Assembly: GCF_001418005.1 (NCBI RefSeq)
Contig: NZ_LIOL01000005.1
Span: 248,001 to 312,000 of the forward strand
DNA: 64,000 nucleotides
DNA from: Chelatococcus sambhunathii
GTDB lineage: Bacteria > Pseudomonadota > Alphaproteobacteria > Rhizobiales > Beijerinckiaceae
Reading direction: 5' to 3'
Below are positions 1-64,000 of this stretch, one piece after another (within the stretch, counting starts at the first letter, position 1; every line of letters starts with the position of its first letter). The notes under the pieces were generated by a model. The model ran no database searches and was not told the origin of the DNA. It was given only the letters and a program-made list of their open reading frames with translations. The position numbers were made by a program, and so were the translations under genes.

Positions 1-935
1 TCATAGACGCTGGCATGGACGATGAGCCGGCGCAGCGTCGTGCAGCGCTGGCCCGCCGTGCCCATGGCGGCGAAGGCGATCGCTCTCAGTGCAATGTCGA
101 GGTCGGCCGAGGGGGCGACGACGGCGGCGTTGTTGCCGCCGAGCTCCAGGATGGCGCGGGCGAAGCGCTCGGCGAGCTTCGGGCCGACCTTGCGGCCCAT
201 GGCGGTGGAGCCGGTGGCCGAGACGAGCGGCACACGCTCGTCGGCGACCAGGGCCTCACCCGCCTCGCGGCCGCCGATGATGAGTTCGAAAAGCCCCTCC
301 GGCACGCCGCCGAAGCGCTTGGCGGCCCGTTCTGTGATGGCGGTCACGGCGAGCGCGGCGAGCGGTGTCTTCTCGGACGGCTTCCAGATCACCGGGTCGC
401 CGCAGATGAAAGCGAGCGCGGCATTCCACGACCAGACGGCGACGGGGAAGTTGAAGGCGGTGATGACGCCGACGGGGCCGAGCGGATGCCAGGTCTCCAT
501 CATGCGGTGGTGCGGCCGCTCGGTGGCGATGGTGAGGCCGTAGAGCTGGCGCGAGAGGCCGACGGCGAAATCGCAGATGTCGATCATCTCCTGCACCTCG
601 CCGAGGCCTTCGGAGACGATCTTGCCCGCTTCCAGCGTCACCAGGAGGCCTAGGTCCTCCTTGGCGGCGCGCAGCTCCTCGCCGAGGAGGCGAACGAACT
701 CGCCGCGCCGCGGCGCCGGAACCCTGCGCCATTCGGCGAAGGCCTTTTCGGCGCGGTCGACGGCCGCGCGGGTCTCGGCGGCGCCGGCCTCCCGGATGTG
801 GGCGATGATTTCGCCGGTGACGGGCGAGCGGGCGGCGAGGCCCGTCGAAGCGAAGGCGGTGTCGGACACGCCGAGGCGCTTCAGAATGGCGAGCGCTTCC
901 TCGCGGGCGGAAGCGGCGGCGGTGTGAACGGTCAT
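1..935 (-). CDS. aldehyde dehydrogenase, antiquitin (ALDH7) type; 3' end cut by window edge
   Basis: NAD(P)-dependent oxidation of an aldehyde to an acid. ALDH7 enzymes typically oxidise alpha-aminoadipate semialdehyde in lysine or pipecolate breakdown. The 311 visible residues show the ALDH fold: ITAFNFP (catalytic Asn about 162), WKPSEKT (Lys185, cofactor), ELGGNN (Glu264) and the nucleophile Cys298 in GTAGQRCTTLRR, a stretch characteristic of antiquitin. The C-terminal third lies outside the window. The ATG at 933-935 is preceded by a GGAAGAG-like ribosome binding site. It is divergent from the LysR gene at 1095 and near a FAD oxidoreductase, a context that fits amino-acid catabolism. The family assignment is strong; the substrate is inferred. 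Confidence 0.9.
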   Translation of the reverse strand, partial: MTVHTAAASAREEALAILKRLGVSDTAFASTGLAARSPVTGEIIAHIREAGAAETRAAVDRAEKAFAEWRRVPAPRRGEFVRLLGEELRAAKEDLGLLVTLEAGKIVSEGLGEVQEMIDICDFAVGLSRQLYGLTIATERPHHRMMETWHPLGPVGVITAFNFPVAVWSWNAALAFICGDPVIWKPSEKTPLAALAVTAITERAAKRFGGVPEGLFELIIGGREAGEALVADERVPLVSATGSTAMGRKVGPKLAERFARAILELGGNNAAVVAPSADLDIALRAIAFAAMGTAGQRCTTLRRLIVHASVY

Positions 936-1094
936 GTCTCTTCCCGGAGCGTTGTGCGGCCCCTGCCTCAATCCGGTGAGGCGGCCGCCGTCTGATGCAT
1001 CGCGGATGCGGGTCTCGTCGTCGCGACAGGATGGCGGTTTCATGTCCGCGTTTCAAACGATATGTTCTCACGAGTTCATGAAGAAACGGAATGA

Positions 1095-2021
1095 ATGATG
1101 CGCGACGTTCAGCAGCGCCTCGCTCTGCCTTCGCTGACGGCGCTCGCCGCTTTCGAGGCGGCGGCGCGGCACCTGTCCTTCACCAAGGCGGCTGAGGAGC
1201 TCAACCTGACGCAGGGTGCCGTCAGCCGACAGGTGGCGGCGGTGGAGGCACAGCTCGGCCTGAAGCTTTTCGAGCGGGTGCGCCAGCGCGTGGTGCTGAC
1301 AGCGGCCGGCAGCGCCTATGCCGGGGAGGTGCGCGAAGCGCTGGCGCGGCTCACCGCCGCGACGGTCAATGCCATGGCCTTCCGCGGGGCGGGCGGCATC
1401 CTCGATCTCGCCATTCTGCCGACCTTCGGCACGCGCTGGCTGATCCCGCGGCTGCCCGGCTTTTTCCAGCGCCATCCGGGCGTCACCATCAACTTCGCCA
1501 CGCGCATCCTGCCGTTTGACTTCGCGCGCGAAGGGTTCGACGCGGCGATCCATTTCGGCGAGGCGGTATGGCCCGGCGCGCGCATGCACCGGCTGATGGG
1601 CGAAGTGATCGTGCCGGTGGCGAGCCCGGCGCTCGTCGCCCGCCACGAACTCGCCGAGGTGGCGGACGTTCTCACTGTTCCATTGCTGCAACAGGCGACG
1701 CGGCCACGTGCCTGGGGCCTGTGGCTTGCAGCCCAGGGGCTCTCGGCCGACAGGGCGGTCATGGGCCCGCGTTTCGAGCAGTTCGCCATGGTGGCGCAGG
1801 CGGCCGTCGCCGGCCTCGGCCTCGCCATCGTGCCGCGCTTCCTCGTCGAGGACGAATTGCGCGCCGGCGCCCTCGTCGTGCCCTTCGAGCGGCCGATCAC
1901 GAGCGAGGAGGCCTATTATCTCGTCTATCCGGAGGAGAAGGCCGACCGCCCGGCGCTTGCCGCCTTTCGCGACTGGCTTCTGGCGGAGTGCGGGACGGAA
2001 ACGGCCGGACGGACGGAGTGA
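1095..2021 (+). CDS. LysR-family transcriptional regulator (GcvA-like)
   Basis: This 308-aa DNA-binding regulator has an N-terminal winged helix (about residues 12-70; LSFTKAAEELNLTQGAVSR is the helix-turn-helix) and a C-terminal periplasmic-binding-like effector domain (about 95-295). The sequence resembles the GcvA branch of LysR proteins. Start codons at 1091, 1095 and 1098 are crowded; only 1095 and 1098 are in frame. It lies divergently from the aldehyde dehydrogenase with a 159-nt intergenic region and upstream of the FAD oxidoreductase, so regulation of these catabolic genes is likely. The inducer is unknown. Confidence 0.9.
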   Translation: MMRDVQQRLALPSLTALAAFEAAARHLSFTKAAEELNLTQGAVSRQVAAVEAQLGLKLFERVRQRVVLTAAGSAYAGEVREALARLTAATVNAMAFRGAGGILDLAILPTFGTRWLIPRLPGFFQRHPGVTINFATRILPFDFAREGFDAAIHFGEAVWPGARMHRLMGEVIVPVASPALVARHELAEVADVLTVPLLQQATRPRAWGLWLAAQGLSADRAVMGPRFEQFAMVAQAAVAGLGLAIVPRFLVEDELRAGALVVPFERPITSEEAYYLVYPEEKADRPALAAFRDWLLAECGTETAGRTE

Positions 2022-2156
2022 GGGATATTGCCCTGTGCAGCTGCGACAGCCGCAGCCCATGGACAAGCCACGTCGCATGCGGCAATCATGCGGGCTGCTC
2101 ATGAAGCAGCCACCCCGCAACGCTTCGCCTCCGCTCATTTCGGCGCTGCCAGGATC

Positions 2157-3386
2157 ATGTCCCAGACCCCCAATCGTTCCACCCCAGAGACCGCCGACGT
2201 CGTCATCGTCGGCGGCGCGGCGATGGGCTCCTCCGTCGCCTTCCATCTCCTGTCCGATCCCGCCTTTTCCGGTCGCGTGCTCGTGATCGAGAAGGATCCG
2301 ACCTATGCGCGCTCGGCATCGGCGCTGTCGGCGGCCTCCATCCGTCAGCAGTTCTCGAGCCCGGTCAACATCCGCATCTCGCTCTACGGCGTCGCCTTTC
2401 TGCGCGACATAGGCGCGCGCCTTGCCGTCGGCGACGAGCGGCCGGTGATTGATTTCACCGAGGGCGGCTATCTCTATCTTGCGGCGACGCCCGAAGGGGC
2501 CGAGACGCTCGCCTGCAACCACGCGGTGCAGGAAGCCGAGGGCGCCGACATCGTCCTGTTCGATGCCGCTGGTCTCAAGGACCGATTCCCGTGGCTCGTC
2601 ACGGACGATCTCCTTGCAGGGGCCTGGGGGCGCAGCGGCGAGGGTTGGTTCGACGGTTGGGGCCTGCTGCAGGCCTTCCGCAAGAAGGCGCGGGCGCTCG
2701 GGGCCGAGTATCGTACCGGCGAGGTCGCCCGTCTCGAGCGGCAGGGCGGCCGCGTCGTCGCCGTGCACCTTGCCGATGGCAGCCGCATCGCCTGCGGCGC
2801 AGTGGTCGATTGCGCGGGCTCGGACGGGCGGCGCATCGCCGCGAGCGCCGGCATCGACATCCCCGTCCATGCCAGGAAGCGCTATGTCTTCAGCTTCACC
2901 TGCAAGGGGCCGGTCGACAACTGCCCGCTGATGATCGACACCTCCGGCGCCTACGTGCGGCCCGAGGGGCACCGCGGCGCCGACGGGCAGATGTTCATCT
3001 GCGGCATCTCGCCAGAGCCCGAGGCCGATCCCGAGTGGGACGGCGATGCGGAGACCGTCGACTGGTCGCTGTTTGAGGAGGTGATCTGGCCGGCGCTCGC
3101 CATGCGCGTGCCCGCCTTCGAGCACATCCGCCCCGGCCGGGCCTGGTCCGGCCCCTACGACATGAACCTCCTCGACCACAACGCCATCGTCGGCCGTGCC
3201 GGCGAGGTCGAGAACCTCTTCCTCGCCAACGGCTTCTCCGGCCACGGCCTGCAGCAGGCCCCCGCCGTCGGCCGCGGCATCGCCGAGGAGATCGTGCACG
3301 GGCGCTTCGTGACGCTCGACCTCTCCGACCTCGGCTACGGCCGCATCCTCGCGCAGCGGCCGCTGCGCGAGGCGAACGTCATCTGA
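2157..3386 (+). CDS. FAD-dependent oxidoreductase (DAO superfamily, FOXRED1-like)
   Basis: Predicted flavoenzyme of about 409 aa that would oxidise an amine or amino acid. The N-terminus has a dinucleotide-binding motif (VVIVGGAAMGSS, about residues 15-26). Near the C-terminus is GFSGHGLQQAPAVGRGIAEE, the conserved FAD-contacting segment of the DadA/sarcosine oxidase/FOXRED1 group. The frame stays open back to 2028, but the Rossmann strand starts about 15 residues after the ATG at 2157, so that start is preferred; an upstream ATG at 2088 cannot be excluded. It lies just downstream of the LysR gene and near the ALDH7 gene. An imino-acid or pipecolate-type substrate is possible but not shown. 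Confidence 0.85.
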   Translation: MSQTPNRSTPETADVVIVGGAAMGSSVAFHLLSDPAFSGRVLVIEKDPTYARSASALSAASIRQQFSSPVNIRISLYGVAFLRDIGARLAVGDERPVIDFTEGGYLYLAATPEGAETLACNHAVQEAEGADIVLFDAAGLKDRFPWLVTDDLLAGAWGRSGEGWFDGWGLLQAFRKKARALGAEYRTGEVARLERQGGRVVAVHLADGSRIACGAVVDCAGSDGRRIAASAGIDIPVHARKRYVFSFTCKGPVDNCPLMIDTSGAYVRPEGHRGADGQMFICGISPEPEADPEWDGDAETVDWSLFEEVIWPALAMRVPAFEHIRPGRAWSGPYDMNLLDHNAIVGRAGEVENLFLANGFSGHGLQQAPAVGRGIAEEIVHGRFVTLDLSDLGYGRILAQRPLREANVI

Positions 3387-3392
3387 GGTCGA

Positions 3393-3842
3393 TCAGACCG
3401 GCGCGTGCTGGGTGCCGAAGCCGACCGCGATGCGGTTCCAGAAGTTGATCATGGCAAGGAGCGCCGTCAGCGCGACGACCTCCTTCTCGGAGAAATGCTC
3501 GTCGAGGGCGGCCGAGGCCCGGACGAGGGCGGCATGGTCGTCCATGCGTGTCATCGCTTCCGCATAGGCGAGGGCGGCGCGCTCGCGCGCATCGAAGGCG
3601 GGCGATTCCCGCCATGTCGGCAGGAGATAGAGCCGCTCCGGCTTCTCGCCGTATTTCTTCACCGCATCGCCGCCGTGCATGTGCACGCAATAGGCGCAGC
3701 CGTTGATCTGCGAGGCGCGCGTCTTCACCAGCTCGACGAGCGTCATGTCGAGGCCGAGCCCCTCGATGTCGCCGTTGAGCCGGCGCGCCGTGGCGAAGAC
3801 GTCGGGGATGATACCGTAGGCGTTGATGGTTCTCGTCATCAT
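3393..3842 (-). CDS. carboxymuconolactone decarboxylase-like / AhpD-type alkylhydroperoxidase
   Basis: This 149-aa protein belongs to the AhpD-like superfamily. It has the redox-active CxxC with downstream His (NGCAYCVHMHGG; Cys49, Cys52, His56) and an upstream Glu37, the layout of peroxidase-type members. The start at 3842 has a CAGGAG ribosome binding site four bases upstream; a second ATG at 3839 is the next codon. A near-perfect ECF41-type promoter lies 42 nt upstream of the start, and the ECF41 sigma gene itself lies behind it on the same strand. Proteins of this family are the commonest neighbours and targets of ECF41 factors, so this is very probably the sigma factor's target gene. The physiological substrate is unknown. 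Confidence 0.92.
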   Translation of the reverse strand: MMTRTINAYGIIPDVFATARRLNGDIEGLGLDMTLVELVKTRASQINGCAYCVHMHGGDAVKKYGEKPERLYLLPTWRESPAFDARERAALAYAEAMTRMDDHAALVRASAALDEHFSEKEVVALTALLAMINFWNRIAVGFGTQHAPV

Positions 3843-3883
3843 GTGCTCCTGTGCACGGCCGAGCGAGGCCGCATGCCCTTGAA

Positions 3884-3910
3884 GACGCTGCACAGGGACG
3901 CCTTGTGACA
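3884..3910 (-). promoter_or_regulatory. ECF41 sigma factor promoter for the AhpD-like gene
   Basis: On the minus strand, TGTCACA (3910-3904) and CGTC (3887-3884) are separated by exactly 16 bases. This is the published ECF41 consensus (TGTCACA, 16-nt spacer, CGTC). It lies between the ECF41 gene and the AhpD-like gene and points at the latter. Its use in vivo is inferred. Confidence 0.88.
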
Positions 3911-3933
3911 GGGAAGCCGCAAAAAACTTCGGC

Positions 3934-4857
3934 TCAGCCGTCCGCGGGCATGCGGACGAGCTTGTCCGGATTGAGCACGAAATAGATGGCCGTGATCCGC
4001 TCGCCGTCGCTCGCCGCCATCACGATCCGCACCGGGCGTTCCTCCTCGTAAGTGACGAACCCTGCTTCGCCGGCAAAGCGCGCCGGCCGGTCGACGCGGC
4101 CGCGGCCGAGCTTGCGGGCGACGCCCAGCACCAGCCGCACGATCCGCCCGGCGCCGCGCACGATGTTGCGGGCGGCAAGCACCTTGCCGCCGCCGTCCGA
4201 CGTGATGGTGGCGTCCGGCGCGAGCAGGCCGATGAGCCGCTCGGCATCCCCGGCGGCGAGCGCGAGGCGGAATTCCTCCATGAGGCGCTCATGCCGCCGG
4301 CGGCGTGCCAGAACATCCCCCGGCGCTGCGGGGATCTGCCCGTCGCCGAGTCGTCGCCGCGCCCGGGCGACGATCTGCCGGCAGGCCGCCTCGCTGCGGC
4401 CGAGCACCTCGGCGAGGCGGGCATAGGGCATGTCGATGAGCGCGCGCAGCACGAAGGCGCAGCGCTCCACCGGGCCGAGGCGCTCTATCAGCACGAGGAC
4501 GGCATAGGGCAGGTCGCCGGCGAAGGCGTCGCCGTCGTCGGGTCCCGTCCAGGGCTCGGGCAGCCAAGGCCCGTCATAGGCGGCGCGCTCGCGCCGTGCG
4601 GCCCGCAGCCGGTCGATGGCGAGCCGGCTCGTCACCGTGATGAGCCAGGCCTCCGGATTGTCGATTGCCCCGCCGGCGGCATGGAAGCGCAGGAAGGCAT
4701 CCTGCACCACGTCCTCGGCGTCGCCCATCGTGCCGAGCATGCGATGGGCGATGGCAAGGAGCCGCGGCCGCACGGCGAGGAACGCGGCCGCTCCATCGTC
4801 TGCGATGGCATCGCCGGCGGCGTTCCCGGAGGCTGGCGGTCGGCGGTGCTGGTTCAC
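3934..4857 (-). CDS. ECF41-family RNA polymerase sigma factor with SnoaL-like C-terminal extension
   Basis: This 307-aa extracytoplasmic-function sigma factor has region sigma2 (about residues 25-90), a linker with the diagnostic WLPEP motif (98-102), sigma4 (about 118-172), and a SnoaL-like C-terminal extension of about 120 residues. The extension carries the ECF41 signatures DGGGK (221-225) and NPDKL (296-300). ECF41 factors lack a membrane anti-sigma factor; the extension contacts the core and modulates activity. The gene is immediately upstream of an AhpD-like gene preceded by an ECF41 promoter, matching the usual ECF41 genomic context. The signal sensed is unknown. Confidence 0.95.
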   Translation of the reverse strand: MNQHRRPPASGNAAGDAIADDGAAAFLAVRPRLLAIAHRMLGTMGDAEDVVQDAFLRFHAAGGAIDNPEAWLITVTSRLAIDRLRAARRERAAYDGPWLPEPWTGPDDGDAFAGDLPYAVLVLIERLGPVERCAFVLRALIDMPYARLAEVLGRSEAACRQIVARARRRLGDGQIPAAPGDVLARRRRHERLMEEFRLALAAGDAERLIGLLAPDATITSDGGGKVLAARNIVRGAGRIVRLVLGVARKLGRGRVDRPARFAGEAGFVTYEEERPVRIVMAASDGERITAIYFVLNPDKLVRMPADG

Positions 4858-4882
4858 GTCCGGTTCCGGTCCGCGGGGCGGC

Positions 4883-6061
4883 TCAGAGGAGGCCGCGCTT
4901 GGCGAGGTTGCGCATCAGCTGCCCGGTGCCGAAGGTCCACGGTGCGCAGTCCTGGCTGTGGCGCATGCGGTTGACGAGGCTGCCAAGCTGCGGGGCGGCG
5001 ATGGTGACGACGTCGCCCACCTTGTGGGTAAAGCCCTTGCCCGGCGCATCGCGGTCCTCGACCGGCGCGAAAAGCGTGCCGAGGAAGAGCACCGCCCCGT
5101 CCGGATACTGGTGATGCCTGCCGATCATCTGAGCCGCGAGGTCGGCCGGGTCTCGGCTGATCTTCTCGATGGTGGAGAAGCCCTCCATGCGGAAGCCATC
5201 CTCGCCCTCGACGGTCAGCGTCACGTGCATGCGGCGCACGTCGTCGAGCGAGAAGCCGTCGTCGAAGAAGCGCAGGAAGGGGCCGACCGCACAGCTCGCG
5301 TTGTTGTCCTTCGCCTTGCCGAGGAGCAGGGCCGAGCGGCCCTCGACGTCGCGCAGGTTGACATCGTTGCCGAGGGTGGCGCCGACGATGCGCCCGTCCG
5401 AGGCGACGACCAGCACCACCTCGGGCTCGGGATTGTTCCAGGTGGAGATGGCGTGGATGCCGGCATCCGCTCCCGTGCCGACGCTCGACATGGGCTGGGC
5501 CTTGGTGAAGATCTCGGCATCCGGCCCGATGCCAACCTCTAGATACTGGCTCCAGGCGCCCTGGGCCACGAGCACCTCCTTGAGGCGCATGGCCGCGGGC
5601 GAGCCGGGCCTGAGGCGGGCGAGGTCATCGCCGACGAGGCGGTTGATCTCCTCGCGGATGGCCGCCGCGGCGTCCGCATTGCCACGCGCGCGCTCCTCGA
5701 TGACGCGCTCCAGCATGGAGACGGCGAAGGTCACGCCCGCCGCCTTCACCGCCTGCAGGTCAATGGGCGCGAGGAGGTAGGGCCGGGTGGAATCACGCGT
5801 CGCCTCCACGGAATTGGCGAGGATGGCCTCGAGCGGACCCAATGATTCGCCCTTGGCGTCGCGCAGGGCGGCCGCAGGTGCGGAAGTTTCGCATAGGTCG
5901 CGCATCGTCGCGAAAGCGCGGCTGATATCGAAAACCTCGCCATCGCGGACGGTCACCACCGAAGGGCCGGCAACATCGGGCCGGAAGACGCGGCCGGCCA
6001 AGGCGGCCCTCGCAAAATCGGTCGGCAGGGTGGTGGCTGTGGAAAGGGTCAGGCCCCCCAT
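4883..6061 (-). CDS. fumarylacetoacetate hydrolase (FAH) family protein, sugar-acid type
   Basis: This 392-aa protein has a C-terminal FAH fold (about residues 170-385). The metal-binding area includes NNPEPEVVLVV and the block NDVNLRDVEGRSALLLGKAK, which is typical of members acting on 2-keto-3-deoxy sugar acids (annotated elsewhere as AraD1-like or ketodeoxyarabonate dehydratase-like). The N-terminal 150 residues form the helper domain seen in this subgroup. It is transcribed divergently from ugpBAE across a 149-nt region containing a Pho box and CGAAA-type half-sites. The exact substrate cannot be read from sequence. Its link with glycerol-phosphate uptake may be only positional. Confidence 0.85.
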   Translation of the reverse strand: MGGLTLSTATTLPTDFARAALAGRVFRPDVAGPSVVTVRDGEVFDISRAFATMRDLCETSAPAAALRDAKGESLGPLEAILANSVEATRDSTRPYLLAPIDLQAVKAAGVTFAVSMLERVIEERARGNADAAAAIREEINRLVGDDLARLRPGSPAAMRLKEVLVAQGAWSQYLEVGIGPDAEIFTKAQPMSSVGTGADAGIHAISTWNNPEPEVVLVVASDGRIVGATLGNDVNLRDVEGRSALLLGKAKDNNASCAVGPFLRFFDDGFSLDDVRRMHVTLTVEGEDGFRMEGFSTIEKISRDPADLAAQMIGRHHQYPDGAVLFLGTLFAPVEDRDAPGKGFTHKVGDVVTIAAPQLGSLVNRMRHSQDCAPWTFGTGQLMRNLAKRGLL

Positions 6062-6088
6062 GGATGCGCTCCTCGCTGAAGACTCAAA

Positions 6089-6108
6089 TTTCGTTTCGCT
6101 TGCGTTTG
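6089..6108 (+). promoter_or_regulatory. GlpR-like (DeoR family) operator candidate upstream of ugpB
   Basis: The string TTTCGTTTCGCTTGCGTTTG here closely matches the CGAAA/TTTCG array before glpD at 18231-18250 (minus strand TTTCGTTTTCGCTTTCGTT). Repeated TTTCG half-sites are typical of DeoR-family repressors such as GlpR. No glpR gene is in the window, so binding is inferred from similarity between the two glycerol loci. Confidence 0.5.
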
Positions 6109-6127
6109 TCGTCGATTATTCATTGAA

Positions 6128-6145
6128 CTGTCATGTCATTGTCAT
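6128..6145 (+). promoter_or_regulatory. Pho box upstream of ugpB
   Basis: CTGTCAT-GTCA-TTGTCAT: two 7-bp PhoB repeats with the canonical 4-bp spacing (11-bp period), the second with one mismatch. It lies 65 bp upstream of the ugpB start. The ugp operon is a classical member of the phosphate-starvation (PhoB) regulon, so function here is likely. Confidence 0.85.
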
Positions 6146-6210
6146 GCTATGCTCGCTAGCAACGAAGAGAAGGGTCCCCGAGGGGGGCTCCGGGAGATGG
6201 GGAGGCTATC

Positions 6211-7524
6211 ATGGCATCTCGTATTGTAACCATGGCAAGTGCGGCGGCTTTCATCGCCGCGGCAGGACCGGCTGCTGCCCAGACTGAAATCCAGTGGTGG
6301 CATGCCATGTCGGGCGCGCTCGGCGAGAAGCTCGAGAAGATCGCCAGCGACTTCAACGCCTCGCAGAGCGAGTACAAGGTTGTCCCGGTCTTCAAGGGCA
6401 GCTATCCGGAGACCATGACGGGCGCCATCGCTGCCTTCCGCGCCAAGCAGCACCCGACGATCGTGCAGGTCTTCGAGGTCGGCACGGCGACCATGATGGC
6501 GGCCAAGGGCGCCGTCTATCCCGTCTACAAGCTGATGGCCGACGAGAACGAGCCGTTCGATCCCAAGGCCTACCTGCCGGCGGTGACGGGCTACTACAGC
6601 GACACGCAGGGCAACATGCTGTCGTTCCCGTTCAATTCATCGACGCCGATCCTCTATTACAACAAGGATCACTTCAAGAAGGCCGGCCTTGACGAGAACA
6701 CCCCGCCCAAGACCTGGCCGGAGGTGGAGGAGTTCGCCAAGAAGCTGCAGGCGGCGGGCATCGCGTGCGGCTTCACCACCCAGTGGCCGTCCTGGGTCCA
6801 TGTCGAGAACTTCTCGGCCATGCACAACATCCCGCTGTCGACCGAGGCCAACGGCTTCGGCGGCCTCGGCACCGAGCTCAAGATCAACAACCCGACGCTC
6901 GAGAAGCACTGGACGGCGCTGGTCGACTGGCAGAAGTCGAAGATCTTCGACTACGGTGGCCGCCAGGGCAAGTCGGATCCCAAGTTCCTCTCCGGCGAAT
7001 GCGCCATGACCTTCGCCTCCTCGGCGGCGCGCGCCAACATCATGGCCAATGCCAAGTTCGGCGTCGGCTACGGCATGCAGCCCTACTGGCCGGACGTGCA
7101 GGGCGCCCCGCAGAACTCCATCATCGGCGGCGCGACGCTCTGGGTCCTCGCCGGTCGTCCGAAGGAGGAATACAAGGGCGCGGCGAAGTTCTTCGCCTAT
7201 CTGTCGAAGCCCGAGGTGCAAGCCTGGTGGCACCAGCAGACCGGCTACCTGCCGATCACCAAGGCCGCCTACGAGCTGTCGCAGAAAGAAGGTTTCTATG
7301 AAAAGAACCCGGGTTCCGACATCTCGATCAAGCAGATGAACCTCAACCCGCCGACCGACAACTCCAAGGGCCTGCGTCTCGGCAACTTCGTCCAGATCCG
7401 CGACATGATCGAGGAGGAACTGGAGAACGCGCTAACCGGCAAGAAGTCGGCGAAGGACGCGCTCGACGCGGCGGCGAAGCGCGGCAACGAGCTGCTCCGC
7501 CAGTTCGAGAAGTCCAACTCCTGA
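6211..7524 (+). CDS. ugpB: sn-glycerol-3-phosphate ABC transporter, periplasmic binding protein
   Basis: Periplasmic solute-binding protein that captures sn-glycerol-3-phosphate or glycerophosphodiesters for the UgpAE permease. The 437-aa protein has a signal peptide (about residues 1-23, cleavage after PAAAQ), then IQWWHAMSG and FPFNSSTPILYYNKD, hallmark stretches of UgpB. Length is as expected for the family. A GGGGAGG ribosome binding site precedes the ATG. It is the first gene of ugpB-ugpA-ugpE, with a Pho box and a GlpR-like element upstream and a strong hairpin directly downstream. Phosphate starvation and glycerol status are therefore the likely inputs. Confidence 0.96.
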   Translation: MASRIVTMASAAAFIAAAGPAAAQTEIQWWHAMSGALGEKLEKIASDFNASQSEYKVVPVFKGSYPETMTGAIAAFRAKQHPTIVQVFEVGTATMMAAKGAVYPVYKLMADENEPFDPKAYLPAVTGYYSDTQGNMLSFPFNSSTPILYYNKDHFKKAGLDENTPPKTWPEVEEFAKKLQAAGIACGFTTQWPSWVHVENFSAMHNIPLSTEANGFGGLGTELKINNPTLEKHWTALVDWQKSKIFDYGGRQGKSDPKFLSGECAMTFASSAARANIMANAKFGVGYGMQPYWPDVQGAPQNSIIGGATLWVLAGRPKEEYKGAAKFFAYLSKPEVQAWWHQQTGYLPITKAAYELSQKEGFYEKNPGSDISIKQMNLNPPTDNSKGLRLGNFVQIRDMIEEELENALTGKKSAKDALDAAAKRGNELLRQFEKSNS

Positions 7525-7541
7525 ATAATGTAATGTAGAAT

Positions 7542-7571
7542 GGCGGCGCCCGGACTGCATCGGGCGCCGCC
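7542..7571 (+). terminator. intercistronic hairpin between ugpB and ugpA
   Basis: GGCGGCGCCCG (7542-7552), an 8-nt loop and CGGGCGCCGCC (7561-7571) form a perfect 11-bp GC-rich stem 17 nt after the ugpB stop. Such hairpins after a binding-protein gene commonly protect its mRNA 3' end or attenuate read-through, giving more binding protein than permease. No long T-run follows, so full termination is unlikely. Confidence 0.7.
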
Positions 7572-7591
7572 CTGTTCCTTCTGGGGGGCCG

Positions 7592-8476
7592 ATGCAGGCA
7601 AAACGGGTCACCTTCGGCGGCGGCATCGTGCCTTATCTGCTGCTTGCGCCGCAGCTTGCCATCACCATCATCTTCTTCCTGTGGCCCGCTGGCCAGGCGC
7701 TCTACACCTCGCTCTTTGCCGAAGACGCCTTCGGCCTGTCGCGCCAGTTCGTCGGCCTCGCCAATTTCGTCGCCCTGTTCGAGGATCCGAGCTACCGGTC
7801 GAGCTTCGCCATCACTGTGGTCTTCTCCGCGTCCGTCGCGGCCATCTCGCTCGGTCTCGGGCTCCTCTTCGCGCTCGCCGCTGACAAGGTGGGGCGCAAG
7901 GCGATGGTCTACCAGACGCTGCTCATCTGGCCCTATGCCGTGGCCCCGGCGGTCGCTGCCATCCTGTGGTGGTTCATGTTCGATCCGTCGGTCGGCGTGG
8001 TGGCGCGTGGTCTGCGGGCCATCGGCATCTACTGGAACCACCACCTCAACGGCACCGATGCGCTCATCATGGTCATTCTCGCCGCCTCGTGGAAGCAGGT
8101 GAGCTACAACTTCCTATTCTTCCTCGCCGGACTGCAGGCCATTCCGCGCACGCTTGTGGAGGCGGCGGCGCTCGACGGGGCGGGCCCCTGGCTGCGTTTC
8201 CGCAAGATCGTCTGGCCGCTGCTCGCGCCGACGACCTTCTTCCTGCTTGTCGTCAACATCGTCTACGCCTTCTTCGACACCTTCGGCATTATCCACGCGA
8301 CGACCGGCGGCGGGCCCGGCCAGTCCACCACCATCCTCGTGTACAAGGTGTTCAAAGACGGCTTCGAATCGCTCAATCTCGGCGCTTCCGCCGCTCAGTC
8401 GGTGGTGCTGCTCGTCATCGTCATCGGCCTGACGGCGCTGCAGTTCCGCCATATCGAGCGCAAGGTCCATTACTGA
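7592..8476 (+). CDS. ugpA: sn-glycerol-3-phosphate ABC transporter permease UgpA
   Basis: This 294-aa inner-membrane permease has about six hydrophobic segments. It carries the EAA loop that docks the ATPase ([20 protein letters not shown], about residues 190-209), matching UgpA/MalF-type subunits. It starts 67 nt after ugpB, with the hairpin in between, and a GGGGGG-rich ribosome binding site precedes the ATG at 7592. It pairs with UgpE, encoded 12 nt downstream. The ATPase subunit UgpC is not in the window and must be supplied from elsewhere. Confidence 0.95.
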
Positions 8477-8488
8477 GGGGGCGGGGAC

Positions 8489-9340
8489 ATGGTCGAATCC
8501 GGCCGCAAGCTGACTTTCGCCGCCCATGCGGCGCTCATCCTCGGCGTTGCCGCCATGGTGCTGCCGGTGTGGCTCGCCTTCGTGGCGTCCACCCATCCCG
8601 GCACGGACTTCCTCACTGGCCGCATCGGCTTTCTGCCGGGTGCGGCCCTCATCGCCAACTACAAGGAGGCGCTGTTTACCGGCTCCAGCGTCTCCGGCTT
8701 TCCGCCCGTCGGGCCGATGCTGTGGAACAGCTTCGTCATGGCCATGGCGATCGCCATCGGCAAGATCGCCATCTCGCTGCTGTCGGCCTTCGCCATCTGC
8801 TATTTCCGCTTCCCCTTCCGGGTCACGGCTTTCTGGCTCATCTTCATCACGCTGATGTTGCCGGTCGAGGTGCGCATCCTGCCGACCTTCGAGGTCGTGG
8901 CCAATCTCGGCATGCTCAACAGCTATTCGGGCCTCGCCATTCCGTTGATCGCCTCGGCGACGGCGACGTTCCTGTTCCGTCAGGTCTTCATGACTATACC
9001 AGACGAATTGACGGAAGCGGCGCGCATCGACGGGGCGGGGCCGCTACGCTTCTTCTGGTCCATCCTGATGCCGCTGTCGCGCACCAATATTGCCGCGCTT
9101 TTCGTCATCCTCTTCATCTACGGCTGGAACCAGTATCTGTGGCCGCTGCTCGTCACCACGGATCAGAGCTATTACACCATCGTCATGGGCATCCAGCGCC
9201 TCGCGGCCGCGGCGGCCGAGGCCGATCCCGTATGGCACCTCGTCATGACGACGACCATCCTCGCCATGCTGCCTCCCGTCGTGGTGGTCATTGCGATGCA
9301 GCGCCTCTTCGTGAAGGGGCTGGTCGAGACGGAGAAGTAG
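8489..9340 (+). CDS. ugpE: sn-glycerol-3-phosphate ABC transporter permease UgpE
   Basis: Second membrane subunit of the Ugp importer, 283 aa, six predicted membrane segments. The EAA loop reads EAARIDGAGPLRFFWSILMP. The segment TGRIGFLPGAALIANYKEAL near the N-terminus is typical of UgpE. It follows ugpA by 12 nt with a GGGGCGGGG-like ribosome binding site. The operon ends here: after the stop comes about 300 nt without a gene and then an oppositely oriented hydrolase, so ugpC (ATPase) and ugpQ are not linked. Confidence 0.95.
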   Translation: MVESGRKLTFAAHAALILGVAAMVLPVWLAFVASTHPGTDFLTGRIGFLPGAALIANYKEALFTGSSVSGFPPVGPMLWNSFVMAMAIAIGKIAISLLSAFAICYFRFPFRVTAFWLIFITLMLPVEVRILPTFEVVANLGMLNSYSGLAIPLIASATATFLFRQVFMTIPDELTEAARIDGAGPLRFFWSILMPLSRTNIAALFVILFIYGWNQYLWPLLVTTDQSYYTIVMGIQRLAAAAAEADPVWHLVMTTTILAMLPPVVVVIAMQRLFVKGLVETEK

Positions 9341-9468
9341 GCGGCGGCCCCGGCGGCGGGGTGCCGGCACGCGCCCCTCCCGACCGACCGCACGACCGTG
9401 GGCCATGAAAACGCGGATGGCCGGCTTGTGCATTGCGTGGATGCGAAGAGCGCGTAATCCGCACCGCT

Positions 9469-9562
9469 CGTCATGGCCGGGCTTGTCCCGGCCATCGACG
9501 CGTTTGGCGTTGCTCGCACTTTCAAGGTGCGGATGCCCGCAACAAGCGCGGCCATGACGACG
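9469..9562. repeat. Rhizobiales-type interspersed palindromic element
   Basis: Two arms in inverted orientation: CGTCATGGCCGGGCTTGTCC at 9469 and, on the opposite strand, the related CATGGCCGCGCTTGTTGCGG ending near 9560. Each arm contains its own palindrome around CTTGT. Elements of this sequence are dispersed in intergenic regions of many Rhizobiales genomes. It occupies the gene-free 9341-9643 stretch between ugpE and the M20 hydrolase; nothing else is evident there. Confidence 0.8.
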
Positions 9563-9643
9563 GGACCGATGACAGACCGCTGACGAAGCACCTTTATGCG
9601 TTTCTAGCCGGACAGGGCGGCAGGTTCCAGCCGTTCCCTGCCC

Positions 9644-10900
9644 TCACCCGTTGCGCGCGGCAAAAGCCTTGATGGCGTCCACAAGGACGCGCACGGCGAC
9701 ATCCGCGTCGTCGACGGTGATCGACTCAGCCGGATTGTGACTGATGCCGCCTTTGCAGCGCACGAAGACCATTGCCGAAGGGCACAGGCGCGCCATGGCC
9801 ATGGCGTCGTGGCCGGCACCCGACGGCAGGTGCCGCGCGCCGATGCCCTGGCCCGTGACGGCCGTCTCCAGCGCGCGCATCAGGCCGGCGTCCATGGCGG
9901 TGGCAGGGGCGTCGAAATAGAGGTCGAGATCGAGCGCCACATGGCGCCGGGCGGCGATGTCGCGCATCTCGGCCACCATTTCCTCGACAATGGCGTGGCG
10001 CACGGGATCGTCCGGCGCGCGCACGTCGAGCATGAAGTCGACGCGGCCGGGAATGACGTTGGAGGCGTTGGGCGCCACCTTGGCCATGCCGATCGTCGCG
10101 ACGGTCGAGGGATCACGGGCGCCGATGCGTTCGACGGCGAGGTTCATCTCGCTCAGCGCGGCGAAGGCATCGCGCCGCAGCGCCATCGGCACGGTGCCGG
10201 CGTGGCCGGCCTCGCCCGTCACCACGCCGCGCGCCCGGGTGATGCCGTTGATCGCGCTGACGATGCCGACCGGCAGGTTCTCGCGCTCCAGCACCGGTCC
10301 CTGCTCGATGTGGAATTCGATGTAGCCCTTGACGGAGCTCGGATCGCGGCCGAGCTGCGTCACGGCCTCGGGGTCGCCGCCGAAGGCGAGCAGGGCCTCG
10401 CGCAGGCTCATCCCGTCGTAGTCCCTGCCATCGAGCCAGGCTCGGTCGTAGGTGCCCGCGATCGCCTGCGAGGTCGAGAGATTGGTGGGGAAGCGGACGT
10501 TCTCCTCGTCGCCGAAGGCCAGCACTTCGATGGCAAAGGGCATGCGCTCCCCGCGCCGGGCGAGCTCCTCGACGGCGACGATGCCAGCCAGCACCCCAAG
10601 CATGCCGTCATAGCTGCCGGCATCGACCACGGTGTCGATGTGCGAACCGACGAGGAGCGCGGGCGCGCCCGGCTCGATCCCCTCGTAGCGGCCGACGACA
10701 GTGCCGGCGGCGTCGATATGCGCGCTCATGCCCGCCGCCTCCATCATGCGCATCACCGCTTCGGCGGCGGCGCGATGGGCCGGCGACAGGTAGAGGCGCG
10801 TCAGGCGCCCCGGCTCGTCGGTATATTGATTGAGATCGGCGGCGAGCGTCATCAGGCGCTCGCCGAGCACGGTGGTGGGCAGGGGCGGCATGGCGATCAT
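9644..10900 (-). CDS. M20-family Zn-dependent amidohydrolase (allantoate amidohydrolase / N-carbamoyl-L-amino-acid hydrolase type)
   Basis: Predicted cytosolic amidase that hydrolyses an N-carbamoyl or ureido group. About 418 aa. Metal ligands are visible in VGSHIDTVVDAGSYDG, in the DEE of FGDEENVRFP, and in EFHIEQGPVLE. The dimerisation domain carries GEAGHAGTVPMALRRDA, and the C-terminus has PSGAGHDAMAMA and ISHNPAES. All are signatures of the AllC/HyuC subfamily. ATG codons at 10900, 10891 and 10927 are possible starts; none has a strong ribosome binding site, and 10900 or 10891 fits family length best. The head-to-tail SDR gene upstream may share its transcript. Allantoate, carbamoyl-amino acid and ureidoglycine substrates cannot be separated here. 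Confidence 0.88.
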   Translation of the reverse strand: MIAMPPLPTTVLGERLMTLAADLNQYTDEPGRLTRLYLSPAHRAAAEAVMRMMEAAGMSAHIDAAGTVVGRYEGIEPGAPALLVGSHIDTVVDAGSYDGMLGVLAGIVAVEELARRGERMPFAIEVLAFGDEENVRFPTNLSTSQAIAGTYDRAWLDGRDYDGMSLREALLAFGGDPEAVTQLGRDPSSVKGYIEFHIEQGPVLERENLPVGIVSAINGITRARGVVTGEAGHAGTVPMALRRDAFAALSEMNLAVERIGARDPSTVATIGMAKVAPNASNVIPGRVDFMLDVRAPDDPVRHAIVEEMVAEMRDIAARRHVALDLDLYFDAPATAMDAGLMRALETAVTGQGIGARHLPSGAGHDAMAMARLCPSAMVFVRCKGGISHNPAESITVDDADVAVRVLVDAIKAFAARNG

Positions 10901-10950
10901 GGGGGTCAAGCTAGCGGGCCACGCCATGCCGCTCAAGCGCCATCAATAGA

Positions 10951-11700
10951 TCAATAGGTGGCGCGCCCGCCGGACAGATCGAAGACGGCGCCCGTGGTGA
11001 AGCTGTTGTCCTCCGAGGCGAGGAAGGCCACCATGCTTGCTACTTCCTCCACCTCGACGAAGCGTCCGCGCGGGATCTTCGACAGCATGTATTCAATGAA
11101 CTCCTCGCTCACCTGCTCGAGGATTCGCGTCTTGGCGGTGGCCGGCGTGATGCAGTTGACGGCGATGTTGCGGTCGGCGAGCTCCTTGCCGAGCGACTTG
11201 GTGAAGCCGATGACGGCGGCCTTGGACGCCGAATAGGCCGAGGCATTGGGATTGCCCTCCTTGCCGGCAATCGAGGCGACCAGCACGATGCGGCCGTAGT
11301 TGCGCGCGCGCATGCCGGGCACCAGCGCGCGGCAGCAATGGAAGGTGCCGTCGACATTGATCCGCTGCACGCGCGCCCATTCCTCGAGCGGGTATTCCCA
11401 GGCCTTGAAGGTTGGCCCGGCGATGCCGGCGCTGTTGACGAGGATGTCGACGGCCCCATGCGCCGCCTCCGCCGCCCTGGCGGCAGCCTCGACAGCGGCA
11501 TAGTCGGTGATGTCGACGGCGCGGGCCGAGACGTCCGCGCCCATCTCCTTGGCTGTCGCTTCGGCCAGCGCGCCGTCACGGTCCCACAACTCGACGTGTT
11601 TCGCGCCGGAGGCCTTGAAGCGCTCGGCCACGGCTCGGCCGATGCCCTGGGCACCGCCCGTGACGACTGCCACACGCCCCTTCAAATCGATTTGATTCAT
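10951..11700 (-). CDS. short-chain dehydrogenase/reductase (FabG-like)
   Basis: Classical SDR of 249 aa. It has the NAD(P)-binding TGGAQGIG (about residues 14-21), the NSAGIAG loop, catalytic Ser in VASIAG, and the YSASKAA pair (Tyr and Lys). A three-part C-terminus ends in DLSGGRATY. It reduces or oxidises a secondary alcohol or sugar acid. It lies in the same direction as the gluconate-5-dehydrogenase-like SDR upstream (36-nt gap) and the M20 hydrolase downstream. A perfect palindrome, CAAATCGATTTG, overlaps codons 3-6. The substrate is unknown; a sugar-acid role is suggested by the neighbour only. Confidence 0.88.
   Translation of the reverse strand: MNQIDLKGRVAVVTGGAQGIGRAVAERFKASGAKHVELWDRDGALAEATAKEMGADVSARAVDITDYAAVEAAARAAEAAHGAVDILVNSAGIAGPTFKAWEYPLEEWARVQRINVDGTFHCCRALVPGMRARNYGRIVLVASIAGKEGNPNASAYSASKAAVIGFTKSLGKELADRNIAVNCITPATAKTRILEQVSEEFIEYMLSKIPRGRFVEVEEVASMVAFLASEDNSFTTGAVFDLSGGRATY
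11683..11694. promoter_or_regulatory. perfect palindrome CAAATCGATTTG at the start of the SDR gene
   Basis: A 12-bp perfect inverted repeat with a central CG lies within codons 3-6 of the SDR gene. It resembles LacI-family operators and partly matches the CAAATCGATTCAAA element before uxaC (59452). It could be coincidence, because it also encodes conserved-looking residues. Confidence 0.3.
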
Positions 11701-11736
11701 GCGTTTCCTTCCCGGTTGTCACGTTTCAGCGCGAGA

Positions 11737-12504
11737 TCAGAGCGAGGCGGTGACGCCGCCGTCGACATAGAGCACGTGGCCAGTCACGAAGTCCGAGGCC
11801 GGCGCGGAGAGATAGATGGCGGCGCCGGCGAGTTCGTCCACCTCGCCCCAGCGGCCGAGCGGCGTGCGCTTGGTCAGCCAGGCGGTGAAGTCGGCGTTCT
11901 CGACGAGGGCGCTGTTCATCTCGGTGGCGAAAAAGCCGGGGCCGATGCCGTTGACGCGGATGCCGTGGCGGCCCCAGTCCGCCGCCATGCCCTTGGTCAG
12001 CATCTTCACCGCGCCCTTGCTCGCGGCATAGGGCGCGATGGTCGGACGCGCGAGCTCGCTGATGACGGAGCAGATGTTGATGATCTTGCCGTAGCCGCGC
12101 GGGATCATGTGCCGCGCCGCCGCCTGGCCGACGTAATAGACGCTGTCGAGATTGGTGTGGATGATCTGGTGCCAGTCCTCGTCGGCGAAATCCTCCAGCG
12201 GGGCGCGGCGCTGGATGCCGGCGTTGTTGACGAGGATGGTGAGCGGCCCGACCTCATGCTCGATGCGGGCGACGCCCTCGCGCGCCGCCGTGGCGTCGGT
12301 CACGTCGAACGGCATCGCCACCGCCTCGCCACCCGCCGCGCGGATGAGCCCGGCCGCCTTGTCGAGCTTGGCCGCGTCACGGCCGTTGAGGACGACGCGC
12401 GCGCCCGCCGCGGCAAGGCCGCGGGCGATGGCGAGCCCGATGCCCTGGCCCGAGCCCGTGACGAGGGCCGTCCGGCCCGACAGATCGAAGATCGATAGTG
12501 TCAT
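11737..12504 (-). CDS. SDR oxidoreductase, gluconate 5-dehydrogenase-like
   Basis: This 255-aa SDR matches the gluconate 5-dehydrogenase (Ga5DH/IdnO) branch: FDLSGRTALVTGSGQGIGLA at the N-terminus, NNAGIQRRAP, the SVISE catalytic Ser region, YAASKGAVKMLTKGMA, and PGFFATEM. It would interconvert gluconate and 5-ketogluconate or a similar sugar acid using NAD(P)H. The ATG at 12502-12504 has a strong GGGGGAGGTGGG ribosome binding site, so the longer open frame upstream is not used. It sits upstream of a second SDR and an M20 hydrolase in the same direction, probably one operon. The substrate is inferred from family resemblance. Confidence 0.9.
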   Translation of the reverse strand: MTLSIFDLSGRTALVTGSGQGIGLAIARGLAAAGARVVLNGRDAAKLDKAAGLIRAAGGEAVAMPFDVTDATAAREGVARIEHEVGPLTILVNNAGIQRRAPLEDFADEDWHQIIHTNLDSVYYVGQAAARHMIPRGYGKIINICSVISELARPTIAPYAASKGAVKMLTKGMAADWGRHGIRVNGIGPGFFATEMNSALVENADFTAWLTKRTPLGRWGEVDELAGAAIYLSAPASDFVTGHVLYVDGGVTASL

Positions 12505-12633
12505 CCCACCTCCCCCGTCAGTGGCATCCGCCGCCGTGCGCCGGATGCTCGTTGAGGGCATGTGACGACGCGGGGGCGGCCAGCGTCAAGCCGCGGGCGA
12601 GCCGGGTTGGCATGTCCGCGACGCAGGGCGGCC

Positions 12634-16488
<3,855 letters not shown>

Positions 16489-16502
16489 GGAATGTTCCCT
16501 CC

Positions 16503-16528
16503 GGTTCGGCTTCTTGCGGTTCGGCTTC
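16503..16528 (-). repeat. two 11-bp direct repeats upstream of glpK
   Basis: GGTTCGGCTTC occurs at 16503-16513 and 16518-16528, a 15-bp period, just before the glpK ribosome binding site. It may be a leader element or regulator site, or simple slippage; nothing in the sequence decides. Confidence 0.45.
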
Positions 16529-16572
16529 CTGTTGTGGCCGACGCTAGCGGATGCGCATCGCCCGCACCAGAA

Positions 16573-16596
16573 CCGCTCCGATCCTGATCGGAGCGG
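16573..16596 (-). terminator. hairpin after glpD
   Basis: CCGCTCCGATC-CT-GATCGGAGCGG is a perfect 11-bp inverted repeat 12 nt beyond the glpD stop on the minus strand, followed by TTCTGG. The tight centre implies a 4-6 nt loop. It could terminate or attenuate transcription between glpD and glpK. Confidence 0.6.
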
Positions 16597-16607
16597 GCTG
16601 CAGCCGC

Positions 16608-18179
16608 TCAGGCCGCTTGCCTGAGCCGCGCGGCCATGAAATCGTCGAGCGCGGCCGCCTCCTCCCGGGTCAGGCGCAGACCGAGCTTGGAGCGGCGCCA
16701 CAGGACGTCCTCGGCTGTCATCGCCCATTCCTCGCGCATGAGATAGTCCACCTCGCGCTCGCTGAGACCGGCGCCGAACTGGCGGCCGAGGTCTGCCATG
16801 GCGCGGGCCCCCTCGAGGATGGCGAAGGCCCGCGTGCCGTAAGCTCGAGCAAGGCGCGCCGCGATGCCACCGCCGAGATAGGGATGCTCGCCCGCGATGC
16901 GGCGGGTCAGCGCGTCGTAGCCGTCATGCGGGAAATCTCCGCCCGGCAGCGGCGCACCCGCCGTCCACCCGGCCTTGGCCCGCGCCGCCTCGGGCAGTTG
17001 CGGCGCAAGCTTGTCGAGCACGGCCTCGGCGAGCCGGCGGTAGGTGGTGATCTTGCCGCCGAAGACGGAGAGGAGGAAGGGTTCGTTTCCCTCGCCCTCG
17101 CGCTTGAGCACGTAGTCGCGCGTCGCCTCCTGAGCCTTGGAGGCGCCGTCGTCGTAGAGCGGTCGCACGCCCGAATAGGTCCACACCACGTCCTCGCGCC
17201 GCACGGGTTTGGCGAAATATTCGCTCGCGGCGGCACAGAGATAGCCGATCTCCTCCTCGCTCGCCCTGACGGCGGCGGGGTCGCCGCGATAGTCGCGATC
17301 CGTCGTACCGATGAGCGTGAAGTCGTGCTCGTAAGGGATGGCGAAGACGATGCGGCCGTCGCTGTTCTGAAAAATGTAGCAGCGGTCGTGATCGAAGAGC
17401 TTCGGCAGGACGATGTGGCTGCCCTGCACGAGGCGTACGCCCGCCGGGGCCTTCTCGCGCACGATGCCGGCCAGCACGTCGGCCACCCAGGGGCCGGCGG
17501 CATTGACCAGCATGCGGGCCTTCACCGTCATCCGGGCGCCGTCGCTGCGCCGCTCGGCGGTGACGAGCCAATGGTCGGTGCGCCGCTCGGCGCCGATGAC
17601 GCGCGTGCGCGGGTGGATGGCGGCGCCGCGCTCGGCCGCGTCGCGGGCATTGAGCACGACGAGGCGCGCGTCCTCCACCCAGCAGTCGGAATATTCGAAG
17701 GCGGTGGCATAGCCGCCCTTGAGCGGCCGGCCGGCCGGATCGTGGCGCAGGTCGAGGCGGCGCGTCGCCGGCAGCAGCTTGCGGCCGCCGATATGGTCGT
17801 AGAGGAAGAGGCCGAGGCGCAGCATCCAGGCGGGGCGCAGCCCGGCATGGTGCGGCAGCACGAAGCGCAGCGGCCGGATGATGTGGGGCGCGAGCTTCCA
17901 CAGCACCTCGCGCTCCATCAGCGCCTCGCGCACCAGGCGAAACTCGTAATATTCGAGATAGCGCAGGCCGCCGTGGATGAGCTTGGTGGAAGCGGAGGAG
18001 GTGGCGCTGGCAAGGTCGTTCTGCTCGAAGAGGATGGTCGAAAGCCCCCGCCCGGCCGCATCGCGTGCGATGCCGCAGCCGTTGACGCCCCCTCCGATGA
18101 TGGCGAGGTCGAAGACCTTCTCTTGCACGCCTTGGCTCCGCTCGCTTGCCCCGATCGCGCGGCCACCAGCCGCGCTCAT
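16608..18179 (-). CDS. glpD: aerobic glycerol-3-phosphate dehydrogenase
   Basis: Membrane-associated FAD enzyme oxidising sn-glycerol-3-phosphate to dihydroxyacetone phosphate and passing electrons to quinone. It has 523 aa. The FAD motif is [20 protein letters not shown] (about residues 25-44), followed by [40 protein letters not shown] and the C-terminal [13 protein letters not shown], all diagnostic of GlpD. The ATG at 18177-18179 is preferred by family length. Five CGAAA/TTTCG half-sites just upstream suggest repression by a GlpR-type DeoR regulator. It is followed by glpK in the same direction. Confidence 0.97.
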
Positions 18180-18199
18180 TCAACCTGCGGCAGCATAAA

Positions 18200-18248
18200 C
18201 GAAATGCCTATCGAAAACAATTCGGCCACAACGAAAGCGAAAACGAAA
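18200..18248 (-). promoter_or_regulatory. GlpR-like operator array upstream of glpD
   Basis: CGAAA half-sites (TTTCG on the glpD strand) occur at 18200, 18212, 18232, 18238 and 18244. Spacings of 12, 20, 6 and 6 bp put copies on related helix faces. The 18231-18250 block nearly repeats the element upstream of ugpB. Clustered TTTCG repeats are typical of DeoR-family GlpR operators. Confidence 0.65.
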
Positions 18249-18267
18249 GATATCGCGACGGGAACGC

Positions 18268-19176
18268 TCAGCCGACCCGCGCGTGGTCCGCGAGATAATC
18301 GAGGAACACGCGCACCCGGGCTGGCAGTTGTGCGCCCTGGCCGATGAAGACGGCATGGATCGTTTCGGTATCGCCGGGATTCATGTCGGCCAGCACCTCG
18401 ACGAGCCGGCCGGCGGCGAGGTCCGGCCCGATGTGGAAATGCGACAGACGGGCAAGGCCCGCCCCGGCGAGCGCGAGCCGGCGCGCGCTCTCGCCGTCGC
18501 CGACGAGGACATTGCCCACGGGCGGCACGGTGACGGTCGCGCCTGAAGCGTCGCGAAAAGGCCAGCCGGCGACGAGGCGGGTGAAGTTGAAGGCGATGCG
18601 GTTGTGCCTTTCGAGCTCCTCGAGCGTCGCCGGCGCGCCGTGGCGGGCGAGATAGTCCGGCGAGGCGACGACGGCCATGCGGCTCTCGCCGAGCTTGCGG
18701 GCGATGAGGGGCGAGGCGCGCATGGGCCCGACGCGGATGGCGACGTCGGCGCGCTCGTCGATGAGGTCGATGACCATGTCGGTCGCGACGATGTCGAGGG
18801 TGATCTCGGGATAGAGCGTGAGGAAGCCGGGCACAAGCGGCATCAGCCAGTGCAGCCCGAAGGGCACGTTGCTGTTGACGCGCACCCGCCCGCGCGGCAC
18901 GGCGCCCGCCGCCACCTCGCGCTCGGCTTCCGCGATCGCGGCGAGGACGGCGCGGCAGCGGCCGTAGAACGCCTCGCCCTCGGGCGTGAGCCGCAGCTGG
19001 CGCGTGGAGCGGTGCACGAGCCGCGCGCCGAGCCGACCTTCGAGCCGCGCCACGAGCTTGCTGACCGCCGAGGGCGTCATGCCGATGCGGCGCGCCGCGG
19101 CCGAGAAGCTGCCGAGCTCGACGACGCGCGCGAAGACCTCCATCTCGCCGGAGCGGTTGATGTCGAGACGACTCAT
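18268..19176 (-). CDS. LysR-family transcriptional regulator
   Basis: This 302-aa regulator has the winged helix in residues about 8-68 (GSFSAAARRIGMTPSAVSK is the recognition region) and an effector domain from about 92 to the C-terminus (RVRVNSNVPFGLHWLMP). It belongs to the large group of LysR proteins that sit divergent from a single oxidoreductase gene. The divergent partner here is the aldo/keto reductase at 19310, with a 133-nt shared intergenic region. Regulation of that gene is the most economical inference. Inducer unknown. Confidence 0.92.
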   Translation of the reverse strand: MSRLDINRSGEMEVFARVVELGSFSAAARRIGMTPSAVSKLVARLEGRLGARLVHRSTRQLRLTPEGEAFYGRCRAVLAAIAEAEREVAAGAVPRGRVRVNSNVPFGLHWLMPLVPGFLTLYPEITLDIVATDMVIDLIDERADVAIRVGPMRASPLIARKLGESRMAVVASPDYLARHGAPATLEELERHNRIAFNFTRLVAGWPFRDASGATVTVPPVGNVLVGDGESARRLALAGAGLARLSHFHIGPDLAAGRLVEVLADMNPGDTETIHAVFIGQGAQLPARVRVFLDYLADHARVG

Positions 19177-19309
19177 GACGCCGTTCTATCCCGTTCGATG
19201 TGAACTGAAGTCACAGATCCTGTGCCTTCCACCATGCTAGTTCACGCCGCCGGCCGGTTCCATCTCTCACCGCGAGCGGCCGGATGGCCAGACGAGCAGG
19301 AGATGGACG

Positions 19310-20344
19310 ATGGAATTCAGGCGGTTGGGAGCATCGGGGCTGAAGGTGCCGGTCCTGTCCTTCGGCGCGGGGACCTTTGCGGGCAAGGGGCCGCTCTTCG
19401 GCGCCTGGGGCAACACGGATGCCGACGAGGCGCGCCGTCTCCTCGACATCTGCCTCGAGGCCGGGCTCAACCTGTTCGACACGGCCGATGTCTATTCCGA
19501 TGGCGCCTCGGAGGAGGTGCTGGGCGAGGCGATCCGCGGCCGGCGCGACAAGGTGCTGATCTCCACCAAGACGGCGCTGCCCATGGGCGAGGGGCCGAAC
19601 GACGCCGGCGCCTCGCGCGCCCGCCTCGTGACGGCGACCGAGGATGCGCTGCGCCGCCTCGGCACGGACTACATCGACCTCCTGCAGCTGCACGCCTTCG
19701 ACGCCGGCACGCCCGTGGAGGAAGTGCTGGCGACGCTGGACGCGCTCGTGCGCGCCGGCAAGGTGCGCTATGTCGGTGTCTCCAACTTCGCCGGCTGGCA
19801 GCTCATGAAGTCCCTTGCCCTTGCCGAGCGGCATGGCTGGCCGCGCTACGTGGCCCATCAGATCTATTATTCGCTCGTCGGCCGCGACTACGAGTGGGAC
19901 CTGATGCCGCTTGCGCAGGACCAGGGCGTCGGCGCCCTCGTCTGGAGCCCGCTCGGCTGGGGCCGCCTGACCGGCAAGATCCGCCGCGGCGCGCCCGTGC
20001 CCGCTGGCAGCCGCCTCAACGAAACCGCCGATTTCGGCCCGCCGGTGCCGGAGGAGCGGCTCTACCGCGTCGTCGACGCGCTCGACGAGATCGCCGCCGA
20101 GACCGGCCGCACGGTGCCGCAGATCGCCCTCAACTGGCTCATCGCGCGCCCGACGGTGGCCTCCGTCATCATCGGCGCGCGCAACGAGGCGCAGCTGCGC
20201 GACAACCTCGGCGCCCTGGGCTGGCGCCTCACCGCCGAGCAGATGGCGAAGCTCGACGCGGCGAGCCGCGTGACGCCGCCCTATCCGCATTTCCCCTATC
20301 ACCGGCAGGAGGGTTTTGCGCGGCTCAACCCGCCGATGGTGTGA
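19310..20344 (+). CDS. aldo/keto reductase
   Basis: This 344-aa NADP(H)-dependent aldo/keto reductase has a TIM barrel. Motifs: SFGAGTFAG (N-terminus), FDTADVYSDGASEE (catalytic Asp and Tyr), ISTKTALPMGEG (Lys), DLLQLHAFD (His), GVSNFAGWQLMK and IIGARNEAQLRDNLGA (cofactor 2'-phosphate area). It belongs to the YajO/YhdN-like group that reduces aldehydes or quinones. It is divergent from a LysR regulator. Which aldehyde it reduces is not evident. Confidence 0.92.
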   Translation: MEFRRLGASGLKVPVLSFGAGTFAGKGPLFGAWGNTDADEARRLLDICLEAGLNLFDTADVYSDGASEEVLGEAIRGRRDKVLISTKTALPMGEGPNDAGASRARLVTATEDALRRLGTDYIDLLQLHAFDAGTPVEEVLATLDALVRAGKVRYVGVSNFAGWQLMKSLALAERHGWPRYVAHQIYYSLVGRDYEWDLMPLAQDQGVGALVWSPLGWGRLTGKIRRGAPVPAGSRLNETADFGPPVPEERLYRVVDALDEIAAETGRTVPQIALNWLIARPTVASVIIGARNEAQLRDNLGALGWRLTAEQMAKLDAASRVTPPYPHFPYHRQEGFARLNPPMV

Positions 20345-20450
20345 GGGCGGTTCCGCCCCGCGCCGCTGTGCAGGAGCGATGCGGCCGGCGATTGTGGTAA
20401 AGGACGGGCGGCGGCCCCCCTCCCGGCCGTCGCCGCCTTGGAAAGCTTCG

Positions 20451-20924
20451 ATGCCCGATAGACCCGCCGTGCTCTTCGTCTGCCTTGGCAACATCTGCCG
20501 CTCGCCGCTGGCGGAGGCGGCCATGCGGGCCGAGGCGTCGCGGGCGGGGCTCGACCTCCTCGTCGATTCGGCCGGCACGGAGCACTGGCACGTCGGCAAG
20601 GCGCCCGGCAGGCGGGCGCAGGCCGTGGCCGCCCGCAACGGCATCGACATCAGCGGCTATCGCGCCCGGCAGGTGGTGCGCGAGGACTTTTTGCATTTCA
20701 CCCATGTCGTGGCGCTCGACCACGACAATCTCGCCCGGCTCCTCGCGTTGCGCCCGGCAGGCGCAGGCGCCGAAGTGAGCCTGCTGCTCGACCACGTTCC
20801 CGGCCGCGCCGGCGAGGCGGTGGCTGATCCCTATTACGGCGAAGCGGCCGGCTTCGACACGACCTGGGCGGATGTAACGGCGGGCGCGCGGGGGCTCGTG
20901 GCGCGGCTGTCGGGAGTTTTGTGA
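20451..20924 (+). CDS. low-molecular-weight protein-tyrosine phosphatase
   Basis: This 157-aa cytosolic phosphatase has its P-loop near the N-terminus: VCLGNICRSP (nucleophile Cys11, Arg17). The general-acid loop is VADPYYGEAAGFD near residue 125. It dephosphorylates tyrosine-phosphorylated proteins or small phosphoesters. The ATG at 20451 places the P-loop at the usual distance from the N-terminus, so earlier in-frame starts are not used. No kinase or capsule genes lie nearby, so the target is unknown. Confidence 0.93.
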   Translation: MPDRPAVLFVCLGNICRSPLAEAAMRAEASRAGLDLLVDSAGTEHWHVGKAPGRRAQAVAARNGIDISGYRARQVVREDFLHFTHVVALDHDNLARLLALRPAGAGAEVSLLLDHVPGRAGEAVADPYYGEAAGFDTTWADVTAGARGLVARLSGVL

Positions 20925-21019
20925 GGCGGGCGGAAACGGCCGTGCCGGGGGATGGACTCGTCAGCGGTCCGTTCGCGCCACGGATCGCAAGATGATGCCC
21001 GGCCGCTCGGGTCTCCACC

Positions 21020-21058
21020 TTGACATGCCGCTATTTATATAACATGATATATAACATG
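21020..21058 (+). promoter_or_regulatory. MarR-gene promoter with tandem 11-bp operator repeat
   Basis: TTGACA (21020-21025) is followed after 17 bp by CATGAT, a passable -10. TATATAACATG occurs twice, at 21036-21046 and 21048-21058, a perfect 12-bp period overlapping the -10 and the proposed start codon. It stands out as strongly AT-rich in GC-rich surroundings. Autorepression by the downstream MarR protein is the likely purpose. Confidence 0.6.
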
Positions 21059-21568
21059 TTAAATAAAAACTCCTCCGAAGACACGCTACGCTCTCTTGGC
21101 CTGATGACGCTCGGCAGCCGGTTGAAGCGGCTCGGCGAGCGGCTCCAGGCGGAGGTGCAGCCGATCCTGAGCGAGCTGGCGCCGCCGGTGGCCGCGGGCC
21201 AGCATCCGCTCCTGGCGGCGCTGTCGAAGCACGGCGCGCTGACCGTGGGCGAGCTCGCGGCGCTGCTCGGCGTCGCGCAGCCGGGGATCACCCGGGCTGT
21301 CGGGCAGCTCGCCGGGATCGGCCTCGTCGCGGTCACCACCGCGGCGGAAGACGGCCGCCGGCGGCTCGTCTCCCTCTCGCCGGACGGGGTGGCCTTCGTG
21401 GCTGCGGCGCGGGAGGGCGTCTGGCTCCGCGTCGAGAAGGCGGTGGCCGATCTTTGCGCGGGATTCGGCGACGAGCTTCTGGCGCATATCGGCAGCATCG
21501 AGGACGGGCTCGCGCGAAAGCCGCTGACGGCGCGTGCCGTGGAGGAGCGACAGGATGACCTCGCATGA
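21056..21568 (+). CDS. MarR-family transcriptional regulator
   Basis: About 170 aa. The winged helix spans roughly residues 50-110, with the HTH in LTVGELAALLGVAQPGITRA and a wing at TTAAEDGRRRLVSLS. The N-terminal helix TLGSRLKRLGERLQ is the type seen in MarR proteins joined to, or paired with, GNAT acetyltransferases. The start is uncertain: ATGs at 21044, 21056 and 21104 are all in frame and none has a clear ribosome binding site; 21056 would give a nearly leaderless transcript. It overlaps the GNAT gene by 14 nt. It is probably autoregulated through the tandem repeat upstream. Confidence 0.85.
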   Translation: MLNKNSSEDTLRSLGLMTLGSRLKRLGERLQAEVQPILSELAPPVAAGQHPLLAALSKHGALTVGELAALLGVAQPGITRAVGQLAGIGLVAVTTAAEDGRRRLVSLSPDGVAFVAAAREGVWLRVEKAVADLCAGFGDELLAHIGSIEDGLARKPLTARAVEERQDDLA

Positions 21569-22244
21569 GCTCGATCGCCCGGCCTGGGCTTCGCTGACCT
21601 CGCGGCACCAGGCCTTCGCCGACGGAGATGCGAAGGCGCGGCGGTATCGCCCTTCGATCGTGCCGTTCGCGGCAAGCGCCGACGACAGCCCGGAAAGCCT
21701 CGAAGCGCTCGGGACCCTGCTGGAGCCGGGCGACACGGCAGTCCTCCTGCAGGCCGGCGAGATCCGCCTGCCCGCGAGCCTTCGCGCGATCAGGCGCGCC
21801 GAAGGCGTCCAGATGCTGGCCGACGGCGGCCACGCGCCCTTCGAGGACGACAGGATCGCGCGGCGGCTCACGCCGGCGGATGCCGAGGACATGCTGGCGC
21901 TCGCCGCGCTCACCGAGCCCGGCCCCTTCACCCTGCGCGCGCTCGACATCGGCCGCTTCTGGGGCGTGCGCGAGAACGGCCGGCTGGTCGCCATGGCCGG
22001 CGAGCGCATGGCCCAGCCGGGTCACGTCGAACTCAGCGGCGTCTGCACCCATCCCGAAGCGAGGGGCCGCGGCCTCGCCCGCCTGCTGTCGCGCTACGTG
22101 GCGGGACGGATCGCACACGGCGGCGACCGGCCCTATCTGCACGCCTTCGCCAGTAACACCGCCGCCATCCGCCTCTACGCATCGATCGGCTTCATCTTGC
22201 GCACGACGATGCAGGTCGCGGTGATTGAGCGCGTGGATGATTGA
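21555..22244 (+). CDS. GNAT-family N-acetyltransferase
   Basis: This 229-aa protein has a C-terminal GNAT domain (about residues 105-225). The acetyl-CoA loop reads VCTHPEARGRGLARLL and is followed by ASNTAAIRLYASIGF, the usual beta-6/alpha-4 segment. The N-terminal 100 residues form the extra lobe seen in the FR47-like subgroup. The ATG at 21555 has GGAGGAGCGACAGG upstream and overlaps the MarR gene, so the two are translationally coupled. The acetylated substrate, perhaps an amine or antibiotic, is unknown. Confidence 0.9.
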   Translation: MTSHELDRPAWASLTSRHQAFADGDAKARRYRPSIVPFAASADDSPESLEALGTLLEPGDTAVLLQAGEIRLPASLRAIRRAEGVQMLADGGHAPFEDDRIARRLTPADAEDMLALAALTEPGPFTLRALDIGRFWGVRENGRLVAMAGERMAQPGHVELSGVCTHPEARGRGLARLLSRYVAGRIAHGGDRPYLHAFASNTAAIRLYASIGFILRTTMQVAVIERVDD

Positions 22245-22290
22245 CGCGGCGCGCTGTCGGTGTGTGAGGCGGCTCGCGATGCGTCTGCCG

Positions 22291-23013
22291 TCAATCAAAA
22301 AGTCCGGGCTGATCGGGGTCGGGCGGGTTGTCGGGGCGATAGTCCGGCGATGATCGTGGTGACGGCTCTGCCAATTTCTCAAGCGCTCTGAAGTAGCCTT
22401 CAGCGAAACACTCCAGCATTTCGATCTTGCGGCGCATATCGACGCGAGGGATATCTCTAGCGTCGATAACGTGAAGCTCTCGTGGTTGTTTTGGTCCCGG
22501 GCAGCTGAAATCTAGAATTTCAAATCGCGCGTCCTCAAGGTCAGGATCCTGCATCAGGATTTCGTCGACAAGTGTTACAAAGAGCGAAAGTCGCTCACCT
22601 GCAAGGGGGTTCTGCCGCCAAAAGCTGAACCAAGGGAAATAAAGTTGACCTCCTACACCGTAAATCATTGGTGGATCGAAGGGTATCATCAACCCGCGTC
22701 CAACCGGATAATAACGTCTATCAACACTTTGATAGAAGCGGGGGGAAACATTGGAAAAATGATCGCGAATTAGTGGAAGAACTTCAAGAAGGTTCTGTCG
22801 AACACTTTCGCGCGGTAGCTTCTGAATGCCTCGAAATACCTCGTCATAAGGAGCATTCAGCAGAAGCATGTCTCGAGTGGCTAAATAGAGCGGCTTGTAA
22901 TTGAACTGAGGCGGATTGCGCGCCAGCTGAACAAGTGCTCTGGCTATAACGTTGGGATCGCCGCGCCAGTTTCGTGCAAGATGTTGGACCGAAGGTATGC
23001 GCAAATCTGCCAT
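22291..23013 (-). CDS. protein of unknown family, operon partner of a Panacea antitoxin (candidate toxin)
   Basis: I do not recognise a characterised family. The product has 240 aa. The N-terminal half is predicted helical (VQHLARNWRGDPNVIARALV; LPRESVRQNLLEVLPLIRDH). The middle has a mixed aromatic stretch (GGQLYFPWFSFWRQNPLAGE), then a beta/alpha part with FEILDFSCPGPKQPRELHV. The C-terminus is proline/aspartate-rich and ends in DQPGLFD. Its ATG (23011-23013) lies 11 nt after the stop of the Panacea gene with an AGGTG ribosome binding site, so the two genes form a bicistron with the antitoxin-like gene first. Base composition is clearly less GC-rich than the flanks. The toxin role is inferred only from the partner and operon arrangement. 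Confidence 0.8.
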   Translation of the reverse strand: MADLRIPSVQHLARNWRGDPNVIARALVQLARNPPQFNYKPLYLATRDMLLLNAPYDEVFRGIQKLPRESVRQNLLEVLPLIRDHFSNVSPRFYQSVDRRYYPVGRGLMIPFDPPMIYGVGGQLYFPWFSFWRQNPLAGERLSLFVTLVDEILMQDPDLEDARFEILDFSCPGPKQPRELHVIDARDIPRVDMRRKIEMLECFAEGYFRALEKLAEPSPRSSPDYRPDNPPDPDQPGLFD

Positions 23014-23024
23014 GCAGCACCTGC

Positions 23025-23531
23025 CTATTGAACGGAGAAAGGACACCTCACCTTCGAGTAAAACTCTTGTATCTTGAAATTATCAATCTTCATGCCTGGA
23101 TTCACAATTCCCCCATGATTCCAAGCTGCATGCCACGGACCTCCTTTCGCGTGACTTAATGTCACTAGTTCACCTGCTGGCAGCCTAGAGTAGAATCCAA
23201 CGACCTCGCTTAGCAACGACTCGGTCTGAATGTCGAAATTATACCGCACAATGCGGCGTTGGCCATCAGCCGGATCAATTCGTGTGGCGCGCCCGACAAT
23301 TGGCAGGTGATCGTAGGATTTAAACTCGTGATAGAGGTAGGGGAGGACAGGGCCATATTCCCAAGCTTCGAACCCATGTCGCACTAGGGGGCGGTCAAGT
23401 TCAATAAGCGACCACACGTGGCAAAAATATACGATCTTCTGAAGAGCGAGATTAGTCACCGGTCGACTGTTCCCTTCACAGAAGTCGAGCGTGAAGTTCG
23501 CTATGGCGCGTCCATCGTAGCCGTCAATCAT
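23025..23531 (-). CDS. Panacea/SocA-domain antitoxin-like protein (DUF4065)
   Basis: This 168-aa protein is almost entirely a Panacea (SocA-like, DUF4065) domain. Recognisable stretches are LALQKIVYFCHVW, FEAWEYGPVLPYLYHEFK and the late LSHAKGGPWHAAW. Panacea domains act as antitoxins that neutralise many unrelated toxins; SocA of Caulobacter is a proteolytic adaptor for its toxin. The ATG at 23529-23531 has a modest GGGGAACGAG ribosome binding site, and the longer open frame upstream runs into the tRNA gene and is not coding. It is encoded directly downstream of tRNA-Arg and 11 nt before the unknown 240-aa gene. The composition suggests acquisition by transfer. Confidence 0.88.
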   Translation of the reverse strand: MIDGYDGRAIANFTLDFCEGNSRPVTNLALQKIVYFCHVWSLIELDRPLVRHGFEAWEYGPVLPYLYHEFKSYDHLPIVGRATRIDPADGQRRIVRYNFDIQTESLLSEVVGFYSRLPAGELVTLSHAKGGPWHAAWNHGGIVNPGMKIDNFKIQEFYSKVRCPFSVQ

Positions 23532-23712
23532 GACTCGTTCCCCATCTGTTCTTATCGTCAATCGAGCCAACGAGCAATCCGTTGCGGTCAGCGGATCCAA
23601 GGGAATCGTAATAGCTGGAAGGCAGCTCGCATAACGTAAACAGCGGCTCGGCTTCTCCCAAGCCCGCTGCCGATAACTAAATTCTCGAAAGCGAACATCC
23701 GCAAGCAAGAAA

Positions 23713-23789
23713 TGGCGCGCCCGAAAGGATTCGAACCTCTGACCCCCAGATTCGTAGTCTGGTGCTCTATCCAGCTGAGCTACGGGCGC
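23713..23789 (-). tRNA. tRNA-Arg (anticodon ACG)
   Basis: On the minus strand, a 7-bp acceptor stem (GCGCCCG / CGGGCGC), D-arm TAGCTCAGCTGGATAGAGC, anticodon arm CCAGA-CTACGAA-TCTGG with anticodon ACG, T-arm with GGTTCGAATCC, and an encoded 3' CCA. The 77-nt cloverleaf is complete. ACG is read as ICG after deamination and decodes CGU/CGC/CGA. A less GC-rich toxin-antitoxin-like operon lies on its 3' side, the usual side for island insertion. Confidence 0.98.
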
Positions 23790-23992
23790 AACCAGTGCCG
23801 GCTTCACGCGAAGTGTCCGGCGACGAGGCCGTTCAATTAAAGCCTCGCGGGCGGCTTGGCAAGCCCTGCCGTGCGATAATCCTCTGCGTTGTCCACCGGT
23901 CGGCCGGCCGGCCGTTCGAAGGCGCGGCTGAGCTGGACGAAACTCGACGTGGCGGGTCCGGCACGCGGCCGCGCGGCCTGCAGGCCCCCCGC

Positions 23993-25453
23993 TCAGGCGC
24001 CGTTGCCGTTCGTGCGGTCCGGCAGGTGGATGCGGAAGGCGGCGCCGGGGCCCTCCTCCTCCAGCACGATGTGGCCGCCGTGCAGGGCGACGAGCTCGGC
24101 CGTGATGGCGAGGCCGAGGCCGACGCCGCCGCGCCGGCTCGTGCCCTGGAAGGCCTCGAACAGGTGCTCGCGCGCCTTTGCCGGCACGCCGGGGCCGTTG
24201 TCGGCGACGCGGATCACGGTGGAGCGGCCGTCGCGCCGGGCGGCGATGGTGAGGGTCGGCACGGAGGGGCCGGCGCCCGCCTGCGCCAGGGCCTGCACCG
24301 CGTTGCGGCCGAGGTTGATGAGGATGCGCGAGAGCTGGTCCGGGTCGGCGTCGACGGTGATGTCCTCGTCCATGTCGACGACGAAGGTGATGCCGTTGCC
24401 TGCGAGGTCGAGGAAATCGGCGAGGTCGCGCACCAGCGGCGCCAGCCTGACGACGCGCCGGCGCGGCTGCGGCTCGGCCGCGCGGCCGTAGGCGAGCGTC
24501 GCCTCGCAGAAGGCGATGGCGCGCCCCAGCGTCGCGATGAGCTTGGGCGCGACGCGCCGCACCGTCGGGTCCGACAACTGGCTCAGCCGGTCGGAGAGGA
24601 GCTGGGCCGAGGCGAGCAGGTTGCGCAGGTCGTGGTTCACCTTGCTCACGGCGAGGCCGAGGTTGGCGAGGTGCTTCTTCTGCAGGAGCTCGCGCGACAG
24701 CGTCTCCTGCATCAGGGCGAGCGCGCGCTCGACCTCGCCGATCTCGTCGCGCCGCTCCGAGGGGCGGATGACCCGCTCCGCATCCTCCGGGTTGTGCTCG
24801 AAGGCGGTGACATTGGCCGCGAGCCGGCGCACCGGGCGCACGATGATGAGGTGGAGCGCGAGATAGACGAGGAAGGCCGTGATGCCGGAGATGGCGAGCG
24901 ACAGGATGAGGATGTTGCGCGAGAAGGTGAGCATTGCCACCCTGAGCGGCCGCTCGTCCATCACGATCTCGACGAAATCCGCCCCGCCCTTGCCGGCCCC
25001 GATGACGCGCACCGGTCCCTGGGCCGGAAAGACGAGCGTCTCGAAGGCATCGGCGATCAGCGTCGCCCAGTGGGTGTCGCGCAGGTCGATGACGCGGGCG
25101 ACCTCGGGCGGCATCTCGGCGGTGGCGAGCAGGCGCCGCGCACCGCCGACGCGCACCGCCACGGCCCGGGCGCCGACGCCGGCGAGCAGCTTCTCCTCGA
25201 AGCCGGAGGGAACGCCGCCGGGTGGCACGGCTTCCAGCACCACACCCGCGACCTGCGCGGCGGCGAGCCGGTCGTTCAGCCAGTTGCGGCGGAAGTTGGC
25301 GACCGAGGGCACATAGATCAGCACTTCCGCCAGCATGACGAAGAGGCCGGTGAGCACGAGCAGGCGCGCCGACAGGCCGAAACGGACGGACCCGCGCGGG
25401 TCACCCGTCGGTGTGCGCTCGCTGTCGATGCTCTCGTCGGGCCTTGCGTCCAT
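23993..25453 (-). CDS. membrane sensor histidine kinase
   Basis: This 486-aa two-component sensor has a first membrane segment at about residues 30-50 (LLVLTGLFVMLAEVLIYV), a periplasmic sensor region to about 175, a second segment at about 185-210, and a HAMP linker (RPVRRLAANVTAFEHNPED). The dimerisation helix carries the phospho-accepting His274 in VNHDLRNLLA. The ATPase domain has LINLGRNAVQAL (N box), RVADNGPGVP (G1) and GGVGLGLAI (G2). GGAG precedes the ATG at 25451-25453. It follows the flavoprotein gene by 44 nt in the same direction, so co-transcription is likely. No response regulator is adjacent, so it is an orphan kinase. Confidence 0.93.
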   Translation of the reverse strand: MDARPDESIDSERTPTGDPRGSVRFGLSARLLVLTGLFVMLAEVLIYVPSVANFRRNWLNDRLAAAQVAGVVLEAVPPGGVPSGFEEKLLAGVGARAVAVRVGGARRLLATAEMPPEVARVIDLRDTHWATLIADAFETLVFPAQGPVRVIGAGKGGADFVEIVMDERPLRVAMLTFSRNILILSLAISGITAFLVYLALHLIIVRPVRRLAANVTAFEHNPEDAERVIRPSERRDEIGEVERALALMQETLSRELLQKKHLANLGLAVSKVNHDLRNLLASAQLLSDRLSQLSDPTVRRVAPKLIATLGRAIAFCEATLAYGRAAEPQPRRRVVRLAPLVRDLADFLDLAGNGITFVVDMDEDITVDADPDQLSRILINLGRNAVQALAQAGAGPSVPTLTIAARRDGRSTVIRVADNGPGVPAKAREHLFEAFQGTSRRGGVGLGLAITAELVALHGGHIVLEEEGPGAAFRIHLPDRTNGNGA

Positions 25454-25497
25454 GACGCTCCGTCTTCGTCGCTCTGCCTCGTCCGCTCGCGCGCCGT

Positions 25498-26934
25498 TCA
25501 GTCTAAGCGCCGCAGGAAGCCGATGAGCCGCCTCACCATCGGCTTGGCGGCACTCGGCGTATAATATGACATGGCGACGCGCCGCGAGATTTCGGAGAGG
25601 GTGGGGTAGGGCACGGTGAGCCCGGCGAGGTCCCTGATCCGGAGATTGCGGGTCATGGCGAGCGTCCAGGGGGTGATGAGCTCGCCCGCACCAGGCGCGG
25701 CGATGCCGCAGCCGAGGATGCGCCCGCCGCGGCCGAGGATCACCTTGATCTCGCCCTCTGTCCGCCGCTCCGCCTGGGCCCGGTCGTTCTCGGCCACCGG
25801 CCAGCGCAGCACGGTGATGCGTCCGCCGTCCGCCCGCGCCTCCTCCTCCGTCATGCCGACCACGGCGAGTTCCGGATCGGTGAAGGTGACGCGCGGCATC
25901 GCCCGCATGTCGACGCGCGGCCTGAGGCGGAAGAGGGCGCTGCGGATCACGAGCCCCGCGTGGTAATTGGCGACATGGGTGAACTGCCGGCCGCCGCCGT
26001 CCGGCCCGGCGCAATCCCCGATGGCGTAGACGCGCCGGTTGCTGGTGCGAAGGTGCTGGTCCACGGCGATGCCGCGTTCGTCATGGGCGATGCCGGCCGC
26101 CTCGAGCTCGAGCCCATCGGTCGCGGGGCGCCGGCCGGTGGCGACGAGGAGGTGGCTCGCTTTCAGCTCCGTGCGGGTGCCCCGGTTCTCGACGACGAGG
26201 CGGATATCGCCATCCTCGCCCGCGACCTCGCTGACGGTGGCGTTCTCGCGGATGGCGACGCCGTCGCGGCGCAAGGCGGCGAGGACATGGGCGGCAAGCT
26301 CGGGATCCTCCCGGCCGAGGGCGCGTCCGGCCTCGATCACGGTGACCGGCGCGCCGAGGCGCCGGTGCGCCTGCGCCAGCTCGAGGCCGATGGTGCCGCC
26401 GCCGACGATGACGAGATGCTCGGGCCGCCGCGTCAGGTCGAAGGCCGTCTCGTTGGTGAGGAAGGGCACGCTGTCGAGGCCGGCGATGGCCGGCACGGCC
26501 GGACGCGAGCCGGTGGCGAGGACGAAGCGGCGCGGCTTCACGATGACGTTGCCCGCTTCCAGCGTGTCGCGGGCCACGAACCGGGCGCTGGCGCGCACCA
26601 CGCGCACGCCGAGGGCGGTGAAACGCGCCGCCGAATCGTTCGGCGCGATGGCGCCGATGACCGAGTGCACATGCTCGCGCACGCGGGCGTAATTGACCTG
26701 CGGGTCGAGCGTGCCAAGGCCGAACGCGCCCGCCTGCCGGATGTCGTGGGCGCGCCTTGCCGCGGCGATCAGGGCCTTCGACGGCACGCAGCCGACGTTG
26801 AGGCAGTCGCCGCCCATCTCCCCGCGCTCGATGAGCACCACCGGCACGCCGAAGGCGGCGGCCGCCGCCGCGACCGACAGGCCGGCCGAGCCGGCGCCGA
26901 CGATGCACAGGTCCGGACGCAAGGTTTCCGCCAC
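25498..26934 (-). CDS. class I pyridine nucleotide-disulfide oxidoreductase (mercuric reductase/lipoamide dehydrogenase-like)
   Basis: This 478-aa NAD(P)H:disulfide flavoenzyme has the FAD motif IVGAGSAGLS (about residues 11-20) and redox disulfide GGDCLNVGCVPSK (Cys44, Cys49). The NAD motif is VIVGGGTIGLEL, and a second FAD motif reads VYAIGDCAG. The C-terminal interface reads VPYPTLSEISRRVA, where lipoamide dehydrogenase and glutathione reductase carry HxHPT; the catalytic His is replaced by Tyr. It therefore probably does not act on lipoamide or glutathione in the standard way. It lacks the extra C-terminal Cys pair of true MerA. It is next to a TVP38 membrane protein, a recurrent pairing, and a sensor kinase. 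Confidence 0.9.
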   Translation of the reverse strand: MAETLRPDLCIVGAGSAGLSVAAAAAAFGVPVVLIERGEMGGDCLNVGCVPSKALIAAARRAHDIRQAGAFGLGTLDPQVNYARVREHVHSVIGAIAPNDSAARFTALGVRVVRASARFVARDTLEAGNVIVKPRRFVLATGSRPAVPAIAGLDSVPFLTNETAFDLTRRPEHLVIVGGGTIGLELAQAHRRLGAPVTVIEAGRALGREDPELAAHVLAALRRDGVAIRENATVSEVAGEDGDIRLVVENRGTRTELKASHLLVATGRRPATDGLELEAAGIAHDERGIAVDQHLRTSNRRVYAIGDCAGPDGGGRQFTHVANYHAGLVIRSALFRLRPRVDMRAMPRVTFTDPELAVVGMTEEEARADGGRITVLRWPVAENDRAQAERRTEGEIKVILGRGGRILGCGIAAPGAGELITPWTLAMTRNLRIRDLAGLTVPYPTLSEISRRVAMSYYTPSAAKPMVRRLIGFLRRLD

Positions 26935-26965
26935 GGCACACTCCCAGGTTGCTTCGGAACGAGGG

Positions 26966-27811
26966 TTACGGGACCGGGCCGTTGTCGTCGAGCCCCTTGT
27001 CGAGTCCTTTGTCGAGCCCTTGGAGGCGGCGCGCGAACAGCCGGCGCATCAGCGGCGGCAGGAGGGCGATGAAGCCGAGCGCGCCGAAGGCGATGAAGAT
27101 GTGCTTGTTGATCAGCGTCTTCTTGTTCAGCGTCAGCGTGCACGCCTCGCGCGCCGCCGCGAGGCAGGCCTCGTAGGCCTCCTGCTGGGCCGCGACCGCG
27201 CCATCGAGCCCCGCGCCGGCGAAGGCGAAGGCGAAGGTGCCGGGTACGATGCCGACGATGGTCGTCAGCGCATAGGTGGCGAAGGGCACGCCGAAAAGGG
27301 CGGGGGCGATATTGACCAGCCAGAACGGAAAGACCGGCACGAGCCGCAGGAAGAGCATGTAGGCCACGGCGTCGCGGCGGAAGCCGGCGGCAAGCCGCTG
27401 CAAGAAGGGCCCGGCCTTTGCCGCCAGTACGTCGCCGAGCGAGGTGCGCGCCACGAGGAAGATGACGAGCGCGCCGCTCGTCGCCGCGACGAGGGCGGCG
27501 AGCCCGCCGATCAGCCAGCCGAACAGGAAGCCGCCGAAGATGGTGAGCACAAGCCCGCCGGGCAGCGAAAGGGCCACGACGAGTGCATAGCCGAGGACGT
27601 AGGCCACGAGCGCGGCGGCCAGGTTTCCGTCGACATAGTGCTTGAGCTCGACGCGCCGGGCGAGCAACTGGTCGAAGGACAGGTACCGGTGCAGGCCGAA
27701 CGCGAGCGCGAGCGCTGTGCCGGCGAGGATGATCGCGAGCGGCAGGAACCGCCGCGCGGGATGCCGCGGCCGGGGGCCGCGCTTCGTGCCCCGATCCCCG
27801 TCAGCCCTCAT
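26966..27811 (-). CDS. TVP38/TMEM64 (VTT domain) family membrane protein
   Basis: This 281-aa inner-membrane protein has a basic N-terminus, a first membrane segment around residues 22-42, and a VTT core. The core includes VALSLPGGLVLTIFGGFLFG, FLVARTSLGD and FLRLVPVFPFWLVNIAPALF, all characteristic of TVP38/DedA-related proteins. A hydrophobic helix near 240-260 precedes a short repeat (GLDKGLDKGLDD). DedA/VTT proteins are linked to lipid scrambling and membrane homeostasis. The ATG at 27809-27811 has AAGGAA nine bases upstream. The mercuric-reductase-like gene follows 31 nt downstream, so they likely form one operon together with the sensor kinase. Confidence 0.9.
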   Translation of the reverse strand: MRADGDRGTKRGPRPRHPARRFLPLAIILAGTALALAFGLHRYLSFDQLLARRVELKHYVDGNLAAALVAYVLGYALVVALSLPGGLVLTIFGGFLFGWLIGGLAALVAATSGALVIFLVARTSLGDVLAAKAGPFLQRLAAGFRRDAVAYMLFLRLVPVFPFWLVNIAPALFGVPFATYALTTIVGIVPGTFAFAFAGAGLDGAVAAQQEAYEACLAAAREACTLTLNKKTLINKHIFIAFGALGFIALLPPLMRRLFARRLQGLDKGLDKGLDDNGPVP

Positions 27812-27994
27812 TGCCGGTTCCTTGCCTGCCTGCTTCTCTTGTCCTTGCCGGGCCCGCGGCGAACCACGGGTCAGCCCCCGGAGCAACTTGCCGGAAGATG
27901 GCAGGGCCGGCCAGCCCGGCATGGGACGCGTCACCGCCTCGTGATGTCTCGCCGACGACCTCCGTCGGGCCGGCCAATGCGACGTGCCCGTGCA

Positions 27995-28023
27995 TTGACT
28001 TTCCCGCCTCCATCCGCCATAAG
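27995..28023 (+). promoter_or_regulatory. promoter candidate for rpmH-rnpA-yidC
   Basis: TTGACT (27995-28000), a 17-bp spacer and CATAAG (28018-28023) form a sigma-70-type promoter about 165 nt upstream of rpmH. The rest of the gene-free 27812-28192 stretch shows no other clear feature; no DnaA-box cluster is visible there. Confidence 0.55.
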
Positions 28024-28192
28024 CCGCGCAGGTTGGGCGGCGCTCGTCGGGGCGCCGCTTGTCGTTCTGCGACAACTCCCGTCGCCTTGCGGCAGCCAAC
28101 GCAAAAGAACAAGCAGCAGATGTGCCGCGTGACGGCACGCGGCGCCGGGCGGTCCCACCGGATCGACGGCGTCCACGATCGGAGATGAGGCC

Positions 28193-28327
28193 GTGAAGAG
28201 GACCTACCAACCGAGCAAGCTCGTGCGCAAGCGTCGCCACGGCTTCCGCGCGCGGATGGCGACGAAGGGCGGGCGCAAGGTGATCGCGGCGCGTCGCGCG
28301 CGCGGCCGCAAGCGTCTGTCGGCCTGA
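28193..28327 (+). CDS. rpmH: 50S ribosomal protein L34
   Basis: A 44-aa basic ribosomal protein with the near-invariant sequence [20 protein letters not shown] followed by [10 protein letters not shown]. It starts with GTG at 28193, with GGAG eight bases upstream; an ATG at 28185 is out of frame. It is the first gene of the conserved rpmH-rnpA-yidC group. It ends 20 nt before rnpA. Confidence 0.97.
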
Positions 28328-28347
28328 GGCCGCCCCGCGGCGATGCC

Positions 28348-28824
28348 ATGCAGGGCGCTCCGGCAGCCGGACGGCGGCGCGGGCGCCTGCCCCGCCTGCG
28401 CAAGCGCGCCGAGTTCAAGGCGGCGGCGGGCGGCCGACGGTTTCACACGAGCCGCATGAGCGTCCAGGCCTTGCTGCGCGGCGCGCAGCCCCGCGGAGGC
28501 ATCATTCCCGCGGGTCCGCGTTTCGGTCTCACCGTCACGAAGAAGACCGGAGGTGCCGTCGAGCGCAATCGCATCCGGCGGCGCCTGCGGGCCGCGCTCG
28601 GCGCACTCGCTCCGCGCTGGCCGCAGGCCGACATCGATTTCGTGGTGGTGGCCCGGCGCGACGCCTTGACGGCTCCCTTTCCGGCCCTTGTCGAGGATCT
28701 CGACCGGGCCCTTGCGACCCTGACAGAAAAGACCACATCCACAACGTTCGGCGCGAAGCGTGCCCGGGCGCAGTCGGCGTTGGCCGCGGCACCTTTTCCC
28801 GGAACTGAAACGGATCGTCCATGA
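28348..28824 (+). CDS. rnpA: ribonuclease P protein component
   Basis: Protein subunit of RNase P, which assists the RNA in removing tRNA 5' leaders. The product has 158 aa, longer than the usual 115-130, with extensions at both ends. The core starts [10 protein letters not shown] and includes [20 protein letters not shown], carrying the family's RNR motif. Its stop overlaps the yidC start (ATGA at 28821-28824), giving translational coupling. Context between rpmH and yidC makes the call secure. Confidence 0.95.
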
Positions 28825-30650
28825 CCGGCGATAACAAGAACCTGCTCTTCGCCATCGTCCTGTCCGTCATCGTCCTGATCGGCTGGAATTATTTCTACGG
28901 CGTGCCGCAGATGGAGCAGCAGCGCCGCGAGACGCAGCAGCAGAGCCTGCAGCAGGGCGAGGCCGGCTCTGCGGCGCCCGCACCCTCCGGGGCCGGGGGC
29001 ACCGCCGCGCCGACGGCGGGGGCGGCGCCTGCGGCGGTCATGACGCGCGAGGCGGCGCTGGCCCAGGCACCCCGCGTCGCTATCGACACGCCGAAGATCG
29101 CCGGCTCGCTGTCTCTGCGCGGCGCCCGCATCGACGACATCTCGCTCAAGGCCTATCGCGAGACGGTAGATCCGCGCAGCCCCAACATCGTTCTGCTGTC
29201 GCCGGCCGGCAGCCCCCATCCCTATTACGCCGAGTTTGGCTGGGTGACCGGTGCGGGCACGGCCGTGAAGGTGCCCGACGCCAACACCATCTGGAGCGCG
29301 GACCGGGAGCGTCTGACGCCGTCCGAGCCTGTCACGCTCACCTTCGACAACGGCGAGGGCCTGATCTTCCGGCGCCAGATCGCCGTCGACGACAATGCGA
29401 TGTTCACGGTCACGGATAGTGTCGAGAATACAAGCGGGCAGCCCGTCACGCTCCATCCCTTCGGTCTCGTGTCGCGCCACGGCGTGCCGACGACACAAGG
29501 CTTCTACATCCTGCACGAGGGGCTCATCGGCGTCCTCGGCGACGAGGGCCTGAAGGAGGTTTCCTACTCCGGCCTGGAGAAGGATCCCGTCCTTGCCGGC
29601 GACACGCGCGGCCAGGTCTACAAGGGCGTGACGGGCGGCTTCATCGGCATCACGGACAAGTATTGGGCGGCGGCCGTCGTCCCCAACCAGGACCAGCCCT
29701 ATGACGGGCGCTTCTCGGTCTCGCCGGGGGCGCGTGGGCCACGCTTCCAGTCGGACATGCTGGGCGGCCCGCAGACGGTCGCGCCGGGTGCCACGACCGA
29801 GGTGACGACCCGCCTCTTCGCCGGCGCCAAGGAAGTCGCGGCCATCGACCATTATGAGCAGGCGCTCGGCATCAAGCGCTTCGACCTGCTCATCGACTGG
29901 GGCTGGTTCTACTTCATCACCAAGCCCCTGTTCAGGGTGATCGACTTCTTCTTCAAGCTGTTCGGCAATTTCGGCGTGGCGATCCTCCTCGTCACCGTCA
30001 TCATCAAGGCCATCTTCTTCCCGCTCGCCAACCGCTCCTACGTGTCGATGGCGAAGATGAAGGCCGTGCAGCCGGAGATGATGGCGATCCGCGACCGCTA
30101 TGCCGACGACAAGATGAAGCAGCAGCAGGCGCTGATGGAGCTCTACAAGAAGGAGAAGATCAATCCGCTCGCCGGCTGCTGGCCCATCCTCATCCAGATC
30201 CCGGTCTTCTTCGCGCTCTACAAGGTGCTCTTCGTCACCATCGAGATGCGCCACGCACCGTTCTTCGGCTGGATCCGGGACCTTGCCGCGCCGGATCCGA
30301 CGACGGTCTTCAACCTCTTTGGCCTCATCCCGTGGGACCCCTCGCAGGTGCCGGTCATCGGCCACTTCCTGATGCTGGGCATCTGGCCGATCATCATGGG
30401 CCTGACGATGTTCGTGCAGATGAAGATGAACCCGGAGCCGACGGACCCCATCCAGAAGACGATGTTCGCCTGGATGCCGGTGATCTTCACCTTCATGCTG
30501 GCGTCGTTCCCGGCCGGGCTCGTCATCTACTGGTCGTGGAACAATCTGCTCTCGGTGCTGCAGCAGGGCTTCATCATGCGCAAGAACGGCGTCAAGATCG
30601 AGCTGTGGGGCAACCTGCGCAACACCTTCTCGCGACGCGCCAAGGCCTGA
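28821..30650 (+). CDS. yidC: membrane protein insertase YidC
   Basis: Inserts and folds inner-membrane proteins, alone or with SecYEG. The 609-aa protein has an N-terminal membrane anchor (about residues 8-26), an Ala/Pro/Gly-rich linker (about 40-75), a large periplasmic beta domain (about 80-345), and the C-terminal insertase core. The core contains [36 protein letters not shown] and the cytoplasmic hairpin rich in Lys/Met/Gln. A strong hairpin follows 30 nt downstream. Length and layout are typical for alphaproteobacteria. Confidence 0.98.
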
Positions 30651-30680
30651 CCGGGACGAGTCGGCTTCATTTGCGGAAAC

Positions 30681-30702
30681 GCGCCCGGCTTTGGCCGGGC
30701 GC
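30681..30702 (+). terminator. hairpin terminator after yidC
   Basis: GCGCCCGGC-TTTG-GCCGGGCGC: a perfect 9-bp stem with tetraloop, 30 nt after the yidC stop and followed by AGTCCTTTGTT. It probably ends the rpmH-rnpA-yidC transcript. Confidence 0.75.
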
Positions 30703-30851
30703 AGTCCTTTGTTGCAGCGGCGACGGAGCGGGGGACCACCGTCAGCTGACGGGACGGGGACGCGGCAAAAATCACACGCAACCTCGCTCTCATCCGCGGC
30801 AACGACGTCGATGCCTTGCGGCGGGCGCGCTGACGGCCTAAGCCTCGGACG

Positions 30852-31526
30852 ATGAACGAGGCAACCGACGACGCCACCGACCATGCCGAGATCGGCCGCA
30901 AGCTGTTTGCGGGCGAGGCCGGTTTCATCTGGGCGACCGCCTCCCTCGGCGGCCTGCCGCCCATGGAGGGGCTCGAGATCGCCTTCGCCGGCCGCTCCAA
31001 CGTCGGCAAGTCGAGTCTCGTCAACGCGCTGACCGGCCGCAAGGCGCTGGCGCGCACCTCGAACACGCCCGGCCGCACGCAGGAGCTCAACTTCTTCCGC
31101 ATCGGCCCGGAGGACGGGGCCCCGCGCCGGCTGACGCTCGTCGACATGCCGGGCTACGGCTATGCGGCCGTCGGCAAGGAGAAGGTCGCCGCCTGGACCG
31201 ACCTCATTCACGCCTATCTGCGCGGGCGCGCCAATCTCGCCCGCGTCTATGTGCTCATCGACGCGCGCCACGGCATCAAACCGATCGACGCTGGCGTCCT
31301 CGATCTGCTCGACAAGGCGGCCGTCTCCTACCAGATCGTGCTCACCAAGGCCGACGCCCTGTCGCGTGCCGAGCTCGATAAACGGCTTGCGGCGACGGCG
31401 GCCGCGCTCGCCAAGCGCGCGGCGGCTTTCCCGGTCGTCCTGCCAACGTCGAGCCGCACCGGCGAGGGCATGACCGAATTGCGCGAGGCGGTGGCGCGGC
31501 TGATGGACGAACGCGGCGCGCTTTAG
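30852..31526 (+). CDS. engB: ribosome biogenesis GTP-binding protein EngB (YihA/YsxC)
   Basis: Essential GTPase needed for 50S subunit assembly. It has 224 aa. The G1 loop is GRSNVGKSS (about residues 47-55), G3 is DMPGYGYA (about 99-106), G4 is TKAD, and the G5-like TSS lies near residue 200. The N-terminal extension [12 protein letters not shown] is typical of alphaproteobacterial EngB. It lies after yidC, in the conserved block leading to argB. The ATG at 30852 lacks a strong ribosome binding site but agrees with family length. Confidence 0.96.
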
Positions 31527-31565
31527 GGTGCCGTAAAGGCGGCGAGGGATCAAAAAGGGGGCGGC

Positions 31566-31931
31566 ATGAGCGACCGGTTCTTTGTCTTCGTCGGCGGGCT
31601 CTTCGGCTTCTGGGGTGTCGCCGCGGCGGCCGCCGCGGCGCATATCGCCGGCACCGGCATGCTGGCGACGGCGGCGAGCATCCTCCTCGTCCATGCCGTG
31701 CTGCTCGTCGCCCTGCCGGCCGCGCTCAACGCCTGGGTGGCCCACCGGGGGCTGATGCGCGTCGGCGGCTGGCTGCTCGCCGCAGGCGTCCTACTTTTTA
31801 CCGGTGACCTGACGCTGCGCGCTCTCGTCGATAGCGGCCTTTTCCCGATGGCCGCCCCGGCCGGCGGCATCCTCGTGATGCTCGGCTGGGCGGCGATCGG
31901 CACGTCGGGCCTCGTCTCGAGCCGCCTGTGA
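31566..31931 (+). CDS. DUF423 family small membrane protein
   Basis: This 121-aa protein has four predicted membrane helices, with the family hallmarks LFTGDLTLRAL and PAGGILVMLGWAAI. DUF423 proteins are inner-membrane proteins without a settled function. It begins 39 nt after engB with AAAAGGGGG upstream of the ATG, and probably shares its transcript. It is in front of argB in the same direction. Confidence 0.88.
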   Translation: MSDRFFVFVGGLFGFWGVAAAAAAAHIAGTGMLATAASILLVHAVLLVALPAALNAWVAHRGLMRVGGWLLAAGVLLFTGDLTLRALVDSGLFPMAAPAGGILVMLGWAAIGTSGLVSSRL

Positions 31932-32045
31932 AGGCGTGCTCCCGTTTGCCATGAGGCGTCGGAGCGGGGGCGACAGCCGCCTCCCGCCCTGCTAAAAGAC
32001 GGCCTCGCGAAGCACCCTCTTCCTCAACCTGCGCCGCGACACGAC

Positions 32046-32945
32046 ATGACCGACCTTCCCGATCTACCCGACGTGCACACCCAGGCCGAGACGCTGGTGC
32101 AGGCGCTGCCGCATATGCAGCGCTATGACCAGGAGATCGTGGTCATCAAGTACGGCGGCCATGCCATGGGCGACGCCGCGGCAGCGGAGGATTTCGCCGA
32201 GGATGTCGTGTTGCTCGAGCAGTCCGGTGTCAAGCCGATCGTCGTGCACGGCGGCGGCCCGCAGATCGGACGCATGCTGGAGAAGCTCGGCATCAAGTCC
32301 GAATTCGCGGCCGGCCTCAGGATCACGGACAAGGCCACCGTCGATATCGTCGAAATGGTGCTCGCCGGCGCCATCAACAAGCAGATCGTCGGCACGATCT
32401 CGGCTGAGGGCGGCAAGGCCATCGGCCTGTGCGGCAAGGACGGCAACATGGTCGTTGCCCGCAAGGTGACGCGCACGGTGGTCGATCCTGATTCGAACAT
32501 CGAGAAGATCGTCGACCTTGGCTTCGTCGGCGAGCCCGAGAAGGTCGACCGCACCGTGCTCGACGCGGTGCTCAAGGCCGAGCTCATCCCGGTGCTCGCG
32601 CCCGTCGCCGTCGGCCACGACGGGGCGACCTACAACGTCAATGCTGATACCTTCGCCGGGGCTATCGCCGGGGCCATGCGCGCCAAGCGCCTCCTCCTGC
32701 TCACCGACGTGCCGGGCGTGCTCGACAAGGACAAGAACCTCCTGCCCGAGCTCACGGTGGAGGACTGCCGCCGCCTCATCGCCGACGGCACCATCACCGG
32801 CGGCATGATCCCCAAGGTCGAGACCTGCATCTATGCGCTGGAGCAGGGCGTCGAGGGGGTCGTCATCCTTGATGGCAAGGTGCCGCATTCCGTGCTGCTC
32901 GAGCTCTACACGGACCACGGCGCCGGCACGCTCATCCGCCGTTGA
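32046..32945 (+). CDS. argB: acetylglutamate kinase
   Basis: Second step of arginine biosynthesis: phosphorylates N-acetyl-L-glutamate with ATP. It has 299 aa. Motifs: [12 protein letters not shown] (ATP phosphate binding), [10 protein letters not shown] (acetylglutamate loop), [29 protein letters not shown] and [15 protein letters not shown] (C-terminal nucleotide site). The N-terminal helix (about the first 20 residues) is the element that mediates hexamerisation and arginine feedback in the long ArgB class, so inhibition by arginine is likely. It sits in the conserved Rhizobiales engB-argB order. Confidence 0.98.
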
Positions 32946-32990
32946 CAGGCGGCGGCGACGGCCGGCGAAACGGGCAAGGCACGGCGGACC

Positions 32991-33326
32991 ATGGCGACGG
33001 GCTATCTCTATCTCCTCATCGCCATCGTCGGTGAGGTCATCGCCACGTCGGCGCTGAAGGCGTCCGAGGGCTTCAGCAGGCCGTTGCCGTCCCTCGTCAC
33101 CGTCGTCGGCTACGGCATCGCCTTCTACTGCCTGTCGCTGACGCTGCGCACGATCCCGGTCGGCATTGCCTATGCCATCTGGAGCGGCATCGGCATCGTG
33201 CTCATCTCGCTCGTTGGCCTCGTAGCCTTCCAGCAGACGCTCGATGTGCCGGCGCTCCTCGGCATCGGCCTCATCCTGGCCGGTGTCGTCGTCATCAACG
33301 TCTTCTCCTCCTCCGTGCCGCATTGA
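32991..33326 (+). CDS. small multidrug resistance (SMR) family transporter
   Basis: This 111-aa protein has four membrane helices and matches EmrE-type transporters: [20 protein letters not shown] with the essential acidic residue Glu15, and [17 protein letters not shown] in helix 3. It exchanges protons for lipophilic quaternary cations as an antiparallel dimer. It starts 45 nt after argB. Guanidinium-type (SugE/Gdx) function is less likely given the EmrE-like helix 3, but cannot be excluded. Confidence 0.93.
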
Positions 33327-33405
33327 GGCCCCCGGCCCGTGAGCGCTTGCAATTGCTGCTCCGGCACCCCATCTCCTTCCTCCTTTCACGTGCGAGAGGG
33401 CGCGG

Positions 33406-34152
33406 ATGAAGATGATCGACACGGGGCCGGTCGCAGGGGCGGACACGGCCCGCCGCGGCTTCTCGCATGTCGATACCTGGATCTTCGATCTCGACAACAC
33501 GCTCTATCCGCACGAGGCGCAGCTGTGGCCGCAGGTCGACGAGCGCATCACGCTCTTCGTCTGCGACTTCTTCGGCATGGACGGCCTCTCGGCCCGCGCC
33601 CTGCAGAAGTACTATTACAACCGCTACGGCACGACCCTGCGCGGCCTCATGGAGGAGCAGGGCATCGACCCCCGCGACTTCCTCGCCTTCGCCCACAGCA
33701 TCGATTATTCGCGGCTCGCGCCCGATCCTGCGCTCGCGACCGCCATCGGTGCCCTGCCGGGGCGCAAGCTCATCCTGACCAACGGCTCGCGCGGTCATGC
33801 CGAGGCGGTGGCGGAGCGGCTCGGCATCGGCGCGCATTTCGAGGATATCTTCGACATTGCCGATGCCGGCTTCGTGCCGAAGCCGGAGCCGGCGACCTAT
33901 GCGAGCTTCCTCGACCGCCATGGCATCGAGGCCTCGCGCGCGGCGATGTTCGAGGACCTCGCCAAGAACCTCGCCGAGCCGCATCGGCTCGGCATGACGA
34001 CTGTGCTCGTGCTGCCGAAGACGCCCGACCCCTTCCGCGAGCTGCACGAGCAGGAGGAGGTGATTGCCTCCCACATCGAATATACGACGCGCGACCTCTC
34101 CGGCTTCCTGGTGCGCAACACCGGCATCGGCCGGACCGACGCCGGCCCCTGA
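33406..34152 (+). CDS. pyrimidine 5'-nucleotidase, HAD superfamily
   Basis: This 248-aa HAD hydrolase dephosphorylates pyrimidine nucleoside monophosphates by family analogy (SDT1/PHM8 type). Motif I is WIFDLDNTLYP (Asp28 nucleophile, Asp30), motif II ILTNGSRGHAE, motif III Lys in FVPKPEPATY, and motif IV FEDLAKNLAEPH. The cap domain has KYYYNRYGTTLRGLM. It commonly lies between argB and dapD in Rhizobiales; here it is followed directly by the convergent MFS gene, with stop codons abutting at 34152/34153. Confidence 0.92.
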   Translation: MKMIDTGPVAGADTARRGFSHVDTWIFDLDNTLYPHEAQLWPQVDERITLFVCDFFGMDGLSARALQKYYYNRYGTTLRGLMEEQGIDPRDFLAFAHSIDYSRLAPDPALATAIGALPGRKLILTNGSRGHAEAVAERLGIGAHFEDIFDIADAGFVPKPEPATYASFLDRHGIEASRAAMFEDLAKNLAEPHRLGMTTVLVLPKTPDPFRELHEQEEVIASHIEYTTRDLSGFLVRNTGIGRTDAGP

Positions 34153-35367
34153 TCAGGAGCGCCCGCGCCGGGCGAGGACGAGGCCGATCATGGCCATGGC
34201 GGCGAGGACGACGGCCATGTCGCGGAAGGTGCCGGCATAGCCCGCAGCGCCGATCCAGGGCTGGCTGACGAGCGGCGAGAGGAACTGCCCAAGGAAGATG
34301 CTGGCCGTGAGCCCCCCGGCCACCCGCCCGCGCAAGGCCGGCGGCGCCACGGTTAGCGCGGTGGCGCTGAGGTTGGGAATCACCAGCCCCATGCCGAAAC
34401 CGGTGACAATGATTGCGGCGACCACGGCGACGTAACTTTCGGCCATCGCCACGAGGCCGTAGCCAGCCGCCATGAGACCGAAGCCCATCCCGAACATTGT
34501 CGTGCCCGACCAACTGCGGCGCAGTCGGCCGAAGCCGAAGGCGACGACTGCTTGGGCGAGCGTGAAGAGGCCGATGGCGAGGCCGGCCCGGCTCGGCGCC
34601 GCGTGGCCGAGCTCGCGCAGATGGAACGGCAGTTGCGTCGGCACGAGATAGAAGATGACGCTGTTCAGCGCGGCGGCCGTCAGCAGCAGGGCGAGCGCCG
34701 CCGGAGAGCCGGCTGGCGCCTCGCCTGGCGCGGATCGGTTTGCAGCGCTGCGCGCCGGCTCGGCGATGAAGGCGATGACCGCAGGCATGAGCAGGAAGGC
34801 CATGCCATAGAGGGCGAAGGGTGCCCGCCAGTCGATCTCGGCGAGGAGCCCGCCGCCCGTGAGGCACAGGAGCCCGCCTCCGCCGATGGCGGCGGATTGC
34901 AGGCCCAGGAAGCGATCGCGCGCCGGACCGGCGAGATAATCGCCGACGAGCGCTGTCGCCGTCGTCATGATGATCGCCACGGCGACCCCGAGCAGCGCCC
35001 GGCTGAAAAGGATGGCGCCGAGCGAATCGAGCACCAGCCCGGACATGCCGGCGATACCGTAGAGGCCGATGGCGCTGATCAGGAACGGGCGGCGTCCCCA
35101 GCGGTCGATGAGGCTCCCGACAGGCAGGGCGACGAGCGCAATGGCGAGCGCCGGGATGGTGAGGACGAGCCGCGTCATCAGGGCCACCTGTTCCGTTCCG
35201 GCGAAATGTGCCTGCATGGCCGGCAGCGCTGGTGCGATGGTGGCGGCGGACATGATGGTGAGCACGCCCGTCGCGAGCAGTGTCGCGTTGCGGGCGCCGG
35301 CCCTGAGCCCGGCGGCGGCCGGAGCCGCCTCCCCGTCGGCGAGCTCGCCCTGGCGCATCGGCCTCAT
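34153..35367 (-). CDS. MFS transporter (drug/H+ antiporter type)
   Basis: This 404-aa protein has 12 predicted membrane helices. Motif A reads GSLIDRWGRRPFLISA after helix 2, and the second-half counterpart is weaker (GRLRRSWSGTTMF). It resembles Bcr/CflA- and YceL-type exporters. The ATG overlaps the stop of the FMN-reductase gene upstream (ATGA), so the two are co-translated. Its promoter carries a SoxR box, which in non-enteric bacteria commonly controls efflux pumps for redox-cycling compounds. Export of such compounds is the likely job. Confidence 0.9.
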   Translation of the reverse strand: MRPMRQGELADGEAAPAAAGLRAGARNATLLATGVLTIMSAATIAPALPAMQAHFAGTEQVALMTRLVLTIPALAIALVALPVGSLIDRWGRRPFLISAIGLYGIAGMSGLVLDSLGAILFSRALLGVAVAIIMTTATALVGDYLAGPARDRFLGLQSAAIGGGGLLCLTGGGLLAEIDWRAPFALYGMAFLLMPAVIAFIAEPARSAANRSAPGEAPAGSPAALALLLTAAALNSVIFYLVPTQLPFHLRELGHAAPSRAGLAIGLFTLAQAVVAFGFGRLRRSWSGTTMFGMGFGLMAAGYGLVAMAESYVAVVAAIIVTGFGMGLVIPNLSATALTVAPPALRGRVAGGLTASIFLGQFLSPLVSQPWIGAAGYAGTFRDMAVVLAAMAMIGLVLARRGRS

Positions 35368-35942
35368 GCGGCCACCTCGCTATAGGCCGAGGCCTGGCGC
35401 GCGTCGCGCAGGGCGCGGGCCCACCAGGCGAGCCGCGCGAGCAGCAGGGCCATGGCCTTGTAGGCGCCGTCCCCTTCCGGCAGCGACCCGTCCGGGCGGA
35501 AGCGCTCGTGCGCCTGGGCGAAGGACACGCAGTCGCGGATCGTCGCTGTATGCAGCTCGCCGAAGACGAGCCGCAGTTGCTCGACGGCGCGTAGCCCGCC
35601 CGAGATGCCGCCGTAGGAGACGAAGGCGACGGGCTTGGCGTGCCATTCGTGACTGGCGCAGTCGATCATGAACTTGAGCGGCGCTGGATAGCCGCGGTTG
35701 TACTCCGGTGTCACCACGAGGAAGGCGTCAGCCGCTGCGATCGCCTGCCTGAGGCCGGCGACCGTCGGATCATCGCGGCTCGGGTGGCGCAGCGACAGGT
35801 CGAGCCCGGCCGGGTCGAGGCGCAGGAGGGAAAAGGCGCCGCTCTTGTCGACTTCCGCCGCCGCCCAGTCGGCGACGGTGTCGCACAGGCGCCCTTCGCG
35901 GTTGCTGCCGTAGATCATCGCGAGCCGGATGGGCAAGGTCAT
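35364..35942 (-). CDS. NADPH-dependent FMN reductase (flavodoxin-like quinone/azo reductase)
   Basis: This 192-aa flavoprotein has a flavodoxin fold. The FMN phosphate loop is IYGSNREGRLCD (residues about 10-21), and VVTPEYNRGYPAPLKFMIDC is the family signature around the isoalloxazine. It reduces FMN, quinones or similar acceptors with NADPH. It is the first gene of the two-gene operon with the MFS exporter and lies directly behind a SoxR-type promoter. A role in handling redox-active drugs or quinones fits the regulation. The ATG at 35940-35942 has GGAG about 11 bases upstream. Confidence 0.92.
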   Translation of the reverse strand: MTLPIRLAMIYGSNREGRLCDTVADWAAAEVDKSGAFSLLRLDPAGLDLSLRHPSRDDPTVAGLRQAIAAADAFLVVTPEYNRGYPAPLKFMIDCASHEWHAKPVAFVSYGGISGGLRAVEQLRLVFGELHTATIRDCVSFAQAHERFRPDGSLPEGDGAYKAMALLLARLAWWARALRDARQASAYSEVAA

Positions 35943-35992
35943 CGGCGTGGGTGCTCCATGGTTCGGCGTGCGCTGGCACGCGGGGAGCCGCA

Positions 35993-36023
35993 GTGATAAA
36001 ACCTGAACTTAGCTTGAGGTCAA
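35993..36023 (-). promoter_or_regulatory. SoxR-controlled promoter with SoxR box in a 19-bp spacer
   Basis: On the minus strand, TTGACC (36023-36018) and TATCAC (35998-35993) are 19 bp apart, the long spacer typical of MerR-family promoters. The 18-bp palindrome CCTCAAGCTAAGTTCAGG (36019-36002) sits in it and matches the SoxR consensus CCTCAAGTTAACTTGAGG at 15 of 18 positions. It drives the FMN-reductase/MFS operon and faces soxR. Confidence 0.88.
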
Positions 36024-36068
36024 TGCCCGGCTTCGAGCCTGGAGAGACCTGAGATCTAGAGGGCGAGC

Positions 36069-36530
36069 ATGACGATGCCCGATCCTGTGGCGGTCGGCCG
36101 GGATCTGACGGTGGGCGAGGTCGCGCGGCGCAGCGGCGTCGCCGTTTCGGCCCTGCATTTCTACGAGCGCAAGGGGCTCATCCGCAGCCTGCGCAGCGCC
36201 GGCAACCAGCGCCGCTACCCGCGCGAGGTGCTGCGGCGCGTCGCCGTCATCAAGGTGGCGCAGCGGGTCGGCATTCCCCTCGCCGCCATCGGCGAGGCGC
36301 TGGCCGCATTGCCCGAGGGGCGCACGCCGACCGAGGAGGACTGGCGAGCCCTGTCGCTAATGTGGCGACAGGAGCTCGATCGGCGCATCGATCGGCTCAT
36401 GCGGTTGCGCGACCAGCTCGACGAGTGCATCGGCTGTGGGTGCCTCTCCGTGAAGGCCTGCCGCCTGCGCAACCCACATGATGTCCTCGCCCGCGAAGGG
36501 CCCGGGGCGCGGCTGCTCGATCCGGACTGA
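36069..36530 (+). CDS. soxR: redox-sensitive transcriptional activator SoxR
   Basis: MerR-family regulator of 153 aa. The N-terminal winged helix is [20 protein letters not shown] followed by ERKGLI. A long dimerisation helix follows, and the 2Fe-2S site is [12 protein letters not shown] (four Cys), the exact SoxR spacing. Oxidation of the cluster by redox-cycling compounds switches target promoters on. It is divergent from the FMN-reductase/MFS operon, whose promoter has a SoxR box. No SoxS gene is present, as usual outside enterics. Confidence 0.97.
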
Positions 36531-36661
36531 GCGCGGCAGGAATCGCGATTCGCTGCTCGCCGGCTGCGACGTTCTGCACCTACAGGTTGATAGTATCCAA
36601 CTAGTCGCGTTTTGAGAGCGTCTCCCTGTGCGACAGGGGCCGACAACGGATCGGGTGGGCA

Positions 36662-37756
36662 ATGACGATCGAGCAAGCATTCGAAACGCGGGCCAACAAT
36701 TTCGACCTCCTGCGCCTCGCGGCAGCGCTGCTGGTTCTGTGGAGCCACAGCTACAGCCTCACCGGGACGGGGCCGGAGCTTTTCCACTGGCTGACGAACG
36801 GCTACGACACCGGCGGCGGCATGGGCGTCGCCATCTTCTTCGCCATCAGCGGCTTCCTGGTGGCGCGGTCGGTCACGGTGCATGCCCCCGGCCAGTACCT
36901 GCTCAACCGTGTCCTGCGCATCGTGCCGGCCCTCGCCTTCGTGACGGTGTTCGACATCTTTTTTCTGGGCCCCATGGTCACGAGCCTCGGCCTCGCCGAC
37001 TACCTGCTCCATCCCGAGACGCTGCAGCACGCACGCAACATCTTCGTGTTCGGCGTGTCCTTCAATCTGCCCGGCGTCTTCACGAATCTGCCCCATACCG
37101 GGGTCAACGGCGCGATCTGGACCCTGGCGCTGGAATGCGGCTTCTACCTCCTCCTGCCGGTTGCCTTGGTTTGCGGGCTCCTGTCGCGTCGGGGCGTGCT
37201 GCTGCTCGTTGCCGCCGTCGCGGGCCTCGTTCTCTGGGGCAGCCAGGTGTGGGGCCTGTCCTGGTCGAACATGGGTGGCGAGCTGTGGGCCGGCGCATCG
37301 CTCTTTCCGGTTTTGCGCTACGGCCTCGTCTTCGCGCTCGGGGCGGCGCTGTGGGTGCACCGGGCGGCCGTCCCTGTCAGCGCGGGTCTCGCGTTCGTCT
37401 GCCTGATGCTGCTCTACGCCTTTGCCAACCGGCCGGGTGCACAGGTCGTCTATCTCCTCGCCCTGCCTTATCTCGTCATCTATGCCGCCCTGGCGCGCGC
37501 GCCGTCGTTCGATGTGAAGGAACGGTTCGGCGATATGTCCTACGGCGCCTACCTGTTCGCCTTCCCCCTGCAGCAACTGCTGATCTGGGCGTTCGGGCCC
37601 GAGGTCGGCCCGACGGCCATCTCCCTCATGGCGACGCCGCTGGCGCTGGCGGCCGGCTTCGTCTCCTGGCACCTTGTGGAGCGCCCCGCGTTGGACCTCA
37701 GGTACCGCCGCCGCACGGCGCGCGATCTCGCCCGCCGCCCGGCGCAAACCGTCTGA
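36662..37756 (+). CDS. acyltransferase 3 family membrane protein (OafA/YrhL-like)
   Basis: This 364-aa integral membrane O-acyltransferase has about ten hydrophobic segments. The N-terminal signature FDLLRLAAALLVLWSHSYSL carries the family's conserved His, followed by GVAIFFAISGFLVARS and LNRVLRIVPALAFV; the Arg pair in the latter is also conserved. These enzymes acetylate or succinylate surface sugars such as O-antigen or exopolysaccharide. No glycan cluster is adjacent, so the acceptor is unknown. It stands alone between soxR and a UPF0104 gene, with about 175 nt to the latter. Confidence 0.92.
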   Translation: MTIEQAFETRANNFDLLRLAAALLVLWSHSYSLTGTGPELFHWLTNGYDTGGGMGVAIFFAISGFLVARSVTVHAPGQYLLNRVLRIVPALAFVTVFDIFFLGPMVTSLGLADYLLHPETLQHARNIFVFGVSFNLPGVFTNLPHTGVNGAIWTLALECGFYLLLPVALVCGLLSRRGVLLLVAAVAGLVLWGSQVWGLSWSNMGGELWAGASLFPVLRYGLVFALGAALWVHRAAVPVSAGLAFVCLMLLYAFANRPGAQVVYLLALPYLVIYAALARAPSFDVKERFGDMSYGAYLFAFPLQQLLIWAFGPEVGPTAISLMATPLALAAGFVSWHLVERPALDLRYRRRTARDLARRPAQTV

Positions 37757-37931
37757 CCCGGAACCCGGGCACCGCGGTAGGCGACGCCCCGGCCAGCCGT
37801 GCAGCCCCGGCACGGGCGCCATGCCCAAGGCCGATTTCCCTGCACACTGCCTTGCACTCGAGGCGCCTCGCCCCCATAACCGGGCTGGGTGCGGTGTCGC
37901 TCTGAGGTCCGCGCCCCGCGTGTGAAACGGG

Positions 37932-39023
37932 ATGGGACGCGTCCGCAGCATGGAGGCAGGAGAGCACGAGGCCGGCGCCGTGGACGGGGACCGGGGACGT
38001 GCCGGGGCCATTCAGCCCGCAGCCGGGCCGGGCACTGCCCTCGCCGCACCCCCGCCGAGCCCGCCCGTCGAGGTCACCGGCGACACGCGCCGCCGGCTGT
38101 CGCTCATCGGCACCGTGGTCAGCGTCGCACTCTTCCTCGCCTCAATGGTCGTGCTGTGGCGCATCATCGGCGAGATCAGCCTTGCGGAGCTCAGGAACGC
38201 CTTTTCGGCGGCGAGCGTGCGGCAGATCGGGCTCGCCATCCTCTTCACCTGCATCAGCTACCTCCTGCTGACGGGATACGACGCCCTCGCCCTGCGCCAG
38301 CTCGGCCGCAGCATCGCCTATCGTGTCACCGCCCTCGCCTCCTTCACGAGCTATGCCGTCAGCTTCACACTCGGCTTTCCGCTCGTCACCTCGGGCGCCG
38401 TGCGCTACCGCATCTATTCGCCCTACGGCATCAAGGCGCCGACCATCGTCGGCCTCACCGTCATTGCCGGCATTACCTTCTGGCTCGGCATGAGCGCGGT
38501 TCTCGCCTGGAGCCTGATGCGCGAGAGCCTCGCCGTCGCGGCGCTGACGGGCACGGTCGTGCGGCTCAACGAGGGGCTCGGCATTGCCATCGTCGCCGCC
38601 CTCGGCGGCTATCTCGCCTGGGTCGGCATCAAGCGGCGCAGCGTCAGCGTGCAGGGCTGGCGCCTCGAACTGCCGGGCTTCCGACTGTCCATCGGGCAGA
38701 TGCTGCTCGGCGCGGGCGACGTCTGCGCGGCGGCCGGCGTCCTCTTCGTGCTCCTGCCGGGCGGTCACGGCCTCAGCTACGAGACCTTTCTCGCCATCTA
38801 TGTCGCGGCCTGCATGCTGGGCATCGCCAGCCACGCGCCGGGCGGCATCGGCGTCTTCGAGGCGACCATGCTGATCGCCCTGTCGCACCTGCCGCGCGAG
38901 GGCGTCCTCGGCGCCCTGCTGCTGTTCCGGCTGTATTACTATCTCGTGCCCTTCGCCTTCGCGCTGCTGCTGCTCGGCGCTCACGAGATCGGCGCGCGCC
39001 TGGGCGATCCGGGGCGGCGCTGA
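37932..39023 (+). CDS. UPF0104 / lysylphosphatidylglycerol synthase-type flippase-like membrane protein
   Basis: This 363-aa protein starts with a disordered Gly/Ala/Pro-rich leader of about 55 residues, followed by eight or so membrane helices. The family core is visible in SFTLGFPLVTSGAVRYRIYS and SHAPGGIGVFEATMLIAL. The fold is that of the MprF N-terminal flippase domain, without a synthase domain. Such proteins are thought to move lipids or lipid-linked sugars across the inner membrane. An ATG at 37950 is an alternative start. It is convergent with the EAL-domain gene, 8 nt apart. Confidence 0.88.
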   Translation: MGRVRSMEAGEHEAGAVDGDRGRAGAIQPAAGPGTALAAPPPSPPVEVTGDTRRRLSLIGTVVSVALFLASMVVLWRIIGEISLAELRNAFSAASVRQIGLAILFTCISYLLLTGYDALALRQLGRSIAYRVTALASFTSYAVSFTLGFPLVTSGAVRYRIYSPYGIKAPTIVGLTVIAGITFWLGMSAVLAWSLMRESLAVAALTGTVVRLNEGLGIAIVAALGGYLAWVGIKRRSVSVQGWRLELPGFRLSIGQMLLGAGDVCAAAGVLFVLLPGGHGLSYETFLAIYVAACMLGIASHAPGGIGVFEATMLIALSHLPREGVLGALLLFRLYYYLVPFAFALLLLGAHEIGARLGDPGRR

Positions 39024-39031
39024 CGGCCGGC

Positions 39032-40747
39032 TCAGGCTGACCTGGCCCGCTCCCTGGCTCGCTCCACGGTGAGGCCGGCCGGCTCGGGCCAGGCCGTCAC
39101 CGGCGCGATGTGCTCGCCCTGCAGGTAGTCGACCCCCCATTGGGTGAGGAGGCGGGCGGTGTCCTCGTCCTCCACCCATTCGGCGACCGTGGCGATGCCG
39201 AGATGCTGGGCGAGGTCGACGAGCGTGCGCACGAAGAAGCGGTCGTCGCTCGACCGCGCGAGGTTCTGCACGAAGGCGCCGTCGATCTTGAGCAGGTCGA
39301 TGGGGAAATGGCGCAGGTGCCGGAAAGAGGTGTGTCCCGCGCCGAAATCGTCGATGGCGATGAAGACGCCGAGCGCCTTCATGGCGTCGAGCGAGGCCCG
39401 CGTGGCGCCCGGGTCCTCGACGGCCGCCGTCTCGGTGATCTCGATGATGAGCCGCTCGGCGACGCCGGGGCAGGCGCCGAGCTGCGCGGCGAGATTGCCG
39501 AGCCAGGCGCGGCTCGCGAGCGTGCGCGGCGAGATGTTGAGGGCGACTCTCAGCCCCGGCTCGTCCGTCATGCGGGCGGTGATGAGTTCGAGCATGCGGT
39601 GGTCCACCGCCTCGATGAGGCCGGCCTTCTCGGCCGCGGGTACGAGGCGCGCGGCCCCGGCCGCAGCCCCGTCGGGCATTCTGACGCGCAGGAGAGCCTC
39701 GTGGAAGGCTGGCTGGCGCGTCTCGGCATCGACGATCGCCTGGCGCGCGGGCACGATGCGGCGTTCGTTGAGGGCGGCGAGGATATCGATTCCTTCCGCC
39801 GCAGCACGGCGTGCGGTCATGGTGGCGGCCAGTTGCGGTCCATAGAAGACAAAGCCGCTGCCGCTCAGCCGCCGCGCCTCGTCGAAGGCGAGATTGGCAT
39901 TCCGCATCAGCGTTTCCGCATCGTCGGCATGCTGGGGCGCCGTCGCGGCGCCCATGCGCAGGCGCACCGTCGCCACAGCCCCGCCGGCCGCCGCGGCGAG
40001 CCCGGCCATACGCGCGGCGGCGACCGTCGCCTGCTGGGCGGAGCAACCGCGCATGACGAGGGCGAAACGGTTGCTGCCGTGACGGATGAGCAGGTCGCCC
40101 TGCCGCAGCTGCCGCGTGAGGACCTGTGCTGTGGCCGCGATGATGTCGTCGCCTCTCGCATAGCCGAGGGCGGCATTGATGGCCCCGAGATTGTCGATGG
40201 CGAGGAAGATCAGCGTCAGCGGCCTGTGCCGGCCGCAGCCCCCGGCGAAGAGGGTGTCGATCGTCCTGGCAAGATCCGCCCAGCCGTCGGTCCGTGCGAC
40301 GCCGGCTAGTGCGGGCTCGCGCGCGATGCGCATGACGCCGTGCACAATGGCCGGGTGGCCGTCAGGCCCCGCATACCAGCGCCCGCTGTCCTCGACCGCG
40401 ACATCCGTGGCGCCGATCCTGAGACGGTAAGCGAGACGAAAGGGCACACCGGCGCCGGTGTCCTCGCCTGCGGCAGTACGGAAGAAGGCGCAGCGGCCGG
40501 GGCCGGAGGCGACGTCGATCAGCCGGTCGAAGGCCGCGCCGGTCGCGAGTGCGCCCCTGCAGTCGAGGCCGATGACCTCGGCGCCGTTGCTGCCGAAGCT
40601 GAGTCGGTCGCTGCGAAGGTCCCAGTCATAGACCACCTCGCCGAGCGACGTCAGCAGCTGGCGGGGATCGAGCGGCGCGGCGGCGGCGTCGGGCGTGAGC
40701 GACGCCGGATGATCCGCGCGACGAGCGACGCCTGTCCAGTCTGCCAT
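39032..40747 (-). CDS. degenerate GGDEF plus EAL domain protein, predicted c-di-GMP phosphodiesterase
   Basis: A 571-aa cytosolic protein with an N-terminal PAS-like region (about residues 20-140), a GGDEF-like domain (about 165-310) and an EAL domain (about 330-560). The GGDEF active site is lost (RHGSNRFALVM in place of GGDEF), so no cyclase activity is expected. The EAL residues look intact: EALLRV, LNISPRTL, IEITETAAVED, IDDFGAGHTSF, LKIDGAFV and AEWVEDE, so c-di-GMP hydrolysis is likely. A GTG at 40792 would add 15 residues; the ATG at 40747 is preferred. A near-consensus CtrA half-site pair lies about 105 bp upstream. Confidence 0.9.
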   Translation of the reverse strand: MADWTGVARRADHPASLTPDAAAAPLDPRQLLTSLGEVVYDWDLRSDRLSFGSNGAEVIGLDCRGALATGAAFDRLIDVASGPGRCAFFRTAAGEDTGAGVPFRLAYRLRIGATDVAVEDSGRWYAGPDGHPAIVHGVMRIAREPALAGVARTDGWADLARTIDTLFAGGCGRHRPLTLIFLAIDNLGAINAALGYARGDDIIAATAQVLTRQLRQGDLLIRHGSNRFALVMRGCSAQQATVAAARMAGLAAAAGGAVATVRLRMGAATAPQHADDAETLMRNANLAFDEARRLSGSGFVFYGPQLAATMTARRAAAEGIDILAALNERRIVPARQAIVDAETRQPAFHEALLRVRMPDGAAAGAARLVPAAEKAGLIEAVDHRMLELITARMTDEPGLRVALNISPRTLASRAWLGNLAAQLGACPGVAERLIIEITETAAVEDPGATRASLDAMKALGVFIAIDDFGAGHTSFRHLRHFPIDLLKIDGAFVQNLARSSDDRFFVRTLVDLAQHLGIATVAEWVEDEDTARLLTQWGVDYLQGEHIAPVTAWPEPAGLTVERARERARSA

Positions 40748-40851
40748 CGGCTGCCGGGTCCTGCCTATCTGGGAGCTTGCCGCGTCTGGCACCGGAGGCG
40801 GCGGCTTAACCGGCGCGCAGAAACGCTAGCGGGCATCATGAACGGCAAGGG

Positions 40852-40866
40852 TTAACGGCCGGTAAA
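40852..40866 (-). promoter_or_regulatory. near-consensus CtrA site upstream of the EAL gene
   Basis: On the minus strand TTTA-CCGGCCG-TTAA, one base off the CtrA consensus TTAA-N7-TTAA. It lies between the EAL gene start and the rpmF terminator. Many cyclic-di-GMP genes are CtrA-controlled in alphaproteobacteria, but a single imperfect site is weak evidence. Confidence 0.35.
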
Positions 40867-40887
40867 GAGTGGCGATCTCTGCACGCC

Positions 40888-40919
40888 GGCAACAAAAAAG
40901 GGCCGGTGAACCGGCCCTT
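40888..40919 (-). terminator. rho-independent terminator of rpmF
   Basis: On the minus strand, AAGGGCCGGT-TC-ACCGGCCCTT followed by TTTTGTTG: a 10-bp GC-rich inverted repeat with an uninterrupted T-run, 33 nt after the rpmF stop. One of the clearest intrinsic terminators in the window. Confidence 0.92.
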
Positions 40920-40951
40920 CCTGTCGTATCGCTCGATGGAGCGCCCGCCTC

Positions 40952-41137
40952 TCACGCCTCGGCGCGGGGCTTCAGCACCTGCCGGCCGCGATACATGCCG
41001 GTCTTGAGGTCGATGTGATGCGGGCGACGCAGCTCGCCCGAGTCCTTGTCTTCCACATAGGTGGGCTGCTGCAGCGCGTCGGCGGAGCGGCGGTGGCCGC
41101 GCTTCATCCGCGACGTTTTTCTTTTCGGAACGGCCAT
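40952..41137 (-). CDS. rpmF: 50S ribosomal protein L32
   Basis: A 61-aa basic protein with the conserved N-terminus [20 protein letters not shown] and the C-terminal [20 protein letters not shown]. The zinc-binding Cys of some L32 proteins are absent (C-minus form). It has a strong intrinsic terminator downstream and lies behind mtgA in the same direction, a common alphaproteobacterial order. Confidence 0.98.
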
Positions 41138-41285
41138 GGCTCAACTCCGGTCGATGGCTTCTGCGGGCCTGCGCGCGCAAAGGGGCGCAGGTCCCTCGTT
41201 GACGAAACTGTCTCTGGGACGCGGGCTTATACAGGCTCAGCGCCGGATTGGCTAGCCCTCGGCGGCAGAAAGTGGGATTTTCCCT

Positions 41286-41993
41286 TTACGCGCCGAGGCA
41301 GGAGACGTTCTCGTTGCCCATGCGGCCCATGATGCGTGAGGCGTATGTCGACACGTAGCGCGTCGGGCGGGCGGGGTTGCGCGCGATTGGGTTGGGCAGG
41401 GCTGCCACGAGAAGGGCCGCCTCGCGCCGTGTCAGGTCCCGCGCGCTCTTGCCGAAATGGCGCCGCGCGGCTGCCTCGGCACCGAAGATGCCCTCTCCCC
41501 ACTCGGCGATGTTGAGATAGGCCTCCATCACCCGCCGTTTCGGCCAGACGGTGTCGACAACGAGCGCGAGCGGCAGCTCAAGCCCCTTGCGCAGGTAGGA
41601 GCGTCCCGGCCAGAGCAGGATGTTCTTCACCGTCTGCATGGTGATGGTGGAGGCGCCGCGCGAGGCGCCGTCGCCCAGCGCATCCTCGATGACGCTCTGC
41701 AGGGCGAACCAGTCGATCCCCGCATGCATGCAGAACCGCGAATCCTCCGCCGCGATGGCGGCCCGGGCGAGATGCGGCGATATGTCCGACAGAGGCATGT
41801 AGATGCGCTCCACCGGCTGCAGCGTCAGCCAGCGCCCCAGCATCAGCGTGGAGACGGGCGGCAGGACGCGGTAGACGACGATGGAAACGGCCCAGAACAG
41901 CATGATGGCGAGCACCGCGCGCATGGTCCAGCGCAGCACCGCCCGGCCGATGGCCAGCCTCCCCCGGCTTCTTGCTTGCACGTTTGCGGTCAT
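41286..41993 (-). CDS. mtgA: monofunctional biosynthetic peptidoglycan transglycosylase
   Basis: GT51 glycosyltransferase of 235 aa that polymerises lipid II into glycan strands. One N-terminal membrane anchor (about residues 24-45). Catalytic motifs: AAIAAEDSRFCMHAGIDW (first Glu), GASTITMQTVKNILLWPGRS (the QQ-type motif), LRKGLELPLALVVD and KRRVMEAYLNIAEWGEGIFG (second Glu). No transpeptidase domain, so not a class A PBP. Located between ispA (divergent) and rpmF. Confidence 0.97.
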   Translation of the reverse strand: MTANVQARSRGRLAIGRAVLRWTMRAVLAIMLFWAVSIVVYRVLPPVSTLMLGRWLTLQPVERIYMPLSDISPHLARAAIAAEDSRFCMHAGIDWFALQSVIEDALGDGASRGASTITMQTVKNILLWPGRSYLRKGLELPLALVVDTVWPKRRVMEAYLNIAEWGEGIFGAEAAARRHFGKSARDLTRREAALLVAALPNPIARNPARPTRYVSTYASRIMGRMGNENVSCLGA

Positions 41994-42092
41994 CTCCCTG
42001 CCCCGGCGTGGCCCATAGGCTTGACCGATCCGGGCGTCTCGGGCAAGCGACGCTTGCCTTCACGTTACGGTGGCGACCTGGGAGAAACGACC

Positions 42093-43013
42093 ATGGCGAG
42101 CTTGAGCGCCGCTTTCACCGAGCGTCTCGAGGCCGCGGCCCGCGCGCTGGAGCCACTGCTCGGGGCGCTTCTCGGCAGCGCGCCGCTCGTCGGCGAGATC
42201 GTCCGCCCGCCCCGCCTTCTCGCCGCCATGCGCCATGCCGTGCTCGACGGCGGCAAGCGCCTGCGCCCCTTCCTTACCGTCGAGACGGCCCGGCTCTTCG
42301 GCGAGACCGGCGACGGGCCGCTGCGGGCCGGGGCCGCCATCGAGCTCCTGCATTGCTATTCCCTCGTCCATGACGATCTGCCCGCGATGGACGACGACGA
42401 CCTGCGGCGCGGCCGCCCGACCGTGCACCGCGCCTTCGACGAGGCCACCGCCATCCTTGCCGGCGACGCGCTGCTGACGCTCGCCTTTGATGTGCTCGCC
42501 GATCCGGCCGTGACGGCGGACGCGGCTGTGCGTGCGGAGCTCGTGCTCGGTCTCGCCCGGGCGGCAGGGCTCGGCGGCATGGTCGGCGGGCAGATGCTGG
42601 ACCTCGAGGCCGAAAACCGGTCCACGCCCTTCGCGGAGATCGAGGTGCGCCGCCTGCAGGCTATGAAGACCGGTGCGCTCATCGCCTTTGCCGTCGATGC
42701 GGGCGGGGTTGTCGCGCGGGCGGGGGGCGAGGAGCGGCGTTGCCTCGCGGCCTATGGCCGGGCCCTCGGCGCAGCCTTCCAGATTGCCGACGATATCCTC
42801 GACCGGGAGGCGAGCACGGACGTGCTCGGCAAGCGCGCCGCCAAGGACGCCGACAGGGGCAAGGCGACGCTCGTCGACGTGCTCGGCATCGAGGCCGCGC
42901 GGGCGGAGCGCGACCGCCTCGCCGAAGAGGCCGTGGCGGCGCTCGCTCCCTTCGGCCCGGCAGCGGACACGCTGCGCGCGGCGGCACGCTTCGCCGCCAC
43001 GCGCCGCAAGTAG
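42093..43013 (+). CDS. ispA: polyprenyl synthetase, farnesyl diphosphate synthase type
   Basis: Trans-prenyltransferase of 306 aa that condenses isopentenyl diphosphate with allylic diphosphates. First Asp-rich motif LVHDDLPAMDDDDLRRGRPT (with the two-residue insertion typical of bacterial FPP synthase), second FQIADDILD, plus the N-terminal GGKRLRP and the MKTGALI segment. The ATG at 42093 has GGGAGAAACGACC upstream. It is divergent from mtgA. With ispG at 45246 the window has two isoprenoid enzymes. Geranylgeranyl length specificity cannot be ruled out. Confidence 0.93.
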   Translation: MASLSAAFTERLEAAARALEPLLGALLGSAPLVGEIVRPPRLLAAMRHAVLDGGKRLRPFLTVETARLFGETGDGPLRAGAAIELLHCYSLVHDDLPAMDDDDLRRGRPTVHRAFDEATAILAGDALLTLAFDVLADPAVTADAAVRAELVLGLARAAGLGGMVGGQMLDLEAENRSTPFAEIEVRRLQAMKTGALIAFAVDAGGVVARAGGEERRCLAAYGRALGAAFQIADDILDREASTDVLGKRAAKDADRGKATLVDVLGIEAARAERDRLAEEAVAALAPFGPAADTLRAAARFAATRRK

Positions 43014-43090
43014 CCCCTCCGGATAACGGCCGCGGCGATGGCCTTGGCGCTCCCCCGTCAGCGGAGACGGGGCAATGCGCCGCGCCCCGC

Positions 43091-45040
43091 CTAAACCGTC
43101 ACCTGGGTGCCGACCTCGACGACGCGGCCGGTGGGGATCTGGAAGAAGTCCGTCGCGTCGTTGGCGTTCTTGGCGAGCGAGATGAACAGCCTGTCCTGCC
43201 ACATCGGCATGCCTGACTGGGCGGCGGGCCGGATGGAGCGGCGCGAGAGGAAGAACGACGTCGACATGATGTCGAACTTGAAGCCCCGCTTGCGCAGGAT
43301 GGCGAGGCCCTTGGGCACGTTGGGCATCTCCATATAGCCGAAGGTCATTTCCACCCGCCAGAAGCCGTCGGCGATGGGCTCGATGTTAACGCGCTCCTCG
43401 TCGTTGATGCGCGGCACATCGGCCGTCTTGACGGTGAGGATGGCGTTCTTCTCGTGCAGCACCTTGTTGTGCTTGAGGTTGTGTAGCAGTGCCGAGGGGG
43501 CGGTCTCCGGATCGCTCGTCAGGAACACGGCCGTGCCTTTGATGCGGTGCGGAGGGCTCTTCTGCAGCATCTCGACGAGTTCGACGAGCGGCACGTCCAC
43601 CTTGCGCGTCTTGGCGAAGAGGATGGCGGTACCCTTCACCCAGGTCCACATCACGACGATGAGCACGCTCGCCAGCAGCACCGGCACATAGCCGCCGGAG
43701 AACAGCTTGAGCAGATTCGCCGAGAAGAAGGCGATGTCGATCGTCAGGAACGGCACGATCAGCAGGACGGCGGCGGCGAGGCTCCAGCGCCAGCCCTTCC
43801 AGATGACGAGGATGGCGAGGATGCCGTCCACCACCATCGCGCCGAAGACCGAGATGCCGTAGGCGTGGGCAAGGCCGCTCGATGACCCGAACATGGCGAC
43901 GAGGAAGAGCACGCCGATGAGCAGCATGGCGTTGACGCGCGGCAGGAAGATCTGGCCTTGGTGCGACGCAGAGGTGAACCGCACCTCGAGCCGCGGCAGG
44001 AGGCCGAGCTGGATGGCCTGGCGCGTGAGCGAGAAGGCGCCTGTGATGACGGCTTGGCTCGCGATGATGGTCGCGATCGTGGCCATGATGGTAAGGGGCA
44101 GGAGACCCCAGTCCGGCACCAGGCGGTAGAACGGGTTCTCGATGGCTTCCGGGTGGGCGAGCACGAGCGCCCCCTGGCCGAAATAGTTCAGCACCAGCGC
44201 CGGGAAGACGAAGCACAGCCACGCCGCGCGGATGGGGCCGCGTCCGAAGTGGCCGAGATCGGCATAGAGCGCCTCGGCGCCCGTCACGGCGAGGCAGACC
44301 GCGCCGAGGACCGCGAGGGCGACGACCGAGTGGTTGATGAGGAACATCAGCCCGTAGTGCGGCCACAGGGCGCGGAAGACGCCGGGATCGTCCATGATGT
44401 GCAGGAGTCCCGTGATCGCCAGCACCGCGAACCACAGGCCCATGATGGGCCCGAAGAGCGCCGCGACCTTGCCGGTGCCGCGGCTCTGCACGGCGAAGAG
44501 CGCGATGAGGATGGCGACGGTGATCGGCACCACGTAGCCGCCGAGCTCCGGCGCCGCGAGCTTGAGGCCCTCGACGGCCGACAGCACGGAGATCGCCGGC
44601 GTCAGCATGGAATCGCCGTAGAACAGCGCCGCGCCGGTGATGCCGAGCGCAAGGACGAGGGCGTGCGAGCGTCCCATTGCCCGCTGCGCGAGGGCGACGA
44701 GGCTCAGGGTCCCGCCTTCGCCCTTGTTGTCGGCCCTGAGGAGGATCACCACGTATTTGATCGTCACCACGAGGATGAGCGACCACAGGATGAGCGACAG
44801 GACGCCGATGATGGTGTCGCGGGCGATGGGCCCCTCGCCATCCGCGACGGCATGCACGGCCTCGCGCAGCGCATAGAGCGGGCTCGTGCCGATATCGCCG
44901 TAGACGACACCGACCGACCCGAGCGCGAGGGCGAAGAAGCTGGAGGGCGCATGCGCGCCTGCCTGTCCCATGTCGCCGGCAGCCTGCTCACCGCTGCTGC
45001 CCTGACCTGCGAGCATGGACGCTTTGGTATCTGAAACCAT
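43091..45040 (-). CDS. kup: Kup-type low-affinity potassium/proton symporter
   Basis: KUP/HAK/KT family inner-membrane K+ importer of 649 aa. About 12 membrane helices follow a 35-residue cytosolic N-terminus; the first carries [20 protein letters not shown], the family signature. Then [20 protein letters not shown], and a C-terminal cytosolic domain of about 170 residues starting near [18 protein letters not shown] at 45223-45218 (minus strand) is a possible -35, without a convincing -10. It lies convergent with ispA and downstream of ispG, but the 205-nt gap suggests its own promoter. Confidence 0.97.
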
Positions 45041-45245
45041 ATGGATGAAGGCCTATGGTTGGCCACACGAGAAGGCCGCCGGCACCCGGCCGCACGGCGC
45101 GCTGTTGTCCTTCGGGGCGGCTCGGCCGTGACGAAGGCGCCCTTTGGGCCGGCGGTGTTTACCACAAGCGGCAGGCCGGGCAAACGCCTCACTTTTCAAT
45201 TGCCGGAAAGTGTGAACTGTCAACAGGATAGGATGGGTCGGCCGG

Positions 45246-46538
45246 CTATTCGGCGGCCCGCGACAGGCGCTGCCCGAAGCGCCTTTCGATGTAGTCGGCG
45301 ACCAGCATCTTGAATTCCGCCGCAATTGTCGGCCCGCGCAGGGTGGTTGCCTTCTGCCCGTCGATGAAGACTGGGGCGGCCGGCATTTCACCCGTGCCGG
45401 GCAGGGAGATGCCGATATCGGCATGTTTCGATTCGCCGGGCCCATTGACGATGCAGCCCATGACCGCGACGTTGAGCGCCTCGACGCCGGGATAGCGCGT
45501 CTTCCACTCGGGCATCGAGGTAGCAATCCAGTCCTGGATGTCGCGGGCGAGTTCCTGGAAAACGGTGGAGGTCGTGCGTCCGCAGCCCGGGCAGGCGGCG
45601 ACGAGCGGCACGAAGGTGCGGAAGCCCATGGTCTGCAGCAGCTCCTGCGCAGCCTTGACCTCGAGCGTGCGGTCGCCGCCGGGCTCCGGTGTCAGCGAGA
45701 AGCGGATCGTATCGCCGATACCGTCCTGCAGGAGGATGCCGATGGCGGCGGCCGAGGCGACGATGCCCTTGGAGCCCATGCCGGCCTCGGTCAGGCCCAG
45801 GTGCAGTGCGTAGTCGGAGCGTGCGGCAAGGTCCCGGTAGACGGCGATAAGGTCCTGAACCGCCGAGACCTTGGCGGAGAGGATGATCCGGTCGCGCGCA
45901 AGGCCTATCTGCTCCGCTCTCTCGGCCGAGAGGAGGGCCGAGCGCACCAGCGCCTCGCGGGTGACGGCACGGGCATCGACGGGCCGGGGTGAGTGCGCGT
46001 TGAGATCCATGAGATGCGTCAGCAGCTCCTGGTCCAGCGAGCCCCAGTTTGCGCCAATTCGCACGGGCTTGCCCCAGCGGATCGCCGTCTCGACGATCAT
46101 GCCGAACTGCCGGTCTTTCTTGTCCTTGAAGCCGACATTCCCGGGATTGATGCGGTACTTGTCGAGTGCCTCGGCGCAGGCCGGATGGTCTGCAAGAAGC
46201 TTGTGGCCGATGAAGTGGAAGTCGCCGACGATGGGCACTGCGATGCCCATCCGCGCCAATTTGTCGCGGATGTGCGGCACCGCTGCCGCCGCCTCGGCCC
46301 GGTCGACGGTGATGCGCACGAGCTCGGACCCCGCGCGCGCGAGCGCGGCCACCTGCCGCACTGTCGCCTCGACATCGGCCGTGTCGGTGTTCGTCATCGA
46401 CTGGACGACGATGGGCGCCCCGCCGCCGACTGCGACGGAGCCGACCTTGACGCCGACGGTGCGGTGCCGCGTGCCTGCGCCTGCGGGAGTTGGCGTCAGC
46501 GTCTCGGGGCCCGGCCTGTGGGGGATGTCAGCTGTCAT
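45246..46538 (-). CDS. ispG: 4-hydroxy-3-methylbut-2-en-1-yl diphosphate synthase
   Basis: Penultimate step of the MEP isoprenoid pathway, a 4Fe-4S enzyme that uses reduced flavodoxin or ferredoxin. It has 430 aa: a TIM barrel (from [17 protein letters not shown]), then the C-terminal domain with cluster ligands in [17 protein letters not shown] and [20 protein letters not shown]. The ATG at 46536-46538 gives the family length; the frame stays open further upstream but overlaps the zur gene region. It follows zur in the same direction. The ferredoxin:NADP reductase at 12634 could supply its electrons. Confidence 0.97.
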
Positions 46539-46597
46539 GCGATCAGCTCGGAAGGCTCGTTTTGACGATCGAAGGTCTTGCTGCGCCTCTCGCGCCG

Positions 46598-47194
46598 TCA
46601 GGTCAAGGCTTGACTTTCGCCTTTTGCGCCTTCCCGGCAATGGGCACACGTGCCGGCGATCTCGACGACCTGGGCCCTTGGCTTGAAGGCGGCGTCGGTC
46701 AACACCCGCCTGAGAGCCGAGCCGACGTCCGGCGAGGCGGCCTCGTCCACCCCGCCGCAGGCCTCGCAGATGAGGAAGACCACGAGTTCCCCGGGCTCGT
46801 GATGGTGCGGGCAGGCGACGAAGGCGTTCTTCGTCTCGAGCTTGTGCACGAAGCCCTGCTCCAGGAGGAAATCGAGGGCGCGGTAGATCGTGATCGGCGC
46901 CACCCGCCGTTCGTCCTGCCGGGTCAGCGCCTCGGCGAGGTCGTAGGCGCCGAGCGGCCGGTGCGTGGCATAGAGCGTCTCCAGCACGGCGCGGCGGATC
47001 GGCGTCAGCCGCTGGCCGCGCGTTCGGCAGGCGGCCTCGGCCGCATCGAGCGCAGCAGGCGCCTCCTTCAGCCGGGCGGCGGCGTGGGCGCAGTCCGCGT
47101 CATCGCCGTGGTGATGGTCATGGCCGTGGCCTGCCTCGTTTTCGTCCATCGCGTCGCTGTCTGCTTCCGTGGTCGGTCCCGCTTTCACCGTCAT
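46598..47194 (-). CDS. zur: Fur-family zinc uptake regulator Zur with His-rich N-terminus
   Basis: This 198-aa Fur-family repressor has the helix-turn-helix region [20 protein letters not shown] followed by [19 protein letters not shown]. Metal-binding positions are in CPHHHEPGE, and structural zinc is bound by CEAC and CAHC pairs. The N-terminal tail (about residues 20-35) is unusually rich in His and Asp ([11 protein letters not shown]). That, and similarity to Zur rather than ferric Fur, favour zinc sensing. A possible operator overlapping a TATAAT -10 lies just upstream, implying autoregulation. No znu genes are in the window. Confidence 0.9.
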
Positions 47195-47217
47195 CGGGCG
47201 GTGATGATGCGCTATCC

Positions 47218-47240
47218 AAATGTAAACATTATAGCGTTAC
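47218..47240 (-). promoter_or_regulatory. zur promoter with overlapping palindromic operator
   Basis: On the minus strand GTAACGCTATAATGTTTACATTT contains a perfect TATAAT (47233-47228) and the imperfect palindrome GTAA...TTAC with an inner ATGT-AA-ACAT. Position 30-40 nt before zur and the AT-rich palindrome fit a Zur/Fur-type operator. The remaining gene-free bases to bdhA (47241-47479) show nothing definite. Confidence 0.55.
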
Positions 47241-47479
47241 TCGTCCGGCGAGGCACCGCGCCGGGCGTATGGCCTGACGGTCCTCTGCACTGCGTCGCCC
47301 GAGGCGGCCATTGTCCGGTTCCTGCGCAACTTGGGTTTGCACTGCGGCGCAACATAGATAGGCTCTGTGAGCCCAGTTGCCACCCTGCGGCAGCACTGCG
47401 CCGCGAAGAGGCCTTGCGAGAAGCGTTCTTCGTCGCGTCCATGACCATCAGCCAGAACAGCAGCCATCGGGAGCAGCAT

Positions 47480-48265
47480 ATGTCGCTGAAATCGCGCACC
47501 GCCGTCGTCACCGGTTCAACGAGCGGCATCGGCCTTGCCATCGCCCGGGCCCTGGCCGCCGAGGGCGCCCATGTCGTCATCAATGGTTTCGGCGAGCCTG
47601 CCGCCATCGAGAGGGAGCGGGCGACGATCGAGCGCGAATTCGGCGTCAAGGCCGTCTATTCCGGCGCCGACATGACGAAGCCGGCCGAGATCGCTCAGAT
47701 GATCGCCGATGCGGAGAAGTTGCTCGGCTCGGTCGACGTGCTCGTCAACAACGCGGGGATCCAGCACGTTGCACCCGTCGAGGAGTTCCCGATCGAGAAG
47801 TGGGACCAGATCATCGCGATCAACCTCTCCTCTGCCTTCCACGCCATCCGGGCGGCCGTGCCCGGCATGAAGACGCGCCGCTGGGGCCGCATCATCAACA
47901 CCGCTTCCGCCCATGCCCTCGTTGCCTCGCCCTACAAGTCGGCCTATGTGGCGGCCAAGCACGGCATCGCAGGCCTCACCAAGACGATCGCCCTCGAGGT
48001 CGCGACCCATGGCATCACGGTGAATGCCATCTGTCCCGGCTATGTCTGGACGCCGCTTGTCGAGAAGCAGATCCCCGACACGGCGAAGGCCCGCGGTATC
48101 AGCGAGGCGGAGGTCAAGGAAAAGGTGCTGCTCGCCGGTCAGCCGACGAAGGAATTCGTGACGGTGGACGAGGTCGCGGCCTATGCCGTCTTCCTCGCCT
48201 CCGACGCCGCGCGCTCCATCACCGGCGCGCTCGCCACGATTGATGGCGGCTGGACGGCGGAATGA
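47480..48265 (+). CDS. bdhA: 3-hydroxybutyrate dehydrogenase
   Basis: SDR enzyme of 261 aa that interconverts D-3-hydroxybutyrate and acetoacetate with NAD. Signature stretches: AVVTGSTSGIGLAIARALAA, NNAGIQHVAPVEEFP, INTASAHALVASPYKSAYVA (catalytic Ser/Tyr/Lys region) and NAICPGYVWTPLVEKQIPD, which is specific for this subfamily. The ATG at 47480 has CGGGAG upstream. Its stop overlaps the patatin gene (ATGA). Together they suggest use of polyhydroxybutyrate or its monomers. Confidence 0.95.
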   Translation: MSLKSRTAVVTGSTSGIGLAIARALAAEGAHVVINGFGEPAAIERERATIEREFGVKAVYSGADMTKPAEIAQMIADAEKLLGSVDVLVNNAGIQHVAPVEEFPIEKWDQIIAINLSSAFHAIRAAVPGMKTRRWGRIINTASAHALVASPYKSAYVAAKHGIAGLTKTIALEVATHGITVNAICPGYVWTPLVEKQIPDTAKARGISEAEVKEKVLLAGQPTKEFVTVDEVAAYAVFLASDAARSITGALATIDGGWTAE

Positions 48266-49353
48266 CCGGTCGCGTCGTCCGTGCCCGCAAGTCCGCCGGC
48301 CAGCCGGCAGGCGGCTTCGCCGGTATCGCCGGCCCGAAGGCCGAGAAGAGCATTTGCCTCGCCCTGCAGGGCGGCGGCGCCCACGGTGCTTTCACCTGGG
48401 GCGTCATCGACACCCTGCTCGAGGACGGCCGGCTCGCCATCGAGGCGATCTCGGGCACGAGCGCCGGCGCCATGAACGCCGTCGTCATGACCCAAGGCTT
48501 CATCGAGGCCGGCATCGACGGCGCGCGGCGCGACCTCGAGACCTTCTGGCGGCGCGTCAGCCGCGACGGGGCGCTGTCGCCGCTGCAGCGCTCGCTCGTC
48601 GACCGCATGCTCGGCATCTGGGGCGGGGGCGACGAACCGCCCGGCCTCCTCTGGTTCGACATGGTGTCGCGCTTCGCCAGCCCCTACGACTTCAACCCGC
48701 TCAACATCAATCCGCTACGCGATCTCATCGAGGAACTGATCGACTTCGACAAGGTGCGCGCCTGCAACTCGGTCTCGCTCTTCATCGCTGCCACCAACGT
48801 GCGCACCGGCAAGATCAAGCTCTTCGAGCGCCCGGAGCTGACGGCGGACCACATCATGGCCTCGGCTTGCCTGCCCATGGTCTTCCAGGCGGTCGAGATC
48901 GACGGCGTGCCTTATTGGGACGGCGGCTACATGGGCAATCCCGCCCTCTTCCCACTGTTCTACGGCGCGGCGAGCGACGACGTGCTCCTGGTGCAGATCA
49001 ATCCGATCGAGCGGGAGGAGACGCCGCGCACCGCCCGCGAAATCCAGAACCGCCTGACCGAGATCACCTTCAACGCGACGCTCCTGCGGGAGATGCGCGC
49101 CATCGAGTTCGTCACGCGCCTCATCGACGAGGGCAAGCTGTCAAAGGACGAATACAAGCGCGTGCTCATGCACCGCATCGACGCCGACCTCCTGATGAAG
49201 CGTGTGACCGCGGCCTCGCGCCTGTCGGCGGACTGGGACCTCTTGCAGCGCCTTGCCGACCTGGGGCGGCAAGCGGCCCGCAAATGGCTCAAGAAGAGCT
49301 ATGATGACGTCGGCGTGCGGTCGACGCTCGACCTGCGCCGCGAATTCGCCTGA
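48262..49353 (+). CDS. patatin-like phospholipase family protein
   Basis: A 363-aa lipid acyl hydrolase with a Ser-Asp dyad: oxyanion loop LALQGGGAHGAFTWG (about residues 33-47), nucleophile Ser67 in GTSAG, and the Asp in PYWDGGYMGN. It has no signal peptide, so acts in the cytosol or on the inner membrane. Coupled by a 4-nt overlap with bdhA, which hints that the substrate could be polyhydroxybutyrate or a related ester; patatin-like proteins are known on PHB granules in some bacteria. This functional link is inference. Confidence 0.92.
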   Translation: MTGRVVRARKSAGQPAGGFAGIAGPKAEKSICLALQGGGAHGAFTWGVIDTLLEDGRLAIEAISGTSAGAMNAVVMTQGFIEAGIDGARRDLETFWRRVSRDGALSPLQRSLVDRMLGIWGGGDEPPGLLWFDMVSRFASPYDFNPLNINPLRDLIEELIDFDKVRACNSVSLFIAATNVRTGKIKLFERPELTADHIMASACLPMVFQAVEIDGVPYWDGGYMGNPALFPLFYGAASDDVLLVQINPIEREETPRTAREIQNRLTEITFNATLLREMRAIEFVTRLIDEGKLSKDEYKRVLMHRIDADLLMKRVTAASRLSADWDLLQRLADLGRQAARKWLKKSYDDVGVRSTLDLRREFA

Positions 49354-49374
49354 CGCAGCGCGAAAGGAACGGCC

Positions 49375-49920
49375 ATGAGCGACTGGCCGCATCGTGTCGC
49401 CGTCGCCGGCGGCACCATCGAGATCGTGGTGGGAGACATCACGCGCCTCGCCGTCGATGCCGTCGTTAATGCCGCCAACCGCACGCTCCTCGGCGGCGGT
49501 GGCGTCGACGGTGCGATCCACCGGGCAGCGGGGCCGGAGCTTCTCGCCGAATGCCAGACCCTCGGTGGCTGCGAGACCGGCGAGGCGAAGATCACGCGCG
49601 GCTACAGGTTGCCGGCCGCCCACGTCATCCACACGGTTGGCCCCGTCTGGCGGGGAGGCGGGCAGGACGAGGCGGCGCTGCTCGCCGCGTGCTACGGCAA
49701 TGCGCTCGCCCTCGCCGATGCGCATGGCCTCGTCCGTATCGCCTTTCCCGCCATCTCCACTGGCGTCTACGGCTTTCCCGCGGAGGAGGCGGCGCCAATC
49801 GCCATCGGCACCGTGCTCGCGAGATTGCCGGATGTTTCGGTCGAGCACGTCGTCTTCTGCTGCTTTTCTGCCGGAAGCGCCGTGCTTCATCGTCAGGCGC
49901 TCGAGGCCCTGACGCGGTGA
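49375..49920 (+). CDS. macrodomain protein, O-acetyl-ADP-ribose deacetylase (YmdB/MacroD-like)
   Basis: A 181-aa single macrodomain. The ADP-ribose site is visible in [20 protein letters not shown] (catalytic Asn and Asp, and the Gly-rich loop), VIHTVGPVW, and [18 protein letters not shown]. MacroD-type enzymes remove ADP-ribose from acidic residues and deacetylate O-acetyl-ADP-ribose. It starts 21 nt after the patatin gene and is convergent with the methyltransferase gene. No ADP-ribosyltransferase or sirtuin gene is near. Confidence 0.93.
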
Positions 49921-49922
49921 TC

Positions 49923-50582
49923 TCAGGTTTCGCGAAAGGCCCAGACGCTCGTCTTCTTGATCTCGTTGTCTTCGAGCGCCCGCGTCACAGGCACTTCATA
50001 GGTGGCGAGTGCGGCGAGCCGTTCGCGCGCCAGATAGCTGCGGCCGGGGTCGCCGATGAGCACGGTGGCGCCGCGCGTGGCGAGGCGAGACAGCCAGTCG
50101 GTGACGGCGGCGGCAAGATCGCGCTCGTAGCAGATGTCGCCGGCCAGCACACAGTCCCATCCCTCGTCCGTGCCGATGAGATGATCCTGGCGGACGGTCA
50201 GCGCGACGCCGTTGGCTTGCGCATTCACCGCAATGGCGGCCGCCGCGAAGGCGTCGATGTCGCAGGCGTCCACCTGTGTCGCGCCGGCCCGTGCGGCGGC
50301 GATGGCGACGAGCCCCGAGCCTGAGGCGAAGTCGAGCACGCGCCTGCCGGCGACGATGGCCGGGTGATCGAGGATGTAGCGCGCCAGCGCCTGCCCGCCG
50401 GCCCAGGCGAAGGCCCAGAAGGGCGGCGGCAGCCCCATGGCGCCGAGTTCCTCCTCGGTCTTTTCCCACAAGGCCGTCGCTTCATCCGCCACATGCAGCA
50501 CGATCTCCGGCGCGTGCGGCACCGGCAGGAGCCGCGTATGGGTGCGGACGAAGACGGCCTTGTCCGTTGCGAGGCGCTTCAT
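49923..50582 (-). CDS. class I SAM methyltransferase, ETF-beta lysine methyltransferase (METTL20) type
   Basis: A 219-aa methyltransferase with SAM motif I VLDFASGSGLVAIAAARAGA, the upstream PPPFWAFAWAGGQALARYIL and post-motif LAGDICYERD. This set matches the METTL20-like protein lysine methyltransferases; an Agrobacterium member methylates the electron-transfer flavoprotein beta subunit. The ATG at 50580-50582 overlaps the stop of the glycosyltransferase gene upstream. ETF genes are not in the window, so the substrate assignment rests on family resemblance. Confidence 0.85.
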   Translation of the reverse strand: MKRLATDKAVFVRTHTRLLPVPHAPEIVLHVADEATALWEKTEEELGAMGLPPPFWAFAWAGGQALARYILDHPAIVAGRRVLDFASGSGLVAIAAARAGATQVDACDIDAFAAAAIAVNAQANGVALTVRQDHLIGTDEGWDCVLAGDICYERDLAAAVTDWLSRLATRGATVLIGDPGRSYLARERLAALATYEVPVTRALEDNEIKKTSVWAFRET

Positions 50583-51721
50583 GGATGCTCGTCGAGCATG
50601 CGGCGGTAGAGGTCCTTCAGCCCGTCCATCACATGGCGCTCCGTGAAACCGTCGAGCACGCGCGCGCGCGCCGCAGCGCCCATCGCGGCGACGCGCCGCG
50701 GATCGGCCGCGAGCTGCGCGATGGCCTCGGCGAGAGCCGCTGCGTCGTCCGGCGGCATCACGAGGCCTTCGACGCCGTCGCGCACCAGCGTACGGCAGCC
50801 GGGCACGTCCGTCGTCAGGACGGCGCGGCCGCTCACCGCCCCTTCGAGCAAGGTGCGCGGCAGGCCCTCGCCGCCGCGGGAGGGCAGGCAGCAGACGTGG
50901 TGCTCGCGCCAGACGCCGGCGATGTCGCGCGTCGGGCCGCGCCAGGCGATGCCGGGCTCGTCTGACCATTGCCGGAGCGTCGCCTCCGGCACCGCCTTTG
51001 GATTGTCGGGATCCGGCGCGCCGAAGAGCGAGAGCTCGACCGCGACGCCCCGGGCACGGGCGCGGCGGACCGCCTCCACCGCAAGGTCGATGCCCTTCGA
51101 CCACAGCATGCGCGCGACGACGGCTATCTTGAGCGGCGGCTGCGGCGGCAGGGGTGCGACGGGATAATCCCCTGGTTCCACGCCGGCACCGCCGACGATG
51201 GTCACGTTCGGCGCACGCGGATCGAGCCCGACGAGACGCGGGTCGTCCTCGTTCTCGAAGAGGTAATGCGTGCTGCGGCCTTCGAGCCCGCCGCGGATGA
51301 CGAGGCGCAGCCCGGCCCGCGCCACGCGCGCGGAGGCATCGCGGCGCGCGCCGAGAAAGCCGAGGCCGGTCAGCGCATAGACGCGGGCGGCGATGCCGGC
51401 GAGGCGTGCCGCAAGGCCGCCGAGCACGATGGAGCGCAGCGCGATGGCGTGCACGATGTCGGGGCTCTCCTCGGCGAGCACCCGCCGCATGGTGCCGACG
51501 GTGCGCAGGATGGCGAGCGGGCTCATGCTGCGCCTGTCGGCCTCGAGCGCCAGCACACGCGCGCCCGTCGCCTCGATCACCTCGCGGTGCGCCCGCACCC
51601 GCGCCACCACCGTCACGGCAAGGCCCATCTCGCGCGCGGCCCGCGCCATGGGCAGGAAATGCGAAGCGAAGAACCAGTCCTCGGTGACGAGGAAGAGCAC
51701 GGAACGGGGCCGGTCGGTCAC
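50579..51721 (-). CDS. GT4-family glycosyltransferase
   Basis: A 380-aa GT-B fold enzyme. The C-terminal half has the nucleotide-sugar region: KIAVVARMLWSKGIDLAVEA, then CCLPSRGGEGLPRTLLEGA (the E-x7-E element) and VLTTDVPGC. The N-terminal half, LFLVTEDWFFASHFLPMARA, resembles WbpH/PglA-type transferases acting on lipid-linked sugars. The start is GTG at 51719-51721. It overlaps the methyltransferase gene downstream (ATGA). The acceptor is unknown. Confidence 0.92.
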   Translation of the reverse strand: MTDRPRSVLFLVTEDWFFASHFLPMARAAREMGLAVTVVARVRAHREVIEATGARVLALEADRRSMSPLAILRTVGTMRRVLAEESPDIVHAIALRSIVLGGLAARLAGIAARVYALTGLGFLGARRDASARVARAGLRLVIRGGLEGRSTHYLFENEDDPRLVGLDPRAPNVTIVGGAGVEPGDYPVAPLPPQPPLKIAVVARMLWSKGIDLAVEAVRRARARGVAVELSLFGAPDPDNPKAVPEATLRQWSDEPGIAWRGPTRDIAGVWREHHVCCLPSRGGEGLPRTLLEGAVSGRAVLTTDVPGCRTLVRDGVEGLVMPPDDAAALAEAIAQLAADPRRVAAMGAAARARVLDGFTERHVMDGLKDLYRRMLDEHP

Positions 51722-51727
51722 GATGCC

Positions 51728-52051
51728 TCACGCAAAGCCGAGAAAGAGCGCGAGCGCGCGGTTTACCGCGAGAAGATCCGTCTCGTCGAGCCGGCCGAAA
51801 GACTGGCCCAGCCTGCCGCGGGGCACCGTGTGAGCCTTGTCCACCATGATCTGCGAGACCTTCTGCAGGCCGTTGCGCTCATTCGGCTCGACCGTGATGC
51901 GCAGGAGCGGCGCCGCGACGAGTTCACTCGTCACCGGCAGCAAGGTGAAGGAGGGATGCGTGCTGAAGAGATCCGACTGGATGATCAGGGCCGGTCTTAG
52001 TTTGCCATAGGCCCCGGGAAGAGCCACGGTGACGAGGTCACCGCGCCTCAT
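51728..52051 (-). CDS. mazF: MazF/PemK-family toxin
   Basis: A 107-aa endoribonuclease toxin. It begins MRRGDLVTVALPGAYGKLRP (the GD and RP residues are typical of PemK/MazF) and has ALIIQSDLF, LLPVTSEL and a C-terminal RLDETDLLAVNRALALFLGF. It cleaves mRNA at short sites when free of antitoxin. The ATG overlaps the antitoxin stop by 4 nt (ATGA at 52051-52048), the usual antitoxin-first order. Both key loops appear intact, so the toxin is likely functional. Confidence 0.95.
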   Translation of the reverse strand: MRRGDLVTVALPGAYGKLRPALIIQSDLFSTHPSFTLLPVTSELVAAPLLRITVEPNERNGLQKVSQIMVDKAHTVPRGRLGQSFGRLDETDLLAVNRALALFLGFA

Positions 52052-52260
52052 TCACGCCAGCCCCGATGATCCGAGGCCGCTTCGATGAAATCGAGGATCT
52101 CGTCTTCCTCGGCGCTCTTGGCGATGAGTTGTGACTGGCGTCGACACTCCTCGGCAAAGCCGGGCTGCGCCGGGTCCGGTATCCAGATCTGCACAGGCTT
52201 CAACCCGGCCGCCCGTAACCGCTCGCGATGGCGCTGCACACGCTTGGCGACCCCTGCCAT
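52048..52260 (-). CDS. MazE-type antitoxin (DUF3018 family)
   Basis: A 70-aa antitoxin-like protein: AKRVQRHRERLRAAGLKPVQ, then IWIPDPAQPGFAEECRRQSQ and an acidic C-terminus (EEDEILDFIEAA). The DUF3018 family is the regular partner of MazF in proteobacteria; the N-terminal part binds DNA and the acidic tail neutralises the toxin. The ATG at 52258-52260 is preferred over longer frames. A perfect 14-bp palindrome 15 nt upstream is the probable autoregulatory operator. Confidence 0.9.
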   Translation of the reverse strand: MAGVAKRVQRHRERLRAAGLKPVQIWIPDPAQPGFAEECRRQSQLIAKSAEEDEILDFIEAASDHRGWRE

Positions 52261-52274
52261 TCCAGCCCCCGGCC

Positions 52275-52288
52275 TGTTACATGTAACA
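52275..52288. promoter_or_regulatory. palindromic operator of the mazEF operon
   Basis: TGTTACATGTAACA, a perfect 14-bp inverted repeat 15 nt upstream of the antitoxin start. Autorepression by antitoxin or the complex is usual for such modules. Confidence 0.75.
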
Positions 52289-52330
52289 TAGGTCGTCGCC
52301 CGTGGGACCGCAAGCGCGCCCACCTCTTTC

Positions 52331-53857
52331 TCACATCGTCGCGCCGATCTGCCATGGTACGAACTCGGCGTCGCCGTAACCGAGCTCCTCGGACTTGGAG
52401 CGCTCGCCGGAGGCGACCTTCAGCACCTTCTCGAAGATCTCGCGGCCCTTGTCCTCGATCGACACGCCCTCGATGACGTCGCCGCAGTTGATGTCCATGT
52501 CGTCGATCATGCGCCGGTACATCTCGCTGTTGGTGGCGAGCTTGATCGACGGGGTCGGCTTGCAGCCGTAGGCCGAGCCGCGGCCGGTGGTGAAGGCGAG
52601 GACATTGGCGCCGCCGGCGACCTGGCCCGTCGCCGAGACCGGGTCGTAACCGGGCGTGTCCATGAACACGAACCCCTTGGCGGTGACCTTCTCGGCATAG
52701 CGGTAGACGTCCGTGAGCGTCGTCGTGCCGCCTTTTGCGGCGGCGCCGAGCGACTTCTCGAGGATCGTCGTGAGCCCGCCCGCCTTGTTGCCGGGCGAGG
52801 GGTTGTTGTTCATCTCCATCTTGTTGCGGGTGGTATAGTCCTCCCACCACTTGATGAGCTCGACGAGCTTTTCGCCAACCTCGCGGGTCGCCGCGCGGCG
52901 CGTCAGGAGATGTTCGGCGCCGTAGATCTCCGGCGTCTCGGAGAGGATCGCCGTGCCGCCGTGCTTGACGAGCAAGTCGGCCGCCGCTCCCAAGGCGGGG
53001 TTGGCCGTGATGCCGGAATAGCCGTCGGAGCCACCGCACTGCAGGGCGAGCATCAGCTCCGACGCCGGCACCGTCTCGCGCCGCGCCCGGTCGGCGACGG
53101 GCAGCATCTCGCGAATGGCGGCGGCGCCGGCCTCCACCGTCTTCTTCGTGCCGCCGATCTCCTGGATGGTGAAGGAGCGGAAGGTGTCGCTTTCCGCGAT
53201 GCCGTAGATCTCTTTCCAGCGGGCGATCTGGAAGCCTTCGCAGCCGAGGCCCACCATGACGACCGCCGCCATGTTGGGGTTGGTCGCATAGCCCCACTGG
53301 GTGCGCTTGAGAACCTCGTAGCCCTCGCCCTTGACATCGAGGGCGCAGCCGCCGCCGTGCACGAGCGGGATGACACCGTCGACGTTCGGATATTGTTCGA
53401 GGATGCCCGAGCGGCGGATCTCCTCGGCCATGTAGCGGGCCACCGTCGCCGAGCAGTTCACCGAGGTGAGGATGCCGATGTAGTTGCGCGTCCCGACCGT
53501 GCCATTGGCGCGCCGGAAGCCCTGGAAGGTCGCCTGCTGTTCGACGGGCAGGATGTCTTCCTTGCGCGCCGCCTCGGCGAAGCGGTAGTCGCGGGCGAAA
53601 TCGTGCATCTCGACGTTGTGTTCGTGCACCCACTCGCCGGGGGCAATGGGTTTCGACGCAAAGCCGATGATCTGGCCGAACTTGACGATGGGCTCGCCCG
53701 CGGCCATCGGCACGACAGCCATTTTATGGCCGCGCGGTATGCGCTGCGTCACCGCGACGCCGTCGACGGAAGCGCCGGGCTCGAGCGCATCTACCGCGAC
53801 GATGACGTTGTCGCTGGCGTTGAGGCGAAGGGTACGGGGGGTGACGGGACGGTCCAT
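52331..53857 (-). CDS. uxaA: UxaA family altronate dehydratase-like protein
   Basis: 508 aa, with an N-terminal SAF-like domain (about residues 10-95) and the large UxaA core (about 110-505). Conserved stretches: NGTVGTRNYIGILTSVNCSA, PLVHGGGCALDV, LQCGGSDGYSGITANPALG, NPSPGNKAGGLTTILEKSLG and GRGSAYGCKPTPSIKLATN. Altronate dehydratase makes 2-keto-3-deoxygluconate from altronate. Homologues also dehydrate other sugar acids, and the fucU and aldose dehydrogenase genes downstream leave L-fuconate or galactarate-like substrates possible. A CGATTCAAA element shared with uxaC lies 40-55 nt upstream. Confidence 0.88.
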   Translation of the reverse strand: MDRPVTPRTLRLNASDNVIVAVDALEPGASVDGVAVTQRIPRGHKMAVVPMAAGEPIVKFGQIIGFASKPIAPGEWVHEHNVEMHDFARDYRFAEAARKEDILPVEQQATFQGFRRANGTVGTRNYIGILTSVNCSATVARYMAEEIRRSGILEQYPNVDGVIPLVHGGGCALDVKGEGYEVLKRTQWGYATNPNMAAVVMVGLGCEGFQIARWKEIYGIAESDTFRSFTIQEIGGTKKTVEAGAAAIREMLPVADRARRETVPASELMLALQCGGSDGYSGITANPALGAAADLLVKHGGTAILSETPEIYGAEHLLTRRAATREVGEKLVELIKWWEDYTTRNKMEMNNNPSPGNKAGGLTTILEKSLGAAAKGGTTTLTDVYRYAEKVTAKGFVFMDTPGYDPVSATGQVAGGANVLAFTTGRGSAYGCKPTPSIKLATNSEMYRRMIDDMDINCGDVIEGVSIEDKGREIFEKVLKVASGERSKSEELGYGDAEFVPWQIGATM

Positions 53858-53898
53858 GGGCGTGCTTCCGGGCGGGCTGATCGGCCGCTGATGCGGTT

Positions 53899-53912
53899 AT
53901 TTGAATCGTTTT
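53899..53912 (-). promoter_or_regulatory. regulatory element AAAACGATTCAAAT upstream of uxaA
   Basis: On the minus strand AAAACGATTCAAAT, about 42 nt before the uxaA start. The same AAA-N-CGATTCAAA string occurs in the same orientation before uxaC at 59453-59465. A LacI- or GntR-type regulator shared by the two sugar-acid operons is the likely reason. Confidence 0.55.
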
Positions 53913-53959
53913 ATACTACGCGGCGCCAAGCGATGCGAGCCTGCCGGCATGTGACGGTT

Positions 53960-54409
53960 TCACGCCGCGAGCACGACGCCCTTGCGGATGAGGAAGCAGC
54001 CGTAAGGGCGCATGTCGCCCACCTGCACGACGGCGAAGGCTGAACTCGCCACCTCGTAGAAGGCATAACGCTCGATGCCGACGAGCGGCAGCGCCTTGCC
54101 GGCCGCCCGGTCGATCACTGCCTGCACCTCCCTCTGGATCGGCGGCACCGTGACGGCATCGCCCACCACCTCCATGCGCCGCACCGGATCGTCGACGAAG
54201 CTGTCGATGGGCAGCAGCGACAGCACGGCTTCGGCTGCACGCGCCAGGGTGAGACCGGGGATGCGCACGAGCTCGCCCGAGGTGGTGCGGCGCGCCACCG
54301 TCTCGGCCGGGAAATTGGCGTCGACGAGGGCGAGGTCGTCGCCGTGGCCCATTGCGGCGAGAACCCACAGGAGGTCGGGCGTCAGAACGGGGTCGAGACC
54401 CTTGAGCAT
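53960..54409 (-). CDS. fucU: RbsD/FucU family sugar mutarotase
   Basis: 149 aa. FucU interconverts the anomers of L-fucose and related pyranoses. Typical stretches: MLKGLDPVLTPDLLWVLAAM, GHGDDLALVDANFPA (active-site His/Asp) and the C-terminal AFYEVASSAFAVVQVGDMRP followed by YGCFLIRKG. The match is closer to FucU than to RbsD. It lies 23 nt downstream of an aldose dehydrogenase gene, so mutarotation probably feeds that enzyme. Confidence 0.92.
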   Translation of the reverse strand: MLKGLDPVLTPDLLWVLAAMGHGDDLALVDANFPAETVARRTTSGELVRIPGLTLARAAEAVLSLLPIDSFVDDPVRRMEVVGDAVTVPPIQREVQAVIDRAAGKALPLVGIERYAFYEVASSAFAVVQVGDMRPYGCFLIRKGVVLAA

Positions 54410-54432
54410 CGTGTCGGCTCCGGTAAGGGCGG

Positions 54433-55467
54433 TCAGGCGGGGATCGGCGCGTCGGGAGCGAGCAGGCCCTCGCTCTTGAGGTCGCGCCACAGCCCCGCTG
54501 GTGGCGAGGCGGCGAAGGCGGCGACGTTGCGGCTCACCTCCTCGGGTGTCACGCCACCGAGCACGACGCTCGCGACCGCAGGATGACCGAGGGCGAAGTG
54601 CAGCGCCGCATGCGCCAGCGGGACGGAATGGGCGCGGCACACGGCCTCGATGCGGCGCACCTTGTCCATGACGGCATCGGGCGCGGGGGCGTAGTTGTAG
54701 CGGGCGCCCGGCACCGCGCCCGTGGCGAGGATCCCGGAGTTGAACACGCCGCCGAGCATGACGCCGATGTTCTTGTCCTGCGCCAGCGGCAGGAAGCCCT
54801 CGAGTGCCGGCTGCTCCAGGAGCGAATAGCGCCCTGCGAGCAGCATGCAGTCGAAGTCGCCGGCGCGGGCGAAGCGCTCGCACATGTCGGCCTCGTTGAT
54901 GCCGACGCCGATGGCCTTGATCACCTTCTGGTCGCGCAGGTCGGCGAGGGCCCGGTAGGCGCCGTCCATCGCCTCCTTGAAGCGGGCCTCGATGCCGTCG
55001 GCGCCGTGCGTCCAGACGTCGACGTCGTGGATGAGCAGCACGTCGATGCGGTCGGTGCCGAGACGCAGCAGCGACTGCTCGAAGGAGCGCATCGCGCCGT
55101 CGTAGGAGTAGTCGAAGGAGGCCTTGTGCGGCAGGCCGCCGGCGAAGCCGGGCGAGACCACGTCGCTCCTTGCCGGCGCCGCCGGCCGCTGGCGCGGATC
55201 CATCACCCGCCCGACCTTGGTCGAGAGCACGACGTCGCTGCGCTCGTGGCGCCGGAGCGCCGTGCCACAGCGGTGCTCGGCAAGGCCGTTGCCGTAATGC
55301 GGCGAGGTGTCGAGGAGCATGATGCCGGCTCCAAGAGCCGCCTCGACGGTGGCGATGGCGGTGGCGTCGTCGAGCGTCGCATAGAGGTCGCCGAGCGGCG
55401 CCGTGCCGAAGCCGAGGACCGTGACCTTGAGGTTGCTGCGTCCGAGCGTACGTGTCGCCAGGCTCAT
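54433..55467 (-). CDS. aldo/keto reductase, D-threo-aldose (L-fucose) 1-dehydrogenase type
   Basis: A 344-aa aldo/keto reductase of the L-fucose/L-galactose dehydrogenase group: LGFGTAPLGDLYATLDDA, LLDTSPHYGNGLAEHRCG (catalytic Asp, Tyr), LSTKVGRVMDP (Lys), DVLLIHDVDVWTHG (His) and VVLGGVTPEEVSRNVAAF. These enzymes oxidise the C1 hydroxyl of L-fucose, L-galactose or D-arabinose to the lactone. The ATG at 55465-55467 has GGGAGGATC upstream. It is flanked by fucU and the TRAP permease dctM, in one operon. The lactonase that should follow is not in the window. Confidence 0.9.
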   Translation of the reverse strand: MSLATRTLGRSNLKVTVLGFGTAPLGDLYATLDDATAIATVEAALGAGIMLLDTSPHYGNGLAEHRCGTALRRHERSDVVLSTKVGRVMDPRQRPAAPARSDVVSPGFAGGLPHKASFDYSYDGAMRSFEQSLLRLGTDRIDVLLIHDVDVWTHGADGIEARFKEAMDGAYRALADLRDQKVIKAIGVGINEADMCERFARAGDFDCMLLAGRYSLLEQPALEGFLPLAQDKNIGVMLGGVFNSGILATGAVPGARYNYAPAPDAVMDKVRRIEAVCRAHSVPLAHAALHFALGHPAVASVVLGGVTPEEVSRNVAAFAASPPAGLWRDLKSEGLLAPDAPIPA

Positions 55468-55478
55468 CGAGATCCTCC

Positions 55479-56774
55479 CTAACCGGTGTAGCCGAACTGG
55501 CGTGGCAGCCACAGCACCGTCTCCGGCACGAGGATCATCAGGAGGAGCGCGGCCAGGAGAATGAAGAGGAACAGCCACATCTCGCGGATGATGTCGCGCA
55601 GGGGGATGCCCGTCAGTCCGTTCATCACGAACAACAGCACGCCATAGGGGGGCGTGACCAGCCCCAGCATGATGTTGACCACGATGACGACGCCGAAATG
55701 CACGAGGTCGATGCCCATCTCCCGTGCCGCCGGCAGGAACAGCGGCACCAGCACGAGCAGCATGGTCGTCGCGTCGAACAGGCAGCCGAGCGCGAGGAAC
55801 AGCAGGTTTACGAGCAGCAGGAAGACGAGCGGATGCACGTCCACCCCGCGCATCCAGCCGGCGACGAGCTGCGGGATGTTCTCGCTCGCGACGATGTAGT
55901 TGAAGATGAAGGCGCCGGCGATGATGAGCGCGACGACGGTGGTCGAGCGCGCCGATTCGGCAAAAAGCCGGAAGGTCTCCCGCATCGTCAGCGACCGGTA
56001 GACGAGGCCGGCGAGCATGAGCGCGTAAAGGGCCGCGAGCGAGGCCGCCTCCGTTGGCGTCGCGGCACCGCCATAGATGCCATAGAGCAGGATGACCGGC
56101 AGCATCAGCGCCGGGAAGGCCTGCACCGTGGCGCGGGGCAATTCACGCATCGGTACGGTGTCGTCGCGCGGGAAGTCGCGCTTGCGCGCGACCCAGGCGA
56201 TGGCCGCCATCAGCGCGCCTGCCATGATGAGGCCGGGAATGATGCCGCCGAGGAAGAGATAGCCGACCGAGGTATCCGAGACGAGCGCATAGAGCACCAT
56301 CGGGATCGACGGCGGGATGATCGGCCCGATGGTCGAGGAGGCGGCCGAGATCGCGGCCGCGAAGCCTGGCGTATAGCGCTTCGTCTTGACCATCATCTCC
56401 GTGAGGAGCTTGCCGACGCCCGCCGCATCCGCGATGGCCGAGCCCGACATGCCGGCGAAGATGATGCTGGCCACCACGTTGACGTGGGCGAGCCCGCCGC
56501 GGAAGCGCCCGACGAGTGCCTGGCAGAAGAGCAGCATGCGCTCGGAGACACCGCCGGCATTCATCAGGTTGGCGGCGAGGATGAAGAGCGGCACGGCGAG
56601 CAGCACGAAACTGTCGACGAGGTTGTTGAGGATCTGCTCGGAGAAGAGGCCGACGTCCTTGCCGGTGACGAAGAGATAGCCGATCGCCGCCACGAACATG
56701 GCATAGGCGATGGGCATGCCGATGGCCGCCAGCCCGAAGAAGGCGGCGAGCAGGAAGACGAAGGATGCGCTCAT
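55479..56774 (-). CDS. dctM: TRAP transporter large permease (DctM)
   Basis: A 431-aa inner-membrane permease with about 12 helices. Family features: FVFLLAAFFGLAAIGMPIAY at the N-terminus, MSGSAIADAAGVGKLLTEMM, SSTIGPIIPPSIPMVLYAL (the conserved helical hairpin with Pro-rich turn), EAASLAALYALML and VTPPYGVLLFVMNGLTGIP. It imports an organic or sugar acid with Na+ together with DctQ and DctP. The ATG overlaps the dctQ stop (ATGA). Its cargo is probably the sugar or sugar acid degraded by the neighbouring enzymes. Confidence 0.96.
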   Translation of the reverse strand: MSASFVFLLAAFFGLAAIGMPIAYAMFVAAIGYLFVTGKDVGLFSEQILNNLVDSFVLLAVPLFILAANLMNAGGVSERMLLFCQALVGRFRGGLAHVNVVASIIFAGMSGSAIADAAGVGKLLTEMMVKTKRYTPGFAAAISAASSTIGPIIPPSIPMVLYALVSDTSVGYLFLGGIIPGLIMAGALMAAIAWVARKRDFPRDDTVPMRELPRATVQAFPALMLPVILLYGIYGGAATPTEAASLAALYALMLAGLVYRSLTMRETFRLFAESARSTTVVALIIAGAFIFNYIVASENIPQLVAGWMRGVDVHPLVFLLLVNLLFLALGCLFDATTMLLVLVPLFLPAAREMGIDLVHFGVVIVVNIMLGLVTPPYGVLLFVMNGLTGIPLRDIIREMWLFLFILLAALLLMILVPETVLWLPRQFGYTG

Positions 56775-57277
56775 TCGCTGAAACCGGAAGGACGTTCGTC
56801 AAGCACCTCGCCCCAGCGGCGCGAAAGGAGGCGCGCGACGCGCAGGCCCTGGCGGATGACGACGCAGACGACGAAGACGATGAAGATGGAATAGAGGATG
56901 TCGTAGCGCAGGCCGAGGACCGGCGTCTTCTCGATGCGCATGAAGCTGATCCAGTCCACCGTCGCCGGCAGGGCGGCGAGGAAGGCGCCCAGCGTCACGA
57001 GCGCGCAGACGAAGGCGAGCCAGCGCTGCACGCGGCGCGGGCTTGCGAGCACCACCATGTCGAAGGTGATCTGGTCCTTGTCGCGCGTCAGGAAGGCCGC
57101 GCACCAGAAGACCACCCAGACATATGAGATCAGCGTCGCTTCCTGCGTCCAGGCCGTCGGGTCGTTGAGGACGTAGCGCGTGAAGATCTGCAGGATGAAG
57201 GCGGCGAACATGGCCATGAAGCCGAGCGCCGCCGCGATCGTCGCCAGGAAACGCAGCCGTTTCACCACAACGGACAA
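56771..57277 (-). CDS. dctQ: TRAP transporter small permease (DctQ)
   Basis: A 168-aa protein with four membrane helices, including LGFMAMFAAFILQIFTRYVL and TWTQEATLISYVWVVFW-like sequence (actual AWTQEATLISYVWVVFW), both characteristic of DctQ. The best start is TTG at 57275-57277, with GGAGG five bases upstream; no well-placed ATG exists in frame. It is the bridge between DctP docking and DctM transport. It follows dctP by 104 nt with a hairpin in between, and overlaps dctM by 4 nt. Confidence 0.92.
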   Translation of the reverse strand: MSVVVKRLRFLATIAAALGFMAMFAAFILQIFTRYVLNDPTAWTQEATLISYVWVVFWCAAFLTRDKDQITFDMVVLASPRRVQRWLAFVCALVTLGAFLAALPATVDWISFMRIEKTPVLGLRYDILYSIFIVFVVCVVIRQGLRVARLLSRRWGEVLDERPSGFSE

Positions 57278-57321
57278 GGGTGCCTCCGGTACGCAGGGTC
57301 TGTTTTGGGGGCAGTCGGTGT

Positions 57322-57343
57322 CCCCTCCCCGCACGGGGAGGGG
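57322..57343 (-). terminator. intercistronic hairpin between dctP and dctQ
   Basis: CCCCTCCCCG-CA-CGGGGAGGGG, a perfect 10-bp inverted repeat 39 nt after the dctP stop. As in ugpBA, a hairpin directly after a binding-protein gene likely raises its expression over the permease genes. Confidence 0.6.
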
Positions 57344-57381
57344 CGGAGGGGCTGACAGGCGATGTGCAGGTCAGCTTTCTG

Positions 57382-58380
57382 CTACTTCACTGCGTTGATG
57401 CGTTCGACCATGCCCTTCGGCCAAGCCTTGGAGAGTTCGGATTCGAGATAGGCCTTCTGCACGTGGCTGCGGAAGGCCTCGACGTCGGGCCGGTAGACCT
57501 TGAGGCCCTGCTGCGCGAAATCGGCCGCGAGCTGCCTCTCCTCGCCGATGCGCCCCTCGTTGTTGAAGGCCACGGCGGCCTGGGCGGCTTCCAGCACGGC
57601 TTCCTTCTGCTTGTCGTCGAGCTTGTTCCAGGTCGCGCCGGCGAGCGAGAGGAAGATGGAATCGACGAGGTGGTCGGTGAGCACGATCTGCTTGGTCACC
57701 TCGTAGAACTTCGCGGCCCGCACGGTCGGCAGCGGGTTGTCCTGGCCGTCGATGGCGCCGGTCTGCAGCGCCGTGTAGATCTCGCCGAAGGCGAGCGGCA
57801 GCGGGTTGGCGCCGAGCGCCTTGCCGAGGAACAGCCAGGTGTCGGAGCCCGGCATGCGCAGCTTGACGCCTGCGAGATCGGCCGGGGTCTTCACCTCCTT
57901 TTCGATGCGCAGGTTGAGCTGGCGCGTGCCGAGATAGCCGACGGCGAGCACCTTGATGCCCATCTTGTCCTCGACGAGCTTGTACATCTCCTCGCCGATG
58001 TCGCTCGCGAAGACCTTCTGCTGGTGCTCGGGATCGCGGATCAGATAGCCGGCGGTGAAGATCGACCACTCGGGGATCTGCTTGGCGATGTCGAAGGCCG
58101 AGATCATCGCCATCTCGAGATTGCCGCGCTGCATGGCGGCCGGCTCGGTGCCCTGCTTGAACAGCGTGGCATTGAGATGGATCTCGACGTCGAACTGGCC
58201 GGGCGCGCGCTTTTCGAGCTCCTCCTTGAAGACGGGGAGCATCTTGGCATGCCAGTCGGAATCGACGGCGGGGGTCGAGATGCGCAGCTTGACCGGGTTG
58301 GCGGCGAACGCCGGACCGGCGACGAGCGCCGAAGAGAGGGCAAGGCCGAGGACGAGCCGGCGGCTCAGCGAGAATGCCAT
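57382..58380 (-). CDS. dctP: TRAP transporter substrate-binding protein (DctP)
   Basis: A 332-aa periplasmic binding protein. The signal peptide spans about residues 1-27 (cleavage after AFA). Family features: LNATLFKQGTEPAAMQRGNL, KVFASDIGEEMYKLVEDKMG, GVKLRMPGSDTWLFLGKALG with the conserved carboxylate-binding Arg, and TGAIDGQDNPLPTV. It delivers its ligand to DctQM. It is divergent from the GntR gene, which is its probable regulator. Ligand inferred to be a hexuronate or related sugar acid from the neighbours. Confidence 0.95.
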   Translation of the reverse strand: MAFSLSRRLVLGLALSSALVAGPAFAANPVKLRISTPAVDSDWHAKMLPVFKEELEKRAPGQFDVEIHLNATLFKQGTEPAAMQRGNLEMAMISAFDIAKQIPEWSIFTAGYLIRDPEHQQKVFASDIGEEMYKLVEDKMGIKVLAVGYLGTRQLNLRIEKEVKTPADLAGVKLRMPGSDTWLFLGKALGANPLPLAFGEIYTALQTGAIDGQDNPLPTVRAAKFYEVTKQIVLTDHLVDSIFLSLAGATWNKLDDKQKEAVLEAAQAAVAFNNEGRIGEERQLAADFAQQGLKVYRPDVEAFRSHVQKAYLESELSKAWPKGMVERINAVK

Positions 58381-58467
58381 AGTGTAGATCCTCCCGAAAA
58401 ACGGCTTGTTTGAGCGCCCGTTCAGGCGCGATCATCGGCATATTGCCGAAGCGGCGGAGTGCTTGCA

Positions 58468-58500
58468 AACAAAAAACAACTAGCTAACATGTCAGCCCAG
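58468..58500. promoter_or_regulatory. AT-rich control region between dctP and the GntR gene
   Basis: Within the 310-nt divergent region (58381-58690), the only AT-rich part is AAACAAAAAACAACTAGCTA followed by ACATGT. The near-palindromic AACTAGCTAAC is a candidate GntR/FCD operator. The remaining 190 nt towards the GntR gene are GC-rich and featureless to the eye. Confidence 0.35.
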
Positions 58501-58690
58501 AAAAAGAGCCGTCGAGGGCCTGTGCAGGTCGTCGGCACGCGTGGCGCTTCTGCCCGACGGCCTGTCCCTGGGGCCCTGTCCGGGGCGCTGCGCCCGAAGG
58601 GCCTTGGCCGATGCCGTCACCGGCTTTATGGGGATCGCGAGGCCAGGGCGCGCCATCGGCCCCGACGCCGAAGACATTGAGGAGGACGAG

Positions 58691-59362
58691 ATGGACCGGC
58701 CAGCGGACGATGGTGCCCCTCTCAAGCTGCGCGAAAAGGCCTATGACAGCTTCACGCAGCACCTGCTCGCGCGCAACGTCCGGCCAGGCCAGTTCATCTC
58801 CCAGCGCGAGCTCGTGGCCCTGACCGACCTGCCGCTCGGCGCCATCCGCGAGCTCATCCCCCGCCTTGAGGCCGAGGGCCTCATCAAGACGGTGCCGCAG
58901 CGCGGCATGCAGGTTGCCCATCTCGACCTCAATCTCATCCGCGACGCCTTCCAGTTCCGCCTCTTCATGGAGCGCGGCGCCATGGACCTGTTCGTGCAGT
59001 CGGCCTCGGACGAGACGCTCGCCGCCTTGCGCCGCCAGCACGAGGACGTGCTGGCGCGGGCGGAAGCCGAGGGCGACACGCCCGAGATCGTGGCGGAAGG
59101 CCAGGCGGTCGATTGGGGCTTCCACGACATGCTGATCGATGCGCTCGGCAACGAGATCATCGCCAAGGCCTACCGGGTCAACTCCATCAAGATCCGCCTC
59201 ATTCGGCAGGAGCTGGTGCGAATCGACGGCCTCGTCGCGCCGGTCATGCGCGAGCATCTCGGCATCATCGCCGCCATGGAGACGCGCGATCCGCAGCAAG
59301 CCGTGGCCGCCCTCTCGGCCCATATCGACAACGCCCGCAACCGGGCGCTCGGCCTGCGCTGA
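58691..59362 (+). CDS. GntR-family transcriptional regulator (FCD subfamily)
   Basis: A 223-aa regulator with an N-terminal winged helix (about residues 12-80; ISQRELVALTDLPLGAIREL is the HTH) and an all-helical FCD effector domain (about 90-218) with the metal/ligand residues in FRLFMERGAMDL, DWGFHDMLIDALGN and MREHLGIIAAME. FCD regulators of uronate genes (UxuR/ExuR) belong here. The ATG at 58691 has GAGGAGGACGAG upstream. Divergent from the TRAP operon and upstream of uxaC, it is the likely repressor of this sugar-acid locus. Confidence 0.93.
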   Translation: MDRPADDGAPLKLREKAYDSFTQHLLARNVRPGQFISQRELVALTDLPLGAIRELIPRLEAEGLIKTVPQRGMQVAHLDLNLIRDAFQFRLFMERGAMDLFVQSASDETLAALRRQHEDVLARAEAEGDTPEIVAEGQAVDWGFHDMLIDALGNEIIAKAYRVNSIKIRLIRQELVRIDGLVAPVMREHLGIIAAMETRDPQQAVAALSAHIDNARNRALGLR

Positions 59363-59451
59363 CGGCTACAGGACGGTTGCGCCGTCGGCCCGCCCGCCTC
59401 CTCCCCGGCGCGCTCGGTCGACTTGCCCAGACGGGCTGCACACGCTATTTC

Positions 59452-59466
59452 CAAATCGATTCAAAC
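59452..59466 (+). promoter_or_regulatory. regulatory element CAAATCGATTCAAAC upstream of uxaC
   Basis: CAAATCGATTCAAAC, 126 nt before the uxaC start. It contains the palindromic core AATCGATT with a central CG and shares AAA-N-CGATTCAAA with the element before uxaA, in the same orientation relative to the gene. Confidence 0.55.
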
Positions 59467-59591
59467 GGCGCCGAGAAAGCAGTTCACACCGGCTGCTCCG
59501 CTGGTTAGGGTTCGCCGCGCGACGCGCGGCGGCGCCACCGCGGCGCTTTTCGTCAAAAGGCTTGAAGCCGTTATCAGGAAAGGAAGTGCCG

Positions 59592-61013
59592 ATGCGCGAG
59601 GGCCGCCTGCCGCTCGTCCACGAGGACCGCCTCTTTCCCGCCGATCCGTCCGCACGCGCCGTGGCGCGCCGGCTCTATGCCCATGTGAAGGACCTGCCGA
59701 TCGTCTCGCCGCACGGGCATACCGATCCGCGCTGGTATGCCGAGAACGAGCCCTTCCCGGATCCCGCCCGCCTCTTCGTCGTGCCCGACCACTACGTCTT
59801 CCGCATGCTCTACAGCCAGGGCGTGCGGCTCGAGGATCTCGGCATCGCGACGAAGGACGGCACCGAGGTCGAGACCGACGGGCGCAGGATCTGGCGGCGC
59901 TTTGCCGAGCGCTATCATCTCTTCCGCGGCACGCCGACGCGCACGTGGCTCGACCACGCCTTCGCCACGCTGTTCGATTTCGACGTGCGACTCTCAGCCG
60001 AGACGGCCGATCTCTATTACGACCGCATCGCCGAGCGGCTGGCCGAGCCCGCCTATCGCCCGCGTGCCCTCTTCGAGCGCTTTAACATCGAGGTCATCGC
60101 CACCACGGAGAGCCCCCTCGATCCGCTCGTCCACCACAAGGCCATCCGCGATAGCGGCTGGAAAGGGCGCGTCATCACGGCCTACCGGCCCGATCCTGTC
60201 GTCGACCCGGAGTTCGACGGTTTCAAGGCCAATGTGGAGGCCCTGGGGGAACTCACCGGCTGCGACGTCTCGACCTTCGCCGGCTATCTCGAGGCCCACC
60301 GCAAGCGCCGCGCCTTCTTCAAGGAGATGGGCGCCACGTCGACCGACCACGGTCATCCGAGCGCCCGCACGGCGGACCTCTCGCCCGTCGAGGCCGAGGC
60401 GCTGTACACCCGCATCATGCACAGCAACGTCACGAGCGAGGATGCGGAGCTCTTCCGCGCCCAGATGCTGACCGAGATGGCGGCGATGAGCCTCGAGGAC
60501 GGGCTCGTCATGCAGATCCACCCCGGCTCGATGCGCAACCACAACGCCGGGCTCTTCGCCCGCTTCGGCCGCGACATGGGTGCCGACATCCCGGCCGCGA
60601 CCGACTATGTCCATGCGCTGAAGCCTCTGCTCGACCGCTTCGGCAACGAGCGCGAGCTCACCATCATCCTCTTCACGCTCGACGAGACCGCCTATTCGCG
60701 CGAGCTCGCGCCGCTCGCCGGGCACTATCCGTGCCTGAAGCTCGGCCCGGCCTGGTGGTTCTTCGACAGTCCCGAAGGCATGCGCCGCTACCGCGAGCTC
60801 GTCACCGAGACGGCCGGCTTCTACAACACCGTCGGCTTCAATGACGACACGCGGGCCTTCCCGTCGATCCCCGCCCGCCACGACGTGGCGCGTCGCGTCG
60901 ACTGCGCCTTCCTCGCCGAGCTCGTCGTCACCCACCGCCTCGACGAGGACGAGGCGCACGAGCTCGCCCACGATCTCGCCTATCGCCTGGCCAAGGAGGC
61001 CTACAAGCTGTGA
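59592..61013 (+). CDS. uxaC: uronate (glucuronate/galacturonate) isomerase
   Basis: Isomerises D-glucuronate to D-fructuronate and D-galacturonate to D-tagaturonate. It has 473 aa with an amidohydrolase-like barrel. Conserved stretches: PIVSPHGHTDPRWYAENEPF (metal His pair), DHYVFRMLYSQGV, FNIEVIATTESPLDPLVHH, GLVMQIHPGSMRNHN and LGPAWWFFDSPEGMRRYREL. The ATG at 59592 has AGGAAAGGAAG upstream. Its stop overlaps the GTG of the reductase gene downstream, so the two consecutive steps are coupled. Confidence 0.96.
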   Translation: MREGRLPLVHEDRLFPADPSARAVARRLYAHVKDLPIVSPHGHTDPRWYAENEPFPDPARLFVVPDHYVFRMLYSQGVRLEDLGIATKDGTEVETDGRRIWRRFAERYHLFRGTPTRTWLDHAFATLFDFDVRLSAETADLYYDRIAERLAEPAYRPRALFERFNIEVIATTESPLDPLVHHKAIRDSGWKGRVITAYRPDPVVDPEFDGFKANVEALGELTGCDVSTFAGYLEAHRKRRAFFKEMGATSTDHGHPSARTADLSPVEAEALYTRIMHSNVTSEDAELFRAQMLTEMAAMSLEDGLVMQIHPGSMRNHNAGLFARFGRDMGADIPAATDYVHALKPLLDRFGNERELTIILFTLDETAYSRELAPLAGHYPCLKLGPAWWFFDSPEGMRRYRELVTETAGFYNTVGFNDDTRAFPSIPARHDVARRVDCAFLAELVVTHRLDEDEAHELAHDLAYRLAKEAYKL

Positions 61014-62494
61014 CGCAGACGGCCCGCCTCAACACCGCGCGCCTCGCGGACCTGCCGCCCGATGTCGCCCGCCCGGCCTATGATCGCAAGGCGATGAAGA
61101 CCGGCATCGTGCATCTCGGCATCGGTGCCTTCCACCGCGCCCACCAGGCGGTCTATACGGATGCGGTCATCGCCAGCGGCGACCTCTGGTGGGGCATCGT
61201 CGGCGCCAGCCTGCGCAGCCCCGACACCCGCGATGCCCTCAAGGCTCAGGACGGGCTCTACACCCTCGCCGTGCGCTCGGGCGAGGGCGAGAAGCTCGCC
61301 GTCATCGGCGCCATCCGCGAGGTCGTGGTGGCGCCGGAGAATCCGGCGGCGCTCGTCGAGCGCATGAGCCATCCGGACGTGAAGGTCGTCACCCTCACGG
61401 TGACGGAGAAGGGCTATTGCCACGATCCGGCGACCGGGCGGCTCGACGAGAAGCACCCCGACGTGGTGCACGATCTCGCCAACCTCAACCGGCCGCGCTC
61501 GGCCATCGGCTTCCTGGCCGCGGCCATCGCCCGCCGCCGCAGCCTCGGCCTTGCGCCCTTCACCGTGCTGTCGTGCGACAACCTGCCGTCGAACGGCCGG
61601 ACGCTGCACCGCATCCTCACCCGTTTCGCGGAGCTCGTCTCGCCCGATCTCGGCGCCTTCGTGCGCGACAAGATCGCCTGCCCGGACAGCATGGTCGACC
61701 GCATCGTGCCGGCAACGACCGACGAGGACCGGGCCGCCGTGGCGGCGCGCCTCGGCGTCGCCGACGCCTGGCCGGTCATGACCGAGCCCTTCACCCAATG
61801 GGTGATCGAGGACCATTTTCCCTCCGGCCGCCCGGCCTGGGAGACGGTGGGAGCGACGCTCGTCACGGACGTCGCGCCCTATGAAGCCATGAAGCTGCGC
61901 CTGCTCAACGGCAGTCACTCGGCCATCGCCTATCTCGGCTATCTCGCCGGCTACCAGACCGTGTCCGAGGCCATGGCGGACGAGAGCCTCGCGTCCTATG
62001 TCGCCGCCCTCATGGACGACACGACGGCGACGCTGACCATCCCGCCTGGTGCCGACGTCGAGGCCTACAAGCGCTCCCTGCGCGAGCGCTTCCGCAATCC
62101 GGCGCTCAAGCACCGCACCTGGCAGATCGCCATGGACGGCTCGCAGAAGCTGCCGCAGCGCCTGCTGGGCACGATCCGCGACCGGCTCGCGGCCGGCTCC
62201 GACATCGCCCGCCACGCCCTCGCCGTGGCGGCCTGGATGCGCTACGTCACGGGCACGGACGAGAAGGGCGACGCCATCGACGTGCGCGACCCGCTGGCGG
62301 CGGACCTTGCCGCGATCGCGCGGTCCGCGGGCGGCGACCCCGCCGCGCTCTCCAGGGCGCTCGCCGGCGTCGAGGCGGTGTTCGGCACCGACCTGCCGGC
62401 CGAGCCGCGCTTCGTTACCGCAGTCGGCGAGGCCTTGGTCGGACTCTACCGGGACGGCGCCCGCGCCACGCTCGCAAGCCTCGCGCACGGATGA
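61010..62494 (+). CDS. uxuB: mannitol dehydrogenase family protein, fructuronate reductase-like
   Basis: A 494-aa polyol-specific long-chain dehydrogenase: GIVHLGIGAFHRAHQAVYTD (NAD-binding GxGxxxR), VTLTVTEKGYC, VLSCDNLPSNGRTLHRILTR, FTQWVIEDHFPSGRPAWE and KLRLLNGSHSAIAYLGYLAG (catalytic Lys in the conserved KxxxxNxxH context). It reduces fructuronate to mannonate, or possibly tagaturonate to altronate; the presence of uxaA and absence of uxuA nearby makes the latter worth testing. The start is a GTG overlapping the uxaC stop (GTGA). A strong terminator follows. Confidence 0.92.
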   Translation: MTQTARLNTARLADLPPDVARPAYDRKAMKTGIVHLGIGAFHRAHQAVYTDAVIASGDLWWGIVGASLRSPDTRDALKAQDGLYTLAVRSGEGEKLAVIGAIREVVVAPENPAALVERMSHPDVKVVTLTVTEKGYCHDPATGRLDEKHPDVVHDLANLNRPRSAIGFLAAAIARRRSLGLAPFTVLSCDNLPSNGRTLHRILTRFAELVSPDLGAFVRDKIACPDSMVDRIVPATTDEDRAAVAARLGVADAWPVMTEPFTQWVIEDHFPSGRPAWETVGATLVTDVAPYEAMKLRLLNGSHSAIAYLGYLAGYQTVSEAMADESLASYVAALMDDTTATLTIPPGADVEAYKRSLRERFRNPALKHRTWQIAMDGSQKLPQRLLGTIRDRLAAGSDIARHALAVAAWMRYVTGTDEKGDAIDVRDPLAADLAAIARSAGGDPAALSRALAGVEAVFGTDLPAEPRFVTAVGEALVGLYRDGARATLASLAHG

Positions 62495-62506
62495 GCGAAT
62501 AGCGTC

Positions 62507-62530
62507 AGGCACGGCTGCGCAGCCGTGCCT
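62507..62530 (+). terminator. terminator after uxuB
   Basis: AGGCACGGCTGC-GCAGCCGTGCCT is a perfect 24-nt inverted repeat 12 nt after the uxuB stop, followed by TTTAACCTTT. It ends the uxaC-uxuB transcript just before the CtrA box. Confidence 0.8.
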
Positions 62531-62545
62531 TTAACCTTTCGTTAA
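62531..62545 (+). promoter_or_regulatory. CtrA binding site (TTAA-N7-TTAA)
   Basis: TTAACCTTTCGTTAA matches the full CtrA consensus TTAA-N7-TTAA, followed by CC as often seen. It is 45 bp upstream of the unknown gene at 62590, where a response-regulator site would act on its promoter. CtrA is the alphaproteobacterial cell-cycle and motility master regulator. Confidence 0.75.
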
Positions 62546-62589
62546 CCATCGGGGCGCACGCTTCCAGGGTCTTGAAGGAGGGTGCGCCG

Positions 62590-63018
62590 ATGTCGCTGCC
62601 GACTCTGTCCGACGACGAGTTGCGCGTTCCCGGGCGGGACGGGGAACTGCGCACGATCCTGAGGGCCGTCCCCGTCATCTACGACCTGTTGCGGAGCACC
62701 TACGGGGCCTGGCTGGCGCGGGATCCGCAGAATGTCGACAGCTTGGTGCGCCTGCACGGAGCGCTGATCATCATCTCTCTGGCGGACCTGCCGGAGGAGG
62801 AACAGCGGCCAGTCAGCCGCCGGCTCGTGGCGCTGATGCGCGAAAGCGGCCTGACGGCGCAGCATATCCGCCAGCTCGATGCGGCGGTCGCGCTCGAGCT
62901 AATGGCAGTGGTGCGAGCACAGAATCGCTGCTCGCAGCGCCGGCAACGGCATCTCGCCGCCGTCATCGCGGCGCGGCTCGGCGCGATGGATTCGCGCGCA
63001 ACAGCGGCAGCGGCCTGA
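62590..63018 (+). CDS. hypothetical protein, all-helical, behind a CtrA box
   Basis: No family recognised. The product has 142 aa, no signal peptide and no membrane segment; it is predicted mostly helical. After a short polar start, a core runs from about residue 15 to 105 (ILRAVPVIYDLLRSTYGAWL; LHGALIIISLADLPEEE; LDAAVALELMAVVRAQ), then a basic stretch (RCSQRRQRHLAAVIAARLG). The ATG at 62590 has GGAGGG ten bases upstream, good evidence that it is translated. It is monocistronic, between the uxuB terminator and a convergent Lrp-domain gene. The CtrA site suggests a cell-cycle, motility or chemotaxis-related role; that is inference. Confidence 0.78.
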   Translation: MSLPTLSDDELRVPGRDGELRTILRAVPVIYDLLRSTYGAWLARDPQNVDSLVRLHGALIIISLADLPEEEQRPVSRRLVALMRESGLTAQHIRQLDAAVALELMAVVRAQNRCSQRRQRHLAAVIAARLGAMDSRATAAAA

Positions 63019-63020
63019 CT

Positions 63021-63257
63021 TCAGAAGGCCTTGAAGGTGATGATGGTGCGCGTGTCGGCGATGTCGTCGATGGTCTGCACCTTCTCGGCGACGAAATGGC
63101 CGATGTCGACGTCACGGTCGACATGGAACTTGGCGATGATGTCGTAGTCGCCGGCGATCGAGTAGATCTCCGAGGCGATCTCACGGTCGGCGAGCTCGCT
63201 GGCGACCGCATAGGTCTTGCCGAGCTTGCACTTGATCTGGACGAAGAAGGTCTGCAT
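63021..63257 (-). CDS. free-standing Lrp/AsnC ligand-binding (RAM) domain protein
   Basis: 78 aa, corresponding only to the C-terminal ligand-binding domain of Lrp/AsnC regulators: FVQIKCKLGKTYAVASELAD, then EIYSIAGDYDIIAKFHVDRD and ADTRTIITFKAF. No DNA-binding helix-turn-helix is present, and the ATG at 63255-63257 has AGGAG nine bases upstream, so it is not a truncated fragment of a longer gene. Stand-alone RAM domains form dimers or octamers and may bind amino acids or modulate full-length Lrp proteins. Function unproven. It is convergent with the CtrA-box gene (stop codons 2 nt apart). Confidence 0.9.
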   Translation of the reverse strand: MQTFFVQIKCKLGKTYAVASELADREIASEIYSIAGDYDIIAKFHVDRDVDIGHFVAEKVQTIDDIADTRTIITFKAF

Positions 63258-63310
63258 CCCGCAACTCCTGCCACCGAGCCCCATGCGAATCAACTCCGTG
63301 GCGGCCAAGT

Positions 63311-64000
63311 TTATCGGCTCGCCAGCTTTGCCGCCCGCGCGATTGCCCACAGACCTCGTGTGGCGATGTCCTCATCAGCAATGGCCGTGCGCACGCCGAG
63401 AGCCCGCGCCGCGTCGCGGTAGCGCGCGCTGAGACCGGCGCTGCCGACGACGACGACCGGCTCGGCCGGCGGTTCGGGCCCGAGCGCATCGGCGATTTCG
63501 GCGCCAATCATGAGACCCGACATCAGGCTCGGCGCCGCCTCGGCGCTGAGGCGTTCGAACAGGCCCAGGGTGCGCACGCCAAAGAGGAGGTTGAGCAGCG
63601 CGCCCGGCCCACGACGGCGGGCCTCCTGCGCCATGGCGACTCCCGTCTCGAAGGCCGCCGCGTCGTGCGCCGCGCCCGCGCGCATCTGGCGCCCGAGGAT
63701 GGTGTGGTCCTTCAAGGCGGCGAAGGCCTCGCCGGTCATGTATGAGCGGAAATCGAGGATGCGCCCGCCGGCGATCCGCACCCATTTGCAATGGGTGCCG
63801 GGCATGCAGACAAGGCGCTCGGCATCACCGAGGCCGTCCATCAGGCCGAGCAGCTGGGTCTCCTCCCCGCGCATGACATCGGGCGCGCGGCCTGACCGGG
63901 AATCGAGGCCGGGCACGACGAGGACCCGGCGCGACGCGTGTGGAGCGCTCACCAGCCCGTCAACGAGGCCGTCGAGCGTGCAGGGGGTCGTGATGTAGCG
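63311..64000 (-). CDS. dgoK: 2-dehydro-3-deoxygalactonokinase-like protein; 5' end cut by window edge
   Basis: The 229 visible residues match the C-terminal three quarters of DgoK, which phosphorylates 2-keto-3-deoxygalactonate with ATP: VVPGLDSRSGRAPDVMRGEE, CMPGTHCKWVRIAGGRILDF, TGEAFAALKDHTILGRQM and LLNLLFGVRTLGLFERL. The frame remains open to base 64000, so the start is outside the window; the GTG at 63952 is internal. It belongs to the sugar-acid theme of this region, and could serve a galactonate route or substitute for 2-keto-3-deoxygluconate kinase. It ends in TAA at 63311-63313. Confidence 0.9.
   Translation of the reverse strand, partial: RYITTPCTLDGLVDGLVSAPHASRRVLVVPGLDSRSGRAPDVMRGEETQLLGLMDGLGDAERLVCMPGTHCKWVRIAGGRILDFRSYMTGEAFAALKDHTILGRQMRAGAAHDAAAFETGVAMAQEARRRGPGALLNLLFGVRTLGLFERLSAEAAPSLMSGLMIGAEIADALGPEPPAEPVVVVGSAGLSARYRDAARALGVRTAIADEDIATRGLWAIARAAKLASR

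Follow-up and report, generated by a model that had tools for sequence, protein, structure and literature searches.

A Panacea antitoxin gene and a SocB-like partner with a probable C-terminal clamp-binding motif at a tRNA-Arg site in Chelatococcus sambhunathii

The gene pair and its tRNA-Arg site

The window analysed here is a stretch of 64,000 nucleotides from the alphaproteobacterium Chelatococcus sambhunathii (contig NZ_LIOL01000005.1, positions 248,001 to 312,000 of the forward strand). Close to a tRNA-Arg gene it carries two minus-strand genes, a Panacea gene that comes first and, directly after it, the gene for a 240-aa partner protein (Table 1). The earlier note, made from the sequence alone, had described a two-gene operon with the antitoxin-like gene in front and an 11-nt gap, and both reading frames indeed lie where it placed them. 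No terminator was found at the pair, and the three promoter-like sites that were found are all located within the Panacea gene and have scores near the shuffled mean. The partner protein shares 62–75% identity with six relatives (alignment A1), and its gene is identical to that of one relative (L001) at 77, 82, and 35% of the first, second, and third codon positions, respectively, which argues for purifying selection on the partner gene.

Table 1. Features at the locus (positions in the window)
Feature	Position	Strand	Details and basis
SocB-like toxin gene	22291..23013	minus	240 aa, ATG start; NCBIfam SocB E 0.0015 and profile-profile 94.9-96.0% (remote homology)
Codons for the clamp-motif-like peptide QPGLF, followed by D and stop	22294..22308	minus	tail conservation in the toxin family
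Spacer between the stop of the Panacea gene and the start of the toxin gene	23014..23024	minus	11 nt
Panacea (SocA-like) antitoxin gene	23025..23531	minus	168 aa, ATG start; PF13274 7.6e-17, NCBIfam SocA 151 bits, PHROG 1281
tRNA-Arg (ACG)	23713..23789	minus	ARAGORN and Rfam; the cargo patch probably inserted here
Low-GC cargo patch, acetyltransferase gene to tRNA-Arg	22250..23712		GC profile, blastn; borders approximate

The three segments that had been named as hallmarks of Panacea proteins, LQKIVYFCHVW, FEAWEYGPVLPYLYHEFK, and LSHAKGGPW, are all present in the first frame, and the assignment is borne out by the match to the Pfam family SocA_Panacea (PF13274, E 7.6e-17). The GPV motif, which is named as the Panacea signature (PMC8832971), appears in this frame as EYGPV. 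The antitoxin also matches PHROG 1281, a family of unknown function (E 1.4e-32), and scores 151 bits (E 2.5e-44) against the NCBIfam model SocA_antitoxin (NF047745), below its cut-off of 190 bits.

The GC content is 0.49–0.54 at the pair in 500-base windows, against about 0.68–0.75 in most neighbouring windows, so that the less GC-rich patch beside a tRNA gene, to which attention had been drawn before, is confirmed. When the region is compared by blastn with a locus from the same genus (L049), the match ends at 22215 and restarts at 23710. The acetyltransferase and tRNA-Arg genes keep their order in G1249, a genome of the same genus, but blastn gives no match to the window for the intervening 1.3 kb, whose GC content is likewise low (0.52–0.60); in G1284, also of this genus, a serine-recombinase frame extends into the same tRNA. 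This variable content of the tRNA-Arg site in two same-genus genomes supports the earlier view of mobile cargo next to a tRNA gene. The site is probably an insertion hotspot and the SocAB-like pair a cargo there. At the pair itself we found neither an integrase nor an end repeat, and no direct repeat of the tRNA end was found at the far border; its sole copy, of 12 nt, sits inside the Panacea gene, and we take it as chance. At L049 (4450–5745), a different low-GC cargo occupies the same tRNA-Arg site, and the one frame of 160 aa that was scanned there has no Pfam match.

Kinship with SocB and association with Panacea genes

With the 240-aa protein as the query, Pfam, PADLOC, and PHROGs returned nothing at E 10, and a search of solved structures found nothing. 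The earlier note had assigned the partner to no known family. That description has to be revised, because both an NCBIfam match and profile-profile comparisons point to a remote relative of SocB, a Caulobacter toxin directed at the DNA replication clamp DnaN. The NCBIfam model SocB_toxin (NF047746) matches the protein with 17.6 bits (E 0.0015), far below the cut-off of 210 bits, and the match is colinear, with toxin residues 54–193 lying on model positions 57–197 of 228. In the search of its own genome the match is weaker (16.5 bits, E 0.006), and at E 0.01 the own-genome match is absent from the SocB model searches of two genome samples. Among the related loci, L020 matches SocB at 1e-6, and for L017 and L024 NCBIfam gives nothing at E 1. 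Compared profile to profile, the window family and the SocB lineage gave 94.9% (E 4.5e-8), 96.0% (E 3.8e-9), and 95.4% (E 1.7e-8), with colinear alignments across 145–184 columns, three comparisons that are not independent because their SocB rows overlap. L024, which represents a further lineage, aligns end to end with the window family (95.6%, profile-profile), and the single negative control, in which the toxin family was set against its own antitoxin alignment, gave 0.3%. On these comparisons, we take the 240-aa protein to be a remote SocB homologue. The conserved aromatic core of the toxin reads GRGLM.PF.PP..YG..GQ.YFPWFSFWR. Across an alignment of 15 rows, just three residues (Y39, P41, and R178) are almost invariant.

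It might be objected that the toxin of this Panacea pair has no kinship with SocB, and that the resemblance arose by chance. Panacea antitoxins are reported to partner many toxin clusters (PMC8832971), and the partner has no match above any curated cut-off. We nevertheless consider a chance resemblance highly improbable, given the colinearity of the three overlapping profile comparisons and an antitoxin that is itself SocA-like at 151 bits. With remote SocB homology as the preferred reading, the earlier proposal of a new toxin–antitoxin system holds in part: a Panacea antitoxin is paired with a toxin-like partner, and the claim of a new system falls with the kinship of that partner to SocB.

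Homologues standing mostly without a Panacea neighbour had been named in advance as grounds for rejecting the toxin–antitoxin proposal. According to a tblastn recheck, a Panacea gene lies directly upstream in all 12 window-type relatives that retain more than a toxin fragment (L001–L009, from public genome records, and L017, L018, and L022; L015 is the same place as L018). Among these, L004, L005, and L022 encode an identical toxin, L009 and L018 appear broken in both genes, and L007 is cut C-terminally near a contig end. The 13th hit, L023, is no more than a remnant of 64 aa, and no Panacea match accompanies it. The toxin searches also led to 13 more distant SocB-like loci, namely the SocB-type L011–L014, L019, and L056, with L034 and L035 on viral contigs, together with L020, L024, L036, L057, and L058; 12 of the 13 have a Panacea match upstream. 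The one without it, L057, has a toxin match that begins at profile position 30, behind an integrase-like frame. L051 stands outside this count because it was found through the antitoxin search. Across 18 pairs, the identities of toxins and antitoxins correlate with an r of 0.959, which is inflated by relatedness, and none of 5000 permutations was as high; the pairs therefore seem to travel together. A tree of the SocA proteins was set aside as support because its resolution between lineages is weak (11 of 21 inner branches open) and because the partner of its outgroup, L051, is by eye also SocB-like. Two further candidate relatives, both without a Panacea match, were rejected as chance: L021, with a SocB match of 48 positions (E 0.0016) and a long kinase-like frame on the other strand, and L025, an amidase-like locus (E 0.0035).

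The distribution of the family is sporadic. The window-type profile has matches in 3 of 385 genomes of the class and in 5 of 397 genomes of the order, the five being the genome of the window itself, G971, one remnant, one of the L024 type, and one taken as chance. The SocB model found matches in 5/385, 5/398, 1/139, 1/18, and 4/210 genomes of five partly overlapping samples, among which G028, G093, G334, and G576 recur; the first of these counts includes one window-type match (G383) and the second includes one taken as chance. In 14 control genomes, Caulobacter vibrioides among them, the SocB model has no match at E 0.01 and matches in four at E 10. Viral contigs gave no match with the family alignment as the query, nor with L019, L013, or L011 alone, and tblastn against plasmids and phages gave none with the window toxin or with the SocB of L019.

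On the viral contig L034 (629–3711), genes for DarT, DarG, SocA, and SocB follow one another in direct succession (PADLOC DarT 1.7e-66, DarG 5.3e-121), and at L019 a DarG-like frame ahead of SocA was recognized by eye. The only hint of a defence role for the SocAB-like pair is the company in which SocAB is found on L034.

Clamp-motif-like peptides at two places

The tail DQPGLFD that had been pointed out in the partner is present at the end of the 240-aa frame. A peptide of the form Q..[LM][FIL] occurs within the last nine residues of seven of the eight window-type toxins compared: QPGLF in four, including that of the window, QPNLF, QGEMF, and, in L017, QLSLI, which differs from QLSLF by one letter. 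Shuffled tails gave a mean of 0.009 of 8, and none of 20,000 shuffles reached seven, a statistic that ignores relatedness. The eighth toxin, that of L006, ends in DQPRFPGFPE and keeps the QP without the LF spacing. Left out of this count were L005 and L022 (copies of L004), L007 (cut), L009 and L018 (broken, with the tails DQLGLFD and HPDLFDPKK), and the remnant L023 (DQPSFPGF). The remaining tail varies in both length and sequence.

Tail peptides of this form follow the bacterial clamp-binding motifs, among them QLGLF of Pol II and QADMF of Pol III alpha (PMC5731819), and a pattern QL(S/D)LF has been given for clamp binding (PMC9690074). The match is imperfect. In a revised consensus, position 2 is aliphatic (PMC13254535), whereas QPGLF of the window has a proline there, as do the SocBs of L011 and L035. 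The strict consensus Q-[LIVA]-x-[LM]-[FL], or its six-letter form, occurs in none of the eight window-type rows and in one of 11 SocB-like rows. Judged from its letters and its recurrence, the DQPGLFD tail is probably a clamp-binding motif. In the open-licence literature, we found no description of a relative of SocB whose clamp motif lies at the C-terminus.

Another explanation of the tail is that the C-terminal LF serves as a degradation or antitoxin-recognition signal, with the route of toxicity left unspecified. SocB is degraded by ClpXP (PMC5422525, PMC7566177), and toxins of the SocB lineage likewise have hydrophobic ends, lacking a Q (GGLFS, GGLF, GPLI, GPLL, GLF, and DDLFS). The window-type tails, on the contrary, keep the Q in eight of eight cases when spacing is ignored, L017 having QLSLI, and six of the eight end in an acidic residue. 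An acidic last residue is unlike an ssrA-type degron. We therefore regard a signal of this kind as distinctly unlikely and keep to the clamp motif.

SocB is reported to act through a usual clamp-binding motif in the hydrophobic cleft of the clamp (PMC9690074). In all five fetched SocBs that lie above the NCBIfam cut-off (L011, L019, L034, L035, and L056), a clamp-motif-like Q peptide starts at residue 51–55: QPEMF in L011, QSDLI in L019 and L034, which are 77% identical, QPDLDL in L035, and QLPLEL in L056. The chance of a Q motif in a given stretch of 20 residues is 2–4% for each SocB. At this site, all eight window-type toxins have a gap of nine columns (alignment A5), as do L020 and L024, and the profile alignments put the same gap at the internal site of the window family. 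No Q motif occurs at the internal site in the eight window-type toxins, nor in six other SocB-like rows (L012, L013, L014, L051, L057, and L058), of which L012 has one at residue 20 instead. Most simply, a common scaffold may display its clamp peptide at different places, on a loop in one lineage and at the C-terminus in the other.

The Panacea partners at L020, L036, L051, and L058 look SocB-like, but a Q clamp motif is missing from all four (tails EPDLFA, EPGFWD, or none). Such partners hint at a broader and mostly unnamed superfamily.

Possible mode of action and of neutralisation

Taking these observations together, we think it likely that the partner is a clamp toxin of the SocB type whose motif has moved to the C-terminus, that the Panacea protein neutralises it, and that both genes are cargo of the tRNA-Arg site; clamp binding, toxicity, and neutralisation are inferred from sequence. 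The toxin would inhibit DNA replication, most likely by way of the sliding clamp DnaN: its QPGLF, borne on a flexible, acidic, Pro-rich tail, would enter the hydrophobic groove of DnaN, and polymerase and other clamp clients would be displaced. The Panacea protein would neutralise the toxin through direct binding (type II-like), through delivery to ClpXP in the manner of SocA (type VI), or in both ways. The genome of the window contains DnaN and one zf-C4_ClpX match for ClpX.

A SocB-like core could also have another main target, so that the tail would only dock the toxin at the replisome and the aromatic core would damage a different partner. The core is better conserved than the tail, and the lineages of L051 and L058 remain paired with Panacea genes without any Q clamp motif. 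Against this, no catalytic family was found, the nearly invariant residues in the 15 rows are limited to the three given above, and the clamp is the reported target of SocB itself (PMC9690074). We hold another main target to be unlikely and return to the clamp as the preferred one.

Caulobacter SocA is an adaptor for ClpXP (PMC5422525, PMC8832971), whereas the Panacea antitoxins tested in PMC8832971 are described as neutralising without ClpXP and Lon and as forming complexes with their toxins. In the SocB lineage, all seven aligned SocAs (L011–L014, L019, L034, and L035) have some 13 or more extra C-terminal residues that form an acidic tail, close to GEPSEDTPFA in several of the seven. This tail is absent in all eight window-type SocAs and also in those of L020, L024, and L036. 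Because the SocA of the window has no acidic tail, delivery to ClpXP is not to be assumed. A more far-reaching scheme would have a superfamily of clamp toxins with a movable clamp peptide, in an internal loop or at the C-terminus, in which a tail-less SocA marks binding-based type II neutralisation rather than type VI by ClpXP, and in which the toxin serves in phage defence by blocking replisomes on the host clamp; taken as a whole, we put this forward tentatively, as rather unlikely.

The pair probably works like SocAB. As in SocAB of Caulobacter crescentus (type VI), the Panacea antitoxin comes first and the toxin directly after, the toxins are colinear homologues with a clamp-motif-like peptide, and the relatives are alphaproteobacterial. 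On the other hand, the window pair falls below both equivalog cut-offs (NF047745 and NF047746), its toxin has a C-terminal motif in place of the internal motif segment, its SocA is without the acidic tail, and its genes are separated by a gap, whereas the reading frames of SocAB overlap. Because of the two cut-offs and the absent internal motif, we do not file the pair as a member of SocAB. With the PanAT type II systems (PMC8832971) it shares a GPV Panacea antitoxin, a two-gene operon, and a variable site; the described PanATs use many unrelated toxin domains, and the partner in the window is kin to SocB. SocB forms cluster T10 in that work, and the toxin family of the window may already be in its cluster table, unnamed. 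RipA of Streptococcus pneumoniae is likewise thought to act at the hydrophobic pocket of the clamp, but its authors report that it shows no homology to SocB in sequence or structure and that its antitoxin is different (PMC12795458).

Among described systems, SocAB is the type VI one whose toxin is directed at the clamp, and the pair reported here places it in a broader superfamily, most of which has no name. For the tail of the window toxin this gives a function that can be tested, and it can be asked directly whether a SocB-type toxin is neutralised by a Panacea protein through ClpXP delivery or through binding. The DnaN groove could also be probed in a simple way with a clamp toxin whose C-terminal peptide is exposed.

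Two other loci of the same genome touch on these subjects. A second DnaN gene (contig G000:C11, L031 5815–6921, minus strand), 56% identical to the chromosomal copy (L032 1493–2611), lies in a prophage-like stretch where an integrase, SSB, DUF2303, and a weak match to an S24 repressor also occur; it is a matter of speculation that a phage clamp could escape or titrate a clamp toxin. Behind a second Panacea gene (contig G000:C8, L033 3528–4353, minus strand) comes a 113-aa frame that contains a hydrophobic stretch and lacks a Pfam match; the two are a candidate for a separate Panacea pair.
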